DNA from: Pantoea ananatis LMG 2665
GTDB taxonomy: Bacteria > Pseudomonadota > Gammaproteobacteria > Enterobacterales > Enterobacteriaceae
Direction: 5' to 3'
Length of the DNA: 64,000 bases
Assembly: GCF_000710035.2 (NCBI RefSeq)
Contig: NZ_JMJJ01000017.1
Location: 124,001-188,000 of the forward strand
Of this stretch, positions 1 through 64,000 are shown piece after piece (the first letter of the stretch is position 1; every line of letters begins with the position of its first letter). The notes beneath the pieces were generated by a model that did not search any database, had not been told where the DNA came from, and saw only the letters and a program-made list of their open reading frames with translations. The position numbers and the translations under genes were made by a program.

Positions 1-398
1 TTTGAGGCAATAGTGCCACGTAATTCGCCGTAAAACTGATACATTTTGCGCCCGTCACAATAGCCCAGTACGGTTTTGGCCGTGACACCCTGGCTATCGA
101 GGCCATTAACGAGGGAGGCAAAACGATCGGCATCCAGCCGGTTCCAGAATATGCGCGTCAGCCCCGCAGGCAGGCCATTCAGCCCATCGAGATAAAGTCC
201 GGTATGCTCAACGAAGAGAGGACGCCCAATAATTGAGAAGGCTTTTGTGAGTTTGTCCCGCACCAAATCCAGCTCATTCTCTGTTTGAATTTCTTCAATA
301 CGACGAGCGATCGGCAAGACTTCGACGCCCACTGGCTCCAGGATTTCACGCACCTCCGCCAGTTTTTGCTCATTAGCCGAAAGGAATCTGATTTTCAT
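1..398 (-). CDS. Ham1/RdgB-like non-canonical purine NTP pyrophosphatase (3' part outside window)
   Basis: The gene reads off the left edge, so only the N-terminal 132 or so residues are visible. It starts with MKIRFLSANEQKLAEVREIL, matching the family's N-terminal nucleotide-binding stretch (T/S-x-N-x-x-K-x-x-E-[VI]). Further on, FVEHTGLYLDGLNGLPAG corresponds to the family segment EDSGLxVxALxGxPG. The family hydrolyses ITP, dITP and XTP to monophosphates and keeps deaminated purines out of nucleic acids. The ATG at 396-398 is preceded by GGAAGAAG, a good ribosome binding site. Enterobacteria carry a chromosomal rdgB; this looks like a divergent extra copy (EHTG instead of EDSG), so substrate preference may differ. 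The family call is firm and the exact role is inferred. Confidence 0.72.
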   Translation of the reverse strand, partial: MKIRFLSANEQKLAEVREILEPVGVEVLPIARRIEEIQTENELDLVRDKLTKAFSIIGRPLFVEHTGLYLDGLNGLPAGLTRIFWNRLDADRFASLVNGLDSQGVTAKTVLGYCDGRKMYQFYGELRGTIAS

Positions 399-611
399 AC
401 TTCTTCCAGGTGAATTAGTTTGCCTCAGACAGCGCTATCATAGCGGCAGAATGGAGGATTAACGCTGGTCAGTGTAGCGCAAATCCCTGACTTTCTGGCC
501 TGGCAATTACGTCAAAACGTGATGGATCAGCGATTTGCGCCGGGCCGAAGGGGAGAAAGCAGGGGAAGCAAGCGCCCCGGGTGAGGCGCTCACTGGTGAA
601 AGTCCGCGTCT

Positions 612-2825
612 TCAGAAACGGTAGCTGGCAGTCACAGAGACGTTGCGGGGTTCACCGTAAACGATGTCCCCCGCAACATTCGTGTCATAGGTTTTATCAA
701 AGAGATTATTAATATTGCCCTGAACAGCAAAATTTTTCGTCACCTGGTAGCGGCTAAATAAATTGACTAACGCATAGCTGCCCTGCTCAGCACGCCACGT
801 TCCGTTTCCTTCCGGTGCCGAATTATCGCTCCAGACGTGCGTTTGCCATTTCACTCCGCCACCCACAGTCAGATCAGGGAACATGGGTAAACGGTAGCGC
901 GTAAAGACGTTTAACTGCGTTCGCGGTAAGTCGGGTTTTACCGCCGTGCCATCACGCTGTTCGGCAATATAACGCGTGCCTCCCAGGGTCATCTGCCAGT
1001 TATCTGTGATTGCGCCGTTAATTTCGAATTCAATTCCTCGGCTTACCGTACCATTTTTGCCTTCATACGCTGACTCGGTGGTACCCGGAATAATGCGACC
1101 GGTGGTCTGTGCCACATTATCCAGCTCAGCCCGAAAGACCGAGACTGACGTGGTCAAGCGGCTGTCGAACCAGTCAGATTTAACGCCGGCTTCGTAGTTC
1201 TTACCAATAACCGGCGCCAGATAGGCACCTGAGAGATCACGATATGACTGCGGTTGAAACACGGAAGTATAGCTGGCGTACGTTGACCAGTTCTCATCAA
1301 TGTCATAAATCAGACCCGCATAAGGCGTGATGTTATTTTTTTCCATATCGTTGGTCAGTGTATTTTTGCTCCAACGGGTGTAACGTGCGCCCAGTATCAG
1401 ATTTAACGGATCCGCCAGTGAAATACGGGTGGCAAGGTAGCCCGAGCTTTGTCGGGTAATATCCTGCTGGGACAGGGTGCGCGCCGCCCAATCCGTTTCC
1501 GGGAACTGGCCGTCAAAAAGGTTAAAATTCCCCAATTCTTCTGGCGAGATATTCGCAAAAGTACCGTAGTAAGTGTTTTTTTGTTTGCTGTAGCTAACAC
1601 CGACCATTAATTCATGGGTGCGCCCGAAGAGTTGATAAGGGCCACTGGCAAAAGTATCCACAGCATCGACTTGACGTTTGGCTGCATTATATCCCGTGCC
1701 CGCAACGACAGGATAATCCGCATAGGGAGAAACGCCTGCACCCGTATTTTTGTCAAAATAGCCGGCGATATACATCATTTTGCTGTTAAGCGTTGACCGA
1801 TCATGGGTGCCGTTAAGGGTCCATTGCCATCCACTTGCAAAAGTGTGTTTGAGCCGGGCAAAGAGTTTTCTGCTCTCTTTATCGTTATAAGTCCAGTCAG
1901 GGGCGGTATTAAAGCCGCGACGAAAATGGGTTTTACTACCGTCTGTGTACCAACGCGGTAAACCGCCCCACATTGGGCTGTCAGTATTCAGCTGCTGAAA
2001 TTCATAGCCTGCAGATAATGTGGTGGCGTCATTGAGATCGGCATCAATCACCCCATAAACAAATTTCTTTTCAGCACCATAACGCTCAATAAAGCTATTA
2101 TTATCCTGATAACCCGCAATCACTCTGCCTCGAACATTTCCTGCAGCATTCAACGGGGACTGCACATCCATAACGTAACGCTGTTTATTCCAGCTGCCAT
2201 AGCTGGCGGATATCTCGCCTTCTGGCTGGTGACTGTCGGCATGTTTACGTACCATGTTAACGGCAGCGGAAGGATTACCGGCACCGGTCAATAACCCGTT
2301 TGCACCCCTGACCACTTCAATGCGTTCATATAATGCGCTATCCGTCTGTGCATCACCCAAATTCCAGCGTTCTTCGAATACAGTAGGAATACCGTCAATC
2401 AGGTAATTGTCGATTAAAAACCCGCGAGAATAATAGGTCTTACGATCCATATCCGCTGTGCTGGTCTGAATAGCCGTGGTGTTGTCCAGAACATCATTTA
2501 ACGACTGTAGCTGTTGGTCTTTCATGCGCTGCGCGCTGATGATGCTTACAGACTGAGGAATATCGCGCACGGTCGAAAGTAACTTATTGCCCGCGCGGGT
2601 AACAGGTACGCTGTAGTCCGAGGAAGTATTTTCGGAAACCGGCTGTTCAGCCGCAGTAACGATAAGCGTCGGGTTGCTCGTATTCACATCCGATGGCGTC
2701 TCTGCAAACGCATTATGTGAAGATACGCCTGCCACAAGGGTTGCCAAAAGTGATAAGCGTGAGGGAACCAGAGGAAAAGTGGGCTTCACGCGATCCCTGT
2801 TCAGGAGGGGGATATTCAGAAACAT
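612..2825 (-). CDS. fhuE: FhuE-type TonB-dependent receptor for coprogen/rhodotorulate
   Basis: Outer-membrane receptor that imports Fe(III)-coprogen-type hydroxamate siderophores using TonB energy. The 737-residue protein is close to E. coli FhuE in length and aligns along its whole length from memory: RDIPQSVSIIS early in the plug, YYSRGFLIDNYLIDGIPT, ERIEVVRGANGLLTGAGNPSAA, NLILGARYTRW in the barrel, and LPRTQLNVFTRYRLP near the end. A signal peptide runs to about residue 41 (AFA/ETPS). The C-terminus ends in an aromatic residue (SYRF), as expected for barrel insertion. The start is preceded by ACGAGG. It stands alone, with a Fur-box-like site about 130 bases upstream, so iron repression is likely. 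No siderophore biosynthesis genes are nearby, so it probably scavenges xenosiderophores. Confidence 0.93.
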   Translation of the reverse strand: MFLNIPLLNRDRVKPTFPLVPSRLSLLATLVAGVSSHNAFAETPSDVNTSNPTLIVTAAEQPVSENTSSDYSVPVTRAGNKLLSTVRDIPQSVSIISAQRMKDQQLQSLNDVLDNTTAIQTSTADMDRKTYYSRGFLIDNYLIDGIPTVFEERWNLGDAQTDSALYERIEVVRGANGLLTGAGNPSAAVNMVRKHADSHQPEGEISASYGSWNKQRYVMDVQSPLNAAGNVRGRVIAGYQDNNSFIERYGAEKKFVYGVIDADLNDATTLSAGYEFQQLNTDSPMWGGLPRWYTDGSKTHFRRGFNTAPDWTYNDKESRKLFARLKHTFASGWQWTLNGTHDRSTLNSKMMYIAGYFDKNTGAGVSPYADYPVVAGTGYNAAKRQVDAVDTFASGPYQLFGRTHELMVGVSYSKQKNTYYGTFANISPEELGNFNLFDGQFPETDWAARTLSQQDITRQSSGYLATRISLADPLNLILGARYTRWSKNTLTNDMEKNNITPYAGLIYDIDENWSTYASYTSVFQPQSYRDLSGAYLAPVIGKNYEAGVKSDWFDSRLTTSVSVFRAELDNVAQTTGRIIPGTTESAYEGKNGTVSRGIEFEINGAITDNWQMTLGGTRYIAEQRDGTAVKPDLPRTQLNVFTRYRLPMFPDLTVGGGVKWQTHVWSDNSAPEGNGTWRAEQGSYALVNLFSRYQVTKNFAVQGNINNLFDKTYDTNVAGDIVYGEPRNVSVTASYRF

Positions 2826-2952
2826 TCTAACGCCTCGTTTTCTTTTTTTTAGCTGCCACTGCCCTGCATCAGTCCCAGTTAACTACCGTGCGGGCTGGCC
2901 ATCAGGAATAAGGACAAAAACAACAACATGTAAAAACAAATGAGAAATATAC

Positions 2953-2971
2953 TCATTTAGATTATCATTGC
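2953..2971 (-). promoter_or_regulatory. Candidate Fur box upstream of fhuE
   Basis: On the minus strand the core AATGATAATC is identical to ten consecutive positions of the 19-bp Fur consensus, and about 12 of 19 positions match overall. It lies about 130 bp upstream of the fhuE start and is oriented toward it. Iron repression is expected for this receptor class. The right half of the box is weak. Confidence 0.55.
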
Positions 2972-3559
2972 AAGTTATTGTTAACATTTATCTTTAAAAG
3001 CGTCAGAAAAGCCGATGTGTGTATTCTGTTGATAATGCAGATGTTTTAGCGCAAGTCGGGCACAGTACTTCTGAACCCGAGCGCGTGACGTAACGCTGAA
3101 ATTAGCTGGCCTGGATATTTTTGAGCCATCCGTTTTACCCCTGTGTGAACAGAATTATTTCTCACACTCGCTTATGTCTTTTTTCCTTATATATAATGCG
3201 GTCATTATCTGAGACAGGTGAACTGCAGGTTTAAACAATATGGAAAAAATGGGTAAAGGCTGTTATTGACAACGGTGATGTGAACGTTATTGCCCTTATT
3301 GACGCTTCGCTTATGTTCAGATAATACAGACTTATGGCCGTTGGGTTGACAGAGAAAACGTTCAGCCTGGCATGAAGCCTGGCACAGGTTACAGGTTGCT
3401 TTATCGAGTTTGTGTAATTGCGAAATCCGGAATGCTATTTTTCTCAGATCGGGTAAAGCCGTTTCTCATCTTTGCAAAGCAGCCAACAGCTGCAACGGTC
3501 GGGTTATGGAAGGTTCGAGGGATGTCTGGCATCAAAATCAGGGTTTACATATAACAAAA

Positions 3560-3584
3560 CGTTATCCTCAATAGCGGTTTTTTT
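3560..3584 (+). terminator. Rho-independent terminator without an obvious gene in front
   Basis: A six-base-pair stem (CGTTAT/ATAGCG, one G-U pair) with loop CCTCA is followed by G and seven Ts. A TTGACA hexamer lies at about 3345-3350, but no good -10 follows it. A short RNA or small peptide of about 200 nt could end here. Confidence 0.5.
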
Positions 3585-4002
3585 AGTAAGGCATTTCGTC
3601 CGCTCAGACCAGCTTTTATTTAAGGGTGGCTATTATTAACTATACGTTATCATTTCTCTCTGACGAGACAAATCACATCATTCCAGGTTTACAACGTGAC
3701 GACAAATCAAGATAGCCAGGTATTAGGTTTTGATTTTCATTGATTTTTTAACTTAAAAAAGAGATTCTATAATTCATGTTGTGTAGAACCTGCTCGCCTT
3801 TCATTGGCATGAGGCGGTTTAAATATGTTTAAAACATCAATGTATTCCTAAACTTTATGCCGTTTCTCAGGTTCTGAAAGTCAGTAATAATCTTTACAGT
3901 AACAAATTTGTACATTTCGGACTGAAGAGATATTTCCTTCTGGGAATATTTTTCGTAGAATGGCTCTGTTTAAAATATTCGCTGTAATTTAAGGATTAAT
4001 CA

Positions 4003-4398
4003 ATGGATGCGCTCAAAGCATTAAATAACCTTCGTATTTTACGCGCACAAGCCCGGGAAATTGAGCTTGATGTGTTAAATGAGATGCTCGAAAAGCTTTC
4101 TGTCGTTGTCGCTGAACGCCGTGAAGAAGAAGAAGCTGAGCAAGCCCTGCTGCGTGAAAAAGCAGACAAGCTGGCTAAATATAAAGAAATGCTGATGAAT
4201 GACGGCATCGATATTTCTGAGCTGATGGATTTACCTACAGAAACTAAAACAAAAGCTAAACGTGCCCCGCGCCCGGCTAAATATCAATATACCGACGAAA
4301 ACGGTGAAAAGAAATCATGGACAGGTCAGGGCCGTACACCATCGCCTATTAAAAAGGCCCTGGATGCAGGCGGTTCTCTCGATGACTTCCTGATCTGA
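4003..4398 (+). CDS. H-NS/StpA-family nucleoid-associated protein
   Basis: A 131-residue protein, close to the usual 130-137 of H-NS. Residues 1-65 form the charged coiled-coil oligomerisation region ([18 protein letters not shown]...). A basic linker ([15 protein letters not shown]) leads to the DNA-binding domain with the diagnostic loop TGQGRTP at 107-113, where QGR inserts into the AT-rich minor groove. H-NS proteins silence AT-rich acquired DNA. Plasmid-borne copies are thought to limit the cost of the plasmid to its host and can form heterodimers with chromosomal H-NS. It is monocistronic, has a long AT-rich leader that fits autoregulation, and has its own terminator. Confidence 0.92.
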
Positions 4399-4405
4399 CA
4401 TAATT

Positions 4406-4436
4406 AAGCGGTGTTGATGAGGACACCGCTTTTTTA
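4406..4436 (+). terminator. Terminator of the H-NS-like gene
   Basis: A perfect nine-base-pair stem (AAGCGGTGT/ACACCGCTT) with an eight-base loop runs directly into a T tract, eight bases after the stop codon. Confidence 0.88.
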
Positions 4437-4459
4437 TTGGAAACAGCCTGACTGTCCCG

Positions 4460-5560
4460 TTAAAGGCTCATGACCATGACAGAGGAACTGTCTAATTTCA
4501 GCCTTTCGCCTTCATAACGATGATGTAGAAAATGGTAACTATCACTGTTGATAATTACCTGTAATGATTCCGAATACTTTTCCAGTGCAGCGCGCATCTG
4601 CACGACATAGTCGTGCGTATCGTAAACACGATCTATCCCTTCTAATGCATGATTCATGATTTTTCTTGCCACGTCGTTTGGCGTGTCCAGTGCAGATAAC
4701 TTTGAGCGTGCCGTTCGCCGCAGGTCTCGTGGTGTAAAATGTTCCAGTCCCAGGCCGCGCGGTGCGCGCAACATGCGTCGCAGAGCCTGATTAAGCGCAC
4801 CTTTTGACAGCGGTTGCATCACATCGCGTGGTGCCGGTACCAGCCAGGGCGAAGCAGGATCGCTGGCCTTTAACAATGACTCGATACACAGGCGCATCAG
4901 GGAAGAGACCGGCAACGTATGTTCACGTTGCGATTTGTTTCGCGTACCTTGTTTCCACAGTCCTGACTGTAAATTAAATTCTGCTTTACGAGCCTGAACG
5001 ATCTCGTCTGGTCGTCGCGCGCTCACCAGGCAAAGCCGCAGTGCCCAACGGGCCTGTTCAGAAAGCGCCCAGTTGTCCAGCCCATGCCAGAACACCCAAA
5101 TCTCAGCATCCGACAACTGTCGACTGCGCGGTGAGGCCGCACGGCCTGCAATGTCACGTTTTTTTATTGAAGCAACAGGGGAATGCTCAAGATAACCCTG
5201 CATTTCTGCCCAGGATAAAAACTGTTTTGTCAACGCGAATACGCGCCGCGCCTCTTCCTTTTTACCCTCTGAAATCAGTATGTTATATAGTCTGTTTAGT
5301 CGTAATCGCGTCAGATTCTTCAGCGGGAGTGAGCCAATATTCGGTAAGACATGCCGGAGAAGGGAGGAAATCGCGATTTCAGGACGGCGACGCGTAACGA
5401 GTAATGACAGCTTTACCCAGACCTTAATGACCTGCTCGACCGTGCCCTCGTCACCAAAATTATCGACTTCAGACAGCGAAGCCTTTCTGATCTGCTCCAG
5501 CCATACCATAACGTGATGGCCGACATGGGGCGACCTTGTATTTATGCTGATTTCAGCCAC
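4460..5560 (-). CDS. Tyrosine recombinase / phage-type integrase
   Basis: Site-specific recombinase of the tyrosine family, 366 residues. Catalytic positions visible: box-I Arg183 (ARRPDEI), box-II FTPRDLRRT at 275-283 with the second Arg at 281, His304 (NHA) and the likely nucleophile Tyr313 (RVYDTHDY), nine residues after the His. The first residue of the box-II H-x-L-R motif is Arg278 instead of His, a variation I believe occurs in some P4-type integrases. Residues 40-135 correspond to the SAM-like core-binding domain. It is not next to a tRNA, so it may act in plasmid multimer resolution or mark a decayed island. A perfect 12-bp inverted repeat sits about 50 bp upstream of the start and could be a binding site. 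Confidence 0.83.
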   Translation of the reverse strand: MAEISINTRSPHVGHHVMVWLEQIRKASLSEVDNFGDEGTVEQVIKVWVKLSLLVTRRRPEIAISSLLRHVLPNIGSLPLKNLTRLRLNRLYNILISEGKKEEARRVFALTKQFLSWAEMQGYLEHSPVASIKKRDIAGRAASPRSRQLSDAEIWVFWHGLDNWALSEQARWALRLCLVSARRPDEIVQARKAEFNLQSGLWKQGTRNKSQREHTLPVSSLMRLCIESLLKASDPASPWLVPAPRDVMQPLSKGALNQALRRMLRAPRGLGLEHFTPRDLRRTARSKLSALDTPNDVARKIMNHALEGIDRVYDTHDYVVQMRAALEKYSESLQVIINSDSYHFLHHRYEGERLKLDSSSVMVMSL

Positions 5561-5612
5561 TGCCCTTCCCAGATAATAAAGCCGTATTGCAGATTCTACC
5601 TTTCTGCCGACT

Positions 5613-5643
5613 GTGACTCCAGACCTGTTAAGTCTGGAGTCAC
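5613..5643. repeat. Perfect 12-bp inverted repeat upstream of the integrase
   Basis: The arms GTGACTCCAGAC and GTCTGGAGTCAC are exact complements separated by CTGTTAA. No T run follows on either strand, so it looks more like a protein binding or recombination site, or an mRNA leader hairpin, than a terminator. Confidence 0.7.
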
Positions 5644-5995
5644 AAAGACGTCGCTACGCTGATTCTGAAAAGGAATCAAGGCAAAGAGCAAAACGGCAAT
5701 GACTGTGTTAACGCCTCGACGCTACGCAGAGAGACTGCCCTTCCCCGTGACATTCGCCAGGAGAGACGTTTTTCTACACGCCGGCATTGCCGTCGGTATT
5801 TTCAGAGAGGAATAAGGTGTTCACTGGATTGCCCGGCACTTAACACGCCGAAGGATGTGGGGGCTTTACGCGGCGCTGTGCAGCAAGCGCAACATGGCGT
5901 TGCCCCGTCATCGCTGACGAGACAACGGGAAACACGTTAATGACGGGGCGGGCGCGCTAAGCGGAGGTTTTCACCATAGCGTACATCTGCTCAGA

Positions 5996-6212
5996 TTAAG
6001 ATTGCGAGACTGGAGAGGATTCTTCGACAAATACAGCGTGCGTTTGCGTGGCAGCATCCATCTGGCTAACGGCAATACTGACCTGAAAAATGTCCTGCCT
6101 GTATTGATAAGGACAGCGAAATATTATCCATGGCATCGGCCAGCTCACCGGCCATACCGACAATTTTCAGAATACGTTTTCCGGTGCCGGTTGCCACGAT
6201 GGGCTTATTCAT
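5996..6212 (-). pseudogene. Remnant of a methyl-accepting chemotaxis protein (C-terminal signalling tip)
   Basis: Two minus-strand reading frames together resemble the end of an MCP cytoplasmic domain. The downstream frame gives VSIAVSQMDAATQTHAVFVEE, equivalent to the family pattern xNQAVxQMDxxTQQNAxLVEE. The upstream frame (ATG at 6212, preceded by CAGGAGGG) gives GKRILKIVGMAGELADAMDN, resembling VKRVxxIxGEIAxAxDEQ. The frames change around 6090, so at least one frameshift has occurred, and the membrane and sensor parts are missing. The fragment cannot be functional. The family assignment rests on the QMD..TQ..A.LVEE pattern. Confidence 0.66.
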
Positions 6213-6327
6213 CACATCCCTCCTGAACGAAGAGGAATACGTTAACTCCCTGCACAGATCCGCGATTGTGTTAACCTGGCAATACAATCACGTTTTTTAT
6301 TGTGCGCAGAGATATCGGGATAAAACG

Positions 6328-6621
6328 TCAGCTTTTACTGAAGGTGTAGTTAAACACTTTGCCATTTTTTGTCTGTACCGTGAGCGTTTCACCTGCCGAG
6401 GTAGCCAGCGCTCGGGCTTTACTGTATTTCCACATCAGTAACTGTTGTCCGTTGGGATACGGGGATTCCGTGTCAGGCGGGCCAAACATCGCGATCAGAT
6501 CCGCTCGGGTTGTCAGGCCTGGCCTGATTTTCTGAACGGTTGCTGTATCAACATTGCGACCCACTGAGCTGGAGCATGCGGCTAGCGCAAAGATCAGGCC
6601 TGTGACGAAGAGTGCTCTCAT
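6328..6621 (-). CDS. Small lipoprotein, SmpA/BamE-like fold
   Basis: A 97-residue predicted lipoprotein: MRALFVTGLIFALAAC is a type II signal peptide with lipobox LAAC. The mature part (TVQKIRPGLTTRADLIAMFGPPDTE...) matches the SmpA/OmlA (BamE-like) pattern in which a short helix (I..G.T...V...GxP) precedes a small sheet. Such domains mediate protein contacts at the outer membrane. The ATG at 6621 is preferred over an in-frame GTG at 6657 because only it places the signal peptide at the N-terminus. It is isolated here; its partner is unknown. Confidence 0.72.
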   Translation of the reverse strand: MRALFVTGLIFALAACSSSVGRNVDTATVQKIRPGLTTRADLIAMFGPPDTESPYPNGQQLLMWKYSKARALATSAGETLTVQTKNGKVFNYTFSKS

Positions 6622-7258
6622 AAGGTTAATCCCGGTGGTTAAGTGCAACGTGAACACGCGTAATCCTTTTATGATGCTGTTTTAAGGCGTAAGAGCCCCG
6701 GATAAAATACCACCGCCTGCGTTAAACCTCCCGCACATTACCGCCACTCTGCACAATCCACACCGCGTCTTGTCAACGGACATCCGCAACCGGCGTGTAA
6801 CTGAAGCAGCGGCAACAATCAGACAAAGACAAATCTTTGTCTGATTGTACCCAACCCATGAATTGCAGACCTTAGCGCGATGGCCAGGACGGAACAGGCG
6901 TGATGCGTCAATATCGCAGATTTTCAACAGTAGATTATGGTTCATGATCTGCGAAGTAACATGAAAAGTTAACCTGGTTAATACCGCATAGGTTTATGAA
7001 GTTTAACTCGGTCAAAGAATGGTGTTCGACTTTGCTGATCGGTCACATCAAAGACTAACTCTGCCCGGCACGCCAATAAAAGGCGCGGGATCAGAACAGA
7101 TTAAATACGCACTCAGACTGTGCCATGAAGTTAGAAATTCATCGCGCTACCGTAAGAATGGCGCTCTAAGCATTTTATGACCGGTTAATTCAGCTTTCAC
7201 TGTCACCCCAAAAAGCATAATCTATATATAAAACGTATACATTCCATATAGGCTTCGC
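6622..7258. other. Non-coding stretch before the ParD-like gene
   Basis: About 640 bp with no supported gene. It contains the 14-bp hairpin at 6816-6847. Just upstream of the ParD-like start is an AT-rich segment with TATATATAAAACGTATACATT, which probably holds that operon's promoter. Confidence 0.4.
6816..6847. repeat. Perfect 14-bp hairpin
   Basis: CAATCAGACAAAGA and TCTTTGTCTGATTG are exact complements separated by only CAAA. No T run follows. It sits about 195 bp upstream of the lipoprotein start, in otherwise empty sequence. Confidence 0.65.
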
Positions 7259-7501
7259 ATGGGCATTGTTAAAATATCCGATCTGATGCATGAAAACTTA
7301 CGCATCGCCAGCCAGGCGATGAGCCGCTCAATAAATGCGCAGGCTGAGCACTGGTTAAAACTGGGCATGCTGGCCGAGCTGTATCCCCAGCTGACACAAC
7401 ACGAGCTTGCTCAAACATTAATCCGCATCGAAATGAACGGCGGTGCCGATATTCGCCAGGTACTACATCATGCCGATTTAACCCCACAAGGAGAAGTGTA
7501 A
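7259..7501 (+). CDS. ParD-like antitoxin-family protein
   Basis: An 80-residue protein that starts MGIVKISDLMHENLRIASQAMSRSINAQAEHW. This matches the ParD-like family (ribbon-helix-helix, Pfam DUF3423/ParD_like as I recall) through its 'VKISD.LH...R.AS.AMSRSINAQAE' signature. Such proteins are usually small DNA-binding dimers. No ParE-type toxin follows. Instead the stop codon overlaps by one base (TAATG) the start of a methionine aminopeptidase, an arrangement I recall as recurrent in proteobacteria, so the two are probably translationally coupled. It may autoregulate the operon; the AT-rich palindromic sequence just upstream is a plausible operator. Confidence 0.8.
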   Translation: MGIVKISDLMHENLRIASQAMSRSINAQAEHWLKLGMLAELYPQLTQHELAQTLIRIEMNGGADIRQVLHHADLTPQGEV

Positions 7502-8286
7502 TGGGGAACGTTAAGATCCATTCTGCAGAAGAAATTGAAAAAGCCCGTGCTGCCGGGCATGCTGCCGCCCAGGTGCTGGCGATGATCACCCCTCATGTAC
7601 GCCCGGGGATCACGACAGAGCAACTGGACGATATCTGTCATGATTTTATTGTCAATGAACTCAACGTTACGCCCGCCAATATCGGTTATCACGGTTACAC
7701 CCGTACCACCTGTACTTCCGTTAACCATGTTGTTTGCCACGGGATCCCGGCGGCCAAAACATTAAAAGAAGGTGATATTGTGAATATCGATGTCGCCATT
7801 ATTAAAGATGGCTGGTATGGCGATACCAGCCGAATGTATTTTGTGGGGACGCCATCCGTGCGTGCAAAACGGCTGGTGGATATTACCTATCAGTCCATGG
7901 TTGCAGGCATTAAAACGGTTCGCCCGGGCGCGACACTGGGCGATATTGGCGCCGCTATTCAGCGCCTTGCTGAGAGCGCGGGTTTTTCCGTGGTTAGGGA
8001 ATATTGCGGTCATGGCGTCGGCGAGATTTATCATACCGAACCTCAAATTCTTCACTACGGCACGCCGGGCGAAGGAATGCCTTTACAGGCAGGGATGATT
8101 TTTACCATCGAACCCATGATCAATGCTGGAAAAGCAGGGACCAGTGTGCTTTCTGATGGCTGGACGGTGGTTACAAAAGATCGCTCGCTGTCTGCCCAGT
8201 GGGAGCATACCGTCGCCGTCACCGAGACGGGCTTTGACCTGCTCACGCCCTGGCCTGAAGGCACTGGCGACTATCCGGCTATCTGA
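7501..8286 (+). CDS. map: Type I methionine aminopeptidase (second copy)
   Basis: Removes the initiator methionine from nascent proteins using a dinuclear metal centre. The 261 residues match the family length. All five metal ligands are in place: Asp97 (NIDVA), Asp108 (GDTSRM), His171 (GHGVG), Glu204 (TIEP) and Glu235 (WEHTVAV). The substrate-contacting His80 lies in VCHGIP. Enterobacteria have an essential chromosomal map, so this is a paralogue that could give tolerance to metal changes or inhibitors, or have different specificity. It overlaps the ParD-like gene by one base, and AAGGAGAAG just upstream provides a strong ribosome binding site. Confidence 0.93.
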   Translation: MGNVKIHSAEEIEKARAAGHAAAQVLAMITPHVRPGITTEQLDDICHDFIVNELNVTPANIGYHGYTRTTCTSVNHVVCHGIPAAKTLKEGDIVNIDVAIIKDGWYGDTSRMYFVGTPSVRAKRLVDITYQSMVAGIKTVRPGATLGDIGAAIQRLAESAGFSVVREYCGHGVGEIYHTEPQILHYGTPGEGMPLQAGMIFTIEPMINAGKAGTSVLSDGWTVVTKDRSLSAQWEHTVAVTETGFDLLTPWPEGTGDYPAI

Positions 8287-8292
8287 TACTTA

Positions 8293-8314
8293 TGCCGCCT
8301 CAGAGGAGGCGGCA
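8293..8314 (+). terminator. GC-rich hairpin after methionine aminopeptidase
   Basis: TGCCGCCTC/GAGGCGGCA with loop AGAG, seven bases after the stop codon. Only a weak T tract follows, so termination is probable but not certain. Confidence 0.6.
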
Positions 8315-8384
8315 TTGATGACGGTCTGGTGATGCACTACGGGTGGACGTTACCGAACTCCGCGATGCGTTGTTCCGCTGGGGA

Positions 8385-9449
8385 TCAGGCCCGCCATAAT
8401 TTCAGGCCATCCCGCCCTGATCGTTTCACTTCATATAACGCTTTATCAGCGCGCCGCAGCCACTCATGTATTGAGTCGGCTTTATCAGCACTGGCAATGC
8501 CAATACTGACTGAACACCTGAACGTTACAGAAGCAGGCAGGCGTAATTGCCCAATATTTCTTTGAAGCGATTCGGCCAGTCTGATGATGTCAACGTCATT
8601 CGAATCACGAATGATAACGCCAAGTTCATCTCCGCCAAAGCGTGCCGGAATGTCTTTCATACCTACGCTGTCACGTAACAGGCCGGAAATTTCAGCCAGC
8701 AAAAAATCCCCGGCTTCGTGACCGAACGTATCGTTAACGTTTTTAAAATGGTCGACATCTATCAGTATCAGATACGCTCTGGTGTCACCCCGCAAGGTGC
8801 GCAAAAGCTCGCTTTCAAGCCGGCGTTCGAACAAACGACGATTAGGGATTTCCAGACCGGGATCCATCAGCGCAATTCTCTCCAGCTCACGGTTCTTCTG
8901 ACGCAGGCTCAACGTCAAATTGTGTGATACAACGCTGAGTGCCAACATATAGAATGTGGCCAGTGGAAGGGTAAGCCATGCTGTGCGCGTACTAAACTCC
9001 ATCAAAACCGGCGCGCCTTCAATCGTCCATACCAGAATAAAGGCAAACAGAAATGCCTGCGTAGCAGAGAGCAACTGAGGCCAGCCTCCTGCGGCGTAAC
9101 GGTCGGCCATCAAAACCGCGATGATGACAAAGGACGGCATAGGACTCACGGCCATCAGCGCAATCCAGATACCGCCAAATGCGGCATCCAGCGTTAAATT
9201 TGAACGCTCCCGCGCGGTGGAGTCCCGTGATTTTACGGCAAGGCGGTATGCCAGATAAGGCCAGATAAGAACGTTGCTAATCAGTAATACCAATATCGCT
9301 GGTTCTTTCCCCAGTTCCAGGAGAACGGATGCAATCGGCAAAAAACATAAAAGCGTGCCAAGCTGGCGCATGGCAAACATGCGACGGACAAATCGCGTGG
9401 ATCGCATTTTAAGATGATGATCATCAGGTGAGTAATAGGTCATTCGCAC
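8385..9449 (-). CDS. MASE2-GGDEF diguanylate cyclase (DgcC/AdrA-like architecture)
   Basis: Membrane-bound enzyme predicted to make cyclic di-GMP from two GTP. Residues 20-175 hold several hydrophobic segments with the MASE2-like start RFVRRMFAMRQLGTLLCFLPIAS, as in DgcC. Residues 190-354 form the cyclase domain: DVDHFKNVND (231-240), metal- and GTP-binding, and the active-site loop GGDEL at 272-276. The variant GGDEL in place of GGDEF is generally compatible with activity. The inhibitory I-site RxxD is replaced by GMKD, so feedback inhibition by product is probably absent. DgcC controls curli-dependent cellulose synthesis in E. coli; the role here is inferred. A second ATG lies two codons downstream. 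Confidence 0.9.
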   Translation of the reverse strand: MRMTYYSPDDHHLKMRSTRFVRRMFAMRQLGTLLCFLPIASVLLELGKEPAILVLLISNVLIWPYLAYRLAVKSRDSTARERSNLTLDAAFGGIWIALMAVSPMPSFVIIAVLMADRYAAGGWPQLLSATQAFLFAFILVWTIEGAPVLMEFSTRTAWLTLPLATFYMLALSVVSHNLTLSLRQKNRELERIALMDPGLEIPNRRLFERRLESELLRTLRGDTRAYLILIDVDHFKNVNDTFGHEAGDFLLAEISGLLRDSVGMKDIPARFGGDELGVIIRDSNDVDIIRLAESLQRNIGQLRLPASVTFRCSVSIGIASADKADSIHEWLRRADKALYEVKRSGRDGLKLWRA

Positions 9450-9632
9450 GCGTAATTGACAATATATTTAGCGCAGTTTATCCACAAAAAACGTCCTGCG
9501 CTTTAATTTTTAAGACTTTTACCCTTTATTTGTTATTGCCGTTATGATGACTTATGCCGATGATTTGGCCGGGTCCACATGGCCCAACGATCCATGTTAT
9601 ATCGTCAGGCCTTAGCGCGACTGGGCGTTACT

Positions 9633-9944
9633 TTATCTTCTGCGGCCTTTAGCCACTGAGGCGGACCAGTTGAAATCGCCGACTTCACTGGCCGTTAGCG
9701 AAGAGGGTTTCTTTTTCCTGAGCGGTTTTTTACTTTCTTTTTCTGCTTTTAACTTTTCATTAAGAAGTTTATCGGCCATGACCTGCTGACGAGCTTCGCT
9801 GTTTAACTCTTTCTCTTTTTTTGCATCAGGTTCTTTGCCGGTGCGTTGACGGTGCTTCTGCATCAGGTTTTGAAGAACTTCATTAACGGCGAGTCGCTCT
9901 TCATCACTGAACTGATCGATGGAAATCATTTTCTTGTCATTCAT
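9633..9944 (-). CDS. Unknown small highly charged protein
   Basis: A 103-residue soluble protein, rich in Lys, Glu and Arg, with no signal peptide or membrane segment. It starts MNDKKMISIDQFSDEERLAVNEVLQNLM and has a Lys-rich middle and a basic C-terminus (VAKGRRR). The start at 9944 is chosen because AGGAAAG sits the right distance upstream. The charge pattern suggests nucleic-acid or ribosome association, but this is only inference. I do not recognise the family. Confidence 0.6.
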   Translation of the reverse strand: MNDKKMISIDQFSDEERLAVNEVLQNLMQKHRQRTGKEPDAKKEKELNSEARQQVMADKLLNEKLKAEKESKKPLRKKKPSSLTASEVGDFNWSASVAKGRRR

Positions 9945-10114
9945 AATCGCTTTCCTCGTGGTGAGTTCATAAGCAGTGTACATCATGCCGTGCTCGCAAA
10001 GCGCATTACCTGCGAGTTAAGTGGCTCAGTCTGACAAGGTTAATCACGTTAAGCAGGTATCATTTCCCTTCAGGCAGACTAAAATAAGCGGAAATTTCAA
10101 CGAGAATCGACGTC

Positions 10115-10801
10115 ATGAAAATTCCCCTGCACAACGACCACAAACCTTTTATCACTGCCCTGCTGGATGAAACGGTAGAGGCGATTGAAATGCACTCACC
10201 TCAGGCTGAACATATCGAACGCGCCTTTACCGTCGCCCTCCAGCAACAGAACCGCGAAGCAGAGGCGGACTGGAAGCGCACGATAACCTTTTTGGCGCTA
10301 TTCGTTTTTCTGTATGCCGCACTGGGTGCCTCATTAACGCTGGACCTGAGCCCGGCTGGCGCAAGCCACAAAAGCATTGAGTATGCTCTGGAGGCTGTTC
10401 CGGTACTGATTGCCTTTTCAGGCTTTTTTATCTCCGTACTGTATCTGTTTATTGTTCGCGCAGGTTCACGCCAACGCCGTAACTGGCAAAAAACGATTTT
10501 GATGCTGGAAAAATACACCCTCGGGAACCTGTTTAAACTGACGCACCAACAAGGCGCCGGCACCAGCAACTATTCACTCTCATCGATTATGCTTGCCCTT
10601 TCCCTGTTCATTTGCCTGACCTGGTTGATTATCTATAACTATCTGACCTTCACCACCAGCGGCGTATTCGGTAGCGTGATTTCGTTATTTATTAGCACGA
10701 TGGTTTACGTCATTCTGGATATTCAACTCCTCAAGCCCTGGCTGTCCGTTGCTGAAGCGGAGCCGTCAGGCGCTGAGGATGAGAAGAAAGCGGATAAATA
10801 A
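10115..10801 (+). CDS. Unknown membrane protein with four predicted helices
   Basis: A 228-residue protein. Residues 1-55 are a hydrophilic, probably cytoplasmic N-terminus. Helices are predicted around 56-77 (TFLALFVFLYAALGASLTL), 92-114 (AVPVLIAFSGFFISVLYLF), 155-178 and 182-206, followed by an acidic tail (EPSGAEDEKKADK). Even helix number and charged ends suggest both termini are cytoplasmic. No catalytic or transporter motif is visible. It has its own terminator and stands alone. Confidence 0.7.
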   Translation: MKIPLHNDHKPFITALLDETVEAIEMHSPQAEHIERAFTVALQQQNREAEADWKRTITFLALFVFLYAALGASLTLDLSPAGASHKSIEYALEAVPVLIAFSGFFISVLYLFIVRAGSRQRRNWQKTILMLEKYTLGNLFKLTHQQGAGTSNYSLSSIMLALSLFICLTWLIIYNYLTFTTSGVFGSVISLFISTMVYVILDIQLLKPWLSVAEAEPSGAEDEKKADK

Positions 10802-10810
10802 TGCCTGCCC

Positions 10811-10834
10811 GCCCGGCCTGGACCGGGCTTTTCG
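10811..10834 (+). terminator. Terminator of the membrane-protein gene
   Basis: GCCCGG/CCGGGC stem with loop CCTGGA followed by TTTTC, ten bases after the stop codon. Confidence 0.75.
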
Positions 10835-11071
10835 TGATTTTCTTGCCCAGACAAAGACGACGTCGATCTAACCGAACGGTGTTAAGAAAATCATTTAAAG
10901 TATGTTGTAACTATTACCATTAACCTGTCTTTGCATGCGGTTTCTTTGCGCGGCACTGACATCCCCTGCCAGCACCTTATACAGTCCGAAAAGATCAGAA
11001 GCAGGCAAAATAAGTGACATCGTCACGTTAAGTTTGTTTTTGAAGAGGCTCCCCTTCCGCGCTCATGATTG

Positions 11072-11090
11072 AAAAGCCGCCATTGCGGCG
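11072..11090 (-). terminator. Small hairpin after supH
   Basis: On the minus strand GCCGC-AATG-GCGGC is followed by TTTTC right after the supH stop codon. The stem is only five base pairs, so this is a modest terminator candidate. Confidence 0.5.
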
Positions 11091-11912
11091 TTAATCAAAA
11101 GGGAATTCGCGCGCCAGCACTCTGGCAATGACGTTTAGCGCCCCTTCATCCTGATTGCTTTCCGTTTTAAACCGCGCAACGGCTGAAACCGACTCAACAG
11201 CATTGGCCATTGCAAAACTGAAACAGGCCTGGCGCAACATTTCGATATCGTTTGCACTGTCGCCGATGGCCACCACCTCACAATCGCTGATGCCCCATTT
11301 TTGTTGCAGCAAAGCAATACCATGTGCCTTGTGACAGCCTGGAATAATCAGGTCAATAAAGCCATAGCCGCTCGATACGGGGTGCATAATATGATCGATT
11401 TCACCGAGCTGGTTATGCAGACGATCCATCAGGCTGTCTATGCCTTCGTTGGCCAGGTTAAGCGAAAACTTAAAAATGGTGTCATCGATATCATAAAGAT
11501 TATCGCGCTTTTCAAGTCGGTAATAATGATTGTTAAGCATCTGAATAACGCTGTCTGGCATTGAAGAATGGACATAAGCGCCTTTGCGTCCACAAACGAC
11601 AGTGCTGATATCCGGCTCTTTTGCCAGGATATCCAACACGCGGTGCACGCTTTCCTTTGCCAGCTCACCACAAAAAATTTCATCATCGCCTTCTGATACC
11701 CACGCACCATTTTCGGCAACAAACGCAATGTCGTTTTTGATGTCAGGAAAGTAGCGCTGTAGCTGATAATATTGATTGCCACTGGCGACAACAAAGTGAA
11801 TACCTTTTTGCTTTAGCAGGGCGTACTGGCGTGAAAAGCGCTGGACGTTGTACTGCTTGTTTTCGTCCAGAAACGTCCCATCCATATCCACTGCAATCAT
11901 CCTTACTGCCAT
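11091..11912 (-). CDS. supH: HAD-superfamily sugar phosphatase SupH (YbiV)
   Basis: Cof-type haloacid dehalogenase that dephosphorylates sugar phosphates in the cytoplasm; E. coli YbiV acts on ribose-5-P and fructose-1-P among others. The nucleophile and acid/base aspartates are in DMDGT (Asp9 and Asp11 from the chosen start). The long segment HFVVASGNQYYQLQRYFPD is near-identical to YbiV, and the metal-binding GDSANDIEML lies near the end. A start at 11912 places GGGG at a proper distance; upstream ATGs overlap that ribosome site. It is divergent from a ybiU homologue. In E. coli ybiU and ybiV are also neighbours, so the pair seems to travel together. Confidence 0.92.
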   Translation of the reverse strand: MAVRMIAVDMDGTFLDENKQYNVQRFSRQYALLKQKGIHFVVASGNQYYQLQRYFPDIKNDIAFVAENGAWVSEGDDEIFCGELAKESVHRVLDILAKEPDISTVVCGRKGAYVHSSMPDSVIQMLNNHYYRLEKRDNLYDIDDTIFKFSLNLANEGIDSLMDRLHNQLGEIDHIMHPVSSGYGFIDLIIPGCHKAHGIALLQQKWGISDCEVVAIGDSANDIEMLRQACFSFAMANAVESVSAVARFKTESNQDEGALNVIARVLAREFPFD

Positions 11913-12135
11913 TGTCATCCCCCTTTTTCCCGGCCTGAACAGGCTCACTCATTTTTAAGCTTACTCGTTGAAGGGGATAATGAGAATTCCAGTCATCAAA
12001 AATCCTTCTGTTCGCTCATATTGTGCGCCAGTTCCGGTTTTCACCAACAGCAATCTGTTAAACATAGTGCTGACTTTCGAATGAAATGAAATAAACCTTC
12101 ATATGTAAAATGAAAACACTGTTAAGGGCGCAGTC

Positions 12136-13395
12136 ATGAATGTAAAGCTTCAGCACACAGCGTTACCCACGGATATTTCAGCCGCCATCCGCCAGTTTAA
12201 ACAGCAGATCCGTCAGCAGATTGGCGATGTTGAAGGCTTATTCAGGCAGGTTTGCCAGAGAACCGAGCAGGCGATAAGCGACGCAAAAGCGGAAGAGCGG
12301 CTAAACGGCAGCGCCTGGCCGGTTATTTCACCCGAGGAGATCACCCAAGGGCTGACGCCTGAAACCCGAGAAAGCATCAAGCGCCGTGGCTGTGTAGTGG
12401 TTAAGCAGCATTTCCCTCGGGAACAGGCGCTGGCATGGGATACCTCCATGCTGCGTTACCTGGACGAAAATCAGTTTGATGCACAGTACCGCGGCCCGGG
12501 CGATAATTTCTTCGGCAGCCTGGAAGCATCCCGCCCTGAAATCTATCCCATTTACTGGTCTCACGCACAAATGGAGGCGCGTCAGAGTCCTGAAATGGCC
12601 CAGGTGCAGTCATGTTTAAATCGCCTGTGGACGTTTGAATCCGGGGGCCAGCAATGGTTCGATCCGGACGTGAATCTTATCTATCCGGATCGCATTCGTC
12701 GGCGACCGCCAGGAACGACCTCGAAAGGGTTGGGCGCACACACTGACTCCGGCGCGCTGGAACGCTGGCTGTTGCCCGCTTACCAATGCGTTTTTCGATC
12801 GATTTTTGACGGCAATCTTGAGCATTACGACCCATGGCATGCCGCACATCGCAGCGAAGTGGATGAGTTTGATGTTCCTGATACCACAAAATGCTCGGCT
12901 TTCCGGACGTTTCAGGGCTGGACGGCGCTGTCCGATATGATGCCGGGTCAGGGCTTACTGCACGTGGTTCCCGTACCGGAGGCCATTGCATATGTGCTGC
13001 TGCGCCCATTGTTATCGGATGTCGCTGACGATGAATTATGTGGTGTTAAACCGGGGCGCGTACTCCCGATTAGTGAAAAATGGCACCCGCATTTGGTAAA
13101 AGGATTATGCTCCGTACCGGCGATCACCGCAGGCGATTCGGTATGGTGGCACTGTGACCTGATTCATGCGGTCGCACCGGTTGAAAATCAACAGGGATGG
13201 GGAAACGTTATGTATATTCCCGCGGCGCCAATGTGTGATAAAAACCGCGCTTATGCGCATCAGGTGGCGAGTGCACTTGAGCAGGGTCATTCCCCTGCTG
13301 ATTTTCCGCCTGAACATTACGAGGCCGGCTGGAAGAACCGGTTTACCCTCGCCGATCTCAATTCGGTGGGTAAACGTGGACTGGGTTTAGCCTGA
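12136..13395 (+). CDS. ybiU: YbiU, DUF1479-family probable Fe(II)/2-oxoglutarate-type oxygenase
   Basis: A 419-residue cytoplasmic protein of the DUF1479 family, matching YbiU length. The fold is thought to be a cupin-type oxygenase. A metal-binding HxD (His202-Thr-Asp204 in LGAHTDSG) and a distal His344 in HCDLIHAVAPV form a plausible facial triad, followed by Arg/Asn-rich MYIPAAP. The substrate is unknown. It runs divergently from supH across a 220-bp gap and is followed after 33 bases by a YciT-type regulator, which may control it. Confidence 0.9.
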   Translation: MNVKLQHTALPTDISAAIRQFKQQIRQQIGDVEGLFRQVCQRTEQAISDAKAEERLNGSAWPVISPEEITQGLTPETRESIKRRGCVVVKQHFPREQALAWDTSMLRYLDENQFDAQYRGPGDNFFGSLEASRPEIYPIYWSHAQMEARQSPEMAQVQSCLNRLWTFESGGQQWFDPDVNLIYPDRIRRRPPGTTSKGLGAHTDSGALERWLLPAYQCVFRSIFDGNLEHYDPWHAAHRSEVDEFDVPDTTKCSAFRTFQGWTALSDMMPGQGLLHVVPVPEAIAYVLLRPLLSDVADDELCGVKPGRVLPISEKWHPHLVKGLCSVPAITAGDSVWWHCDLIHAVAPVENQQGWGNVMYIPAAPMCDKNRAYAHQVASALEQGHSPADFPPEHYEAGWKNRFTLADLNSVGKRGLGLA

Positions 13396-13428
13396 AACCA
13401 GTGAGACTCAACGTCAGAGCAGAGAACC

Positions 13429-14190
13429 ATGATGAATACGCGTCAGCAGAAAATTATTGAACTGGTTAATACCCGAGGCAATGTCGCCGTCAGCGAACTG
13501 GCTGGGCTGGCCGGTGTGTCGGAGGTTACCATTCGCCAGGACCTCAACCTGCTGGAAGAAAAGCGGGTTTTACGTCGGGTTCACGGTGCGGCTCAGGCAT
13601 TAGACAGCGACGACGTTGGCGTGCGAATGCATACCCGCTATGGGATAAAACTGGCGCTCGCCCGTTATGCAGCCGGGCGGATTAACGATGGCGAATCTGT
13701 ATTGATCGAAGGCGGCAGCACCAACGCCCTGCTGGCACGTATGCTGGCCAGCCGCAAAAATTTGACGTTAATCACCGTAAGCCATTATATCGGCCATCTG
13801 CTTAAAGACGCGGCCTGTGAAGTCATTATTCTGGGCGGCATGTTGCAAAAGCGCAGCGAATCAATGACGGGGCCCTTAACCCGGTATTGCGTACAGCAAA
13901 TGCACTTCCATAAGGCCTTTATTGGTGCAGATGGCTGGCACCCGGAAACCGGCTTCACCGGGCGGGATATGCTGCGATGTGATGTCGTGGACGCCGTGCT
14001 GGCTAAAGGTGCAGAAAGCTACGTTCTGACCGATAGTTCTAAATTCGGGCAGATCCATCCTTATCCTCTGTCTTCCGGTTTTCAGCCCGGTCACGTCATT
14101 ACGGAAAAGGGGCTTTCTCAGGACGTGGTGGCCGGACTCGCGGCGCAAGGTATCGGGTTAATACAGGTCGCGATCGACTCAGCACAGTAA
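13429..14190 (+). CDS. yciT: YciT-like DeoR-family transcriptional regulator
   Basis: A 253-residue DeoR-family repressor. An N-terminal winged helix-turn-helix (residues 6-57, with [27 protein letters not shown]) is followed by a sugar-phosphate-sensing domain ([19 protein letters not shown]). It matches E. coli YciT throughout: [47 protein letters not shown]. YciT affects colanic acid and osmotic-stress genes in E. coli, as I recall. It sits 33 bp after ybiU, possibly in one transcript, and convergent with ascG six bases away. Confidence 0.9.
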
Positions 14191-14195
14191 AGGCA

Positions 14196-15203
14196 TCAGG
14201 TGATGCCGGTAATGGAATCACGCACAACGAGGCTGCCCTGATAGGGAGTAAACGGCGTTAATTCACCGCCATCCAGCATAAAGACCAGTCGATTAATGGT
14301 GTCATTGATCATATCGGTAACGGGAAATTTAACACTGGAGAGCGCAGGCGTTATATAAGGGGCCAGCGGAATGTCATCAAAGCCAATGACCGAGACGGTT
14401 CCAGGTACAGCAATATTATTTTCTGTAAGCTGTTTGATCGCCCCGATAGCCATTTCATCATTGCTGGCGACGATAGCACTAAAGGGCTGTCCGCTCGCCA
14501 GCAATGTTTTCACCGCCAGCATCCCACTTTGCGCCGTCCATTTGCCCTGCACAATTAGCTGCTGATTCGCTGCGATTCCCTGAGTGTGAAGCGCGGTTTT
14601 ATAGCCCGCAAGTCGCTCCTGACTGGTCGGCGAATCCAGTGATCCCGTAATAAATGCAATATTGCGATGGCCCTGTTCAATCAGGTAACTGACGGCCCTC
14701 TGGCTGGTTGCCTGCTGATCGCTGTAAATACAGAAGCTGTCATTAATTCGCAGACGACGATTAATGACCAGCACAGGCTGCTTGTGCTGCGAAATAATCG
14801 CATCCAGCTCGTCGATGCTGAGAAAACGCGGATAGATGATAACGCCATCGCAACGTAAATCGAGCAGAAACTGGATGGCAGCGCGCTCCTGCTCAGCGGT
14901 ATGTTTGCCATCGGCCAGGATCAACTGCCGATTTTGCTGCTCCATAATTCTGGCAGAGTGAGACATTAACTCACTGAAAATGTTGCCACTGTACAGTGTA
15001 TTGGTTACAACCAGCCCGATGGTTTGGGTACTTTTATTTGCCAGATTACGTGCCAGCAGATTAGGTCGATAGCCTGTCTCCGCAATGGCCAGCAAAACCC
15101 GTTCCCGCTTCTCCTGCCCTACATAACCCTTACCTGACAACACCCGCGAAACTGTCGCTTTTGAGACGCCGGCGCGTTTTGCTACTTGTGAAATGGTTGT
15201 CAT
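14196..15203 (-). CDS. ascG: AscG, LacI-family repressor of beta-glucoside genes
   Basis: A 335-residue LacI/GalR regulator. The helix-turn-helix (TTISQVAKRAGVSKATVSRVLSGKGYV) at residues 2-28 and hinge helix (RPNLLARNLANKST) are followed by the periplasmic-binding-protein-like effector domain (IGLVVTNTLYSGNIF... NDEMAIGAI... VIGFDDIPLAPYITPALSSV). It aligns with E. coli AscG and is divergent from ascFB, the cognate operon, with a matching operator between them. It represses ascFB in the absence of aryl beta-glucosides. Confidence 0.93.
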   Translation of the reverse strand: MTTISQVAKRAGVSKATVSRVLSGKGYVGQEKRERVLLAIAETGYRPNLLARNLANKSTQTIGLVVTNTLYSGNIFSELMSHSARIMEQQNRQLILADGKHTAEQERAAIQFLLDLRCDGVIIYPRFLSIDELDAIISQHKQPVLVINRRLRINDSFCIYSDQQATSQRAVSYLIEQGHRNIAFITGSLDSPTSQERLAGYKTALHTQGIAANQQLIVQGKWTAQSGMLAVKTLLASGQPFSAIVASNDEMAIGAIKQLTENNIAVPGTVSVIGFDDIPLAPYITPALSSVKFPVTDMINDTINRLVFMLDGGELTPFTPYQGSLVVRDSITGIT

Positions 15204-15303
15204 GTTATCGCTGCCAGAATCTTCTGAGTAAATGGAGTTTACCTAAGCCTTTCATTATTTGAAATATTTAGCCTTAATGTCGTGCCGCGTGCTTCGCCAC
15301 TCA

Positions 15304-15322
15304 AAGTGATTATCATCACAAA
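15304..15322 (+). promoter_or_regulatory. CRP-cAMP binding site in the ascG-ascF intergenic region
   Basis: AGTGATTATCATCACA matches the CRP consensus TGTGA-N6-TCACA at nine of ten conserved positions. It is well placed to activate ascF or ascG, consistent with catabolite control of sugar uptake. Confidence 0.8.
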
Positions 15323-15380
15323 AATAACATCAGCCTATTTTACACTCTTGTTTAAAAGGTGAAATCTCTTCATGATTTTG

Positions 15381-15394
15381 TGAAACCGGTTTCC
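15381..15394 (+). promoter_or_regulatory. AscG operator
   Basis: The 12-bp perfect palindrome GAAACCGGTTTC (in TGAAACCGGTTTCC) is a LacI/GalR-type operator and corresponds to the known AscG recognition sequence. It lies 122 bp upstream of ascF. Confidence 0.85.
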
Positions 15395-15515
15395 TATTTA
15401 GCCGCACCGTGGGTCAGATGCAGAGTAAGGCAGGCTGACTGGCGAAGTAAAACAACAACACGACGGTGAGAGCGGAAACCCGAGCGCACTTTCCTCTTCC
15501 CTACGAGATAAAATC

Positions 15516-18424
<2,909 letters not shown>

Positions 18425-18532
18425 TCGCACAGCGCGCTTCAGCCTCTTAACCGACTGAAGCGCTGCTGGCAAAACCCCCTGAAGCAGGCTGTCCTGCTTT
18501 TCAGGCGACACTGACTGTCGCCTTCAGGGCAT

Positions 18533-20299
18533 TTACTTCTGCAGCAACCAGTGTTCGATATCGCTGGCCGGGAGCGGCTTCGAAAAGAAGTAACCCTGTA
18601 TCTGGTCACAACCGTATTGCTTCAGCAAACTCAACGTGGCTTCAGTTTCAACGCCTTCTGCCAGTACCGTATAGTTCAGCTCTTTCAACATCATGATAAT
18701 ACTCCGCACGATGATTCTTGACGCATGATCGCCATCCATTCGGCCAATTAAAGACATATCGACCTTAATGACATCTAGCGGTATTTCCTGCAGATAACTG
18801 ATATTACTGTAGCCCGTACCGAAGTCGTCCAGCGAAATAACAAATCCCTGAGCTTTAAGCGCCTCCAGCCCGTTAATGGCGATATCACTCTCCGTAATGA
18901 GCTCGTTTTCCAGACACTCAATGCCCAGTAGTGCTGTCGGCAAGGCTGCCGCCTGCATTTTACTGGCTAAGCCAGAAGCAAACTCTGGTCTGGAAAAGTC
19001 ACGCTCGCTGACGTTCACGGATACCGGGATAAGTTCAAACTCGTTGTTCCATTGCTTAAGCTGAATAATGACGCGATCGATAACCCAGTCAGTGAGGACA
19101 GAAATCAGGTTGGTTTTAATGGCCAGCGGTATAAAGTCGGCCGGAAACAGTTCGCCTCTCTCTGGGTGGTGCCAGCGGATCAAAGCCTCAAGCCCTACGG
19201 TTTTTCCCGTTTTTAAACAGACCTTTGGCTGATAAGCGAGGTACAGGCCTTCATCTTTTTTAAGCGCCTGAGCCAGATCGTTCATAATCAAAAAATCTTC
19301 AGTGCGACGCGAATCATAAGCATGATCGAACGTCATGGCGCCCATGTTTTGATGGATACATTCGTGTAATGCACTGACCGCCTGGCGCACCACTTCATTC
19401 GCATCGATGTCGCGGGAAACAAACTCTGTCTCACCCGTATAAACATCAATATCAATCGTAATGTTATCCGCTAAATCTGCTTTAAGGCTGGTTAATACCT
19501 CAACGGTGCTTTGCGCATTATAACCACCAAGATAAGGTTGTATTAACGCAAACCGGCCGGGCGCAAATGAATACAGCATGTCATCTGACTGCAGTTGAAG
19601 ACGAACACCGACCAGTCCGGCAATTTGTCTGAGCAGGTTTTCTACCGGCGCAATGCCAAAAGTACGGGATAACTCATACGCCTGTGGAATATCAAGGCAG
19701 TCGATGAGGATCAGGCGAAAACGACGATCGGGATTATTGACGGCCAACTGCTGCATGTCGCGAATAAGTCGGGGCCGGTTGGGTAAAAGCGTGATCAGGT
19801 CCGTGAAACTGGCAAGATTCCAGGCATCCAGAAAAGAACTAACCAGTTTTGCCAGCGACTTTAAGGTGTCCAGTTGCTCATCACTAAACGTATGAGGCTT
19901 TGTGTCGGTCACGCAAAGCGTGCCTAAAACCAGCCCTTCCAGATTAGATAACGACACGCCTGCATAAAACCGAATGTGCGGCTCACCCTCAACAAGTGGA
20001 TGAAAGGTAAAGCGGTTATCCTGTAATGTGTCCTGCACAACGAGCTGTCCGTCACCGTCAATCACGTGACGACAAAGGGAAACTTCTCGTGCGGATTCTT
20101 TAAGATTGAAATTACGGGAAACCTTAATATATTGATTTTTATCATCAATAATAGAAATAAAACTGCCTGAAATGCCCAGTACCTGCGCGGCAAGATGAAC
20201 AAACTTTTCCAGCACCTCATCCCTGGTAACATCAGGTGACAAAAGTGCTTTAACCGCTTTGAGACGATTTTCGTCATTGCCACTTTGATTATTGTGCAC
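18533..20299 (-). CDS. GAF-(degenerate GGDEF)-EAL cyclic-di-GMP phosphodiesterase
   Basis: A 588-residue soluble protein. The GAF sensor is at about 30-160. A GGDEF-like domain at about 165-325 lacks the GGDEF loop (AFAPGRFALIQ in its place) and cannot make c-di-GMP. The EAL domain at about 335-588 appears intact: Glu371-Ala-Leu, Asn429 (VNVSERD), Glu461, Asp491-Asp492 (SLDDFGTGYS), Lys512 (IKVD), Glu548 (AEGVE) and Gln568 (QGYFFSKPL). It should hydrolyse c-di-GMP to pGpG, gated by the GAF domain. Translation begins at a GTG (20299) behind GGGGAGG. It has a paralogue at 24771-26567 in which many of these residues are changed. Confidence 0.9.
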   Translation of the reverse strand: MHNNQSGNDENRLKAVKALLSPDVTRDEVLEKFVHLAAQVLGISGSFISIIDDKNQYIKVSRNFNLKESAREVSLCRHVIDGDGQLVVQDTLQDNRFTFHPLVEGEPHIRFYAGVSLSNLEGLVLGTLCVTDTKPHTFSDEQLDTLKSLAKLVSSFLDAWNLASFTDLITLLPNRPRLIRDMQQLAVNNPDRRFRLILIDCLDIPQAYELSRTFGIAPVENLLRQIAGLVGVRLQLQSDDMLYSFAPGRFALIQPYLGGYNAQSTVEVLTSLKADLADNITIDIDVYTGETEFVSRDIDANEVVRQAVSALHECIHQNMGAMTFDHAYDSRRTEDFLIMNDLAQALKKDEGLYLAYQPKVCLKTGKTVGLEALIRWHHPERGELFPADFIPLAIKTNLISVLTDWVIDRVIIQLKQWNNEFELIPVSVNVSERDFSRPEFASGLASKMQAAALPTALLGIECLENELITESDIAINGLEALKAQGFVISLDDFGTGYSNISYLQEIPLDVIKVDMSLIGRMDGDHASRIIVRSIIMMLKELNYTVLAEGVETEATLSLLKQYGCDQIQGYFFSKPLPASDIEHWLLQK

Positions 20300-21122
20300 A
20301 ACAGCCTCCCCTTGTGCGGGTGCAAAAACGCAGAAACTAATTTAGCCTAAATTTAAATATTTAGCGCCCTGTTAAAGGACGATTTATCGCAAACAAGGGC
20401 TATGCGAGACTGTATAACATGACCGGAACTTTTTTCTAAGATTTTTAACGAGAAACCGCGCCGTCAGCCTCGCGCCTGGCGTTTTCAGCTATGTCGATAT
20501 CACACATGACTGCAAGCCAAAGTGAAGCAATCGCGCCAATAAACGACCTGATTATTCCGGGCATATTTATCATTCACCTCATCAAAAGCGCAGCTGCCTG
20601 CCTGAATAACCGCAGGCTATAACATGAAATGCGTTCAGCTGTTGCGCTTACCGCTCTTTCAGCAATATCTTCAGATCGTTTTGTGTAACGCGTTACCGCC
20701 TCCTTCTCTGGGCCTGACGGGGCGGAAGCGAAAATGGCGGCTCATACACAAGCGTAAAACGCGCGCTACCCTGTTGCTGAAGCCAACAACACCAACCGCG
20801 ATCATATGGCTATAAATAGTCAAGATGTCGCAGGCCACCTGTCGCGTCTTTTCTGTCTGATTTATCGACGCATAAGGTAACGCCTGTCCTGCTGCCCTTT
20901 CCTTTCTTCTGCACGGCTGTCAACAGGCCTTCGAAATCTGTCCTTCCCGTAGTAAGCTACGCCCTACAGCCAATATGGGTCATGTCCATTGAGCGTTGAG
21001 CGTTGAGCGTTGAGCGTTGAGCAATGACGAAAGCTGACGGTAACCCGTTTGACTATAATTAACAGATTTAAAACCCCTGCCAGATGGCTTCGTTTATGGG
21101 CTGGGTGTTCAGGAATGGAAGT
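20300..21122. other. Non-coding stretch with a 7-bp tandem repeat
   Basis: About 820 bp without a recognisable gene. Its only clear structure is the tandem repeat at 20989-21022. Confidence 0.4.
20989..21022. repeat. Tandem repeat, 7-bp unit x5
   Basis: Five uninterrupted copies of TTGAGC separated by G (unit TTGAGCG), 34 bp in all. It lies about 100 bp upstream of a small hypothetical gene and is likely to vary in copy number between strains. Confidence 0.9.
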
Positions 21123-21362
21123 ATGCTGACTGAAGAACAGTTGAATCACATTGTCACCCACCCCGACGACGTTTCTCATCAGGTTGTGGCAATGGCAAAA
21201 GAGTTACTGGCCTACCGGGCCGCTTTCGCGCGGCCCTATGCAGTCATAGAACCTTTGGGGATGACCTACATCGGCGATGAAAATGCAGCCATGGTCTGGC
21301 ACCCAAAACATGGTGAAGACGGCGATACACGCTTGTATCTCAAACCCCTGATAGACGAGTAA
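21123..21362 (+). CDS. Unknown 79-residue protein
   Basis: Starts MLTEEQLNHIVTHPDDVSHQVVAMAKELLAY. It has an amphipathic helical N-terminus followed by a short sheet-like region (AVIEPLGMTYIGDENAAMVWHPKHGE). It is soluble with no catalytic motif. The ATG at 21123 follows GGAAGT and is preferred over one at 21084. It resembles small phage- or plasmid-borne proteins in style, but I do not recognise a family. Confidence 0.5.
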   Translation: MLTEEQLNHIVTHPDDVSHQVVAMAKELLAYRAAFARPYAVIEPLGMTYIGDENAAMVWHPKHGEDGDTRLYLKPLIDE

Positions 21363-21629
21363 CGCTCGCTGGCGGGATAACGGTTGCGTGACCCAGGCGC
21401 GTATTTTATCAGCCGGTTCAGCGATGTCGTGTTCTGGCGCCAACCCTGGTACCTGCCTGACGCATTTATCCTGTCGCAAACCCTTAATCCTTTCTCAGCC
21501 GCGCGCTCCTCTGGGCAAATCTTGATGCCATGCCCGGGCAATAATCTGTGCCACGCGGTTAACGCGCTGTTCCGCCACGCACTCATCCGCACCCGATGGG
21601 TCTGCAACACCGCCATAGGCAACGGCGTG

Positions 21630-22400
21630 TTACACGGGTTCCGCGATCGTCAGCGCAGGGAGTGGGTTTGACAGCAACCTTTGCCGGATCTCATTATCCA
21701 GGTTGGCATCGGTGACAATATCCGTAAGCTCCTTCAAATGCACCACGTTGAACAGCGACCATGCGCCGTATTTTGAGCTGTCTGCCAGTAAAATTCGGCG
21801 CTGGGCGTTCCTGATCAGGTCCCGTTTGAGCGCGGCCTTTTCTTCTGTAGGCGACGTCACGCCCTTAACCCCATCCCATCCGTTACCGCTCAGGAAGGCA
21901 ATGTCCGGATGAATATTATTAAGCAGTTTTCGCCCGTGGTCACCAATGCACGACTGGCTGCTTTCATCAATGCGACCGCCAATAATTGTCACTTCAATCT
22001 GTTTGAACTCAGACAAAAACAGCGCGATATGGAGATCGTTGGTGATCACACGCAAAGGCATATGGGTAATCTGTCGCGCCAGCTCAAACATGGTAGTACC
22101 GGCGTCCAGTATCACCGCATCACCGGCTTTGATAAAACTGGCCGCAACGCGGGCAATCGCGTGTTTCTCAGCCAGATTGCGCGACGACTTTTCCAGCGTC
22201 GTGGGCTGAGAAGGGATAAACCGGTTCAGGGTAACGCCGCCATGCGTGCGACTGACGACACCTTCGTGATCGAGTTTAATCAGATCGCGTCTTATGGTCG
22301 CAGGTGACGCACCGGTCACCGTAACAAGCTGTTCAACCGTGACCAGATTGTTGCCTTTAAGATAATTCATGATCGATTCTAAGCGACTGTTTTCTTTCAT
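21630..22400 (-). CDS. DeoR-family transcriptional repressor
   Basis: A 256-residue regulator from the ATG at 22400. The N-terminal winged helix-turn-helix ([38 protein letters not shown]) is the DeoR signature. The C-terminal sensor domain ([19 protein letters not shown]... [27 protein letters not shown]... [21 protein letters not shown]) follows. Effectors are usually phosphorylated sugars. No sugar catabolic genes adjoin it, so its target is unclear. It is distinct from the YciT-like regulator at 13429. Confidence 0.85.
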
Positions 22401-22886
22401 GTTATGTGTACCTGAACAGGTTTTTATTTTCCGTAATGCTGCCATGATCGCAAACTGTGCTTTTTGTGTCCAGGTAATCTCTGGAAAGGTGATTAACTCA
22501 GCTCACTGGTGAGTAATACCGCTTTATGCGCCCGCCTCCTGACCACCCTGCTCAGACTGTTCAGGTAAAATCGTTTTAATTTCTCTGACGAAAAGTGGAG
22601 ACATTAAATATTGTCGCGGAGTACGAGGAATCGTTATTCATCCCTTTCGCAACACCACACCCGCACTCTTGCTGGCTGCCTGACGATTAACAATGACTCG
22701 CGATAGAAGATAGCGGATCGGTAAAAATGGCAATATTCAGGCTGAATTCAAAATGCGTAGCAGGAGAGAAGGATAATACAGGGCGGGTACGTAGAGCATA
22801 AGTGGAATAACAGCAGCGTTCCGTGCTGCCAGGAATAGATTACCGATAAACGTTCAGACTATGATGTTATAACGGCATGAGCATAC
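22401..22886. other. Gap between the DeoR gene and bluF
   Basis: About 490 bp. I see no gene, repeat or clear regulatory site. Confidence 0.35.
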
Positions 22887-24080
22887 TTACATTGCGTCAC
22901 GATATTCTGGCCAGGCAACCGCATCGGACTGCCCCGAATCTGGCGACGCAAACAGACTGCCCTGAAAGTTGATCACGCCCGCGGCTTCCAGCCACATCCA
23001 CTCTTCCGCTTTCACGATGCCTGCGGCAATTACCGTGATTTCTAATGCTGAACAGCATTTGATGATCGCCTGAACAACTGCCTGTTTCGGGCCGCTTCGA
23101 TGAACATCCGTGGTGATACTGGAATCAATACGAATGCGATCGGGCTGAATGTGGGTCAGCAATGACAATCCTGCCGAGCCCGCACCGAAGTTATCAACGG
23201 ACAGGCTGATACCGGCGGCTTTAAGCTCCCTGACAGCCACGGAAAACGCTTCCAGCCGTGAAATAACTTCGGTTTCACTGACGCCAATGACCACCTGCTC
23301 CGGCACCAGACCTGAGGCGTTGATGGTTGCAACAATTCTGGCAACGGCGTCCGGCACGACCACCAGCGTCATAGGAAGCAGGCTGACATACAGGGTCATT
23401 TCATCCGGACAGGCCCTGCCTGCCATCTCGAAAGCTTTAATCACGGCATCGAGGTCGGCATCATGTAACTTTTTATCCGACCCGTTGGGATCGCTGCCGC
23501 TGTGGCGCGTATCCGTAATCGCCTCAATAGCCGTCACCTGCCTGGCAAGGGGATCAACAACCGGTCGGAAGGTGATACCCGAAGGAGAGGATTTTGCCGC
23601 GCTTGAGGCAGGCGCTTCAGGAATGAATTCCCAGTATTCTGACGGTAATACCTCGTAGTAGTTTTCTTTTTCACGTGCTTCTACGAAGGTACGCAGGAAC
23701 TGCAGCGCTCTGTCAGCATAGGTCAGCTGATATTTGGAGGTGCCTTTATCGAGAACCGCCTGAAGCACGGTTGAACGATCGTGTTCACGCAAATCGAACA
23801 ACTCCATTCCGGCGTTACCGAAGCGACGGGATGGCGCGTAGTCACGCATCAGTTCTACCACGTTGTGATGTCGGCGATCGGCACAGATACGTTGGTAAAT
23901 AGCAAGAACGCCCTCTTCCGGGCCTTCCAGCAACTGGAAGAAATGTGTGCCATTAAACAACAAAATGCCTGTCACTTCATGGGAAGCATTAAGTATGCTG
24001 GCATCATCCACCATTCCTGGAAGCGTCTTAACAGGAACGTCATCCGAAATGTGGCTGCGGTAAATAATGGTGGTCAGCAA
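22887..24080 (-). CDS. bluF: BluF, blue-light sensor with BLUF and degenerate EAL domains
   Basis: A 397-residue protein aligning along its length with E. coli BluF (YcgF). The BLUF domain (1-95) binds FAD; Tyr7 (IIYRSH), Asn43 and Gln49 (FNGTHFFQLLEGPEEGV) make the light-switchable hydrogen-bond network. A linker (KGTSKYQLTYADRALQFLRTF) is conserved. The EAL-like domain lacks the catalytic set (AIEAITD in place of EAL, VDNFGAG for DDFGTG, FQGSLFA for QGY), so it does not act as a phosphodiesterase. In E. coli, BluF binds and inactivates the MerR-like repressor BluR in blue light and cold, releasing the ycgZ-ymgA-ariR operon. Those target genes occur 22 kb away in this window, but no bluR is visible. 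Confidence 0.96.
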   Translation of the reverse strand: MLTTIIYRSHISDDVPVKTLPGMVDDASILNASHEVTGILLFNGTHFFQLLEGPEEGVLAIYQRICADRRHHNVVELMRDYAPSRRFGNAGMELFDLREHDRSTVLQAVLDKGTSKYQLTYADRALQFLRTFVEAREKENYYEVLPSEYWEFIPEAPASSAAKSSPSGITFRPVVDPLARQVTAIEAITDTRHSGSDPNGSDKKLHDADLDAVIKAFEMAGRACPDEMTLYVSLLPMTLVVVPDAVARIVATINASGLVPEQVVIGVSETEVISRLEAFSVAVRELKAAGISLSVDNFGAGSAGLSLLTHIQPDRIRIDSSITTDVHRSGPKQAVVQAIIKCCSALEITVIAAGIVKAEEWMWLEAAGVINFQGSLFASPDSGQSDAVAWPEYRDAM

Positions 24081-24770
24081 AGGGCAGCTCCAACGTCGTC
24101 GTGATTGTAGAAGATAGCTTATCAGTTATTGTCCAAACATGCAGGTATCGGTTCGCGAACAGGCACAATAATTTACATTAATATACTACGGTGACGACGC
24201 TTCATCGCGGCACGATCCGGATTAATCTTGTGGCGTCGTGAAACCTATTCATTAAGGTTATTTATTTAAAAATGCCTATTCACCGTAAAGATCCCGACAT
24301 GGCTTATTGGTTGACTTTAACGCCTCGTTACCGCCCGCCATTGAGACAAGATAATGCCTTGTATTAGCTGACATTGCAGACGTAACCATTGAGTGCCATC
24401 CCGTCAGGCGGCGTAATGCACAACGCATAAATGACATAAGACCCGGCATGTATACATTAAAAAAAACGAACAATACCTGAAATTTAATTTAGGGCTGAAT
24501 GATAAAATAAAAGTGAATCGTTTGATTAAAATGGCCGCACTATTATTTATAATATTTCAGCGTCAAACTTCTTAACCAAAAAACAACGCCAAAAAAACGG
24601 ATACAATTTGCATTAAGTAAAAAGACATGAAAACTTTATAATTCCTACCCTCACTCTCCACAAGAAATAAATTAATTGCTTTTGCCTTTTATATTGATTG
24701 GGTTTTATTTCCAGCATTTGTCGTACACTCTTTTTTTGCAGTTCTATTCAGCAAACGGGCAGGAGCGGGA
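24081..24770. other. AT-rich divergent region between bluF and the GAF-EAL paralogue
   Basis: About 690 bp with no supported gene. It presumably contains the promoters of both divergent genes. A 10-bp palindrome GTTCGCGAAC occurs at 24151-24160. Confidence 0.4.
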
Positions 24771-26567
24771 ATGTCTATGGAATACACTAAAAAGGAACCT
24801 CACCGCACCAGTGAAAAAAATGCACTCAGCATTTCCGATCGCGGCCGGGATGAAGGTCTGAAGAAATTTCTGCGTCTGGCCAGCCAGCTGCTGGGCACCC
24901 ATGGAAGTTATATTACCGTTCTGACCGATGAACAGCATATTGTTCGCGCCAGTTATAATATTGAGCTGCAAGATTCATCTCGCGAGCAGGCCTTGTGCCG
25001 GCACGTGGTCGAAGGCGGCGCAACGGTCGTTGTCACGGATACCTGCCGTGATGCACGTTTTGCTCATCATCCGTTAATAACGCATGCGCCTTTCATCCGC
25101 TTTTATGTCGGCACGCCGCTAAAAAACAAAAATGGCCTGATGCTGGGGACGCTGTGCGTAACGGATACGGTACCGCGCCCTTTCGACAACCAGCAAAAAA
25201 ATATCTTTGAATCCCTGGCAGCGTTAGTTATCGCATTCCTTGACGCCTGGCACTCTGCGGCTTTTGTCGAACCGGTTACTGGCCTGGCGAATCGGGAACG
25301 TCTTGTTCGTGATATACAGCTCCTTGCTAATCTGAACGACACGGCTTTTCGCCGTCTGGTGCTGATTGACTGTATCGATATGTCACGCGCGTTCGAATTA
25401 TCCCGATCGTTAGGTATGGCATCGCTGGAGTCGTTGCTTAAAGATGTGGCGACGCTTCTGCCTTTACGCCTTCGACCAATCAGTGGCGGCATGCTTTATA
25501 CTATCGCCACCGGGCGTTTTGCGATTTTAACCCATACTGACAGCCACATCAGTGCGCGCTGGGTGGTCGAGCGTCTTAATGGAATCAGTGCTGATGTCGG
25601 TGATGGTCTGACTATGGCCCTGACCACCTGCGTCGGGCAAACAGATTTTGTTGCCGGTGATGCCCCCGCCCATGAGGTTCTCCGACGAGCAGTCAATGCG
25701 CTGGAATATGAGAGTGACCAAAAGGTCTCGCCGTTTCGTCTTGATGAATTAAGCGATTCAGGCTGTGCGCCAGATTTTACCCTGATGAGCGAACTGGCAG
25801 AAGCCTTACGACACAATCACGGTTTATATTTAGTTTTCCAGCCCAAGGTATGCCTGAAAAGCGGCAAACCTGTGGGCCTTGAAGCACAGATGCGCTGGCA
25901 CCATCCGTTGCGCGGCGACCTGCCGGCAGATAATTTTGTCACGCTGGCTGAGGGAACAGAGCTGGACAAACAGCTCACAGCCTGGCTGGTCGACCGCGCT
26001 ATTTGCCGCCTTAAGCGTCTCCGGCATCACCCTATTCAGTTACCTGTAACGATAAGTCTTCACGAGCGAGATGTTGCTGACGTCGCTTTTGCAGAAAAGC
26101 TGGCGGAGAAAATGCTAAAGGCAGGGCTGCCGGTCTCACTGCTCATCATCAAGATAGTGAAAACGGAGCATATCATTGACAGTCCGGCCGCCATGCTGGG
26201 GCTGGAAATGCTCAGACGTCTGGGATTCAGTATGACGTGGGAGGATGCCGCTAAAGGCTATAGCAAAATACGCTACCTTCGCCAAAGCCCGCCTGTCATC
26301 ATCAAGCTTAATAACGTCCTGGCAAACGCGATCAATGCAAAAATCACTTCACGTCTGATAGCGCACAGTATTTTTAGCACCTTAAAAGAGTTTAATACGA
26401 TCGTCTTAGCGGATGAAACCGGCTTTCCCGCTGCGACGTCACCCCTTGCCGCTCCCCCGCAAGATAATGATGTCGCATATGAATATTTCAATATCAAGCC
26501 CATGGCCGAAACTGAACTGGATGCCTGGCTGCGTTGGAAGTTACCTGGCGAGCCTTCCGGACACTAA
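24771..26567 (+). CDS. GAF-GGDEF-EAL paralogue, both enzymatic domains degenerate
   Basis: A 598-residue paralogue of the protein at 18533-20299; the two align without gaps for over 500 residues. The GAF domain is at about 30-160 and is well conserved (REQALCRHVV, FIRFYVGTPL, MLGTLCVTDT). The GGDEF loop is absent. In the EAL domain only part of the active site survives: Glu371 is in EAQ, Asn429 is Ser, Glu461 is Lys, Asp491 is Glu, the FGTG loop is AAKG, Glu548 is Asp and the QGY motif is gone. It is very unlikely to hydrolyse c-di-GMP and may be a binding or protein-interaction effector. AGGAG precedes the ATG. It is divergent from bluF. Confidence 0.88.
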   Translation: MSMEYTKKEPHRTSEKNALSISDRGRDEGLKKFLRLASQLLGTHGSYITVLTDEQHIVRASYNIELQDSSREQALCRHVVEGGATVVVTDTCRDARFAHHPLITHAPFIRFYVGTPLKNKNGLMLGTLCVTDTVPRPFDNQQKNIFESLAALVIAFLDAWHSAAFVEPVTGLANRERLVRDIQLLANLNDTAFRRLVLIDCIDMSRAFELSRSLGMASLESLLKDVATLLPLRLRPISGGMLYTIATGRFAILTHTDSHISARWVVERLNGISADVGDGLTMALTTCVGQTDFVAGDAPAHEVLRRAVNALEYESDQKVSPFRLDELSDSGCAPDFTLMSELAEALRHNHGLYLVFQPKVCLKSGKPVGLEAQMRWHHPLRGDLPADNFVTLAEGTELDKQLTAWLVDRAICRLKRLRHHPIQLPVTISLHERDVADVAFAEKLAEKMLKAGLPVSLLIIKIVKTEHIIDSPAAMLGLEMLRRLGFSMTWEDAAKGYSKIRYLRQSPPVIIKLNNVLANAINAKITSRLIAHSIFSTLKEFNTIVLADETGFPAATSPLAAPPQDNDVAYEYFNIKPMAETELDAWLRWKLPGEPSGH

Positions 26568-26614
26568 CGGTTTACCCTTCTGAACGGATTGCGAGGAGAG
26601 GTCTGGCCGATTGT

Positions 26615-27286
26615 TTATTTCTTTGCCAAATAACGTTTATTGTCACGCGCCTGAATACGCGCTTCCACGGGCGAGGGAAAAATATAATTATACAGGTCAC
26701 GATACAGGCTCAAATGCTTGATCACGCCTTCACGAATGGTTTTTGTCATATCATTCACTAAAAAGTCACAGGTAGTCTGAAAACTTCCCATTTTAAAAAA
26801 GGCTTTATCAAAAACCGTGACTGTTCCTTCCCATTTCATCAGGTACTCATCTCGCGTCGCATCGTGGCTGGCAATAAACAGACCTTTATGGGATTTAACA
26901 CCGTGGTTGCCAACATACGTCACCGGAGAATCATAACCGCGCTTGCTGCGCCAGCGGCAAAATTCATAAGGAACATCATAATGCGGCAAAATAAAATCGG
27001 GGCAGCGAAAGTGCGCGTCGCTTAATAAGCCATCGAGCGTGACAGAAAAATGCAAAAAATCCTGCATGAAATCGAACTGCCGCGTTTTAGTATATTCAAC
27101 ATGGATGTTGAAATTACCGGATAATACGTACCAGTAATTAGTAAATCCATTGACCAGAATACAAAAAACCTGCCAGTCACTGAGACGACGATCCCCCGCT
27201 AACCCTCTGAAACGACTGATCATCAACCTTGATTTTGGATGCTGATACGCTTTAAGTAACGGATCATTCATACCTTTCAGTAACAT
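26615..27286 (-). CDS. Unknown 223-residue protein
   Basis: A soluble, aromatic-rich protein (MLLKGMNDPLLKAYQHP...) with many Tyr, Phe and His residues and no membrane segment or signal. The ATG at 27286 is preferred over a GTG nine bases upstream because AAGGAG lies eight bases before it. No motif is recognised. Codon use and the intact frame support a real gene. It follows the GAF-EAL paralogue convergently with a 47-bp gap. Confidence 0.65.
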   Translation of the reverse strand: MLLKGMNDPLLKAYQHPKSRLMISRFRGLAGDRRLSDWQVFCILVNGFTNYWYVLSGNFNIHVEYTKTRQFDFMQDFLHFSVTLDGLLSDAHFRCPDFILPHYDVPYEFCRWRSKRGYDSPVTYVGNHGVKSHKGLFIASHDATRDEYLMKWEGTVTVFDKAFFKMGSFQTTCDFLVNDMTKTIREGVIKHLSLYRDLYNYIFPSPVEARIQARDNKRYLAKK

Positions 27287-27546
27287 CAGGCCCACTCCTT
27301 AGTAATTTGGCTTATCCTGCCATGTCGTTTTCATCCTGAAAAGGTGGCGTCTTCTGATTATGCGGCCTGAGGCACTGGCCTGACGCTTTCTCGCACGCAT
27401 TGGCTGTTCCCACATGCTTTATCTCATCGTTTCAGGCACTTTCGCCAAACGCCAGTACGCGCTTGCTGCTGAATGAAAAAGTGTAGAGGGCAGAAACACA
27501 ATTCCAGAAAAGTTGCGGATAATGGAGAGCGAGGCTGTGGAAGAAA

Positions 27547-28062
27547 TCAGAAGGGAAAGAGCGCCAGTGCGCGTTGCTGATGAAACTGAATAAAATCATG
27601 TTTCAATGCGCAATAGATCTTCATATCGCCCTGGCAGGCACGTTGTGCGGCGTATTTGACCGCAGCATATTCATGGCGAATCGCGGGAAAGTGTCGCAAA
27701 TAATCCCGGAACGCCAGGTGCTGTATGATATGCGGACTCCCCGGGAGAAAAGCATGAATCTGGTGGGTACGCGCCTGAACACCTTTAGTAAAATAGCGTC
27801 TTCCCGGAATACCGTTTTCTCCGCGCGGTTGATAGCCTGCCTGTATTAGCCCAGACTCTGCTGTTGGCGCATCAGGATTCATCACTTCTGCCAGAATATC
27901 GATGACAGGTTTGGCTGATAACCCTTCAACAGCCGTACGGCCAATGTGGTGGATAGCCACAAGATGCTCACCCAATGCCGCCGCGATAACAGCAGCTTCG
28001 GTAGAAAAGTGATCCGCCCATTCGGGCCGGTATTCACGGATAATCAAAGGGAAACGACTCAT
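27547..28062 (-). CDS. GrpB/UPF0157 nucleotidyltransferase-like protein
   Basis: A 171-residue GrpB-family protein. The fold is that of the nucleotidyltransferase superfamily. Family marks: REYRPEWADHF near the N-terminus, IHHIGRTAVEGLSAKPVIDILAEV (usually HIGSTSVPGLxAKPxIDI), RTHQIHAF and HLAFRDYLR. The function is unknown; some members are fused to dephospho-CoA kinase. Here the catalytic-type S-T of HIGST is R-T, which may matter. It starts 15 bases after the rluF stop and is probably co-transcribed. Confidence 0.85.
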   Translation of the reverse strand: MSRFPLIIREYRPEWADHFSTEAAVIAAALGEHLVAIHHIGRTAVEGLSAKPVIDILAEVMNPDAPTAESGLIQAGYQPRGENGIPGRRYFTKGVQARTHQIHAFLPGSPHIIQHLAFRDYLRHFPAIRHEYAAVKYAAQRACQGDMKIYCALKHDFIQFHQQRALALFPF

Positions 28063-28077
28063 TGATGCGCATCCGTT

Positions 28078-28950
28078 CTAGCGCCCTTTTTTCTTACGAC
28101 CCGGCTGGGTAAAGCGCTTGCGTGACGCCGGTTTATCCTCTGACTTTTCGCCCTGTTTAACGGCATTTTTTGCCGGTTTCTTTGCCGCCGGACTCTTCTG
28201 TGGTGTTTTCTTCGCTGGCTTGTCTTCTGAAGAGGAATTTTCGAGTAACTTAAACAGTTCAACCCGTTCATCATCCGTGAGATCGCGCCATTCTCCTAAA
28301 GGGATGCCTTTAAGATTGACGTTCATGATGCGCGTGCGTTCAAGCTTAGTCACTTCATAGCCAAAGTGTTTGCACATGCGACGGATTTGCCGGTTAAGCC
28401 CCTGAACCAGCGTAATACGAAACACGTAAGGCGCTTCTTTCTTTACTTTGCATTTTTTGGTTACCGTACCCAACATGGGAACACCTGACGCCATGCCCGC
28501 GATGAATTCGTCGGTAACAGGCTTATCGACGGTCACCACATATTCCTTTTCGTGGTTGTTGCCGGCACGCAAAATTTTATTGACCAGATCGCCATGGTTG
28601 GTCAGGAAAATTAGGCCCTGAGAATCTTTATCAAGCCGACCAATAGGGAAAACGCGCTTGCTGTGATTGACAAAATCACTGATGTTATCGCGCTCGCCTT
28701 CTTCCATAGTGGTAATAATGCCGGTTGGCTTGTTCAGCGCAATCAGCACCAAATCATCTTCATCACGTGGCTCAATTAACTGACCATTCACTTTTACGAC
28801 ATCGCCTGCAAAGACCTGGGCACCTACCGCCGCGCGCTTGCCATTGATGAAAACGTTGCCTTGTTCGATAAAGCGATCGGCATCGCGGCGGGAGCATATT
28901 CCGCTCTCACTGATGTATTTATTGAGCCGTGTAGATGATTGGGTCAGCAT
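28078..28950 (-). CDS. rluF: RluF, 23S rRNA pseudouridine synthase
   Basis: Converts U2604 of 23S rRNA to pseudouridine in E. coli. From the ATG at 28950 (behind GGAGGAACC) it has 290 residues, the E. coli length. The S4 RNA-binding domain ([30 protein letters not shown]) is at about 7-60 and the catalytic Asp107 is in [12 protein letters not shown] lysine/proline-rich tail (from about residue 245) is typical of RluF. It is unusual to find a housekeeping rRNA modification gene beside plasmid functions; the chromosome probably has its own copy. Confidence 0.92.
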
Positions 28951-28986
28951 GGTTCCTCCAAAAACGCGCACTATACCTTACCGAAA

Positions 28987-29003
28987 CCCGCTTGCGAAGC
29001 GGG
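28987..29003. repeat. Hairpin upstream of rluF
   Basis: CCCGCTT-GCG-AAGCGGG forms a seven-bp stem with a three-base loop, 37 bp before the rluF start. It may be an attenuation structure or chance; no T run follows. Confidence 0.45.
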
Positions 29004-29158
29004 ATCCGTCAAACTTTCTGAGCCGTTCACCCTCCCTCAGCCAGGTAACGATTTATCTCGTGGCGATGACCTCAGGACACAGGCCGGGGTATCCGGCAGT
29101 CCAGCGCCCGGGTTCATGAGCAAGCAAACCTTTATCGCGTCCCTGCGACAACATCCTC

Positions 29159-31138
29159 TTAAAAACGAGCGCTCAGGCCCAGGTTCCATGTGACGTCGCG
29201 ATAATCACGGTCACCCACCACCGTCGAAACAGCGGCAAATGCGGTCACCGCCTCGCCCAAGGGCACATTGGCGCCAACGGCCATATCCACCCAGTCTTTA
29301 TCCTGGCCTGCGCTGGTGCGCCGGAAGGTGGTGCGGGTAGATTTTAACCCCGCGCTCACGGCTGAGTCGGTGTCGCCAAACTGGTGGTTATAGCTGACCT
29401 GTGCCCAGGGGTTTATCCATAATCCTTGGGTGTCGATACGCCAGCCCGCTGCGCCAATCTGTGAGTGCCGCGTTTGATCGGAGAAACGCATGGCGCTGCT
29501 GCTGTCGCCCCGTTCCTGATAAGCATCTGCCTGCACGTAGTCCAGTGCATAGCTGGCTACCGGACCGGTAGTGATAACCTCGCCTAACGGTAAATCCCAG
29601 CCTGTCTGGACGCGCAGCCCCATCAGTTTACCCCCGCTGCTTCCCTGCTCCGTTCGCGTTGCAGGTCCAAGTTTTATCCGCCGTTCTATTGCGTCGTAAT
29701 CCAGATCCGCATAGTGGACGTCGGCGTTAAGCCAGAGCCGATCCACCAGCTGCAACTGGCTCCAGAGCGCAACCATATTGCCACGCAGCCGGTAATCATA
29801 CCGATCAGAGGGATGCTGGCGTTGACTGGCGGTCGACAGCAATGCACCGGCCTGCCAGTTATCGCTCAGTTGATAACCGATGCCCACAGACAGGTTGGCG
29901 GTATCGGTGTCGCCATCATTGAAAACATCGTTTTTATTGCGGGCATGCTGACCGGCATAACCGCCAAATACGGTGAACTGACCGGACTCAGCGGGTTGCT
30001 TGCGCTGCTGCTGAAGATGGCCATCCAGTGTGTTGTGCATGTCATGCAGCATGGCGAGTGGGGCCTGCGTCAGCACCGCAACCTGCGCGGGTGCATCCAG
30101 AATCGACTGAATGTAGTCGGCAATGATGGCATGTACCGCCGGACTGGGATGAAGGCGATCGGCGAACAGATAATTTTGCTGGGACGAAAAACCTGCCGTT
30201 GATGAGGTACAGTCAACGGAGGAGGTTCCGGGCGGACAGGCCATGCCTGCGGTATTACTCAATCCATAAACCGCGGGGTTGTCGATGACTTCACTAAAGA
30301 GCCCATTAATATCAACCCGGACGATATTTCCCTGGGTATTTGCCAGCGCGTTTTCCTCCAGCTGATTGTACCGCGCCGTCAAGACTGCCGCCTGAGCGCT
30401 CAGCTGTTGCCAGGCGGCGAATAACTGCTGTGCAATCAGATCGCGAACCGCCGGGACACCGGAGAGTTGTCCGGCTGCCTGATTGAACGCAGCCTGAATA
30501 GCCTGCTGTCTGGCGGCACTGTTGGGCGTTGCGGCAGCATCCAGTGACTGAAAGGCAGCGGACACGGCTGCGGCACTAAACGGCTGAAGAATCGCCTCGA
30601 TCAGCGCGGGCGTGGCGCCTACGTTAGGGACTGTCGGCACAATCACGGTGCCTGCGCCAGCATTGAGCAGCGCTTTCACCTGACTGGCGGCCGCACCGGC
30701 ACTGTTGTCAATGAGGGTGGTTGCCAGCGGAGGAAGCGCAACGGCTGCGGCCAGGTCGTTACCGCCTATCCAGTGAATATATAATCCGTTGGGATCGGCC
30801 CGACCGTTGGTCGATGCGAGGTAACGCGCCACCTGATCCTGAGTATTAAACTGCGGATTAATAGCGGGTACGGCAACGGCCCCGCCTGCCGCGTAGTTGC
30901 TGCCGCCCTGGGAAGAAGGCTGGAGCGTAAGCCCTGCCTGCCGCGCAAGGATTTCGTCATACAGCGGATTGGTTGCAGAATTATAGGTAAACCGACCCAC
31001 ATTTCCGGTATCGCTCAGGCTGTCACCGAATACGGTAAGACTGTCCCATGCCATGGCCGGCAGCGGTGTTGTCAGGGCACTCACCGTGGCCAGCGCCACT
31101 AAGGATACAGGAAACCACACGCGCGCTCTCTTCATCAT
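29159..31138 (-). CDS. GDSL autotransporter esterase/lipase (EstA-type)
   Basis: A 659-residue outer-membrane autotransporter. A signal peptide ends near residue 30 (AMA/WDS). The GDSL hydrolase passenger follows: block I FGDSLSDTGN with Ser40, GGSNYAAGGA (block II), WIGGNDL (block III, oxyanion Asn) and DRLHPS (block V, Asp and His). The last 270 or so residues form the beta-barrel and end LGLSARF with a terminal Phe. EstA-type enzymes remain attached to the cell surface and hydrolyse short-chain esters or lipids; some affect rhamnolipid production and motility. Start ATGATG behind GGAGCAA. It is monocistronic. Confidence 0.93.
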   Translation of the reverse strand: MMKRARVWFPVSLVALATVSALTTPLPAMAWDSLTVFGDSLSDTGNVGRFTYNSATNPLYDEILARQAGLTLQPSSQGGSNYAAGGAVAVPAINPQFNTQDQVARYLASTNGRADPNGLYIHWIGGNDLAAAVALPPLATTLIDNSAGAAASQVKALLNAGAGTVIVPTVPNVGATPALIEAILQPFSAAAVSAAFQSLDAAATPNSAARQQAIQAAFNQAAGQLSGVPAVRDLIAQQLFAAWQQLSAQAAVLTARYNQLEENALANTQGNIVRVDINGLFSEVIDNPAVYGLSNTAGMACPPGTSSVDCTSSTAGFSSQQNYLFADRLHPSPAVHAIIADYIQSILDAPAQVAVLTQAPLAMLHDMHNTLDGHLQQQRKQPAESGQFTVFGGYAGQHARNKNDVFNDGDTDTANLSVGIGYQLSDNWQAGALLSTASQRQHPSDRYDYRLRGNMVALWSQLQLVDRLWLNADVHYADLDYDAIERRIKLGPATRTEQGSSGGKLMGLRVQTGWDLPLGEVITTGPVASYALDYVQADAYQERGDSSSAMRFSDQTRHSQIGAAGWRIDTQGLWINPWAQVSYNHQFGDTDSAVSAGLKSTRTTFRRTSAGQDKDWVDMAVGANVPLGEAVTAFAAVSTVVGDRDYRDVTWNLGLSARF

Positions 31139-31424
31139 TTGCTCCGCTCAGGGATGTAACAAGGATGGATAAATCGAAGAACAGCAAATAACATCACGGC
31201 TCAGTAATAGCCGTTGAGAGTAAAAGGCTCCAGGTGAGAGCTGGGGTGCGCTCGCAAAAACGAAAACTTTTTTTAAAATTCCGAAAAGTGCCAGCCACAG
31301 CCGCACCTGAGCCCGGAGCGCGAAAAACGTGCCCGGCGAGGCCAGGACGGAGGCAATGTCGTCAACCCTGGCGGCCGTGGACAGGCATCATCAGGTTGGA
31401 GCTGTGTGACACCCAACGAAGGCG

Positions 31425-32303
31425 CTATTTTTTAGCCGCAGGCTTAAGCCCGCGGTAAAGGTCCTGCAGTCTTTTCATGGTTTTCACGGTGCGGTCAGGC
31501 AGGGAGGAGGCAACCGACAAAATCATCATCTCCAGGCAAACCATTACGGTGCCATGGAGCGGAATTCGCCCCTTCTCTCCACCGCGTGGAACGTTGATTA
31601 CCACATCCGCTTCGCGGGCAAAAAAGGAGTCAGTGGCATTCGTGAGTAAAATAATGGGCACGCCGAGTCTTTTGGCTTCACGCACCACGGTGCTTCCCTC
31701 ACGGTGGGCAGACTTCTGCGCCATCATGATCAGCACATCGCCGCGCTGCAAGGCCAGCATTTGCTCCGCCAGCGCTATCCCTGCCCGATTAAGTGAGAAT
31801 GACGCCAGGCCGATTCGGTTTAACAGGCGGGCGCTGTAGTCCGCAAGGATGCCTGAGGCATTGATGCCAAAAATGGCAACCTGACGGGCTTCGATCATCA
31901 ATCCGGTAGCCTCGGCCAGCGCCTGACGGTTTTGCTCAGAGGATAAAACATGGCAGGCATGAAGATGCCCCTGCAAAACAAAGTCTATTGACGAGGTGAC
32001 ATCACGCGTTACGTCGTTGACCGTGGTTGTCATCTTCTCCTCTGAAGACATGCCAGGGCCGAACCAGGCCTGCAGCACTTTTTTCAGATCGCGTAAGCCC
32101 GAAAACCCCAGCGCCTGGATTGCGCGGATAACGGTGGCGTCAGAGGTATGATTGGCGTCAGCAATATCCATCGCCGTGCTGTCAAGCACCGTTTCCCGGT
32201 TGCTATTGATGTAATGCGCGACAGCCAGAAGGCGTGGAGAGAGTTGATGCTCACGTGACCGGATACGCTCACCCACGATATCAACGCGGCTTTTAGTCTG
32301 CAT
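31425..32303 (-). CDS. RpiR/MurR-family regulator with SIS domain
   Basis: From the ATG at 32303 the protein has 292 residues. An N-terminal RpiR-type helix-turn-helix (LSPRLLAVAHYINSNRETVLDSTAMDIADANHTSDATVIRAIQALGFSGLRDLKK) is followed by a SIS sugar-phosphate domain (RQVAIFGINASGILADYSARLLNRIG... GDVLIMMAQKSAHREGSTVVREAKRLGVPIILLTNATDSFF). Members regulate sugar, amino-sugar or aromatic catabolism. Upstream in-frame starts exist to 32486, but that extension has unlikely composition. It is divergent from the TonB receptor at 32786 across about 480 bp; its target is not evident. Confidence 0.85.
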   Translation of the reverse strand: MQTKSRVDIVGERIRSREHQLSPRLLAVAHYINSNRETVLDSTAMDIADANHTSDATVIRAIQALGFSGLRDLKKVLQAWFGPGMSSEEKMTTTVNDVTRDVTSSIDFVLQGHLHACHVLSSEQNRQALAEATGLMIEARQVAIFGINASGILADYSARLLNRIGLASFSLNRAGIALAEQMLALQRGDVLIMMAQKSAHREGSTVVREAKRLGVPIILLTNATDSFFAREADVVINVPRGGEKGRIPLHGTVMVCLEMMILSVASSLPDRTVKTMKRLQDLYRGLKPAAKK

Positions 32304-32678
32304 TGCGATGATCGTCCGCCTTATCATTTTCACTAGTAAACATGTGATGTTATTCCCGCACGTATTGATCCTGAAGCGACATGAGTGCCGGAAACCTGAA
32401 TGCAGGAGGCCCCAATAAGCCGGATAAAGGATAATGTTTCTCATTTCCCGCCTGCAGATAATGGCCCTGCACAATGTAGTCAGCAAGCAATTTCATCGCC
32501 CACAGGATCCTCCTCCTGGGACAGCTTACGCGTTCACTCGCCTAGTATGAATTAAAAAAATCATTAAATTCAATATATAAAGTCCTTCATGCACCGCTTT
32601 TACTGCATGCCAGGTAACATTTCAGAATGTAGTGAAAACCCTCTCTTTTCTGTTTACTACTACATCAGCCAATGATTG

Positions 32679-32694
32679 AATGATTATCAATTAC
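32679..32694 (+). promoter_or_regulatory. Candidate Fur box before the second TonB receptor
   Basis: AATGATTATCAATTAC matches about 12 of 16 positions of the Fur consensus core. It is about 90 bp upstream of the receptor start. The rest of the 480-bp divergent region (32304-32785) shows no other clear site. Confidence 0.5.
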
Positions 32695-32785
32695 AAAAAA
32701 GCGAGGGCGAGGTGATGAGGTTATCTGCCCGTCGCTGAATAAATACACGCAATACACAGGGTTATTCCCTTTATTTCTGTCATTG

Positions 32786-34933
32786 ATGATCAGCGAAAAA
32801 ATAATGAAAAAACGTTCCAACGAGATTAAAAACCTGGGGATTCAGCAGGCAGTCATGCTGGCGATGTGTTCTGGCGCGCTGCTTGCCTCGGGTAAAGGCC
32901 TGGCGGCGGTCAGTGATAATACGGTGACGGTAACCAGTGACGCAGATCGTCACGATGGCTACACCATCCCCACCACCAGCGTGGCCAGCAAAGCCCCGGT
33001 GGCGCGTCTGGATGAGGCACAGTCTGTCAGTACCGTGACACAACAACAGCTTGATGACTACCAGGCCAGCAGCCTGAGTGATGCAATGCGTTTTGTCAGT
33101 GGCGTGTCTGAAGCAAACACCCTGGCAGGCACGGAAGATGGCTTTGTGCGGCGCGGTTTTGGGAGTAATTCTGATGGGTCTGTTTATCGCGACGGCATCC
33201 GCAGCAGCCAGGGACTCAATCTGGATGCCACCACGGAACGCGTCGAGGTGCTAAAGGGTTCGGCTTCGTTACTCTACGGTATTCAGAATCCCGGTGGGAT
33301 CATCAACGTGATCAGCAAAAAGCCGCAATATTCCTGGCACTCAGCGGTCAGTGGCCGCTACGCAAGCGAAGGCGGCGGTGCAGGTACGCTGGATGTTACG
33401 GGCCCACTGGGCAACGGCGTTGCCTTCAGGCTCATCGCGGAAAAACAACGCCAGGATTACTGGCGTAACTTTGGCAGTGATGAACACTCGCTGCTGGCTC
33501 CCTCTCTTCAGTGGTATGGGGAGAAGGCCAGCCTGTTAATCAGTTACAGCGATTATCGTTACGATATTCCCTACGATCGCGGCACAGCGTTTATCAACGG
33601 CTCACCCCTCTCACTGCCCTACAAACAGCGGCTGGACGATAAAGCCAATCATGCCTGGGGACGCAATCAGGCGCTGAACGCCCATTATGACTGGCAGTTC
33701 AACGACAGCTGGAGCACGCGCCTGACGCTTGGCTGGAATCAGCGCCGTTATGACAATAATGAGGTGCGGGTAACGGCCATTGATCCTGCCAGCGGCGTTG
33801 TCACCCGGCGCGCGGATGCCAATCGCGGCTTTAATCAAAAAACCAAATACGTTTCCTGGGATGTTCTGGGCAATCCGGAACTTTTTGGCATGACGCATGC
33901 GCTGGTGTTTGGCACCGATTATGAAATGAACCAAACCTATCGGGCGCATCAGTATCAGGGCAAGAATGACAGGCGCTTCAACTATTTCAATCCGGTTTAT
34001 GACATGTTTTCTCCCGTCACCGACAGCACGACAGAGAATACGGCGAATGCCAACAACTTAAACCGTATCCACAGCCGCTCGGTTTATGTCAAAGACAGCA
34101 TTTCGCTGACATCCGACTGGATCGCCGTCGTGGGCGGGCGTTACCAACATTATGAGCAACGGGCTTCAAAAGGTTTTAACCCGGTCGTTCAGACACTGGA
34201 TGATGAAGGGAATAAATTCCTGCCGCAGGCCGGGCTGATTTATAAAATCACGCCAGATATTTCGCTCTACACCAGCATAAGTAAATCCTTTACCCCGTCA
34301 ACCGATGTTGATGATGCGGGCAATGTGAGTCAACCCGAACAGGGAACGACATGGGAAGCAGGGAGCAAATGGCAAATCACCCCTCGCCTTTTCGCCTCGG
34401 TCGCCTTCTACAACATTGATGAAAGGCAGATGTCGTTGAGCATTAACGGCACCACCCGCCCTATTAACAAGGCGCGGTCTCAAGGGGTTGAGCTTGAGGT
34501 TAATGGTGAAGTGGCGCCCGACTGGGACATCAGTGCCAATTACAGTTATGACAATGCCGAAATCGTCGATGACAGAATTAATCCGGCCAACAACGGCCAT
34601 CGCCTACAGAATGCACCTGAACATGCCGGGGCGCTTTACCTGAGTCATAACCTGGTGATACGCAGTTTACCCGGTGATTTTCGTGTAGGTGGTGGCGCAC
34701 GCTATGTTGGCAGTCGCGCCGGCGATCCGGATAACAGCTTCTCTTTGCCGGATTACGTTGTCGCTGACGGCTTTATTGCCTGGAACAATCAGCTACTGGG
34801 TACAAAAACGCAGTTAAGACTGAATCTTAATAACCTGTTTAACAAACACTACTACACGTCGAGCGGCGGTAACCTGCGCGTACGTGAAGGTGAAACCCGT
34901 AACCTGATGGTGCAAGCCCGTGTTGAATTCTAA
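32786..34933 (+). CDS. TonB-dependent siderophore receptor (ferrichrome/hydroxamate type)
   Basis: An outer-membrane receptor of about 715 residues. A signal peptide runs to LAA/VSD (about residue 42). The plug contains ARLDEAQSVSTVTQQQLDDYQ and the segment ERVEVLKGSASLLYGIQNPGGIINVISKKP, typical of the FhuA/FoxA/FpvA superfamily. The barrel ends LMVQARVEF with terminal Phe. Possible starts are ATG 32786 and ATG 32804; neither has a strong ribosome site. Its last 14 bases overlap the start of a binding-protein gene, so the pair is translationally coupled. The ligand cannot be told from sequence. Confidence 0.88.
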   Translation: MISEKIMKKRSNEIKNLGIQQAVMLAMCSGALLASGKGLAAVSDNTVTVTSDADRHDGYTIPTTSVASKAPVARLDEAQSVSTVTQQQLDDYQASSLSDAMRFVSGVSEANTLAGTEDGFVRRGFGSNSDGSVYRDGIRSSQGLNLDATTERVEVLKGSASLLYGIQNPGGIINVISKKPQYSWHSAVSGRYASEGGGAGTLDVTGPLGNGVAFRLIAEKQRQDYWRNFGSDEHSLLAPSLQWYGEKASLLISYSDYRYDIPYDRGTAFINGSPLSLPYKQRLDDKANHAWGRNQALNAHYDWQFNDSWSTRLTLGWNQRRYDNNEVRVTAIDPASGVVTRRADANRGFNQKTKYVSWDVLGNPELFGMTHALVFGTDYEMNQTYRAHQYQGKNDRRFNYFNPVYDMFSPVTDSTTENTANANNLNRIHSRSVYVKDSISLTSDWIAVVGGRYQHYEQRASKGFNPVVQTLDDEGNKFLPQAGLIYKITPDISLYTSISKSFTPSTDVDDAGNVSQPEQGTTWEAGSKWQITPRLFASVAFYNIDERQMSLSINGTTRPINKARSQGVELEVNGEVAPDWDISANYSYDNAEIVDDRINPANNGHRLQNAPEHAGALYLSHNLVIRSLPGDFRVGGGARYVGSRAGDPDNSFSLPDYVVADGFIAWNNQLLGTKTQLRLNLNNLFNKHYYTSSGGNLRVREGETRNLMVQARVEF

Positions 34934-36056
34934 TCCCTGCAAAACAATCTGGCGGCTCCTGCTCCTGCTGCTCTCCATGACAGTCAGCAGCGTCGCCTGG
35001 GGCAAGACGATTACTGATATTAATGGCGATCGGGTTGATATTCCCGATCGTCCTCAGCGTATTGTTCTTGGCGAAAGCAGAATGTTGTACACCTTCGCCA
35101 TGCTGGAACCCGGCAACCCATTCAAAAGGCTGGTCGGCTGGCCCCAGGATCTGAAGAAGTATGACCGGCAAACATGGAATATTTTCGCGCACAAATTTCC
35201 AGAGATGCTCAACATACCGTCGTTAGGTTTTGATGGAATAAATGATATTAATCCTGAACAGGTGATTGCGTTAAAACCAGACGTGGTGATCCTGCCCGAG
35301 TTCGCCCGCAGCAGTGATGCCGGGCAACGGCTGGAAAAGGCGTTGAAAGCGGCAAACATTCCCGTGGTTAAAATCGATTTGCGGGTCCATTTACTGCAAA
35401 ACACCACGCGGAGTGTTGCCATCCTTGGGGATGTACTGGATCAGCCACAGCGTGCATCGGCGTTCAACCAGTTTTATCAGCAACATATGCAGGTTATTCA
35501 GCAGCGCCTTGCCCGTTATCAAGGCCCTAAACCTACCGTGCTGCTACAGCTCCACCTGGGCCGCCGCAATGAATGTTGCGTCACCGCTGTGAATGGCAGT
35601 CTCGGCGAGGTGTTGTCGCTGGCAGGGGGAGATAACATTGCCGGTAAAACCCTGGCTGGCGTTTTTGGCCGACTGAATGAAGAAGCCGTGATTGTCGCGC
35701 ATCCGGATTTTTATTTTGCGACAGGTAGCGGAGACAGCGGCGATTCATCGGATCTGAAGATCGGTCCCGCCATCAGTTCGGCTGAAACACGCGCGTCCCT
35801 GATCCAGCTGACTGCGCAACAAAATGGCCTTAAGCAGCTTCGGGCCCTTCATAACGGTCATGCTGCCGCGCTGTGGCACAACTTTTATCTCAGCCCGTGG
35901 CACGTTGCGGCAGCGGAATTTTTTGCTAAAACCCTTTATCCGGATCGGTTTAAAGACGTTGATCCGGAACACACCCTGCAGCAGATATTCACCACGTTCC
36001 TGCCTGTTCCCTATTCAGGAACCTACTTTTATTCGCTGGAGAAAGCATCGCCTTAA
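34920..36056 (+). CDS. Periplasmic siderophore/cobalamin-type binding protein
   Basis: A 378-residue class III substrate-binding protein (FecB/FhuD/BtuF-like). It begins with GTG inside the end of the receptor gene. The signal peptide is IWRLLLLLLSMTVSSVAWG. The mature N-terminus KTITDINGDRVDIPDRPQRIVLGES is the family's usual opening (tD..G..v.vp..P.RIv). INDINPEQVIALKPDVVI marks the hinge, and a long helix (LRVHLLQNTTRSVAILGDVL) connects the lobes. No permease or ATPase follows, so it would have to use a transporter encoded elsewhere. Confidence 0.85.
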   Translation: MLNSNPCKTIWRLLLLLLSMTVSSVAWGKTITDINGDRVDIPDRPQRIVLGESRMLYTFAMLEPGNPFKRLVGWPQDLKKYDRQTWNIFAHKFPEMLNIPSLGFDGINDINPEQVIALKPDVVILPEFARSSDAGQRLEKALKAANIPVVKIDLRVHLLQNTTRSVAILGDVLDQPQRASAFNQFYQQHMQVIQQRLARYQGPKPTVLLQLHLGRRNECCVTAVNGSLGEVLSLAGGDNIAGKTLAGVFGRLNEEAVIVAHPDFYFATGSGDSGDSSDLKIGPAISSAETRASLIQLTAQQNGLKQLRALHNGHAAALWHNFYLSPWHVAAAEFFAKTLYPDRFKDVDPEHTLQQIFTTFLPVPYSGTYFYSLEKASP

Positions 36057-36063
36057 AGCGCGG

Positions 36064-36095
36064 TCTGGCGGCAGACTGAACATCGCGCCGCCAGA
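36064..36095. terminator. Hairpin between convergent genes
   Basis: TCTGGCGGC and GCCGCCAGA are perfect complements with a 14-base loop. They lie in the 55-bp gap between the binding-protein gene and the pao operon end. There is no T run, so it may act as a bidirectional barrier or need Rho. Confidence 0.5.
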
Positions 36096-36111
36096 ACCGG
36101 CTGGTATAATA

Positions 36112-37083
36112 TCAGTGTTGGTTTTTGACCCTTACGATATCGGCCATCACTGATAACGCTATCTCCGCAGGCGTTTTACTGCCAATGGCCAAACCTATCG
36201 GTGCCTGAATCCTGGCCAGCTCATCCTCAGCCAATCCGGCTATCGTCGTTAAGCGTGCCTTACGCTTAGCGCTGTTTTTTACCGATCCCATGATGCCGAT
36301 ATAAAAAGCGTGCGTATTGACCGCTTCCATCATGGTTAACTCATCAATACGGGGATCGTGTGTTAACGACACAATGGCAACAGCAGCATGGGCACCGTTT
36401 AACTCCAGCCAGCGCGCAGGATGCTGCGGCACAATCGTCACGTTGTCTTCACCCGAAAAATGACGCTCCAGTTCACTTAACATTGCCGAACGGTGCTCAC
36501 AGACGCGCACATGAAAACCCAGAAGTTGCCCAAGACGAATGCATTCAAACGCAACCGTGGAATACCCTGCCACCAACAGTTCAGGAATCGCGCCGACTGG
36601 CAACACGATGTCGGGGTCCTGATAGCTAAGCACGGGTAACGCGGCCGACGTTGCAACCCTCTCCCACGATGCGCGCTCGCCCACGGACAACTTTTTGATC
36701 ATCCGGGTTTGGCCGATAAGCGCCTGATGCATCGCACTTAACAACGCGCCGCTGAGCATGTCAGGAAGCAGATGTTCCACCAGCACGTCCAGACGGCCGC
36801 CACAAGGCAACTGCACCCGGGTTTGCCGTCCGCCATCACCATATCGGACAACCTGGCTGCTTATCCGGTAATGCCCTTCCGCCAGACGTGCCAGGAAATC
36901 TTCTTCGATGCAGCCGCCAGAAAGCGAGCCACAGCAATCACCGCAGGCGTTAATCGCCATCATTGTCCCCGGCGCGCGTGGGGACGAACCCCAGGTGCGA
37001 AGCACGGTGCACAGCCAAATCGCCTGTCCCGCCTGATGCCAGTTCAAGGCCGTTTCGATAACCCGCTGATCCAGCGTAATCAT
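36112..37083 (-). CDS. paoD: PaoD/XdhC-type maturation chaperone
   Basis: A 323-residue XdhC-family protein that inserts the molybdenum cofactor into PaoC. The N-terminal XdhC/CoxI domain includes LRTWGSSPRAPGTMMAIN and GSLSGGCIEEDFLA, with the conserved Gly-Cys. The Rossmann-like C-terminal domain (LLVAGYSTVAFECIRLGQLLGFHVRVCEHR) and the closing IGLAIGSKTPAEIALSVMADIV (family: GLdIGa.TPeEIAlSIlAEi) are clear. Its ATG overlaps the stop of the upstream gene (ATGA). It is the last gene of a five-gene operon. Confidence 0.93.
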   Translation of the reverse strand: MITLDQRVIETALNWHQAGQAIWLCTVLRTWGSSPRAPGTMMAINACGDCCGSLSGGCIEEDFLARLAEGHYRISSQVVRYGDGGRQTRVQLPCGGRLDVLVEHLLPDMLSGALLSAMHQALIGQTRMIKKLSVGERASWERVATSAALPVLSYQDPDIVLPVGAIPELLVAGYSTVAFECIRLGQLLGFHVRVCEHRSAMLSELERHFSGEDNVTIVPQHPARWLELNGAHAAVAIVSLTHDPRIDELTMMEAVNTHAFYIGIMGSVKNSAKRKARLTTIAGLAEDELARIQAPIGLAIGSKTPAEIALSVMADIVRVKNQH

Positions 37084-37679
37084 GAGCTGCTCCTTACTCG
37101 CAGTAAGTCTTCCGGGTAATCAATATCCTCCAGGCAGCCCCGATCGCTGAGCGGCACATAGCGGATTTGCTGGTTTAACAGCAAATGTTGTGCCCCCGTA
37201 TCGCCTGAAAGCTGTTGCAGCGCGGGAAAAAATGCTCGCTGGAAGCCAACCGGATGGCCTGGCTGTCCTTTTACCCACGGGCGTACAAGCGGTGAAGCAT
37301 GCAACGCCTGCTCCACCGCCTGATAGCTGTCAGTCGTGACAAAAGGCATATCACCGAGCGCGATAATGACGGCATCATAGTCCAGGCAGGCGCTGACGCC
37401 TGCTGCTATGGAATCTCCCAGCCCCTGACTGACACAGAAAACAGCACGCACGTTGTCCAGCAGCACATGAATAGCCTTATCTTCCGGGCGCGTCACAACA
37501 ATGATATCCATACCGCTTGCCCTTGCCTGTTCCAGCGAATGCCGGAGGACGGCTTTTCCTTGCAGTACCGCCAGCAGTTTATGCTGGCCGCTTGCCTGTC
37601 GAAACCGGCGGCTCATCCCCGCCGCCGTGAGCAAAATCGCCGTCTTCACATCCGCCGTCCCGGCAACCTCGCTGCCCAT
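37080..37679 (-). CDS. MocA-like molybdenum cofactor nucleotidyltransferase
   Basis: A 199-residue MobA/MocA-type NTP transferase. It has the nucleotide-binding loop ILLTAAGMSRRFRQASGQHKLLAVLQGKAVL (family LAAGxSxRxGxxKLL), ALGDMPFVT with the metal-binding Asp, and GQPGHPVGFQRAFFPALQQLSGDTGAQ. It probably turns Moco into molybdopterin cytosine dinucleotide, the form used by PaoC-type enzymes. It begins two bases after paoC and overlaps paoD. E. coli's pao operon lacks this gene, so here the cofactor supply is encoded on site. Confidence 0.88.
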   Translation of the reverse strand: MGSEVAGTADVKTAILLTAAGMSRRFRQASGQHKLLAVLQGKAVLRHSLEQARASGMDIIVVTRPEDKAIHVLLDNVRAVFCVSQGLGDSIAAGVSACLDYDAVIIALGDMPFVTTDSYQAVEQALHASPLVRPWVKGQPGHPVGFQRAFFPALQQLSGDTGAQHLLLNQQIRYVPLSDRGCLEDIDYPEDLLRVRSSS

Positions 37680-37681
37680 AT

Positions 37682-40018
37682 TTAAAGGATTTTATCCAGC
37701 GTGATGGGTAAATCCCTGACGCGCTTACCGGTCGCGTGATAAACCGCATTGCTGATAGCCGCAGCCACGCCCACGATGCCCAGTTCACCGACCGTTTTTC
37801 CGCCCATGCTGGTGGCCTGATAATCAGGTTCGCCGACATCAATGGTGGTGATCTCGGGAATATCCGCATTCACTGGAATCAGATAATCGGCAAGATTGTT
37901 GTTAATCACCCGACCATTACGCGGATCGATAATGCCACCTTCGAGTAATGCCTGACCTACCCCCATGATCATGCCGCCCACCCACTGACTTCGGGCGAGT
38001 TTAGGATTATAAAGTCGGCCACTGTCGAAGGCCGCGACCATACGTTTCAACCGTATGGTGCCAAAGTCTTCGTCCACCCGCACCTCAACAAACTGTGCGC
38101 TCCAGCTGTGGGCCGAGACCGTATCCGGTCGGCTCATTTCATTCAGGCTACCGGTAACGCTGTCCCGTTCCTGCGCAGACATGTCCGGTGAAAACGTGCC
38201 GCCTTCAACGCTGAGCCCATTAAGGTTAGCCAGCTTAAGCAGCGCCCCCAAATCAATGGCCTGAGACGGTTTAGCCGTGAGATGGATGCCACCCTGGGCC
38301 AGAGTGAGTTGGTCATGCGAAATGCCGGCAAGAGGGGAACCTGAGGTCTGACTGGCCAACGCCAGTAAACGGGCGCGCAGCTTTTTCGCGGTAACGTCTA
38401 CGGCAGCGGTCAGATTCCCTGCCAGCTGGGAGCCGCCCGCAACGCCAGCCCGGGGCAGTTGCGTATCGCCTAATTCAACATCAATGCGCTGTGAATCAAC
38501 GCCCAGAATATCTGCGGCGGTTTGCGCCAGTATGGTGTAAGTACCGGTACCAATATCCGCTCCTGCGCACTGCACAACGAACTGACCTTGCGGAGAAAGC
38601 AGGATTTTAGCTTCCGCTGGCATGGTGTTGACCGGATAGGTCCCCGAGGCCATTCCCCAGCCAATCAGTTCGCGTCCTTCACGCATCGATCGGGGCGCCA
38701 TGACGCGTTTATCCCAACCAAACGCCTCAGCCCCTTTTTGGTAGGCCTCTTTAAGCCGACGCGAACTCCAGGGAAGATCTTTTTGGTAATCACGATCGGC
38801 CCAGTTAAGTAGCCGAAAAGCCAGGGGATCAAGATCCAGTGCGTAAGCCATCTCATCCATCGCCACTTCAAGACCGAACGCGCTGGGGTTTTCACCCGGT
38901 GCGCGCATCCAGCCAGGCGTCACCGTATTAATAGGTCTGACCTGATGTTGGGCAGAGAGGTTTTCGATGGCATACATGCGGCCAGTGACCTTGCTGCAGT
39001 TTTCGGCGAACACGTCAATAAGTGATGTCTCACTAAAACTGCGCAGGATAACGGACTGAATCTTTCCTTCCCGCGTCGCCCCCATTTCCAGCTGTTGTGA
39101 GGTTGCCGGACGTCCGCCCAAACCCGTGAAGGTTTGCGGTCGCGTCAGTGACACACGAACCGGACGATTGAGCGCGCGCGAGGCCACACAGGCCAGCGCA
39201 ACATGTGTGTAAGGCACGGGCTTAGAACCGAAGCCGCCCCCCACATAGGGCGAAATGATACGCACCTGTTTGGGTGAGATGCCCATCCATTCCGCAATTT
39301 CGACCTGGGCGCCCATCACCCACTGGCTGGGTTCCCAGACGGTCATATGATCGTTCTCCCACTGTGCAATACAGCCATGGGGTTCCATGGGCATATTGTA
39401 TTCACGCGGGGTCGTGTAACGCTGATTGATGCGGACTTCAGACTGGTTCATGGCGCTCTGCGCATCACCCATCTCAATATCCTGAGGTGGGAGCGGCTTG
39501 GGTTCCACCCCTTCATCTGTCGGTGATATCAGCGCAGGCGTGGTGTCATAGTCAATCTCTACCAGCGAAGCTGCGTAAGTTGCCTGTTCGAAGGTTTCGG
39601 CCACCACCAGGCCAATGTTCTGACCGTTGTGAATAATCACGTCATCCTGGATCGGCGTATAGGTTGTCTGCGCGGCGCCCCCGTCAGCGATTGCCGTCGG
39701 CTGATGAATTTTCAGTGAATTGAGATGCGTATAAACGGCAATAACACCCGCTGCGCTTTCTGCTTTAGTGGTATCCATGTTTCTGATGCGACCGCTGGCG
39801 ACGGTGGACTGGATGACCACGCCGTGCACAGCATTCTCGGGTGTATGTTCGATCGCGTAACGCGCTTTTCCTGTCACTTTAACCTCACCATCACCCCGGG
39901 TGCGCGGCGTTCCCAGTCCTGACAGGCTTGCAGGTTCGCGGCGATAGCGTTCGTTGTGATCGCCTGTGGAATCCACGGCGTTCCCACTGTGAAGCAGGTC
40001 GTTTTGGTCATGGGTCAT
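37682..40018 (-). CDS. paoC: PaoC, molybdenum-binding catalytic subunit of aldehyde oxidoreductase
   Basis: Oxidises aldehydes, probably aromatic ones, to carboxylic acids at a Mo centre. It has 778 residues (E. coli PaoC 732, from memory), with a slightly longer N-terminus. Xanthine-oxidase-family landmarks are visible: LGTPRTRGDGEVKVTGKARYA, PHGCIAQWENDHMTVWEPSQW, SPYVGGGFGSKPVPYTHVALA, TPGWMRAPGENPSAFGLE, ADIGTGTYTILAQ, GVAGGSQ, and the catalytic Glu in KTVGELGIVGVAAAI. The start overlaps paoB by four bases. Confidence 0.93.
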   Translation of the reverse strand: MTHDQNDLLHSGNAVDSTGDHNERYRREPASLSGLGTPRTRGDGEVKVTGKARYAIEHTPENAVHGVVIQSTVASGRIRNMDTTKAESAAGVIAVYTHLNSLKIHQPTAIADGGAAQTTYTPIQDDVIIHNGQNIGLVVAETFEQATYAASLVEIDYDTTPALISPTDEGVEPKPLPPQDIEMGDAQSAMNQSEVRINQRYTTPREYNMPMEPHGCIAQWENDHMTVWEPSQWVMGAQVEIAEWMGISPKQVRIISPYVGGGFGSKPVPYTHVALACVASRALNRPVRVSLTRPQTFTGLGGRPATSQQLEMGATREGKIQSVILRSFSETSLIDVFAENCSKVTGRMYAIENLSAQHQVRPINTVTPGWMRAPGENPSAFGLEVAMDEMAYALDLDPLAFRLLNWADRDYQKDLPWSSRRLKEAYQKGAEAFGWDKRVMAPRSMREGRELIGWGMASGTYPVNTMPAEAKILLSPQGQFVVQCAGADIGTGTYTILAQTAADILGVDSQRIDVELGDTQLPRAGVAGGSQLAGNLTAAVDVTAKKLRARLLALASQTSGSPLAGISHDQLTLAQGGIHLTAKPSQAIDLGALLKLANLNGLSVEGGTFSPDMSAQERDSVTGSLNEMSRPDTVSAHSWSAQFVEVRVDEDFGTIRLKRMVAAFDSGRLYNPKLARSQWVGGMIMGVGQALLEGGIIDPRNGRVINNNLADYLIPVNADIPEITTIDVGEPDYQATSMGGKTVGELGIVGVAAAISNAVYHATGKRVRDLPITLDKIL

Positions 40019-41007
40019 ACGATTTCTCCTGCCGCCATCAAGGCGCGTGCGATTACCCGCGGTGTAAGCTGTATTTTATGTGCATTCCCGGAGAGCGCCT
40101 GTGTTTCCTGGTTAATCAGCTCTGCAGCCTCATACAGCGTTTGGTGCTCAAAAGGCTGTCCTGTCAGTGCCTGTTCAATGCGGCGCGCGCGCCAGGGTTT
40201 TGTTGCCACACCACCTAAAGCAATATGGACCGTTTCGATCATTCCCTGATTAAGCGTGAGTCCAACGGCTGCACTGGCGCTGGCGAATTCGTAGGAGGTG
40301 CGATCGCGGACTTTTAAATAGTGAGACTGCTTAAGCGCCGGGGAGCATGGGATCTCAATGGCTACGATGATTTCATCCGCCAGCAACGCATGTTCATGAT
40401 GGGGTGTATCACCTGGCAGAAGAAAGAAATCTTCAATCTGAATGCGTCGGCTCTGCTGCTGGCTGTTTTGCACCACAACCGTTGCATCGAATGCCGTCAG
40501 AGCGACCGCCAGGTCGCCGGGATAAACCGCCACACAGTGGTCGCTGTTTCCCAGAATAGCGTGGTTGGTATTCACACCATGCCGCGCAGCGCAGCCGGAG
40601 CCAGGCACGCGTTTATTGCACGCAGAGAAGGTGGCCGGATCGCGATAATACGCGCAGCGTGTGCGCTGGCATAAATTGCCGCCGATAGTAGCCATGTTGC
40701 GAATCTGAGGCGACGCCGCCTGCCATAAGCTGCCGTACAAAGCCGGCGCTTCGCGTTCACAGGCCGGATGATTCGTCAGCTCACTCATAGTGACCAGAGC
40801 ACCAATGGTGATGTTATCCTGACCAAAATCAATCGCAGACAGGTTGGGTAATCCAGCGATATCAGTGAGCCGGGACGGCGTAAAGACACCACATTTCATT
40901 AAATCGAGTTGTGTCGTCCCACCCGCGATAAGATGATTTTGGGGATGTTGTTTGGCGCCAGCAGCATCCTCAACGGACTGCGCAACCTGCCAGTGAAATT
41001 CATTCAT
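40015..41007 (-). CDS. paoB: PaoB, FAD-binding subunit of aldehyde oxidoreductase
   Basis: A 330-residue FAD_binding_5-type protein that relays electrons between the FeS subunit and acceptors. FAD-binding segments are LIAGGTTQLDLMKCGV and ATIGGNLCQRTRCAYYRDPATFSACNKRVPGSGCAARHGVNTNHAILG. The second carries the four cysteines that hold an extra [4Fe-4S] cluster in E. coli PaoB. The C-terminal domain (YEFASASAAVGLTL... IALGGVATKPWRAR) is typical. Four-base overlaps on both sides show tight translational coupling. Confidence 0.93.
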   Translation of the reverse strand: MNEFHWQVAQSVEDAAGAKQHPQNHLIAGGTTQLDLMKCGVFTPSRLTDIAGLPNLSAIDFGQDNITIGALVTMSELTNHPACEREAPALYGSLWQAASPQIRNMATIGGNLCQRTRCAYYRDPATFSACNKRVPGSGCAARHGVNTNHAILGNSDHCVAVYPGDLAVALTAFDATVVVQNSQQQSRRIQIEDFFLLPGDTPHHEHALLADEIIVAIEIPCSPALKQSHYLKVRDRTSYEFASASAAVGLTLNQGMIETVHIALGGVATKPWRARRIEQALTGQPFEHQTLYEAAELINQETQALSGNAHKIQLTPRVIARALMAAGEIV

Positions 41008-41492
41008 CGTGCCTCCTCCGCCATTTCCGCCGCGGCCTGTTTAATGGCATCAAGAATGAAAGGATAAGCACCGCAGCGGCAGAGGTTGCCACTCATATAT
41101 TCCCGAATTTCGTCGTCAGAACCGGTATGGCCTTCTTTAATGCAGGCCACCGCAGACATAATCTGACCTGGCGTACAGTAGCCGCACTGAAAACCATCAT
41201 GCTCAATAAAACAGCGTTGCACCGGGTGCAGTTCACCCGAGGACTGTTCCAGACCTTCAATTGTGGTCACGGCTTTACCTTGCGTCTGCACGGCCAGTGT
41301 CAGACAACTCAGTACCCGCTGCTCGTTTACCAGTACGGTACAGGCACCGCACTGCCCCTGATCGCACCCTTTCTTGGTACCGGTCAGGTTTAGATGATCG
41401 CGCAGCGCATCTAATAAGGTTACGCGAGGATCGATGCTGATCTGTCGGGTCTGACCATTGACCTGCATCGTTAACGGTATTGTTTCTGACAT
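41004..41492 (-). CDS. paoA: PaoA-like [2Fe-2S] subunit without Tat signal
   Basis: A 162-residue subunit with two [2Fe-2S] clusters. The N-terminal ferredoxin-like cluster is GCDQGQCGACTVLVNEQRVLSC (Cys43, 48, 51, 63) and the C-terminal cluster is QCGYCTPGQ with LCRCGAY. The ATG at 41492 follows GGGAAAAAGA, and the protein begins MSETIPLTMQVNGQ directly before the domain. E. coli PaoA has an added Tat leader (SLTRRDLIK) that exports the enzyme. The frame upstream here (to 41669) has no twin-arginine motif, so this complex is probably cytoplasmic. Confidence 0.92.
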   Translation of the reverse strand: MSETIPLTMQVNGQTRQISIDPRVTLLDALRDHLNLTGTKKGCDQGQCGACTVLVNEQRVLSCLTLAVQTQGKAVTTIEGLEQSSGELHPVQRCFIEHDGFQCGYCTPGQIMSAVACIKEGHTGSDDEIREYMSGNLCRCGAYPFILDAIKQAAAEMAEEAR

Positions 41493-41672
41493 TGTCTTTT
41501 TCCCATGGTTGCAGGGCCAGTTAGGTGATCGGTTACTTATACATAACGGGCGAGATAAGAACGGGGAAAGCCGGATAACCCTGATGTTTACATGCGTATG
41601 TACGTCATTAGGTTTAGCACTTATTTTCAGGGTAAGAGGTAAAAAGACGATGATTGCGTTAATTAACACGGC

Positions 41673-41699
41673 TGGTCGCCCTGTTCATTCAGGCGACCA
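41673..41699. terminator. Hairpin between sitD and paoA
   Basis: TGGTCGCC and GGCGACCA are perfect complements separated by CTGTTCATTCA, immediately after the sitD stop. It probably separates the sit and pao operons; no T run is seen. Confidence 0.5.
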
Positions 41700-41708
41700 T
41701 CACAGTAA

Positions 41709-42539
41709 TCAGCAGGAGGATTTAGACAGACGAGAAAGTTTATAGTGAGTGGTGATAAAGCTGACGATAAAGACCAGAGCGAAAAGCACCACAATGGTTG
41801 GTGCGGGAGCACTGTCAATAAAAAATGAGAGATAAACGCCGCAGAGTGAGACAAACAGCGAAACAAACGTCGCCAGTATCAACGCATGGGAAAACCGATC
41901 CGTCAGCAAAACGGCAATCGCTCCGGGTGCAATAAGCAATGAAATCGATAAAATAATCCCTACTGCCTTAAGCGTTGCCACAATGGTCAGAGACACCATA
42001 CACAACAGGCTATAATGCAGCCAGCGCACCGAAAGCCCGCACACCTGAGCCTGTTGAGGATCAAAGCTAAACAGCATGAAATCGCGCCATTTCAGGCCGA
42101 CGACAGCGACAATCACAGCGGCAATGCCTAACGTCTGAAAAATATCGCTTTGGCTGATCCCCAGCATATCGCCGAATAAAATATGGTCGAGGTGGATCTC
42201 CGGTTTCAGGGCGATGTACAAAATCAGGCCAACCGCAAACATCCCGGAAAAAACAATACCCAGAACCGTGTCCTGCTTGATTCTGCTGTTCTCTTTAAGG
42301 TAGCCACTGGCGACAGCACAAAACAAACCGGCACTGAATGCGCCCACTGCCAGAGGTAATGCCATCATCCACGCCAGCACTATGCCTGGAAAGACAGCAT
42401 GGCTCATCGCATCACCCATCAACGCCCAGCCCTTCAGGACCAAAAAGACTGACAGCAGCGCACAAGGCACGGCAACCACCGCCGCGATGAGTAAAGCATG
42501 ATTCATAAAACCAAACTGAAAAGGTTCCAGCCACATCAT
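41709..42539 (-). CDS. sitD: SitD, Mn/Fe ABC transporter permease
   Basis: A 276-residue ABC-3-family permease with about eight hydrophobic segments. It starts [56 protein letters not shown], which carries the family signature LkGwaLmGDAmSHavlPGv. It pairs with SitC as the membrane channel. It is the last of four genes joined by four-base overlaps. Confidence 0.94.
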   Translation of the reverse strand: MMWLEPFQFGFMNHALLIAAVVAVPCALLSVFLVLKGWALMGDAMSHAVFPGIVLAWMMALPLAVGAFSAGLFCAVASGYLKENSRIKQDTVLGIVFSGMFAVGLILYIALKPEIHLDHILFGDMLGISQSDIFQTLGIAAVIVAVVGLKWRDFMLFSFDPQQAQVCGLSVRWLHYSLLCMVSLTIVATLKAVGIILSISLLIAPGAIAVLLTDRFSHALILATFVSLFVSLCGVYLSFFIDSAPAPTIVVLFALVFIVSFITTHYKLSRLSKSSC

Positions 42540-43399
42540 CTTGTCTCCCGCACAGCATGCGCCTGGGCACGACGACGATTCGCCAGCACACCGTGCTTAG
42601 GCGCAAAGATGAAGGCCAGTAAAAAAAGTAACGTTTGCGCAACGACAATAATGCCGCCCGTTGCGCCATCAAGATAATAACTTGCCCACGCGCCCATAAA
42701 GCTCGTGATGCTGCCAATGGCAACCGCGATGGCAAGTAGCCGGGGAAAGCGATCGGTCAGCAACCAGGCCGTTGCCCCTGGCGTGACAACCAGACAGATA
42801 ACCAGAAACGCGCCCACAGTTTGTAACGCAGCCACGGTCGAAACGGCCAACAAAGTGAAAAATAAGATCTTAAGACGCACCGGATTTAAACCAACGGCGC
42901 GAGCATGGTTTTCATCGAAAAAGGTGACCATTAAATCTTTCCATTTGAAAAACAAAATGGCGACAGAAGTCAGTCCGATAATAAGCAGCTGAATGATATC
43001 GGAAGGCGCAATAGCCAGAATATTGCCCAGCACGATAGTCTGAATATTTACCGAAGTGGGATTGAGGGAAACCATAAACAGCCCAAGGCCGAAGAACGAA
43101 GAAAAAATCAGGCCGATGATGGTATCTTCTTTCAGCCGCGTGCGCTGGTTGAGCAACAGCATGCTCCCTGCCGCTAAGCCCCCTGATAAAAAAGCGCCCA
43201 ACGCAAACGGCAGTCCGAGCATGTAAGCGCCCGCGACACCGGGAACAATAGAGTGTGACAGCGCATCACCAATAAGCGACCAGCCCTTTAACATCAGATA
43301 ACAGGACAGAAAGGCGCACAGCCCGCCGACCATGGCTGAAATCCACATGGCGTTCAACATATATTGATAACCAAAAGGTTCAACGAGCGCGGTCATCAT
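42536..43399 (-). CDS. sitC: SitC, Mn/Fe ABC transporter permease
   Basis: A 287-residue ABC-3-family permease ([62 protein letters not shown]). It contains the family signature and [26 protein letters not shown], and is paralogous to SitD. Four-base overlaps with sitB and sitD. Confidence 0.94.
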
Positions 43400-44214
43400 T
43401 TACCCCATGATGAATGCGTGTCCGTGGATGCATTAACCGGCCGTTCATGATCGGCGATAACCTGCGTGATACCGCCCTCATTCATGACATGGCGCAGTAC
43501 GCCACTGAATGTGCGCTCCAGATTCTGCTGCGTAAACGTCGTCGCCGTGGGGCCGCTGGCAAGAACCGTGCCTTTAACCATGACGGTGTAATCACAAAAC
43601 TCGGTCACGGAGCCAAGATTATGGGTCGAAACCAGCATAGTTTTTCCTTCCTCCTTTAGCTCACGCAACAAGCTGATGATTTTGGCCTCGGTATGAACAT
43701 CAACGCCGGTGAAGGGTTCATCCAGTAAAATCACCTCGCCCTGTTGCGCAATGGCCCGCGCAAGGAAAACGCGTTTCTTCTGACCGCCGGAAAGCTCACC
43801 GATTTGGCGATGGCGAAAATCCAGCATGTCAACGCGTGCCAGCGCGTCAGTCACCCGATCGCGATCCTGCCGTTTAGGGATACGCATCAGGCCCATATGT
43901 CCATAGCGCCCCATCATAACCACATCATCCACCAGAACCGGAAAAGACCAGTCAACCTCCTCGGCCTGCGGCACATAGGCGACCAGGCTACGGCGAAGCG
44001 CCTTACGCGTTGGCAATCCCAGTACGCTGATATGGCCCGATCGCGCAGGTACAAATCCCATAAGCGCTTTGAAAAGCGTAGATTTACCCGAACCATTTAC
44101 CCCGACGAGTGCAGCAATTGACCCGGCTGGCACGCTAAAGCTGGCGTTGTGCAACGCTGTATGCCCGTTACGGTAGGTTACCGAGAGGTCCGAAACGACA
44201 ATTGTGGGGTTCAT
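43396..44214 (-). CDS. sitB: SitB, Mn/Fe ABC transporter ATPase
   Basis: A 272-residue ABC ATPase. Walker A is GVNGSGKST, the signature is [17 protein letters not shown], Walker B is [12 protein letters not shown], and the switch His lies in [10 protein letters not shown]. Tyr/Ala-rich [27 protein letters not shown] is characteristic of metal-importing members. Four-base overlaps with sitA and sitC. Confidence 0.95.
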
Positions 44215-45128
44215 GGTGTTTTCATCCCGTCCTGAATGCCGTTAACCAGCGTCTGGGTGGTAACTTTCAACAGGTCAAGATACGTTGGCACAGGCCCCCT
44301 GGCCGCGCTTAATGAGTCAACGTATAACACACCGCCATAATGTGAGTGCGTTTCGCGCGCGACCTGGCGTGCAGGTTTATCGGAGACGGTGCTTTCACTG
44401 AAGATGACGGGAATGGCATTCTTTTTCATCTGATCGATGACGTTCCGAACCTGCTGTGGCGTTCCCTGCTGATCGGCATTGATTGGCCAGAGATAAAGTT
44501 CTTTAAGCCCTAAATCACGTGCCAGATAGGAAAAAGCGCCTTCGCTGGTCACTATCCAGCGTTTGTTTTCTGGTATGGCGGCGAGTTGCTTACGAACAGG
44601 TTCGAGTGCTGCAACGATCTTTTGCTTATAGGCGGCTGCGTTCTGCTGATAGGTGCTGGCATTGGCCGGATCGTGCTTTACAAGCGCATCACGAATATTA
44701 TCCACATAGATCAGTGCGTTATCCGGTGACATCCATGCGTGAGGATTGGGTTTGCCATTATAAGGTCCTTCCCCTATTCCTATCGGAGAAACGCCCGTTG
44801 AAACAACAACTTCAGGAACGCCTTTGAGATGTTGATAAAAACGTTGAAACCACAATTCCAGATTCAAACCATTAGCCATCACCAGCTGTGCACCCTGTGC
44901 ACGTTTAATATCGCCTGGGGTCGGTTGATACTCATGAATTTCGGCACCAGGTTTGGTGATTGACGTGACCTCAGCCGCCTCCCCTGCCACATTTTTTGCC
45001 ATGTCAGCAATAACGGTGAAGGTCGTGACGACCTTAAATTTATCAGCCGCATAGCTGTTGAGGCTAATAAAAACACTCAACATCATGCCAAGTGTTGAAA
45101 CCGATAATTTACTCACCATGTTCGTCAT
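44211..45128 (-). CDS. sitA: SitA, Mn/Fe periplasmic binding protein
   Basis: A 305-residue cluster A-I metal-binding protein (ZnuA/PsaA/YfeA family). The signal peptide ends near SYA/ADK. Metal ligands typical of the family are visible: His in [13 protein letters not shown], His in [13 protein letters not shown], Glu in FSESTVSD and Asp in YVDSLS. It lacks the His-rich loop of zinc binders, which fits manganese/iron. It is the first gene of sitABCD, with two overlapping MntR-like dyads in the leader. Confidence 0.95.
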
Positions 45129-45155
45129 CCTGAGATTAATGAAGAAAGCGCCAAT

Positions 45156-45175
45156 AATTTAGCCCGTGCTAAATT
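45156..45175. promoter_or_regulatory. MntR-like dyad 1 upstream of sitA
   Basis: AATTTAGC-CCGT-GCTAAATT is a perfect inverted repeat with 8-4-8 geometry, 28 bp upstream of the sitA start. The half-site TAGC/GCTA and four-base spacer match MntR operators. It overlaps dyad 2 by four bases. Confidence 0.68.
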
Positions 45176-45197
45176 TTATAGCACAGGCTATAAAATT
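45172..45197. promoter_or_regulatory. MntR-like dyad 2 upstream of sitA
   Basis: AATTTTATAGC-ACAG-GCTATAAAATT is a perfect inverted repeat with 11-bp arms. The geometry and core ATAGC-N4-GCTAT equal the E. coli MntR box (AAACATAGC-N4-GCTATGTTT from memory). Manganese repression of sitABCD is expected. Confidence 0.78.
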
Positions 45198-45444
45198 CAC
45201 ACAGAAACACTTTGTGAAGTTTTTTAATGAAATGAATGGAAGTTTTAAGTTTTGTAATGCAGAGTGGCTAACTAGTTATTCTGAAAGTAAAAGTCCAGCA
45301 GTGTAGCGCCATCGAATAATGAAGAAACCTTCCTGATGCAGGTCCATAAAGTGGATGGATCAACGCTGAGCGCGCGCAGGGTAAAACAGGAACGCTATGC
45401 TTTGCTAAAATAAACTTGTCGTATGAAAGGCAAAGGAGGTCATT

Positions 45445-45735
45445 TTGTTACTTTCCCAGCAGCACCTGACAAACACGATCATCGGAGAAGCCGCTCTGAA
45501 CCTGATCGCCATCAATCAGGACGTCAGTGTGGAGTCTCTTGTCGATGAGCTTAAAGTAATGACCCGGTCTGAAGTGGATGAAGCCAGGCTGTCACAACTT
45601 GATGATGCAACCAAATGGCTGATGGGTTTCAGGCAAATTGGTTCGCGCCTGACTTCAGGCAGAGGCTGGTCTGCACGCAAATCAGCGTTTTCAGGATCTT
45701 CAGACAACGACGGCGATGACATTGTCATAAAATAG
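45445..45735 (+). CDS. Small YmgA-family-like protein
   Basis: A 96-residue protein beginning at TTG (45445). The rare start is supported by a near-perfect AAAGGAGGT five bases before it. Residues 1-65 (TNTIIGEAALNLIAINQDVSVESLVDELKVM) resemble the small helical YmgA/AriR-type connector proteins; the C-terminus is Ser/Gly/Asp-rich and probably disordered. It is the first of five related small genes. Related E. coli proteins act on the Rcs phosphorelay and biofilm genes; the role here is inferred. Confidence 0.7.
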   Translation: MLLSQQHLTNTIIGEAALNLIAINQDVSVESLVDELKVMTRSEVDEARLSQLDDATKWLMGFRQIGSRLTSGRGWSARKSAFSGSSDNDGDDIVIK

Positions 45736-45964
45736 TTCTATGCTCATTTTTTACGCATTGTGTTAACTTTTAAGCTTAATTTTGGCACAATGCTTGATAA
45801 CATCCGCCCTACTTCACACCTCTGTAACTCTCTGTTTTTAATCAATTAGCATTTTTTGCACAAAAAACTCCCGTTAAGACCATCAAAATTCTGTACAAGT
45901 TTTTGAAAGATGTATAACTTTCGCTCTATGGCAAAGTACATTTTAACCACCTGAGGATAATAGT

Positions 45965-46210
45965 ATGCGTCAGAACGGACATGCACCGGATAATACCAGC
46001 GACATCGCCCGTTACTTCAGCCAGGCAAATTTGCCCTCTCAGCAGGAAACGCTGGGTGAGATTGTTGTTGAGCTACTGCGCGCAGGCCAAACACTTTCAC
46101 GCAAAGCAATTTGCAGTAAATTGCTCCATCGTCTTGACGGTTGTGATGCCACAGAGCAGCAAAGTCATTACCAGGAGCTGATTGGATTACTGTTTAGTCG
46201 CGAAAGCTAA
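45965..46210 (+). CDS. ycgZ: YcgZ-like two-component-system connector protein
   Basis: An 81-residue protein that aligns over its length with E. coli YcgZ: ITRYF-like DIARYFSQANLPSQQETLGEIVVELLRAGQTLSRKAICSKLLHRLD and ending HYQELIGLLF. In E. coli ycgZ heads the BluR-repressed ycgZ-ymgA-ariR-ymgC operon and lowers curli while raising colanic acid through Rcs. ATG behind TGAGGATAA. The AT-rich leader contains AAGTT/AACTT half-sites (about 45908-45931) that could be a MerR-type operator, but this is speculative. Confidence 0.88.
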   Translation: MRQNGHAPDNTSDIARYFSQANLPSQQETLGEIVVELLRAGQTLSRKAICSKLLHRLDGCDATEQQSHYQELIGLLFSRES

Positions 46211-46379
46211 TATAAATTTAACGCTTTAAAATTAATTCGTTACCTGAAGTAATTTCTGATCGGGCAGTACCATGTTTACTCACAGGGATAGTACTGCCCA
46301 CAGCTGACGCGGGAAGGTTAGCTGTCCCCCGTCATCGTAGCCGGAGCGTGGCTACAAATTCGTAATCAGAGAAGCCAGT

Positions 46380-46667
46380 ATGTACAGAAGTGAAGAAGAA
46401 AAAATAACGGATGTCATGATTGGTGAGGCCGTTCTGATCTTACTGAAATCAGAAAGTCCGATATCCAGCAATGCACTTATTGCTCAACTTGAAGCAATGG
46501 CAAGTGAAACCGAGGACGCAACCAGGCTGAAAGCCATCAAAGTTGCGATTGTTGAAGTACAAAAAGGCATGGCCACAGCGAATAGTCGCCGCCGGGTGGA
46601 TCTTCCCGAGCGCGATAAACACCGTTTGAACAACGACGGCCCACCAGAAGGCTCTAAAAAACACTGA
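46380..46667 (+). CDS. ymgA: YmgA-like connector protein
   Basis: A 95-residue protein. ITDVMIGEAVLILLKSESPISSNALIAQLEAMASETEDATRLKAIKVAI matches the E. coli YmgA pattern (ITGQAVLQILRMKINFSLQTLIKQL...). The C-terminus is polar and disordered. It lies 169 bp after ycgZ; a 9-bp inverted repeat (GGGCAGTAC/GTACTGCCC, 46262-46299) lies between them and may partly terminate or process the transcript. Confidence 0.78.
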   Translation: MYRSEEEKITDVMIGEAVLILLKSESPISSNALIAQLEAMASETEDATRLKAIKVAIVEVQKGMATANSRRRVDLPERDKHRLNNDGPPEGSKKH

Positions 46668-46800
46668 CGCTGGCGTCTAAGATTTAAGCTGTGCCAGCGA
46701 GAGAAAAGATGGGCATCAAAGTGTGTTATGCCTGGTAACCCTTACTACTTAATGACCTTGTCGGCTGACTCCTTAAGACGCAACTGACGATTCTTAGAGA

Positions 46801-47064
46801 ATGATAACTATGCAACAGAGCACATCAGATTTAGCCATCATCGAGTTTTTTCGCAGTGAGGGAGAGCATCTTGCTCAGGAGACTGAGCTGCTTGGCAGAG
46901 TTATCAGAAATATTGTCAGTGACGAAAAACGCGTAACCAATAAAGCGATCATCCTGTACCTCATCGCAGAACTCGAATCGACGGATGATGAGTTCCACAT
47001 CGAACTGTTACGCAGAACTCTTGAAATCGTGGTAGGACGTACGCCAGACGATGCAGGTGTGTAG
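46801..47064 (+). CDS. ariR: AriR/YmgB-like biofilm and acid-resistance regulator
   Basis: An 87-residue protein matching E. coli AriR (YmgB) from end to end: IIEFFRSEGEHLAQETELLGRVIRNIV, KRVTNKAIILYLIAELESTDDEFHIELLRRTLEIVVGRTPDDA. AriR forms a dimer resembling Hha and affects biofilm formation and acid survival. A second ATG at 46810 is an equally possible start. Neither has a strong ribosome site. Confidence 0.9.
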   Translation: MITMQQSTSDLAIIEFFRSEGEHLAQETELLGRVIRNIVSDEKRVTNKAIILYLIAELESTDDEFHIELLRRTLEIVVGRTPDDAGV

Positions 47065-47152
47065 TTTCGCATCTGACATCTGTGGTGAGGGCGTTTATCC
47101 TAAGTCAGCGTGAGTTTGTTGACCTGCAACGCAGCCAGATTGCAGGTCACTC

Positions 47153-47347
47153 TTAATGCATTTTGCGTGAGAAAAAATGGATTGCGCGCTGGCAAAGTAC
47201 TTTAAATCTTTTGTCTCGGCTGTCCTGACTTAAACGAAACAATGCATCTGTGATCTGGTGAAACTGCACGGGCTCACCTACCTTCAGAAGTTCACTCACC
47301 ACCGCCCCAATCAGCGCACGAATGTCGTTGTCTTCATGGTTATTCAC
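47153..47347 (-). CDS. Small YmgA/YmgC-like protein, opposite strand
   Basis: A 64-residue protein from a GTG at 47347 with GGAGG four bases upstream. DIRALIGAVVSELLKVGEPVQFHQITDALFRLSQDSRDKRFKVLCQRAI parallels the helical core of the YmgA-like neighbours. It is convergent with the ariR-like gene. It is probably the fifth member of the local family, though short and with weak similarity. Confidence 0.6.
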   Translation of the reverse strand: MNNHEDNDIRALIGAVVSELLKVGEPVQFHQITDALFRLSQDSRDKRFKVLCQRAIHFFSRKMH

Positions 47348-47716
47348 ATAACCTCCAACCGGTGTATGTATATACAGACTAACACTTTTGTGGTCAGGAA
47401 AACAAAGCCAGCAGAGGAAATAAACCTTAAGCGAAGCGGTAGAATCTACTTATATTATTGATTTAGTTATACAATAATTTTATTTTTCCACGACCAATCT
47501 AGTGAAATGGTAATTCTTTTCTAAATCGGATAAAACGTAAATTTCTATTACTTTTTGTCAGTTTTATGGACTTGTTCACCGGTCATATTCTGGAAGTTAA
47601 TCCCTCTATTTAATTTGCTATACCACTTTTAAAATACAGTCTTAAATTAATTATTCCTGCTAGTAATGGCGGCACCTGAAATAAAATCTCACGAAACCGC
47701 CATTTATAAAAATCAA
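47348..47716. other. AT-rich gap
   Basis: About 370 bp of AT-rich sequence between the small YmgC-like gene and the end of the YoaK-like gene. I see no gene and no clear repeat. Confidence 0.35.
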
Positions 47717-48445
47717 CTAGTAAAGCTTTTTTGCATTATACAATGTAATAACAATCGCGCCAGCTGCAAGGGCGATGAGGAAAATTCCCAGTCCAATCAT
47801 AGCGTTAAATGCATAGGTTTTAAACAGTAATAGTCCGACAATGCACCCCGTTAAAAAAGATAATACCGTTGTTAAATGTGTATAGAGCTGCTTCTGGGCA
47901 AATCGTCTGTCGCAAGGTTCTGCCCGGGATATAAAAGATGATAAATAGGAACCTAAGGCGATGCCTGCGTCAGTTAGCGTACCGGTAATATGGGTTGATC
48001 TGACACGGCCGTTCGACAGTTGCGTAGAAGTCGCATTATGTAAGCCCATCAGGAAGCCCAGCATCAACAATACTTCACCGTTGTAGCTGGGTGAATAAAA
48101 CCATTTTTCGAAGAGTGAGGCTGCCGTCAGTGCAAACCCTTCAGCCAGAATGATCAGGCAGAAGATGGTTCTGATTTTCCGTCTTTCGCCGGCAATAATG
48201 AACAATCTCGCGGTAGTACAACCGATCACAAACGCAGAAATCAGACCCGCAAGGAAAACCAGACTATCAAAGTCAGAAGTGAAAACTTCGTTAGAAATCT
48301 GAGAAGTATTACCGCTCATGTGTGACGGAAAAAAACCAAACGCGCCTAAAGCCATTGCGTTGAGTATCCCGGCAGTCGTTGCCAGTGCCAGAGCCAGATA
48401 TCTATCCTCGGTATGTGACCGTATTTTCTTCTTCTTTATCAGCAC
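47717..48445 (-). CDS. YoaK/DUF1275 family membrane protein
   Basis: A 242-residue membrane protein with about six helices. It is recognised by the DUF1275 pattern: an N-terminal helix followed by FFPSHMSGNTSQIS (usually ThMTGNt), a middle GLHNATSTQLSNGRVRSTHITGTLTDAGIALGSYL (usually G.qNa........r.T.vTG.l.dl...l) and a positive cytoplasmic loop. The function is unknown, probably transport. It stands alone. Confidence 0.88.
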   Translation of the reverse strand: MLIKKKKIRSHTEDRYLALALATTAGILNAMALGAFGFFPSHMSGNTSQISNEVFTSDFDSLVFLAGLISAFVIGCTTARLFIIAGERRKIRTIFCLIILAEGFALTAASLFEKWFYSPSYNGEVLLMLGFLMGLHNATSTQLSNGRVRSTHITGTLTDAGIALGSYLSSFISRAEPCDRRFAQKQLYTHLTTVLSFLTGCIVGLLLFKTYAFNAMIGLGIFLIALAAGAIVITLYNAKKLY

Positions 48446-48780
48446 GCGGTTCCCCTATAAATGTGCATAAATATCAGTCTGGATCCTGAGGCTCCAGACA
48501 ACTAATAGTAGTATGCTTTTAAAAACTCAGCGGGGAATACAGATAAGTCTGGGTCTGTAACCTGTTAATTTTATTGATTTTTATAGTTTCATTGACTGAT
48601 TTCATAAAACGTCAATGCCGGTCATATTTTTTATGCTGCGCATGACCAGGGCTGGTGCTTGGTGTCACCTGATAGCCTAATCCAGGCAGAGGATTTAACT
48701 AATAGCGCTATTTATGGCAGGATATGCGACCGGACTGATGCCCCTGTTGGCCAGTGAGAAGAATGACTCTGGATGGATAG
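48446..48780. other. Divergent gap upstream of the YoaK-like gene
   Basis: 335 bp between divergent genes. It presumably holds both promoters; I see no recognisable operator. Confidence 0.35.
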
Positions 48781-49113
48781 ATGACAGTACTAAAACCCGC
48801 TTTTCTTATCCCTGCCGCCCTTGTCGTTGGGTTCCTGGGGTGGTGGCTGACACCTCATTATGACGCTGAAGATGAAAACTACTACATTTCTGTGCTCTGC
48901 GCCGTACCTCAGCAAAATGAGCAACAGCTGCAGAAAGACATGAAAAACGTTATAGAAGGCAGTAATTCAGACTATGCGTTGCAAAAAATACATTTTGTTC
49001 CTGGCCTGGCCGCTCGGGTGATCGACAACTGGAAAAGTCTGACTCAAGAACAGCAGCAGCAGGCAGCACTTAGCAATCATGCGTGCTCGCAGTTGCTAAT
49101 GACCAACAAGTAA
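48781..49113 (+). CDS. Unknown small membrane-anchored or secreted protein
   Basis: A 110-residue protein with one N-terminal hydrophobic segment (LIPAALVVGFLGWWLTPHY, residues 10-28) that could be an anchor or uncleaved signal. The remaining 80 residues are polar, with two cysteines (LCAVP, NHACSQL) that could form a disulfide in the periplasm. It ends 20 bases before the frameshifted RidA gene and may be co-transcribed. No family is recognised. Confidence 0.58.
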   Translation: MTVLKPAFLIPAALVVGFLGWWLTPHYDAEDENYYISVLCAVPQQNEQQLQKDMKNVIEGSNSDYALQKIHFVPGLAARVIDNWKSLTQEQQQQAALSNHACSQLLMTNK

Positions 49114-49133
49114 TACATTGGGAGTTAGGCACT

Positions 49134-49507
49134 ATGATGCCTGTACGGAAAAACTATGCTTCGCTTGGGGAAGTCACTGCCCCCTATGTCCATGCCGTCA
49201 GCCACAATCAAACACTCTATGTCTCAGGCTTAACGGCGTTTGGCACGCCTGCACACCAGGGGGATATCGCGGGCAGGCTGAAGTGATTTTTGATCAGCTG
49301 GAAAGCATAGCAGCGGCTGAAAACACCTCTCTGCAGCAACTCATTAAGGTCACCCTCTTTGTAACCTCTTTTAAAGATATTGATGCACTCCGCAACATGC
49401 TGTTTAAACGTTATGGTGATTATTTACCTGCGAGCGCATTGGTACAGGTTAGTGCTCTGTTCTCACCTGACTTGCTGATTGAGATCGACGCAATCCTGGG
49501 TCTTTGA
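49134..49507 (+). pseudogene. Frameshifted RidA-family protein
   Basis: Two overlapping frames together make one RidA/YjgF-like protein. The first frame from ATG 49134 gives YASLGEVTAPYVHAVSHNQTLYVSGLTAFG... to about 49275, where it soon meets a stop (AGGCTGAAGTGA). The second frame continues GQAEVIFDQLESIAAAENTSLQQLIKVTLFVTSFKDIDALRNMLF and ends ALFSPDLLIEIDAIL. A single missing base near 49270-49276 explains the change. RidA proteins deaminate reactive enamines/imines; the second half retains the family's IEIDAI ending but lacks the usual Arg. It could also be a sequencing error. Confidence 0.82.
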
Positions 49508-50368
49508 ACATTTATAAACCTCATTTTCTGGGTTATGAAAAGGGCAGAAATTGAGGTAACGCAATGATGTTCGACACAGTACTTAATCCAGTGCAACTCA
49601 CTGGCAATGGGAGCAAAGTTTCATTTCGCGCAAAGCCGTTCAAACCACGCAGAGCGACCTGAACCTTCGCTGGCTGTTATCGACAGATATATCAGATGAC
49701 GACAGATGTTTTCAGGTCTGGCATCTATTCCGGCAAAAAAGACACAACAAATTCTGATCATACGGCATGATTAACATCTGATTATGATCGTCGTTTCCTT
49801 GTCTCATCCTTGACCCAACGCTTTATACTTCAGTTGCCGCACCGTCAGATGGCATTGAACGAACAGGTTTATGCGTAAGTGGCACAGTGCTGAAAGGCTA
49901 TAAATGCCCCCGACGTTAGTGATGCTGAGTAGTCTGGTGGAAGTTCTGGAATCGTTGAGTAACAAAGCCCGCTGCCCTACCCTTTACTTACCTGAAGCTC
50001 AGTGCTGGCTAATAGCCACTGACCATTATTGCCTTGAAACGCGCATGACACATGAATTGTCACTGAACCCTCATCTCTCCATCTCCTCCCATTACCGCTT
50101 TCACTCTGCAGTCACGCTGGCAAAGACATTTTCGTCTTGAGAGATACGTATGTTGTCGAATCGCCGCTTGTGTCTTGTCTGCGTGAACGCTTACGCCAGT
50201 CGCACTCCACGCCGGGCTGAGCAGTTTCAGTTAACGAGGAAGGCTGCGCGCTTTTCGGCTTGAATGCTGAACCAGTGGCTATCTGCTCATAAATAGAAAT
50301 CGTGTAAGACTCCCATTTACACAAGGCTGATATACGTGGCGCAAATTGCCATTAGGTGCATAAGGTAA
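49508..50368. other. Non-coding stretch before the partition/iteron modules
   Basis: About 860 bp. A short frame with a good ribosome site (GAGGTAACGC ATGATG at 49564) stops after 32 codons and is not recognised. No other structure is supported. Confidence 0.35.
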
Positions 50369-50388
50369 ATTTCAGCCTGAAATCGCCA
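50369..50388 (+). promoter_or_regulatory. Candidate parS site 1
   Basis: ATTTCAGCCTGAAATCGCCA: two inverted ATTTCAG heptamers around one base, followed by TCGCCA. P1 ParB recognises heptamer A-boxes (ATTTCA[AC]) and hexamer B-boxes (TCGCCA), and the right arm of P1 parS has the same A-A-B order, as I recall. An inverted pair of iterons follows 13 bp later. Confidence 0.75.
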
Positions 50389-50401
50389 ACATTTAGGTGT
50401 T

Positions 50402-50444
50402 ACTGATTACAGTGAACGTTTAAGTGGCATTCACTGTAATCAGT
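50402..50444. repeat. Inverted pair of RepA iterons beside parS site 1
   Basis: ACTGATTACAGTGAAC at 50402-50417 (minus orientation) and ATTCACTGTAATCAGT at 50429-50444 (plus) face each other. Both are exact matches to the iterons around repA, 7 kb away. Confidence 0.85.
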
Positions 50445-50916
50445 GAAAGAGGAAATAAAAACCAGCCAGAGGATGAATGATTTTTTTGAACGTCAAAAAC
50501 ACAGGCAAACCTTTATATTATGTTAAATAATCAGGCACGGTCGCAAATTTTCGCCCCTGAAATCGTTGACGTCCTGAGAAGACAGTGACGTATTTTTCCT
50601 TCGATTTGGCTAAAACACGTTAATACCGCCACGTGGATTTCCCTTCGTGGCGAGTCGTCATTTATCTGCTTTAAAGCGATTTTAAGCCTGTTAAAAACAG
50701 TTGTCCCCAACCCGCCATCATGTGAAGAATACTTTTAACCAGGGTGAGCAACGCATCTTAACCGTTCACTGTACACTGCAACCCAGATACCTATGTAAAG
50801 CCTGGATGATGCGATCAAAAAAACCTGTCTAAACGGCCACTTGCCAGCGAGGCTTGCCTGATTTCATAATGACTGCTTTCAACAATTTCATGCAGCAAAC
50901 CCATTGATAAGTATGA

Positions 50917-50936
50917 ATTTCAGCCTGAAATCGCCA
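50917..50936 (+). promoter_or_regulatory. Candidate parS site 2
   Basis: An identical 20-bp copy of site 1 (ATTTCAG-C-CTGAAAT plus CGCCA). It is again followed by an inverted iteron pair, with nearly the same spacing. Confidence 0.75.
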
Positions 50937-50954
50937 AACAGGTCATCTCCGATT

Positions 50955-50989
50955 GCTGATTACAGTGGTTGTGATTCGCTGTAATCAGT
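50955..50989. repeat. Degenerate inverted iteron pair beside parS site 2
   Basis: GCTGATTACAGTGG (minus orientation) and ATTCGCTGTAATCAGT (plus) are one- or two-mismatch iterons arranged as in the first module. Confidence 0.75.
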
Positions 50990-51117
50990 ATCGAAAGTCA
51001 TTCCCGTGATTGACGCGGGATGTGGCCTCAGCAGGATGAAATAAACAAAACTCAGCCAACATGAGCATGTTATGAGTGAAAACCAGAACAGTTAATCTCA
51101 AAAGGATCTCGTTGCCG

Positions 51118-51217
51118 ATTCACTGTAATCAGTTGTTCATCATGGATGGAAATGTGACAGTGCCACACACAGTCGATAATCAAGCCTATGACCTACGTTT
51201 ACAGATTACAGTGAACG
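51118..51217. repeat. Two further distal iterons
   Basis: ATTCACTGTAATCAGT at 51118-51133 (plus) and the reverse form AGATTACAGTGAAC near 51203-51217. They extend the distal iteron cluster to six copies. Confidence 0.8.
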
Positions 51218-51219
51218 TC

Positions 51220-51903
51220 GGGTTGGCCTGAATGCAGCTTATAGTATTTAGTAAAAACATCATGCCAACGCCATAAGCCGTTAGCTTTCGCCCGGGCATC
51301 ACTGTTCTGTAAGGAATAGCGTTTTTCTCCTCCTGCAGGCACTGATGCGAATTTGATAAAATGCTGTACAGCATCAGGCTTTTACTTTCATTAGCGCCTA
51401 ACAGAACGCTTTCGCTCTCCAGCCTTGTCTCTTACTGATTCGAATAATACCTGGGCTGAAACGGGTTTTGGATGATGACTGCACCGATTTCAGCTTGTCG
51501 CTGTGCATTCTGTCGTCGCGTCAGCGCTCGTTTTCACTAAATCGTTATGTTATCAACGTGAGGCCGATTGCCAGGCGTGAATCTGTTCCGCTTAAGCGAA
51601 AGGCCAGAGTCACGATGCAAACTGCGACATGTTTTTTAGCATCGGGGCATGAAACCAACTCCATGTGCTTAACTTACTTACTCCTGAAACGCCTATCAGT
51701 AAGGCGAAAGATTGGCGCATGTCTCTGTCATTAAGGCTTTCTCAACTTATCCACTTTTTCTGTGGATAACTAAGGGATATTTTCTGTATATCAATTTAAC
51801 CAGAGTTTGACCGGGACGTTCGTCTTCAAAAAAATAACAAAGCAAAACCCTGACGCATTGACTTCTCTCAGAAACCCAGGGATTACTTTTTATCGCTGAC
51901 TGA
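51220..51903. other. Non-coding stretch with a DnaA-box pair
   Basis: About 680 bp without a supported gene. Several short frames exist but none has a ribosome site and recognisable similarity. The DnaA-box pair at 51747-51769 is the clear feature. Confidence 0.35.
51747..51769. promoter_or_regulatory. Inverted pair of DnaA boxes
   Basis: TTATCCACT (51747-51755, eight of nine) and the reverse complement TGTGGATAA (51761-51769, perfect TTATCCACA) face each other with five bases between. Closely spaced DnaA boxes are typical of origins and DnaA-titration sites. Confidence 0.7.
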
Positions 51904-51923
51904 ATTTCAGGCTGAAATCGCCA
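51904..51923 (+). promoter_or_regulatory. Candidate parS site 3
   Basis: ATTTCAGGCTGAAATCGCCA, differing from sites 1 and 2 only in the central base. No iteron pair lies beside it. Confidence 0.72.
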
Positions 51924-52239
51924 TCATAAAAACAATATTTTTCATGAAGATAGGGTTGAAAAAAGCGTCTCTTTCGCCCTGACACCGATAATCCACACAC
52001 TTCTAAATCTCTTATTGCAATCACAGCAACACCGCTAATTGAGATGCCGTCGAAAAATTGCTGTATCCGTCTCTGTTTGTGTAAATATCGCGCAGACTGC
52101 ATCCAATAAAAATCATCGACGTGATTTGCCCCCACAGCATTGAGCACAATAGACCGTTAGCCATGTCGGTTGGGTTACCTTCTCTGTTAGCATTTTGCCA
52201 GCCCACTGCTAACCTCGCTGACGTCAGATAAATCACTCA

Positions 52240-53290
52240 GGAATGAGGCTGAAACGCTTATAGTCCTTCCGCCAGTCGTTAATGTATTTTTTGGGTGAAC
52301 ACTTTCGCTTAACCCGAGCTTAATCTGACACGCCTTAAGAAAACTACCATTTAAGCTTTCGATAACCCCATAGGTATTTGATCGCCCGGCTGAATAAGCC
52401 GAAGCTTAACGCCATGCGCGAAGGTCCACTGGTTCAGTGCCCGCCAGGTAAGCGCTGGTGCAGAGTCTGGTCTGGTCTGGTCTGGTCTGGTCTTAACGTT
52501 ACCGGATAGCCATGAAATAGCACAATACTGTCCAGAATACGTGTGACCTGCATACCAGATATACCTGAGGTAAGAGAAACTGACAGGTATTCATTGGTAA
52601 AATAATCAACGCAGATATAACACTTTATTCTGCGTCAGGATGCCTGTGCGTCCATGACGAAATACGGTGACCACGACAGACCAGGAGCAGCAAGACGGAG
52701 CAGAGGAAGGCGTTCTGTAATCCGTACTCTACGACCTCGCCTGCAATTAACACCCGAGCCGCTGAGATGGTAAAGGCATCACAAGTACTTGTGATTAACA
52801 TGCAGGCCTTCTCGTTGCCGTAGTTTCCCGCTATACGGCGCTAACCGAAATGCCGTCGCTCGGATGGCAGCGCAATAGTGCGCCCTAAAAAATGCGCATC
52901 AGCCACCGGAGGCTGCTTCTCATGGCAGCAAGTCGACAGGAACAAATCAGCATACGTGCACGCACGAGGTCGTGACAGACTCATCACTTCACACCTCACT
53001 GCAACCGCTTCCCGCTTGCGATCTGTCGTCAGTATTATCGGCTCAACCACCTGTAATGCATCTTCACTCAGGCATCACTTCTGCAAGTCACTTCCTGAGA
53101 CGGGCTCTCTCTTCTTCAGACGTTTTACTTCAGGGAGTGCCAAGCCATTAAATGTCTTACGCCAGGCGCAAAAGTTTGCGTCAGAAATAATATGCTTACG
53201 GGAGGAAATGCCAGCCTCGGCTATGCAAGCGATACTGATGATCTGTTCGTACGAAAACTGTCTTCATTGGGATGTCCTTGCGTTGCTATA
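52240..53290 (-). pseudogene. Shattered IS3-family insertion sequence (orfA and orfB)
   Basis: Pieces of both IS3 frames can be read in order on the minus strand. OrfA (about 53290-53075): FSYEQIISIACIAEAGIS, then ISDANFCAWRKTFNGL (family: FSEEQII.IL.EAEAG, ISDATFY.WRKKFGGM). OrfB (about 53060-52240): EAVAVRCEVMSLSRPRACTYA, LAAPGLSWSPYFVMDA, VDYFTNEYLSVSLTSGISG, VTRILDSIVLFHGYPVTLR, then LNQWTFAHGVKLRLIQPG and YINDWRKDYKR. The pattern is that of the IS407/IS51-like branch. Multiple stops, frameshifts and a short tandem expansion make it non-functional. Its ends were not identified. Confidence 0.88.
52466..52493. repeat. Tandem repeat, TCTGG x5, inside the IS3 remnant
   Basis: Five perfect TCTGG units plus TCT. 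They lie where a transposase would encode the RTDxGPEF catalytic segment, so slippage has destroyed that motif. Confidence 0.9.
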
Positions 53291-53487
53291 ACATCATGTT
53301 GTGGCCAGCAACGGGGAGCAGATCAGTCGAATCAAAAATCTTTTAGCACCGAGGCAGACAACCACATTAAAACCACAGGCGGCAGGCAGCAGGCGACAGG
53401 CGGGAAATATAGCGAATTTCATTTAGGGAAAGCAAATTAAAACATTTAAAAAACAGTATCTTATAGATTAATTTCAGGCTATTTACT

Positions 53488-53507
53488 TGGCGATTTCAGC
53501 CTGAAAT
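53488..53507 (-). promoter_or_regulatory. Candidate parS site 4, directly downstream of parB
   Basis: On the minus strand it reads ATTTCAGGCTGAAATCGCCA, same as site 3 but in opposite orientation. It is 90 bp beyond the parB stop, the position of parS in P1. An extra single heptamer (ATTTCAG) lies 16 bp away at 53471-53477. This is the most likely primary centromere. Confidence 0.8.
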
Positions 53508-53596
53508 CTGCTATAGCGATATCGAATATTACAGGGATAAAGGAAATATGAGGGAATAAAAAAACCAGACAATAGATTTGCCTGGTTTGATATGTT

Positions 53597-54568
53597 TCAT
53601 CGGGTCATATACTTCTTTAATGTCTCAGCAATGACCTTATCTAGTTCGTCCTGGAGTTCTTTGGACTGGCGGTTAAACTCATAGCTAAACATTCTTCCTC
53701 GCGTTTTTTTGCGCGCAAATCGATCCTTATCAGCAAAGGACCAGAGAGCCACCGCTGTGGTTTTATCTTTCTCAGGTTCTTTAACGAGCGTCTGGCTGCC
53801 CTGACGAATCAATCTCAGAATTGTGTTTTTTAACTCGTCCTCAGCCAAACCATCACGAGCACTGACAACATCGATTTCAGCCGAGATAGCGTTTATCAAT
53901 GCCTCGACGGTTTGCCCGGTCTCACTCAGTTTATCCGCAGCCTGGAGCAAGGCTTTATAATCAGGATAAGTCAGCTCTGACTGATTAGGAAAAAGAGAGA
54001 TCAAATCAGCGGGAACGCTGGCAGCTTGTAAAGCACGGGTGACCTTGGCTTGCGAAAGGCCCTGGTTTTCAGCAATCTCTTTTTGGGATAAGCCGCCGTC
54101 TTTGAGCGCCAGTAATCGCATCCCGACTTCACGCAAATTATGCTCACGAGCCGTCTGAATATCCTGCGCAAGCCTGCGTGCCTCATCCGGAGTGATGACC
54201 GCATCGGTCACAAGAATATCCAGACCGGTTTTACAATAAAGTGCTGCCGCGCGACGTCGTGAGCCGTCCAGTATCTCTATACGTTCGCCCTGCATCACAC
54301 CAATGGCAGGGAAAAACTGCTGAAGCTTAATCGTGCGGATAATATCCCGCAGTGAGTCAGGCGTAAGACCAGACTGATCGCGACCATTCGTTTCCATGGT
54401 CACAAAGGTTTTGCTTTCTATCTCATTCGCAGGAATGTGTTCAAAACGGAATACGGCACGTTTTCCTGTGGCAAGAACAAACGTCTGCGAAGGGTTATCA
54501 GAGAGTTTTTCTGTGTTTAACGGTGTCTGGCTGAAGGTTCTGCCGATCGTTATTCTTTTCGCACTCAT
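53597..54568 (-). CDS. parB: ParB, P1-type centromere-binding partition protein
   Basis: A 323-residue DNA-binding protein (P1 ParB 333) that loads on parS and recruits ParA. It aligns with P1 ParB along its length: RITIGRTFSQ at the N-terminus, NGRDQSGLTPDSLRDI, IEILDGSRRRAAAL, a helix-turn-helix (LSQKEIAENQGLSQAKVTRALQAASVP), and a dimer domain with FARKKTRGRMFSYEFNRQSKELQDELDKVI. P1-type ParB contacts A-boxes with the helix-turn-helix and B-boxes with the dimer domain, and both box types are found in the candidate parS sites. It starts seven bases after parA. Confidence 0.95.
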   Translation of the reverse strand: MSAKRITIGRTFSQTPLNTEKLSDNPSQTFVLATGKRAVFRFEHIPANEIESKTFVTMETNGRDQSGLTPDSLRDIIRTIKLQQFFPAIGVMQGERIEILDGSRRRAAALYCKTGLDILVTDAVITPDEARRLAQDIQTAREHNLREVGMRLLALKDGGLSQKEIAENQGLSQAKVTRALQAASVPADLISLFPNQSELTYPDYKALLQAADKLSETGQTVEALINAISAEIDVVSARDGLAEDELKNTILRLIRQGSQTLVKEPEKDKTTAVALWSFADKDRFARKKTRGRMFSYEFNRQSKELQDELDKVIAETLKKYMTR

Positions 54569-54575
54569 AAAAACC

Positions 54576-55775
54576 TCAGTTCAGGCGGATAAATTCAATG
54601 CGGTCAAAAACCGCTTTAGCGAAGTCTTCGGCGGCAGAACGAGCGTTTTTCAGCGCCTCACTGCTACCTACATAGGTTGACGGGTTAGCCGATATAACCG
54701 TGTCAAACGACTCACCGCAACGCTCAAAACCATCCAGACGGGGCAGGGTTGCGTCCAGCATGTCGCCGCCGAAAATTTCTTTAGCAAGGCTGTGGCAAAG
54801 TTTATGGTCTGCTTTGTTAGAGAGCTTTGACATAAACCCGATATTGCCCTGGAGACGGCATACGGCTCCCGACTCTTCAATAATGCCAATCAGCTCTGGT
54901 AAACGAGTCAGGTATTTGAGGGTAGAGTGGAAATCAACCTGTGCCGGTGGGACTGGAGTCATCAGGAGATCGGATGCGGCGATCGCATTCTTTAAAAATG
55001 CATCCAGATGTGGGCCACTGTCGATGAAGATGAAGTCGTAATCTTTTTTAAGCTTAGACACGACATTATCATATAACACCGAATGAATGTTTTGCCCTGG
55101 CAAATGAGTGGCACACAGCTGATCCCAACTTGATGCAATAAATGCGTCATCTATTGATGCAGGTAATACGTCCACACCAGGAATAATGGATGAAACGATA
55201 AATTCACTTACCAGCTCATCCCGTGTGACGTTTTGTAGCATCGCCTGAGCGGCAGTCGCCTCCACGAGCCCGACAGAACGCTCGTGATTCAAAAACATCG
55301 TGGCAGAAGACTGTGGGTCGAGATCAATCACAAGGATGCGCAGGTCTTCATATAAAAGGTGAGGGTGAGCCCGAAGAGCGTGAGCCAGAGAAACAGTAGA
55401 AACCGTCTTGGAAACGCCACCTTTAAGATTTCCCACAAATAAGGTAAAGGCTTCAGTGTGACGATCGCGATATTTCGGCACGCCGCGATGATGATAGATA
55501 TCAATAATGTTCTGAATGGACATGGCGTACTTCACCGAGCTACCGGCGGCGCGCTTATCGAACTGATAACCACTCTCTTCCATTTCGTTTACGGCATAAT
55601 CAACGCTGGCGCGGGTCAGTTTTGGCAGTTTAGCCAGAGCCGCCTTGGCATAAATTTGGTAGTAGCTGTTTTCCTGCAACTCAAGCTTTTGTGCCTGAAT
55701 TTGTTCAGTAAGGCTCAATAACATGCGTTCGGAACGCTGAGCAACTTTCATGACCTGACTATCATCGTTAGCCAT
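54576..55775 (-). CDS. parA: ParA, P1-type partition ATPase and autorepressor
   Basis: A 399-residue type Ia ParA (P1 ParA 398). The N-terminal 100 residues carry a winged helix (KLTRASVDYAVNEMEESGYQF) for operator binding. The deviant Walker A KGGVSKT is at 118-124, Walker A' VIDLDPQSSAT follows, and Walker B is FIFIDSGPHLD. ATP-bound ParA coats the nucleoid and moves ParB-parS complexes; ADP-bound ParA represses its own promoter. A canonical promoter overlapped by an inverted repeat lies upstream. Confidence 0.95.
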   Translation of the reverse strand: MANDDSQVMKVAQRSERMLLSLTEQIQAQKLELQENSYYQIYAKAALAKLPKLTRASVDYAVNEMEESGYQFDKRAAGSSVKYAMSIQNIIDIYHHRGVPKYRDRHTEAFTLFVGNLKGGVSKTVSTVSLAHALRAHPHLLYEDLRILVIDLDPQSSATMFLNHERSVGLVEATAAQAMLQNVTRDELVSEFIVSSIIPGVDVLPASIDDAFIASSWDQLCATHLPGQNIHSVLYDNVVSKLKKDYDFIFIDSGPHLDAFLKNAIAASDLLMTPVPPAQVDFHSTLKYLTRLPELIGIIEESGAVCRLQGNIGFMSKLSNKADHKLCHSLAKEIFGGDMLDATLPRLDGFERCGESFDTVISANPSTYVGSSEALKNARSAAEDFAKAVFDRIEFIRLN

Positions 55776-55790
55776 ACTTACTCCAAATAT

Positions 55791-55833
55791 GTAGGATTTA
55801 TGAATTTATACCTAAATCCTGCACACAAGGCAA
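55791..55833 (-). promoter_or_regulatory. parAB promoter and operator
   Basis: On the minus strand TTGCCT (-35, 55828-55833) and TATAAA (-10, 55805-55810) are 17 bp apart. The inverted repeat AGGATTTA/TAAATCCT (55793-55800 and 55813-55820) brackets the -10, as expected for ParA autorepression. A further TGTAGGA half-site is near 55867. Confidence 0.72.
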
Positions 55834-55901
55834 CAAGTTATCATATCAACGCAATACTGTGTTAAATGTAGGACTCCTGATTTCTGTGACTTTGTTCGCA
55901 C

Positions 55902-57288
55902 AATTCACTGTGATGAGCGGGACACATCTCGAGCTCGCGCACATGAAATACCGCCCATTCATCTTCACAGCCTTAACCTTGACGCTTGATCCAGCACACG
56001 ATAAGGCTGACAAATTCTATCTCCTGTAAAAGCTGGTAAGAAAAGGCATCAATAACAGTGTCGAACGTTCACTGTAATCAGTGAATGAATGCATTCGAAT
56101 TTTTGCAGACCTGATGGAGGTCAATTCAGTTCCAATACGTGTTAACCGTAAGCAGGAGGGCCAGGCCAATATGCTGATTTCACCGCATATCTGGATCACA
56201 GATTCATGCCGGTTGGCAGCGGTAAGATCGCTAAACTGAAAGATTCACTATAGTCAGCAAAAGATTCACTGTAATCAGTAACGAGGGATGGGTGCATCAT
56301 GAGTTCTGGCCGATGTGTGACCCTGCTGTGAAGCCGGTAGACAAAAGGGTACTGAGTTGAACGCACTGGCAACTGGCAACTGGCAACTGGCAACTATTTC
56401 ACAGGGCGCCGACAGAGGATTCACTATAATCAGCAAGTGCAGCGCTCAGTATATTCACTGTAATCAGTAAAAGTTATGGGTAACTTTAGGCATTCACTGT
56501 AGTCAGTAACCTTCCGCTTTCATTTTGATGGCCCCTTTACGAGGAGTCATCAGGCTGGCCTTTCCCACAGCCAGACTCTAACTTAAACGCAGAACGGCTA
56601 TGGGACTGAGTTTCAAACATTCACTGTAATCAGTAAATACACATCCAGCCAAACACCTCATACGGGGTTGAATGCTAAACAACTCAATCGACTTCCACCA
56701 GCCCCAGCATGGTCAGAGCATTCACTGTAATCAGTATACTTCGTAAGTCCTGACCCGCGGGTCAGTGACCAGAATCAGGCCACGTCTCATCATGGGCGGG
56801 CTTACGGGTGAGAGGGGATTCACTGTAGTCAGTAAAACATTCACTGTAATCAGTAAAAGAAGGAAAGGAATTCGGTTGGCTGCAAACGGAACCTGGCCGC
56901 GTCAGATGGGATGTTCACTATAATCAGCAAACGTGATTTTCATTTAACCTGCCAGTATCTCAACATTCACTGTAATGAGCTAAGTGTTCACTGTAGTCAG
57001 CTGACTTCGTGACAAATGCTGAAGCTTCATCCCAAACGGCACACATCATTCACTGTAATCAGCACTGGCTTAACCCTGTCACTTTTTTTTAAGCGGAAAA
57101 GCACCCAATTGGAACAGGAAAGGCAGGGCAAATAGCCAGCAAAACAGAAATAAAAAAAGACACTATTAAACAATGACTTAAATCTAACATTCACTGTATT
57201 CTGTAAATAACAAAGCCCAGTAAATTCACTATAAACAGTATGACGACGCGGAGGTCTGGTTTCGAGCCGACATTCACTGTAATCAGTA
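55902..57288 (+). repeat. Iteron array between parA and repA (plus orientation)
   Basis: About 18 copies of ATTCACTGTAATCAGT(A), most exact and some with one or two changes (CACTATAATCAGC, CACTGTAGTCAGT, CACTGTATTCTGT). They begin near 55902 (degenerate), 56066, 56243, 56264, 56419, 56452, 56491, 56619, 56719, 56818, 56839, 56913, 56964, 56985, 57048, 57189, 57223 and 57271. Spacing is irregular, from 20 to more than 100 bp. These are the presumed RepA binding sites that control initiation and copy number. Confidence 0.93.
56365..56395. repeat. Tandem repeat, ACTGGCA x4.4, within the iteron array
   Basis: Four perfect copies of ACTGGCA plus ACT, between two iterons. Likely variable in copy number. 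Confidence 0.9.
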
Positions 57289-57420
57289 AAAGCGGTTTAA
57301 ACGCACGTAGAGAGGTGATCTAAAAAAGGTTAGTAAGTGCAAGCTAACTTATAAATTATTGATAAAAATGCACTTAAAAAAATGGACGGCGAGAGTAGAG
57401 ATATGGACCAGCTCACTTTT

Positions 57421-57558
57421 ACTGATTACAGTGAACACGACTGATTACAGTGAATGGCCAGCCAACTGCCTGAAGAAATCAGACGAAAATGATAGGCATA
57501 CGTGTCACTTTTTGGCAAAAGTGACACTGCAACGCGAGGAGTACTGATTACAGTGAAC
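57421..57558 (-). repeat. Iterons just downstream of repA (minus orientation)
   Basis: Three copies of ACTGATTACAGTGAA[CT] at 57421, 57440 and 57543. The first two start 19 bp apart. The array changes orientation between 57288 and 57421. No coding sequence is supported in the rest of the parA-repA gap. Confidence 0.9.
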
Positions 57559-57565
57559 GTTGGGC

Positions 57566-58495
57566 TCAGTCTTCAAAATCGATGTCATCGAGCGTATCGA
57601 TTCCTTCCAGGTTACTGATACCATCGAGTTTCGGTGTTCTGCTGTGAATGATGAAAAATACGGAGCGGCCTCGTTTGACTTCAGAGTAATCAAGGTAGCC
57701 AATCTCTTTAAGCTGTTCCATCGCGCGCCGTACCACGTGATTCTGCGTGGTAATCTTTGAGCCAAGATTGAGCCGCATACGTAAGCGGGCAAGAGAAATG
57801 GGCGCAGGGTTGGTCGGCAGGCTCTCCAGGAACGTATAAAGCGCCTGAGCCGATTCTTTACGCTTAAGGCGGGAGATAGCCCTCAGCTGCAGTAAAACCT
57901 TATGGTCGAAATTATACAGCTCAAAGAGCTTGGGATCAGCCTGTATGCGAACAATGTCTTTTTCACGATCGTAATAAGCTGACTGTACCAGATGCGTATG
58001 ATAGGCCTTACCGTTACCTTCAAAAGAGAGAGTGTTCGTCGCAATACGGCGTAACGAAGCGTCGAGTCGCTTACGCAATGCGGCAGAGGAGTTGGCGGAG
58101 GGAATACCGCACATCTTCACGAAATCAATAAAAGGCAGGGTTACCGTATCACCCTGTGTAGGGTAACGGGAAAAAGACTGAATAATACCGGCCCAGGTCT
58201 TAAAGTCATTATCCATATCCAGTCTGGCACCGGTGATGGTAATCTTTTCATAACCTTCCGCTTTAACCAGAGAGAGGTTTTTAAGCTCTTTGGTGGCATC
58301 GGTTGAAGCCATAGCACCAGAAATGCCCCGCGCTGTGGATTTAAGCGTGGGAACAAAGAGTCCCAGACGCATTAAGGCCACGGGCTGAACGGTATTATTT
58401 TTGTTGGGATGAAGCTGAATAACTTCACCACTGTTTTTGGTCACAGACAGAAAAGGCTCTAGTAACGCTTTGTTTTCACTATCTTTATCTGCCAT
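57566..58495 (-). CDS. repA: RepA, RepFIB-family replication initiator
   Basis: A 309-residue initiator with two winged-helix domains. It aligns with RepFIB Rep[137 protein letters not shown] and [16 protein letters not shown]. It binds the surrounding iterons to open the origin; iterons upstream of its start suggest autorepression. The C-terminus is short and acidic. The combination of a RepFIB-type initiator with P1-type parAB is a hybrid core. Confidence 0.95.
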
Positions 58496-58535
58496 TGGAT
58501 AAGATCTTCATTCTGTGGATGAAAAGGATCGTTTT

Positions 58536-58636
58536 CTGATTACAGTGAACATTAGCACTGATTATAGTGAACATTCTACTGTGTATAGTGAATAAAGTAC
58601 TGATTACAGTGAATACTTTACTGATTACAGTGAATG
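58536..58636 (-). repeat. Iterons upstream of repA (minus orientation)
   Basis: CTGATTACAGTGAAC (58536), CTGATTATAGTGAAC (58559), a degenerate CTGTGTATAGTGAAT (58579), and ACTGATTACAGTGAAT at 58600 and 58621, spaced about 21 bp. They overlap the probable repA promoter region. One more degenerate copy in the other orientation lies near 58733. Confidence 0.92.
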
Positions 58637-58744
58637 CAAACCCCCTCTCAGCCCTTGTGTGGTGCGGCCTGCGGCGATCGGGGATCTCTTTGGATCTATA
58701 ATGGATCTCTTTATGATCGTTATATAGGAACTATTCACTGTATA

Positions 58745-58753
58745 AGTGGATAA
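58745..58753 (-). promoter_or_regulatory. DnaA box near repA
   Basis: TTATCCACT on the minus strand matches eight of nine positions of the DnaA box. It is about 110 bp beyond the last repA-upstream iteron and near GATC-containing repeats (GGATCT, three times, 58680-58706), consistent with an origin edge. Confidence 0.6.
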
Positions 58754-58974
58754 CTTGCCTGAAACACATATGGCATTCACGTTATCCAGCCGTCTGTCCG
58801 GATCCGTTCTGCCAAAATAGTAACGCGCTGCTCGTGGTGTTCGCCTGAGCGAAACCTGGCGTGACAAAGCGATCACTTCATTTTTTATAAACAACTTGCT
58901 CAGCATTATTCATTTTTCATCAGCATTATCCCAGCGTATGGTGACAACATCACTTACTGAAAAGGATCGAAACC

Positions 58975-60345
58975 ATGACTGACTTTGCCGTGTCACGTAA
59001 TCCAACCACGGGTGACATTCTTGCCAGCTATCCCATGCAGAACACAGCTGAACTGGAACAGGCATTAAGCACCAGCGCGGCCGCGTTTAAAAAATGGCGA
59101 AAAAGCAGCATGGCATCACGCGTAACGGTGCTTCGCCAGCTCGGTCATCAGCTTCGTGAACGCGAGCCTGAACTGACACGCATGATTGCCCTCGAGATGG
59201 GTAAACCCGTGGCGCAGGCGAGAGCGGAGATCCTGAAATGCGCCAATCTGTGTGACTGGTATGCAGAATTTGGACCTGCGATGCTGGAAGACCAGCCATC
59301 ACAGGTACCTGATGCGTGGCAGTCCTTTCGCCCAATAGGCGTGATACTGGCCGTCATGCCGTGGAATTTCCCCTTCTGGCAGGTTCTGCGCGGCGCCGTA
59401 GGCATGCTGCTGGCGGGTAACACCTATCTGCTTAAACACGCGCCCAACGTCATGGGAAGCGCAACGCTGATGGCTGAGTTATTTGATGCAACCGACCTGC
59501 CAAAGGGCGGTTTTAATCTGATTAACGTTGATAACGAAGGTGTCTCAACCGCTATCAAAGATGATCGTATTGCTGCAGTCGCAGTAACAGGCAGTGTTCG
59601 GGCTGGTGCAGCGATCGCAGCACAGGCGGGCGCAGCGTTGAAAAAGACCGTGCTGGAACTGGGCGGATCAGATCCTTTCATCGTGCTGGCTGATGCAGAC
59701 CTCGATGAAGCGGTGAAATCTGCGGTGACAGGCCGTTATCAGAATACCGGACAGGTCTGTATGGCGGCTAAACGGTTCATCATTGAGGCATCCATCGCAG
59801 AGGCATTTGAGGCCCGTTTTGTAGAGGCTGTCAAAGCGCTTAAAATCGGCGATCCTTTGAATGAGGACACCTATATCGGCCCAATGGCCCGCGCCGATCT
59901 GCGTGATGAGCTGGATCAGCAGGTACAAGCCAGCCTGCGTGAGGGTGCCCGGTTGGTGTTAGGCGGTGAGAAAATAGCAGGGCAGGGCAACTATTACGCC
60001 CCCACCATCCTTTCAGACGTCACCAGCGAAATGACCGCCTTCCGGCAAGAGCTGTTTGGTCCGGTAGCGGCGATTGCCGTGGCCCGGGATGCGGAGCATG
60101 CCTTGGAAATCGCCAATAACAGCGACTTTGGGCTGAGCGCGACCGTCTGGACAGGCGATGAGCATATGGCTGCCCGGATGAGCGAAGAGCTGGAAGTGGG
60201 CGCTGTGTTTATTAATGGCAATGGCGCTTCAGATCCGCGCGTCACCATTGGTGGTGTGAAAAAGAGTGGCTATGGCCGCGAACTGTCACATTTTGGTGTG
60301 CATGAGTTCTGTAATGTGCAGACGATTTGGAAAAACCGTCAGTAA
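58975..60345 (+). CDS. sad: Sad, succinate-semialdehyde dehydrogenase (NAD-type, YneI family)
   Basis: Oxidises succinate semialdehyde to succinate, for example in GABA and putrescine breakdown. It has 456 residues (E. coli Sad/YneI 462). Catalytic Cys262 is in NTGQVCMAAKRF, general base Glu228 in LELGGSDPF, and cofactor contacts in AVMPWNFPFWQVLRGAV and VTGSVRAGAA. It is similar to Sad throughout, including GGVKKSGYGRELSHFGVHEFCN. A ribosome site AAAGGAT precedes the ATG. It is followed by a strong terminator. Confidence 0.93.
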   Translation: MTDFAVSRNPTTGDILASYPMQNTAELEQALSTSAAAFKKWRKSSMASRVTVLRQLGHQLREREPELTRMIALEMGKPVAQARAEILKCANLCDWYAEFGPAMLEDQPSQVPDAWQSFRPIGVILAVMPWNFPFWQVLRGAVGMLLAGNTYLLKHAPNVMGSATLMAELFDATDLPKGGFNLINVDNEGVSTAIKDDRIAAVAVTGSVRAGAAIAAQAGAALKKTVLELGGSDPFIVLADADLDEAVKSAVTGRYQNTGQVCMAAKRFIIEASIAEAFEARFVEAVKALKIGDPLNEDTYIGPMARADLRDELDQQVQASLREGARLVLGGEKIAGQGNYYAPTILSDVTSEMTAFRQELFGPVAAIAVARDAEHALEIANNSDFGLSATVWTGDEHMAARMSEELEVGAVFINGNGASDPRVTIGGVKKSGYGRELSHFGVHEFCNVQTIWKNRQ

Positions 60346-60380
60346 TCCACGTTCTGGCTTCTGGCGACAACAACAATAAC

Positions 60381-60408
60381 ACAGGCGCATGTCAATGCGC
60401 CTGTTTCT
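60381..60408 (+). terminator. Terminator of sad
   Basis: ACAGGCGCAT/ATGCGCCTGT perfect 10-bp stem with loop GTCA followed by TTCTT. It also lies between convergent genes and could serve both. Confidence 0.85.
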
Positions 60409-60486
60409 TATCACTTTCAGCCTTCATGCAGAACAGACAAACGGGTTTTCTATTGCGAGTCAGAGGATGCAATCAGGATATAACGA

Positions 60487-61719
60487 TCAGGAATCAGCAT
60501 CACCAAACCAGCCCGGCATGGGATCCGGAAGCGTTACCCAGTATTCGGGGCCCTGAGCCATTTCCAGCGGCGTTAACAGCGCAGCGTCAAGCGCGCTGCG
60601 CACCTGATCTTCATCCATTTCAATGCCGATAAAAACCAGTTCCTGTCGGGCATCGCCAATCCCATCCAGCCAGTTCTCAGCAATAAAATTCAGAGACTCG
60701 CTGTCTCTGGGCCATTTGTCCCGCGGAATGCTGGCCCACCAGCTCCCGGCATAACCATGCTGTGCGACCGCACCGGCCTGTGACCACATCGCCGCATATT
60801 CCGGACGGCTGGCCAGCCAGAAATAGCCTTTTGAGCGAATGACGCCATCAAGCTGGTAGTTAACAGCATGCCAGAAACGTTCTGGATGAAAAGGGCGCCT
60901 GGCACGGTAAACAAAACTGCGAATACCATACTCTTCTGTTTCAGGCTGATGCTCGCCGCGCAGCTCTTTCAGCCAACCCGGTGCCTGTGCAGCCTGATCA
61001 AAGTCAAACAGACCGGTATCCAGTACCTGATCAAGGGGAACGTTACCAAAGTGGCTGGTGATGATACGCGCTCGTGGATTCAGCGAATGTAGCATCGCTT
61101 TAAGCGTCCGTTGCTCATCCTCCGTGATGAGGTCAGTCTTATTAACCACCAGCACATCACAGAATTCGATTTGATCGACCAGAAGATCGACGACAGATCG
61201 CTCATCTTCTGCCCCAAGAGATTCTCCTCGTGCCTGAAGCGAGTCGACCGAACGGTAATCCTGAAGGAAGTTATACCCATCTACGACGGTGACCATGGTA
61301 TCTAACCGCGCAATAGTGGATAAACTCTCCCCGTCCTCATCGGCGAAGGTGAAGGTTTCTGCAACCGGAAGCGGCTCAGAGATGCCGGTCGATTCTATGA
61401 CAAGATGATCAAAGCGGCCTTCCTGCGCCAGCCGTTTGACCTCCAGTAACAGGTCTTCACGAAGGGTGCAGCATATGCAGCCATTGCTCATTTCCACCAG
61501 CTTTTCGTCGGTACGAGAGAGTTCAGCTCCGCCATTACGCACCAACGCCGCATCAATGTTGACTTCAGACATATCGTTAACAATCACTGCAATGCGTCGA
61601 CCCTCGCGATTATTAAGAATGTGATTTAGCAGTGTCGTTTTACCTGCGCCGAGAAATCCTGACAGTACAGAAACAGGCAAGCGGGGATCGGGTGAGTCCG
61701 GTAAGGAATGAAGCGCCAT
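60487..61719 (-). CDS. COG0523 GTPase, ZigA-like zinc metallochaperone
   Basis: A 410-residue CobW/COG0523 GTPase. Walker [10 protein letters not shown] (21-29), the metal-binding CxCC motif Cys81-Ile-Cys83-Cys84 ([13 protein letters not shown]), [13 protein letters not shown], and the guanine-specificity NKTDL are present. The opening [47 protein letters not shown] is typical of the ZigA/YciC subgroup, made under zinc shortage to deliver zinc to priority enzymes. A Zur-like palindrome lies 30 bp upstream of the start. It is divergent from an ABC importer with its own Zur-like site. Confidence 0.9.
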
Positions 61720-61748
61720 GAGAGATCCTTAAAATCAGTGTCATTTAA

Positions 61749-61766
61749 TATGTTATAACATAACAA
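61749..61766 (-). promoter_or_regulatory. Zur-box-like palindrome upstream of the COG0523 gene
   Basis: TATGTTATAACATA is a perfect 14-bp palindrome. Extended, TGTTATA-A-CATAACA differs at one position from the Zur pattern TGTTATA-N-TATAACA. It is 30 bp from the GTPase start. Confidence 0.75.
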
Positions 61767-61884
61767 AATGGCGGTGATTTTCAACACTGTTTGTCAGGAA
61801 TAGCAAAACACAGGATCGTGAAACTGCTGAGTGACTATCCCGTTTTCGACTCGACATGTTCAGATGGGTTTTGCTTTGGGTTGA

Positions 61885-61902
61885 TATGTTATAACATAAT
61901 AT
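61885..61902 (+). promoter_or_regulatory. Zur-box-like palindrome upstream of the ABC importer
   Basis: The same 14-bp palindrome TATGTTATAACATA occurs 39 bp before the importer start at 61937. Extended, it has two mismatches to the Zur pattern. With the site at 61749 it frames the divergent intergenic region. Confidence 0.72.
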
Positions 61903-61936
61903 TTCTGGGTAACATTATGTGGTTAAAAGACATATT

Positions 61937-63463
61937 ATGAAACAACTTAAGCACCTCCTTCACAGCACGCTTGCGTGCCTGTTATTTGCCTCCTTGAGTG
62001 CCGGTGCTGCCGAAACAAAACCGGTCCGTATTGCCGCCCCATTTGAAATTAAGGGTGCCGATCCCGCTCTTTCGGGTGATATTTTACTCCGCATGGATGT
62101 GGTGGAAACGCTGGTGGAGACGGATGCTAAAGGAGCCCCTGTTCCAGCGCTGGCAGAGAGCTGGCAGGCTTCTCCGGATGGTCTGCAATGGCGCTTTACA
62201 CTGCGTCCAGGCGCCCATTTTCACGACGGTTCCCCTGTTACTGCTGAAAGCGTGGTGAAATCACTTAACATCGCCCGCGGTAAGCCGGGCTTGCTGGATA
62301 AGGCACCGATAACGTCGATTGTGGGTGAAGATCGACAGGTCACCATCACACTCAGTGAACCTTTTACACCGCTACTGGCGGTGCTGGCAGAAAGTCGTTC
62401 ACAAATTCTGGCGCTGGCATCATGGGATAGCACGAACGCTGTCACGCGGATCATTGGCAGCGGTCCGTTTCAGCTGGTAAGTTTCCAGCCGCCTCAGGCG
62501 CTGAGCGTAAAGCGATTTGAGGGTTACTGGGGGGGAAAACCGGCCATCGCTGGCGCTGAATTTTTATCTGCGGGACGCGCTGAAACACGCGCACTGCTGG
62601 CTGAAAGCGGAGACGCCGATTATGTTTTTAACCTTGATGCCGCCAGTCGGCAGCGCCTGTCACATAAAAAATCTCTGCAGCTGCTTACCGTTTCCGTTCC
62701 ACGAACGGTGATGCTCAAACTGAATCTGGCACATCCCTTTCTCAGCGACCACACCACGCGCGAGGCGTTAAGCCTGGCGATTAACCGGAGTGCGCTTGCT
62801 AATGCGGTTTTGCGCTATCCGGGGGCGGCGACACAGATGTTCCCGCCTTCGATGGCCGAGTGGCACAATCCGGCATTGCCCACGCTGGATTACTCACCAC
62901 AGCGTGCAGCAGCATTGCTTACGCAGTCAGGCTGGCAAGCCGGTCAGGATGGGATACTGATCCGTAATGGACAGCGTTTTACGCTCACGCTGCTGACCTA
63001 TCCGGACCGTCCTGAATTGCCGCTCATCGCGATGGTAATCCAACAGCAGCTGCGTCAGATTGGAATCGATGTCGTCATTAATTCAACTAACTCCAGTGAA
63101 ATCCCCGCTCGTCATCACGACGGGAGCCTGCAGATGGCGCTGTTCGCCCGTAATTTTGCCTTAACGCCCGATCCCACCGGTACGCTGCTTCAGGATTACG
63201 GCCCTCAAGGCGGTGACTGGGGAGCAATGAACTGGCACGACAAGGCCTTTAACGAGGCGCTCGGTACGTTATCGCAGAGTCATGATCCTGCGGTGCGACA
63301 AAAGGCCAGAGAGGTCATTACTACGGCTTTCCAGCGCGATTTGCCGGTTATTCCCATCGCCTGGTATCAGCAGTCGGCGGCAGTTAATGCCAGCCTCACC
63401 TCGGTCACGCTGGATCCGTTTGAACGCCATTTTGGCCTGCGTGATATGCAATGGGTGAAATGA
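61937..63463 (+). CDS. Peptide/nickel/opine-type ABC transporter binding protein, probably zinc-regulated
   Basis: A 508-residue class C periplasmic binding protein (DppA/NikA/CntA family). The signal peptide is KQLKHLLHSTLACLLFASLSAGAAE. Family marks: DILLRMDVVETLVETDAKGAPVPALAESWQASPDGLQWRFTLRPGAHFHDGSPVTAESVV near the N-terminus, and TREALSLAINRSALANAV further on. The ATG at 61937 is preferred over a GTG at 61919 because it starts the signal peptide. The Zur-like site suggests the ligand is a zinc complex or metallophore, but nickel or peptide import cannot be excluded. It overlaps the permease gene by four bases. Confidence 0.85.
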   Translation: MKQLKHLLHSTLACLLFASLSAGAAETKPVRIAAPFEIKGADPALSGDILLRMDVVETLVETDAKGAPVPALAESWQASPDGLQWRFTLRPGAHFHDGSPVTAESVVKSLNIARGKPGLLDKAPITSIVGEDRQVTITLSEPFTPLLAVLAESRSQILALASWDSTNAVTRIIGSGPFQLVSFQPPQALSVKRFEGYWGGKPAIAGAEFLSAGRAETRALLAESGDADYVFNLDAASRQRLSHKKSLQLLTVSVPRTVMLKLNLAHPFLSDHTTREALSLAINRSALANAVLRYPGAATQMFPPSMAEWHNPALPTLDYSPQRAAALLTQSGWQAGQDGILIRNGQRFTLTLLTYPDRPELPLIAMVIQQQLRQIGIDVVINSTNSSEIPARHHDGSLQMALFARNFALTPDPTGTLLQDYGPQGGDWGAMNWHDKAFNEALGTLSQSHDPAVRQKAREVITTAFQRDLPVIPIAWYQQSAAVNASLTSVTLDPFERHFGLRDMQWVK

Positions 63464-64000
63464 TGCTTAAACCACTCAGCTGGCGCCTTTGCCAGGCCGC
63501 CTTCGTCATTCTCGCGGTCGGGATCTTAACGTTTGTTCTGGTACAGGCATTACCGGGTGATATGGCCTGGCGTATCGCATCGGGACGTTATGGTTATGAT
63601 AGGGTCGATCTGGCAGCGGTAGCCCAGGTAAAACAGCAACTGGCGGATATGACCGCCCAGGGAAGTGCGCTGGGGCAGTGGATGTGGGATCTGCTGCGCT
63701 TCAACTTTGGCCGTTCACTGGTATCGGGTGAGCCTGTCAGTGGCGAACTGGTCTGGCAATTGAAACAAACGTTCGCCCTTGCCGGCTTTTCTCTGTTACT
63801 GACCCTGCTGCTGATTATTCCACTCGGGATTTGGGCAGGCTGTCATCCCGGCCGTTTCCTGGACCGGGCCATTAACGGCGCTGCCGCCATTCTCAAATCG
63901 GTTCCGCATTTTGCTCTTGGCCTGCTGCTTATCGTTTTGTTTGCGCTGCGTCTGGACTGGCTGCCCAGTGCCGGGCAGGGGAACTGGCGACATTTCATCC
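63460..64000 (+). CDS. ABC transporter permease, DppB/NikB-like (runs off right edge)
   Basis: The first 180 residues are visible, starting at ATGATG (63460 or 63463), overlapping the binding-protein stop. The first helix FVILAVGILTFVLVQALPGD matches the family opening (T...F.l....GDPa), followed by the periplasmic loop, FNFGRSLVSGEPVSGEL (usually dfG.S...g.pV...i) and LLTLLLIIPLGIWAG. SVPHFALGLLLIVLFALRLDWLPSAG is the classic DppB/NikB segment (family: s.P.F..g..Li..F...l.wlP..G). More transporter genes should follow outside the window. Confidence 0.88.
   Translation, partial: MMLKPLSWRLCQAAFVILAVGILTFVLVQALPGDMAWRIASGRYGYDRVDLAAVAQVKQQLADMTAQGSALGQWMWDLLRFNFGRSLVSGEPVSGELVWQLKQTFALAGFSLLLTLLLIIPLGIWAGCHPGRFLDRAINGAAAILKSVPHFALGLLLIVLFALRLDWLPSAGQGNWRHFI

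Follow-up and report, generated by a model that had tools for sequence, protein, structure and literature searches.

The window analysed here is a 64,000-nucleotide stretch of Pantoea ananatis LMG 2665 and forms part of a 304,788-bp contig, a P. ananatis LPP-1-type megaplasmid. The closest records were P. ananatis LPP-1-type plasmids, with 99.9% identity to NZ_CP022429.1 over positions 49500-53600. Genes follow the order repA, parA, parB, then a near-geneless stretch of 4 kb (49508-53596; longest open frame 148 codons) and a ridA-like gene. The near-geneless stretch holds two modules, each a candidate parS core followed by an inverted pair of predicted RepA iterons (Table 1).

RepA is 62-68% identical to other enterobacterial RepA/RepB proteins, and no relatives were found in the PDB by sequence. 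For ParB, the P1 ParB structures 2NTZ and 1ZX4 were the top PDB matches (E ~1e-58). The 2NTZ match spans residues 136-321, and both the P1-type HTH and the C-terminal dimer/B-box domain were recognised. A second contig of the same genome (G000:C17:34009-35095) encodes another ParB, 45% identical, which has a parS variant of its own, TGAAATCCCCC.

Table 1. Genes and candidate binding sites of the rep-par region, in window coordinates.
Feature	Position	Strand	Details
parS core, module 1	50369..50388	+	ATTTCAGCCTGAAATCGCCA, exact; A2-A3-B2 type: ATTTCAG-CC-TGAAAT plus TCGCCA
First predicted RepA iteron, module 1	50403..50416	-	B-box side, facing parS; 14/14 core; matrix score 32.3; 100% conserved
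Second predicted RepA iteron, module 1	50430..50443	+	Opposite orientation; 14/14; score 32.6, top outside rep region
parS core, module 2	50917..50936	+	Identical to module-1 core, exact; 95-100% conserved
First predicted RepA iteron, module 2	50956..50969	-	2 mismatches; score 19.1
Second predicted RepA iteron, module 2	50975..50988	+	1 mismatch; score 18.1
Third iteron pair, left member	51119..51132	+	Convergent pair, without parS; 14/14
Third iteron pair, right member	51202..51215	-	1 mismatch; score 29.9
Inverted DnaA-box pair	51747..51769		TTATCCACT-N5-TGTGGATAA; perfect box TTATCCACA at 51761-51769(-)
parS2 core, without iteron	51904..51923	+	Exact; second parS after parB in nearly all relatives
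parS1 core, without iteron	53488..53507	-	Exact; 90 bp downstream of parB, usual P1-type position
parB, P1 family	53597..54568	-	Pfam ParB PF08775, E=1.9e-48; P1 ParB structure 2NTZ, E=7e-59
parA, type Ia with N-terminal HTH	54576..55775	-	Pfam HTH_54 (ParA HTH) and AAA_31
Downstream (inc) iteron array	55904..57557		21 core matches
repA, RepFIB-type initiator	57566..58495	-	Pfam Rep3_N and Rep3_C; 59% identity to annotated RepFIB replication protein A
Upstream (origin) iterons	58536..58634	-	Four copies

Candidate ParB, RepA and DnaA sites at the locus

All four parS cores in the window match the P1-type parS small (A heptamers ATTTCAN-TGAAAT, then the B box TCGCCA) exactly. One report on a related plasmid describes this A2-A3-B2 core, "parS small", as the element needed for ParB binding in P1 (PMC10999674). 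We considered whether the modules carry a full P1-type parS and rejected this, since the left arm (B1-A1) and IHF site are absent at all four window sites, with no upstream B box and no IHF consensus. Left-arm boxes can be seen in related plasmids, for instance at loci L053 and L061, and at parS1 an additional A box begins 31 bp from the parS1 start.

Iterons were scored across the 305-kb contig with a 24-bp matrix trained on the 25 iterons flanking repA. The six outlying iterons, from the modules and the third pair, all fell within the top seven matches found beyond the rep region. A further site at 37869 scores 18.9, about equal to the weak module-2 iterons, and is probably a chance match. 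The two modules were found in the order and at the positions of the original prediction, with every box in place, and their iterons belong to the same sequence set as those flanking repA, both module-1 copies matching fully and the module-2 copies with one or two mismatches. The further expectation that these sites fit the neighbouring proteins was borne out by the P1 ParB structural matches and by RepA identities of 59-68%.

Only the boxes are shared between the two modules, the spacers and flanks being 8-46% identical within a species. A recent duplication of one segment was thus rejected. At the modules we found no promoters, terminators or RNA families, with neither an excess of promoters nor an Rfam RNA.

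The third iteron pair, the parS1 and parS2 cores, the DnaA-box pair and more distant parS-like cores go beyond the original prediction. P. allii and P. stewartii retain the third pair, and a degraded form of it survives in the P. agglomerans group. The DnaA-box pair is distributed far more widely than the iteron modules, being kept in the form TTATCCACA-N5-AGTGGATAA in about 40 Pantoea loci at 88-156 bp from parS2 (start to start). It sits inside a 46-bp block that does not differ between P. ananatis and P. stewartii, and it lies beside parS2, away from the origin. The region thus has candidate sites for ParB, RepA and DnaA.

Between parS2 and parS1, the minus strand at 52945-53060 matched the Rfam family of the IS1222 frameshift element (E=7e-10). 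This is probably an insertion-element relic and may account for the greater parS1-parS2 distance in P. ananatis. Outside the window, a parS-like core without an iteron lies about 37 kb from parS1 (G000:C1:214951), and such a core recurs at nearly the same distance in P. stewartii plasmids. Another, 104 kb away (G000:C1:73516), falls within a 561-codon glycosyltransferase-like open frame and may be a coding coincidence, yet similar cores occur in relatives.

When two iteron pairs were placed at random across the contig, the arrangement was reproduced 0 times in 200,000, whilst placement confined to the intergenic region gave p ~0.03. The strong evidence for the modules as candidate composite sites is the cross-species comparison.

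Conservation and distribution of the modules in Pantoea

Both modules, each with both iterons, were present in P. ananatis (two lineages), P. allii and P. stewartii. Plasmids of the latter two species could not be aligned with the window over most of the module stretch, yet retained the modules. Across the three species, orthologous parS cores were 95-100% and iterons 86-100% identical, whilst 30-bp flanks (7-37%) and spacers (8-54%) mostly fell at 10-40%, near the random level. The module-1 parS, for example, is 100% kept in the P. allii and P. stewartii orthologues between flanks only 27-37% identical. Conservation of the boxes while spacers and flanks drifted is therefore a phylogenetic footprint, pointing to selection on both kinds of predicted site. 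Module 2 has two weak iterons in P. ananatis, and the minus one, with two mismatches there, is exact in P. allii and P. stewartii.

Loci from a sample of the genus were oriented by parB and all sites mapped. We found three designs, with the composite occupying three gene neighbourhoods in three subclades, and it is therefore not tied to one gene. Design I, in P. ananatis, P. allii and P. stewartii, has two modules, each with an inverted iteron pair. In design II, found in the P. agglomerans group, there is one parS, in many cases fully palindromic and with two B boxes, and one iteron faces it at a distance of 21 or 30-32 bp. This site lies 2.8-8.4 kb past parB and as a rule follows a sugar-transporter gene. 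Design III, from another subclade, has a parS, a facing iteron at 63-68 bp and then two or three further iterons. It lies 7.7-11.4 kb beyond parB, flipped relative to parB, and is preceded by an alcohol-dehydrogenase gene in three of four loci. Decay was seen in the parS of one design-III locus and in an iteron of P. deleyi.

In 40 Pantoea loci, covered for up to 15 kb past parB, there were 41 exact outlying iterons, of which 24 lay within 100 bp of a parS, against an expectation by shifting of 2.1 and a maximum of 11 in 5000 shifts; the composites may share one ancestral site, so these counts are not independent. In every case in these loci the first iteron was on the B-box side and faced parS. 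A whole-genome search of 61 Pantoea genomes found the pattern on the B-box side at 5-35 bp in 17 and at 45-75 bp in four, whilst none of the 61 had it on the A-box side.

The side-by-side placement of candidate RepA and ParB sites proposed in the original prediction is thus conserved, and appears selected, across species. The prediction had also counted on conserved spacing in related plasmids. This did not hold, with gaps of 10-68 bp between designs, and counts in part as the refutation that the prediction itself had named, but the side and orientation proved constant. In design I alone, the distance from parS to the first iteron varies from 10 to 20 bp and that between iterons from 5 to 13 bp. 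Rigid spacing or helical phasing was therefore rejected, the parS-iteron gaps being 10, 14-16, 19-21, 30-32 and 63-68 bp. The constant features are adjacency, the B-box side of parS and the orientation of the first iteron towards parS. The pattern is one of selection that preserved the predicted sites and allowed the distances to drift. Evolution appears to have preserved a physical link between plasmid replication and segregation.

In a RepA-ParA-ParB tree every design fell within one clade (support 0.996), and a neighbouring clade, comprising 15 loci, lacked the composite. Other Erwiniaceae genera and viral contigs yielded no instance of it, and all 12 composite matches among the genomes of 84,980 species were from Pantoea. 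The composite is thus not universal but confined to one Pantoea plasmid clade. The composite probably arose once and was later relocated.

Two other arrangements were observed. At loci L117-L122, L134 and L136, isolated exact iterons, apparently intergenic and conserved within their clades, lie 1.4-13.7 kb beyond parB with no parS nearby. Since such iterons are conserved in other clades, outlying candidate RepA sites need not be tied to ParB. In a more distant Erwiniaceae genome (L061:6843-7075), a parS core with P1-like left-arm boxes lies 45 bp from inc iterons beside rep. Its RepA is related but has a different iteron, CCACTATAGTG, and this proximity, seen in one genome, could be an independent case.

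A proposed ParB-gated control site and its alternatives

The analysis establishes where the sites lie, how well they are conserved, their side and orientation, and to which families the two proteins belong; from this we infer binding, occlusion and an effect on copy number. The most economical reading is that each module would be a composite, ParB-gated RepA control site tuning iteron-based inhibition of replication. We put this forward tentatively, as a good possibility that stops a little short of probable. RepA on the outlying iterons would add to iteron-based inhibition, either through titration or through handcuffing to the origin iterons, which lie 7-8 kb off. ParB would load at the parS core, 10-20 bp from the iterons on its B-box side, and slide or spread into them, so that RepA would be displaced or blocked. 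Once its partition complex was fully assembled, a plasmid would thereby be freed from part of the inhibition, whilst one short of ParB would stay inhibited. The footprint, the clustering of iterons at parS, the fixed side and orientation and the gene-independent placement all argue for ParB gating. V. cholerae rctA supplies an experimental precedent (PMC3688505), and the inhibitory handcuffing ascribed to iterons downstream of rep in RepFIB (PMC11983097) is in line with it. Against it stand the parS cores at 51904 and 53488, which have no iterons, the isolated iterons conserved elsewhere with no parS, the weakness of the module-2 iterons in P. ananatis and the probable common descent of the counted composites. 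Because spacer lengths are free, occlusion or local competition is favoured over a fixed RepA-ParB contact.

The free spacing speaks for occlusion by spreading or sliding ParB, or else for a roadblock, in which iteron-bound RepA limits ParB spreading from the module parS towards parAB-rep and so shields those genes or gives the partition complex its shape. Sequence does not show which way the effect would run, with ParB displacing RepA or with RepA blocking ParB. On F, RepE at the incC/ori2 iterons makes ParB spreading asymmetric, and P1 initiator complexes block spreading (PMC6238139). In line with this, the iterons flank parS on one side only, and that side faces parB in P. ananatis-type and P. 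agglomerans-type plasmids. Two points weaken the case: parS1 and parS2, which lie between the modules and parAB, face parAB with no such barrier, and design III is flipped, its iterons lying on the side away from parB. We therefore regard a roadblock as unlikely, if still a serious alternative.

RepA might instead handcuff a module to the origin iterons, in cis or between sisters, drawing extra parS to the origin in a joint replication-partition complex. Downstream RepFIB iterons have been proposed to handcuff upstream ones in cis and in trans (PMC11983097), and the module-1 iterons score on a par with the origin iterons. Many inc iterons are however already nearer the origin, and such bridging gives no reason for the B-box side, which leaves it quite unlikely. 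The existence of both parS without iterons and iterons without parS would suit a shared control region with no crosstalk, where outlying iterons titrate RepA and extra parS strengthen partition independently. That 24 of the 41 exact outlying iterons lie near parS, with a fixed side and orientation in three neighbourhoods, makes this distinctly doubtful. That the sites act as transcriptional operators of an adjacent gene or a small RNA is very improbable: P. agglomerans-type sites do have pagP or a hydrolase gene a few hundred bases downstream, but neighbouring genes differ among designs and species, disfavouring a gene-specific operator, and the modules lack promoter excess and Rfam RNAs.

Candidate ParB, RepA and host DnaA sites are interleaved over 3 kb, and conceivably form a three-protein licensing region in which the partition complex sets the availability of RepA and DnaA, which we consider a long shot. 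If it were true, the low-copy megaplasmid would refire only once its sisters had been handed over for segregation.

Relation to known systems

One described megaplasmid of Pantoea, pPagL15_1, belongs to the same plasmid group and ParB family, and its parB-proximal parS was recognised with the "parS small" core. In the available part of that report the parB-adjacent parS alone is described, with no mention of extra parS cores, outlying iterons or composites (PMC10999674). A studied RepFIB replicon likewise has a RepFIB-type Rep, upstream iterons and a downstream array. Its iterons downstream of rep inhibit replication, by handcuffing of the upstream set in the authors' model, but unlike here it has no outlying iterons at a centromere (PMC11983097). 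The Deinococcus radiodurans cisII/cisMP elements also join origin and centromere-like functions in one element, using DnaA boxes with ParB-bound repeats and not plasmid Rep iterons beside a separate parS (PMC7671480).

The original prediction knew of no described counterpart to the modules. This was wrong, given the V. cholerae rctA locus (PMC3688505) and the roadblocks to ParB spreading known from initiator-iteron complexes on P1 and F (PMC6238139). On P1 and F, as proposed here, initiator at iterons and spreading ParB meet on the same plasmid DNA, and P1 has the same ParB family. Their iterons are however part of ori/inc, with parS apart. A dedicated parS-iteron composite is not described for P1 or F. 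An earlier account of composites like those in Pantoea may exist in subscription journals, the literature covered here being open-access.

At rctA, on V. cholerae chromosome II, parS2-B lies beside an RctB-binding 39-mer and ParB2 spreading counteracts this initiator site (PMC3688505). As proposed for the modules, rctA sets a ParB-binding centromere beside an iteron-type initiator site on the control side of the origin, and the Pantoea composites place parS and a candidate initiator site within about 100 bp (gaps of 10-68 bp). The modules are nevertheless not members of the rctA locus, their initiator being Rep_3/RepFIB-type and their sites RepA-type iterons. RctB and its 39-mer are unrelated in sequence and present as a single copy inside the origin region, whilst the Pantoea modules combine RepFIB-type iterons with P1-type parS cores, duplicated on a megaplasmid 7-8 kb from the origin. 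As they lie outside the origin, both halves can be removed without touching the origin, repA or parAB. The main worked case of a tie between replication and segregation in low-copy plasmids and secondary chromosomes is V. cholerae chromosome II. The modules offer a clean second case: they are short, duplicated and bear an evolutionary footprint, and the plasmid group that carries them is widespread in Pantoea.
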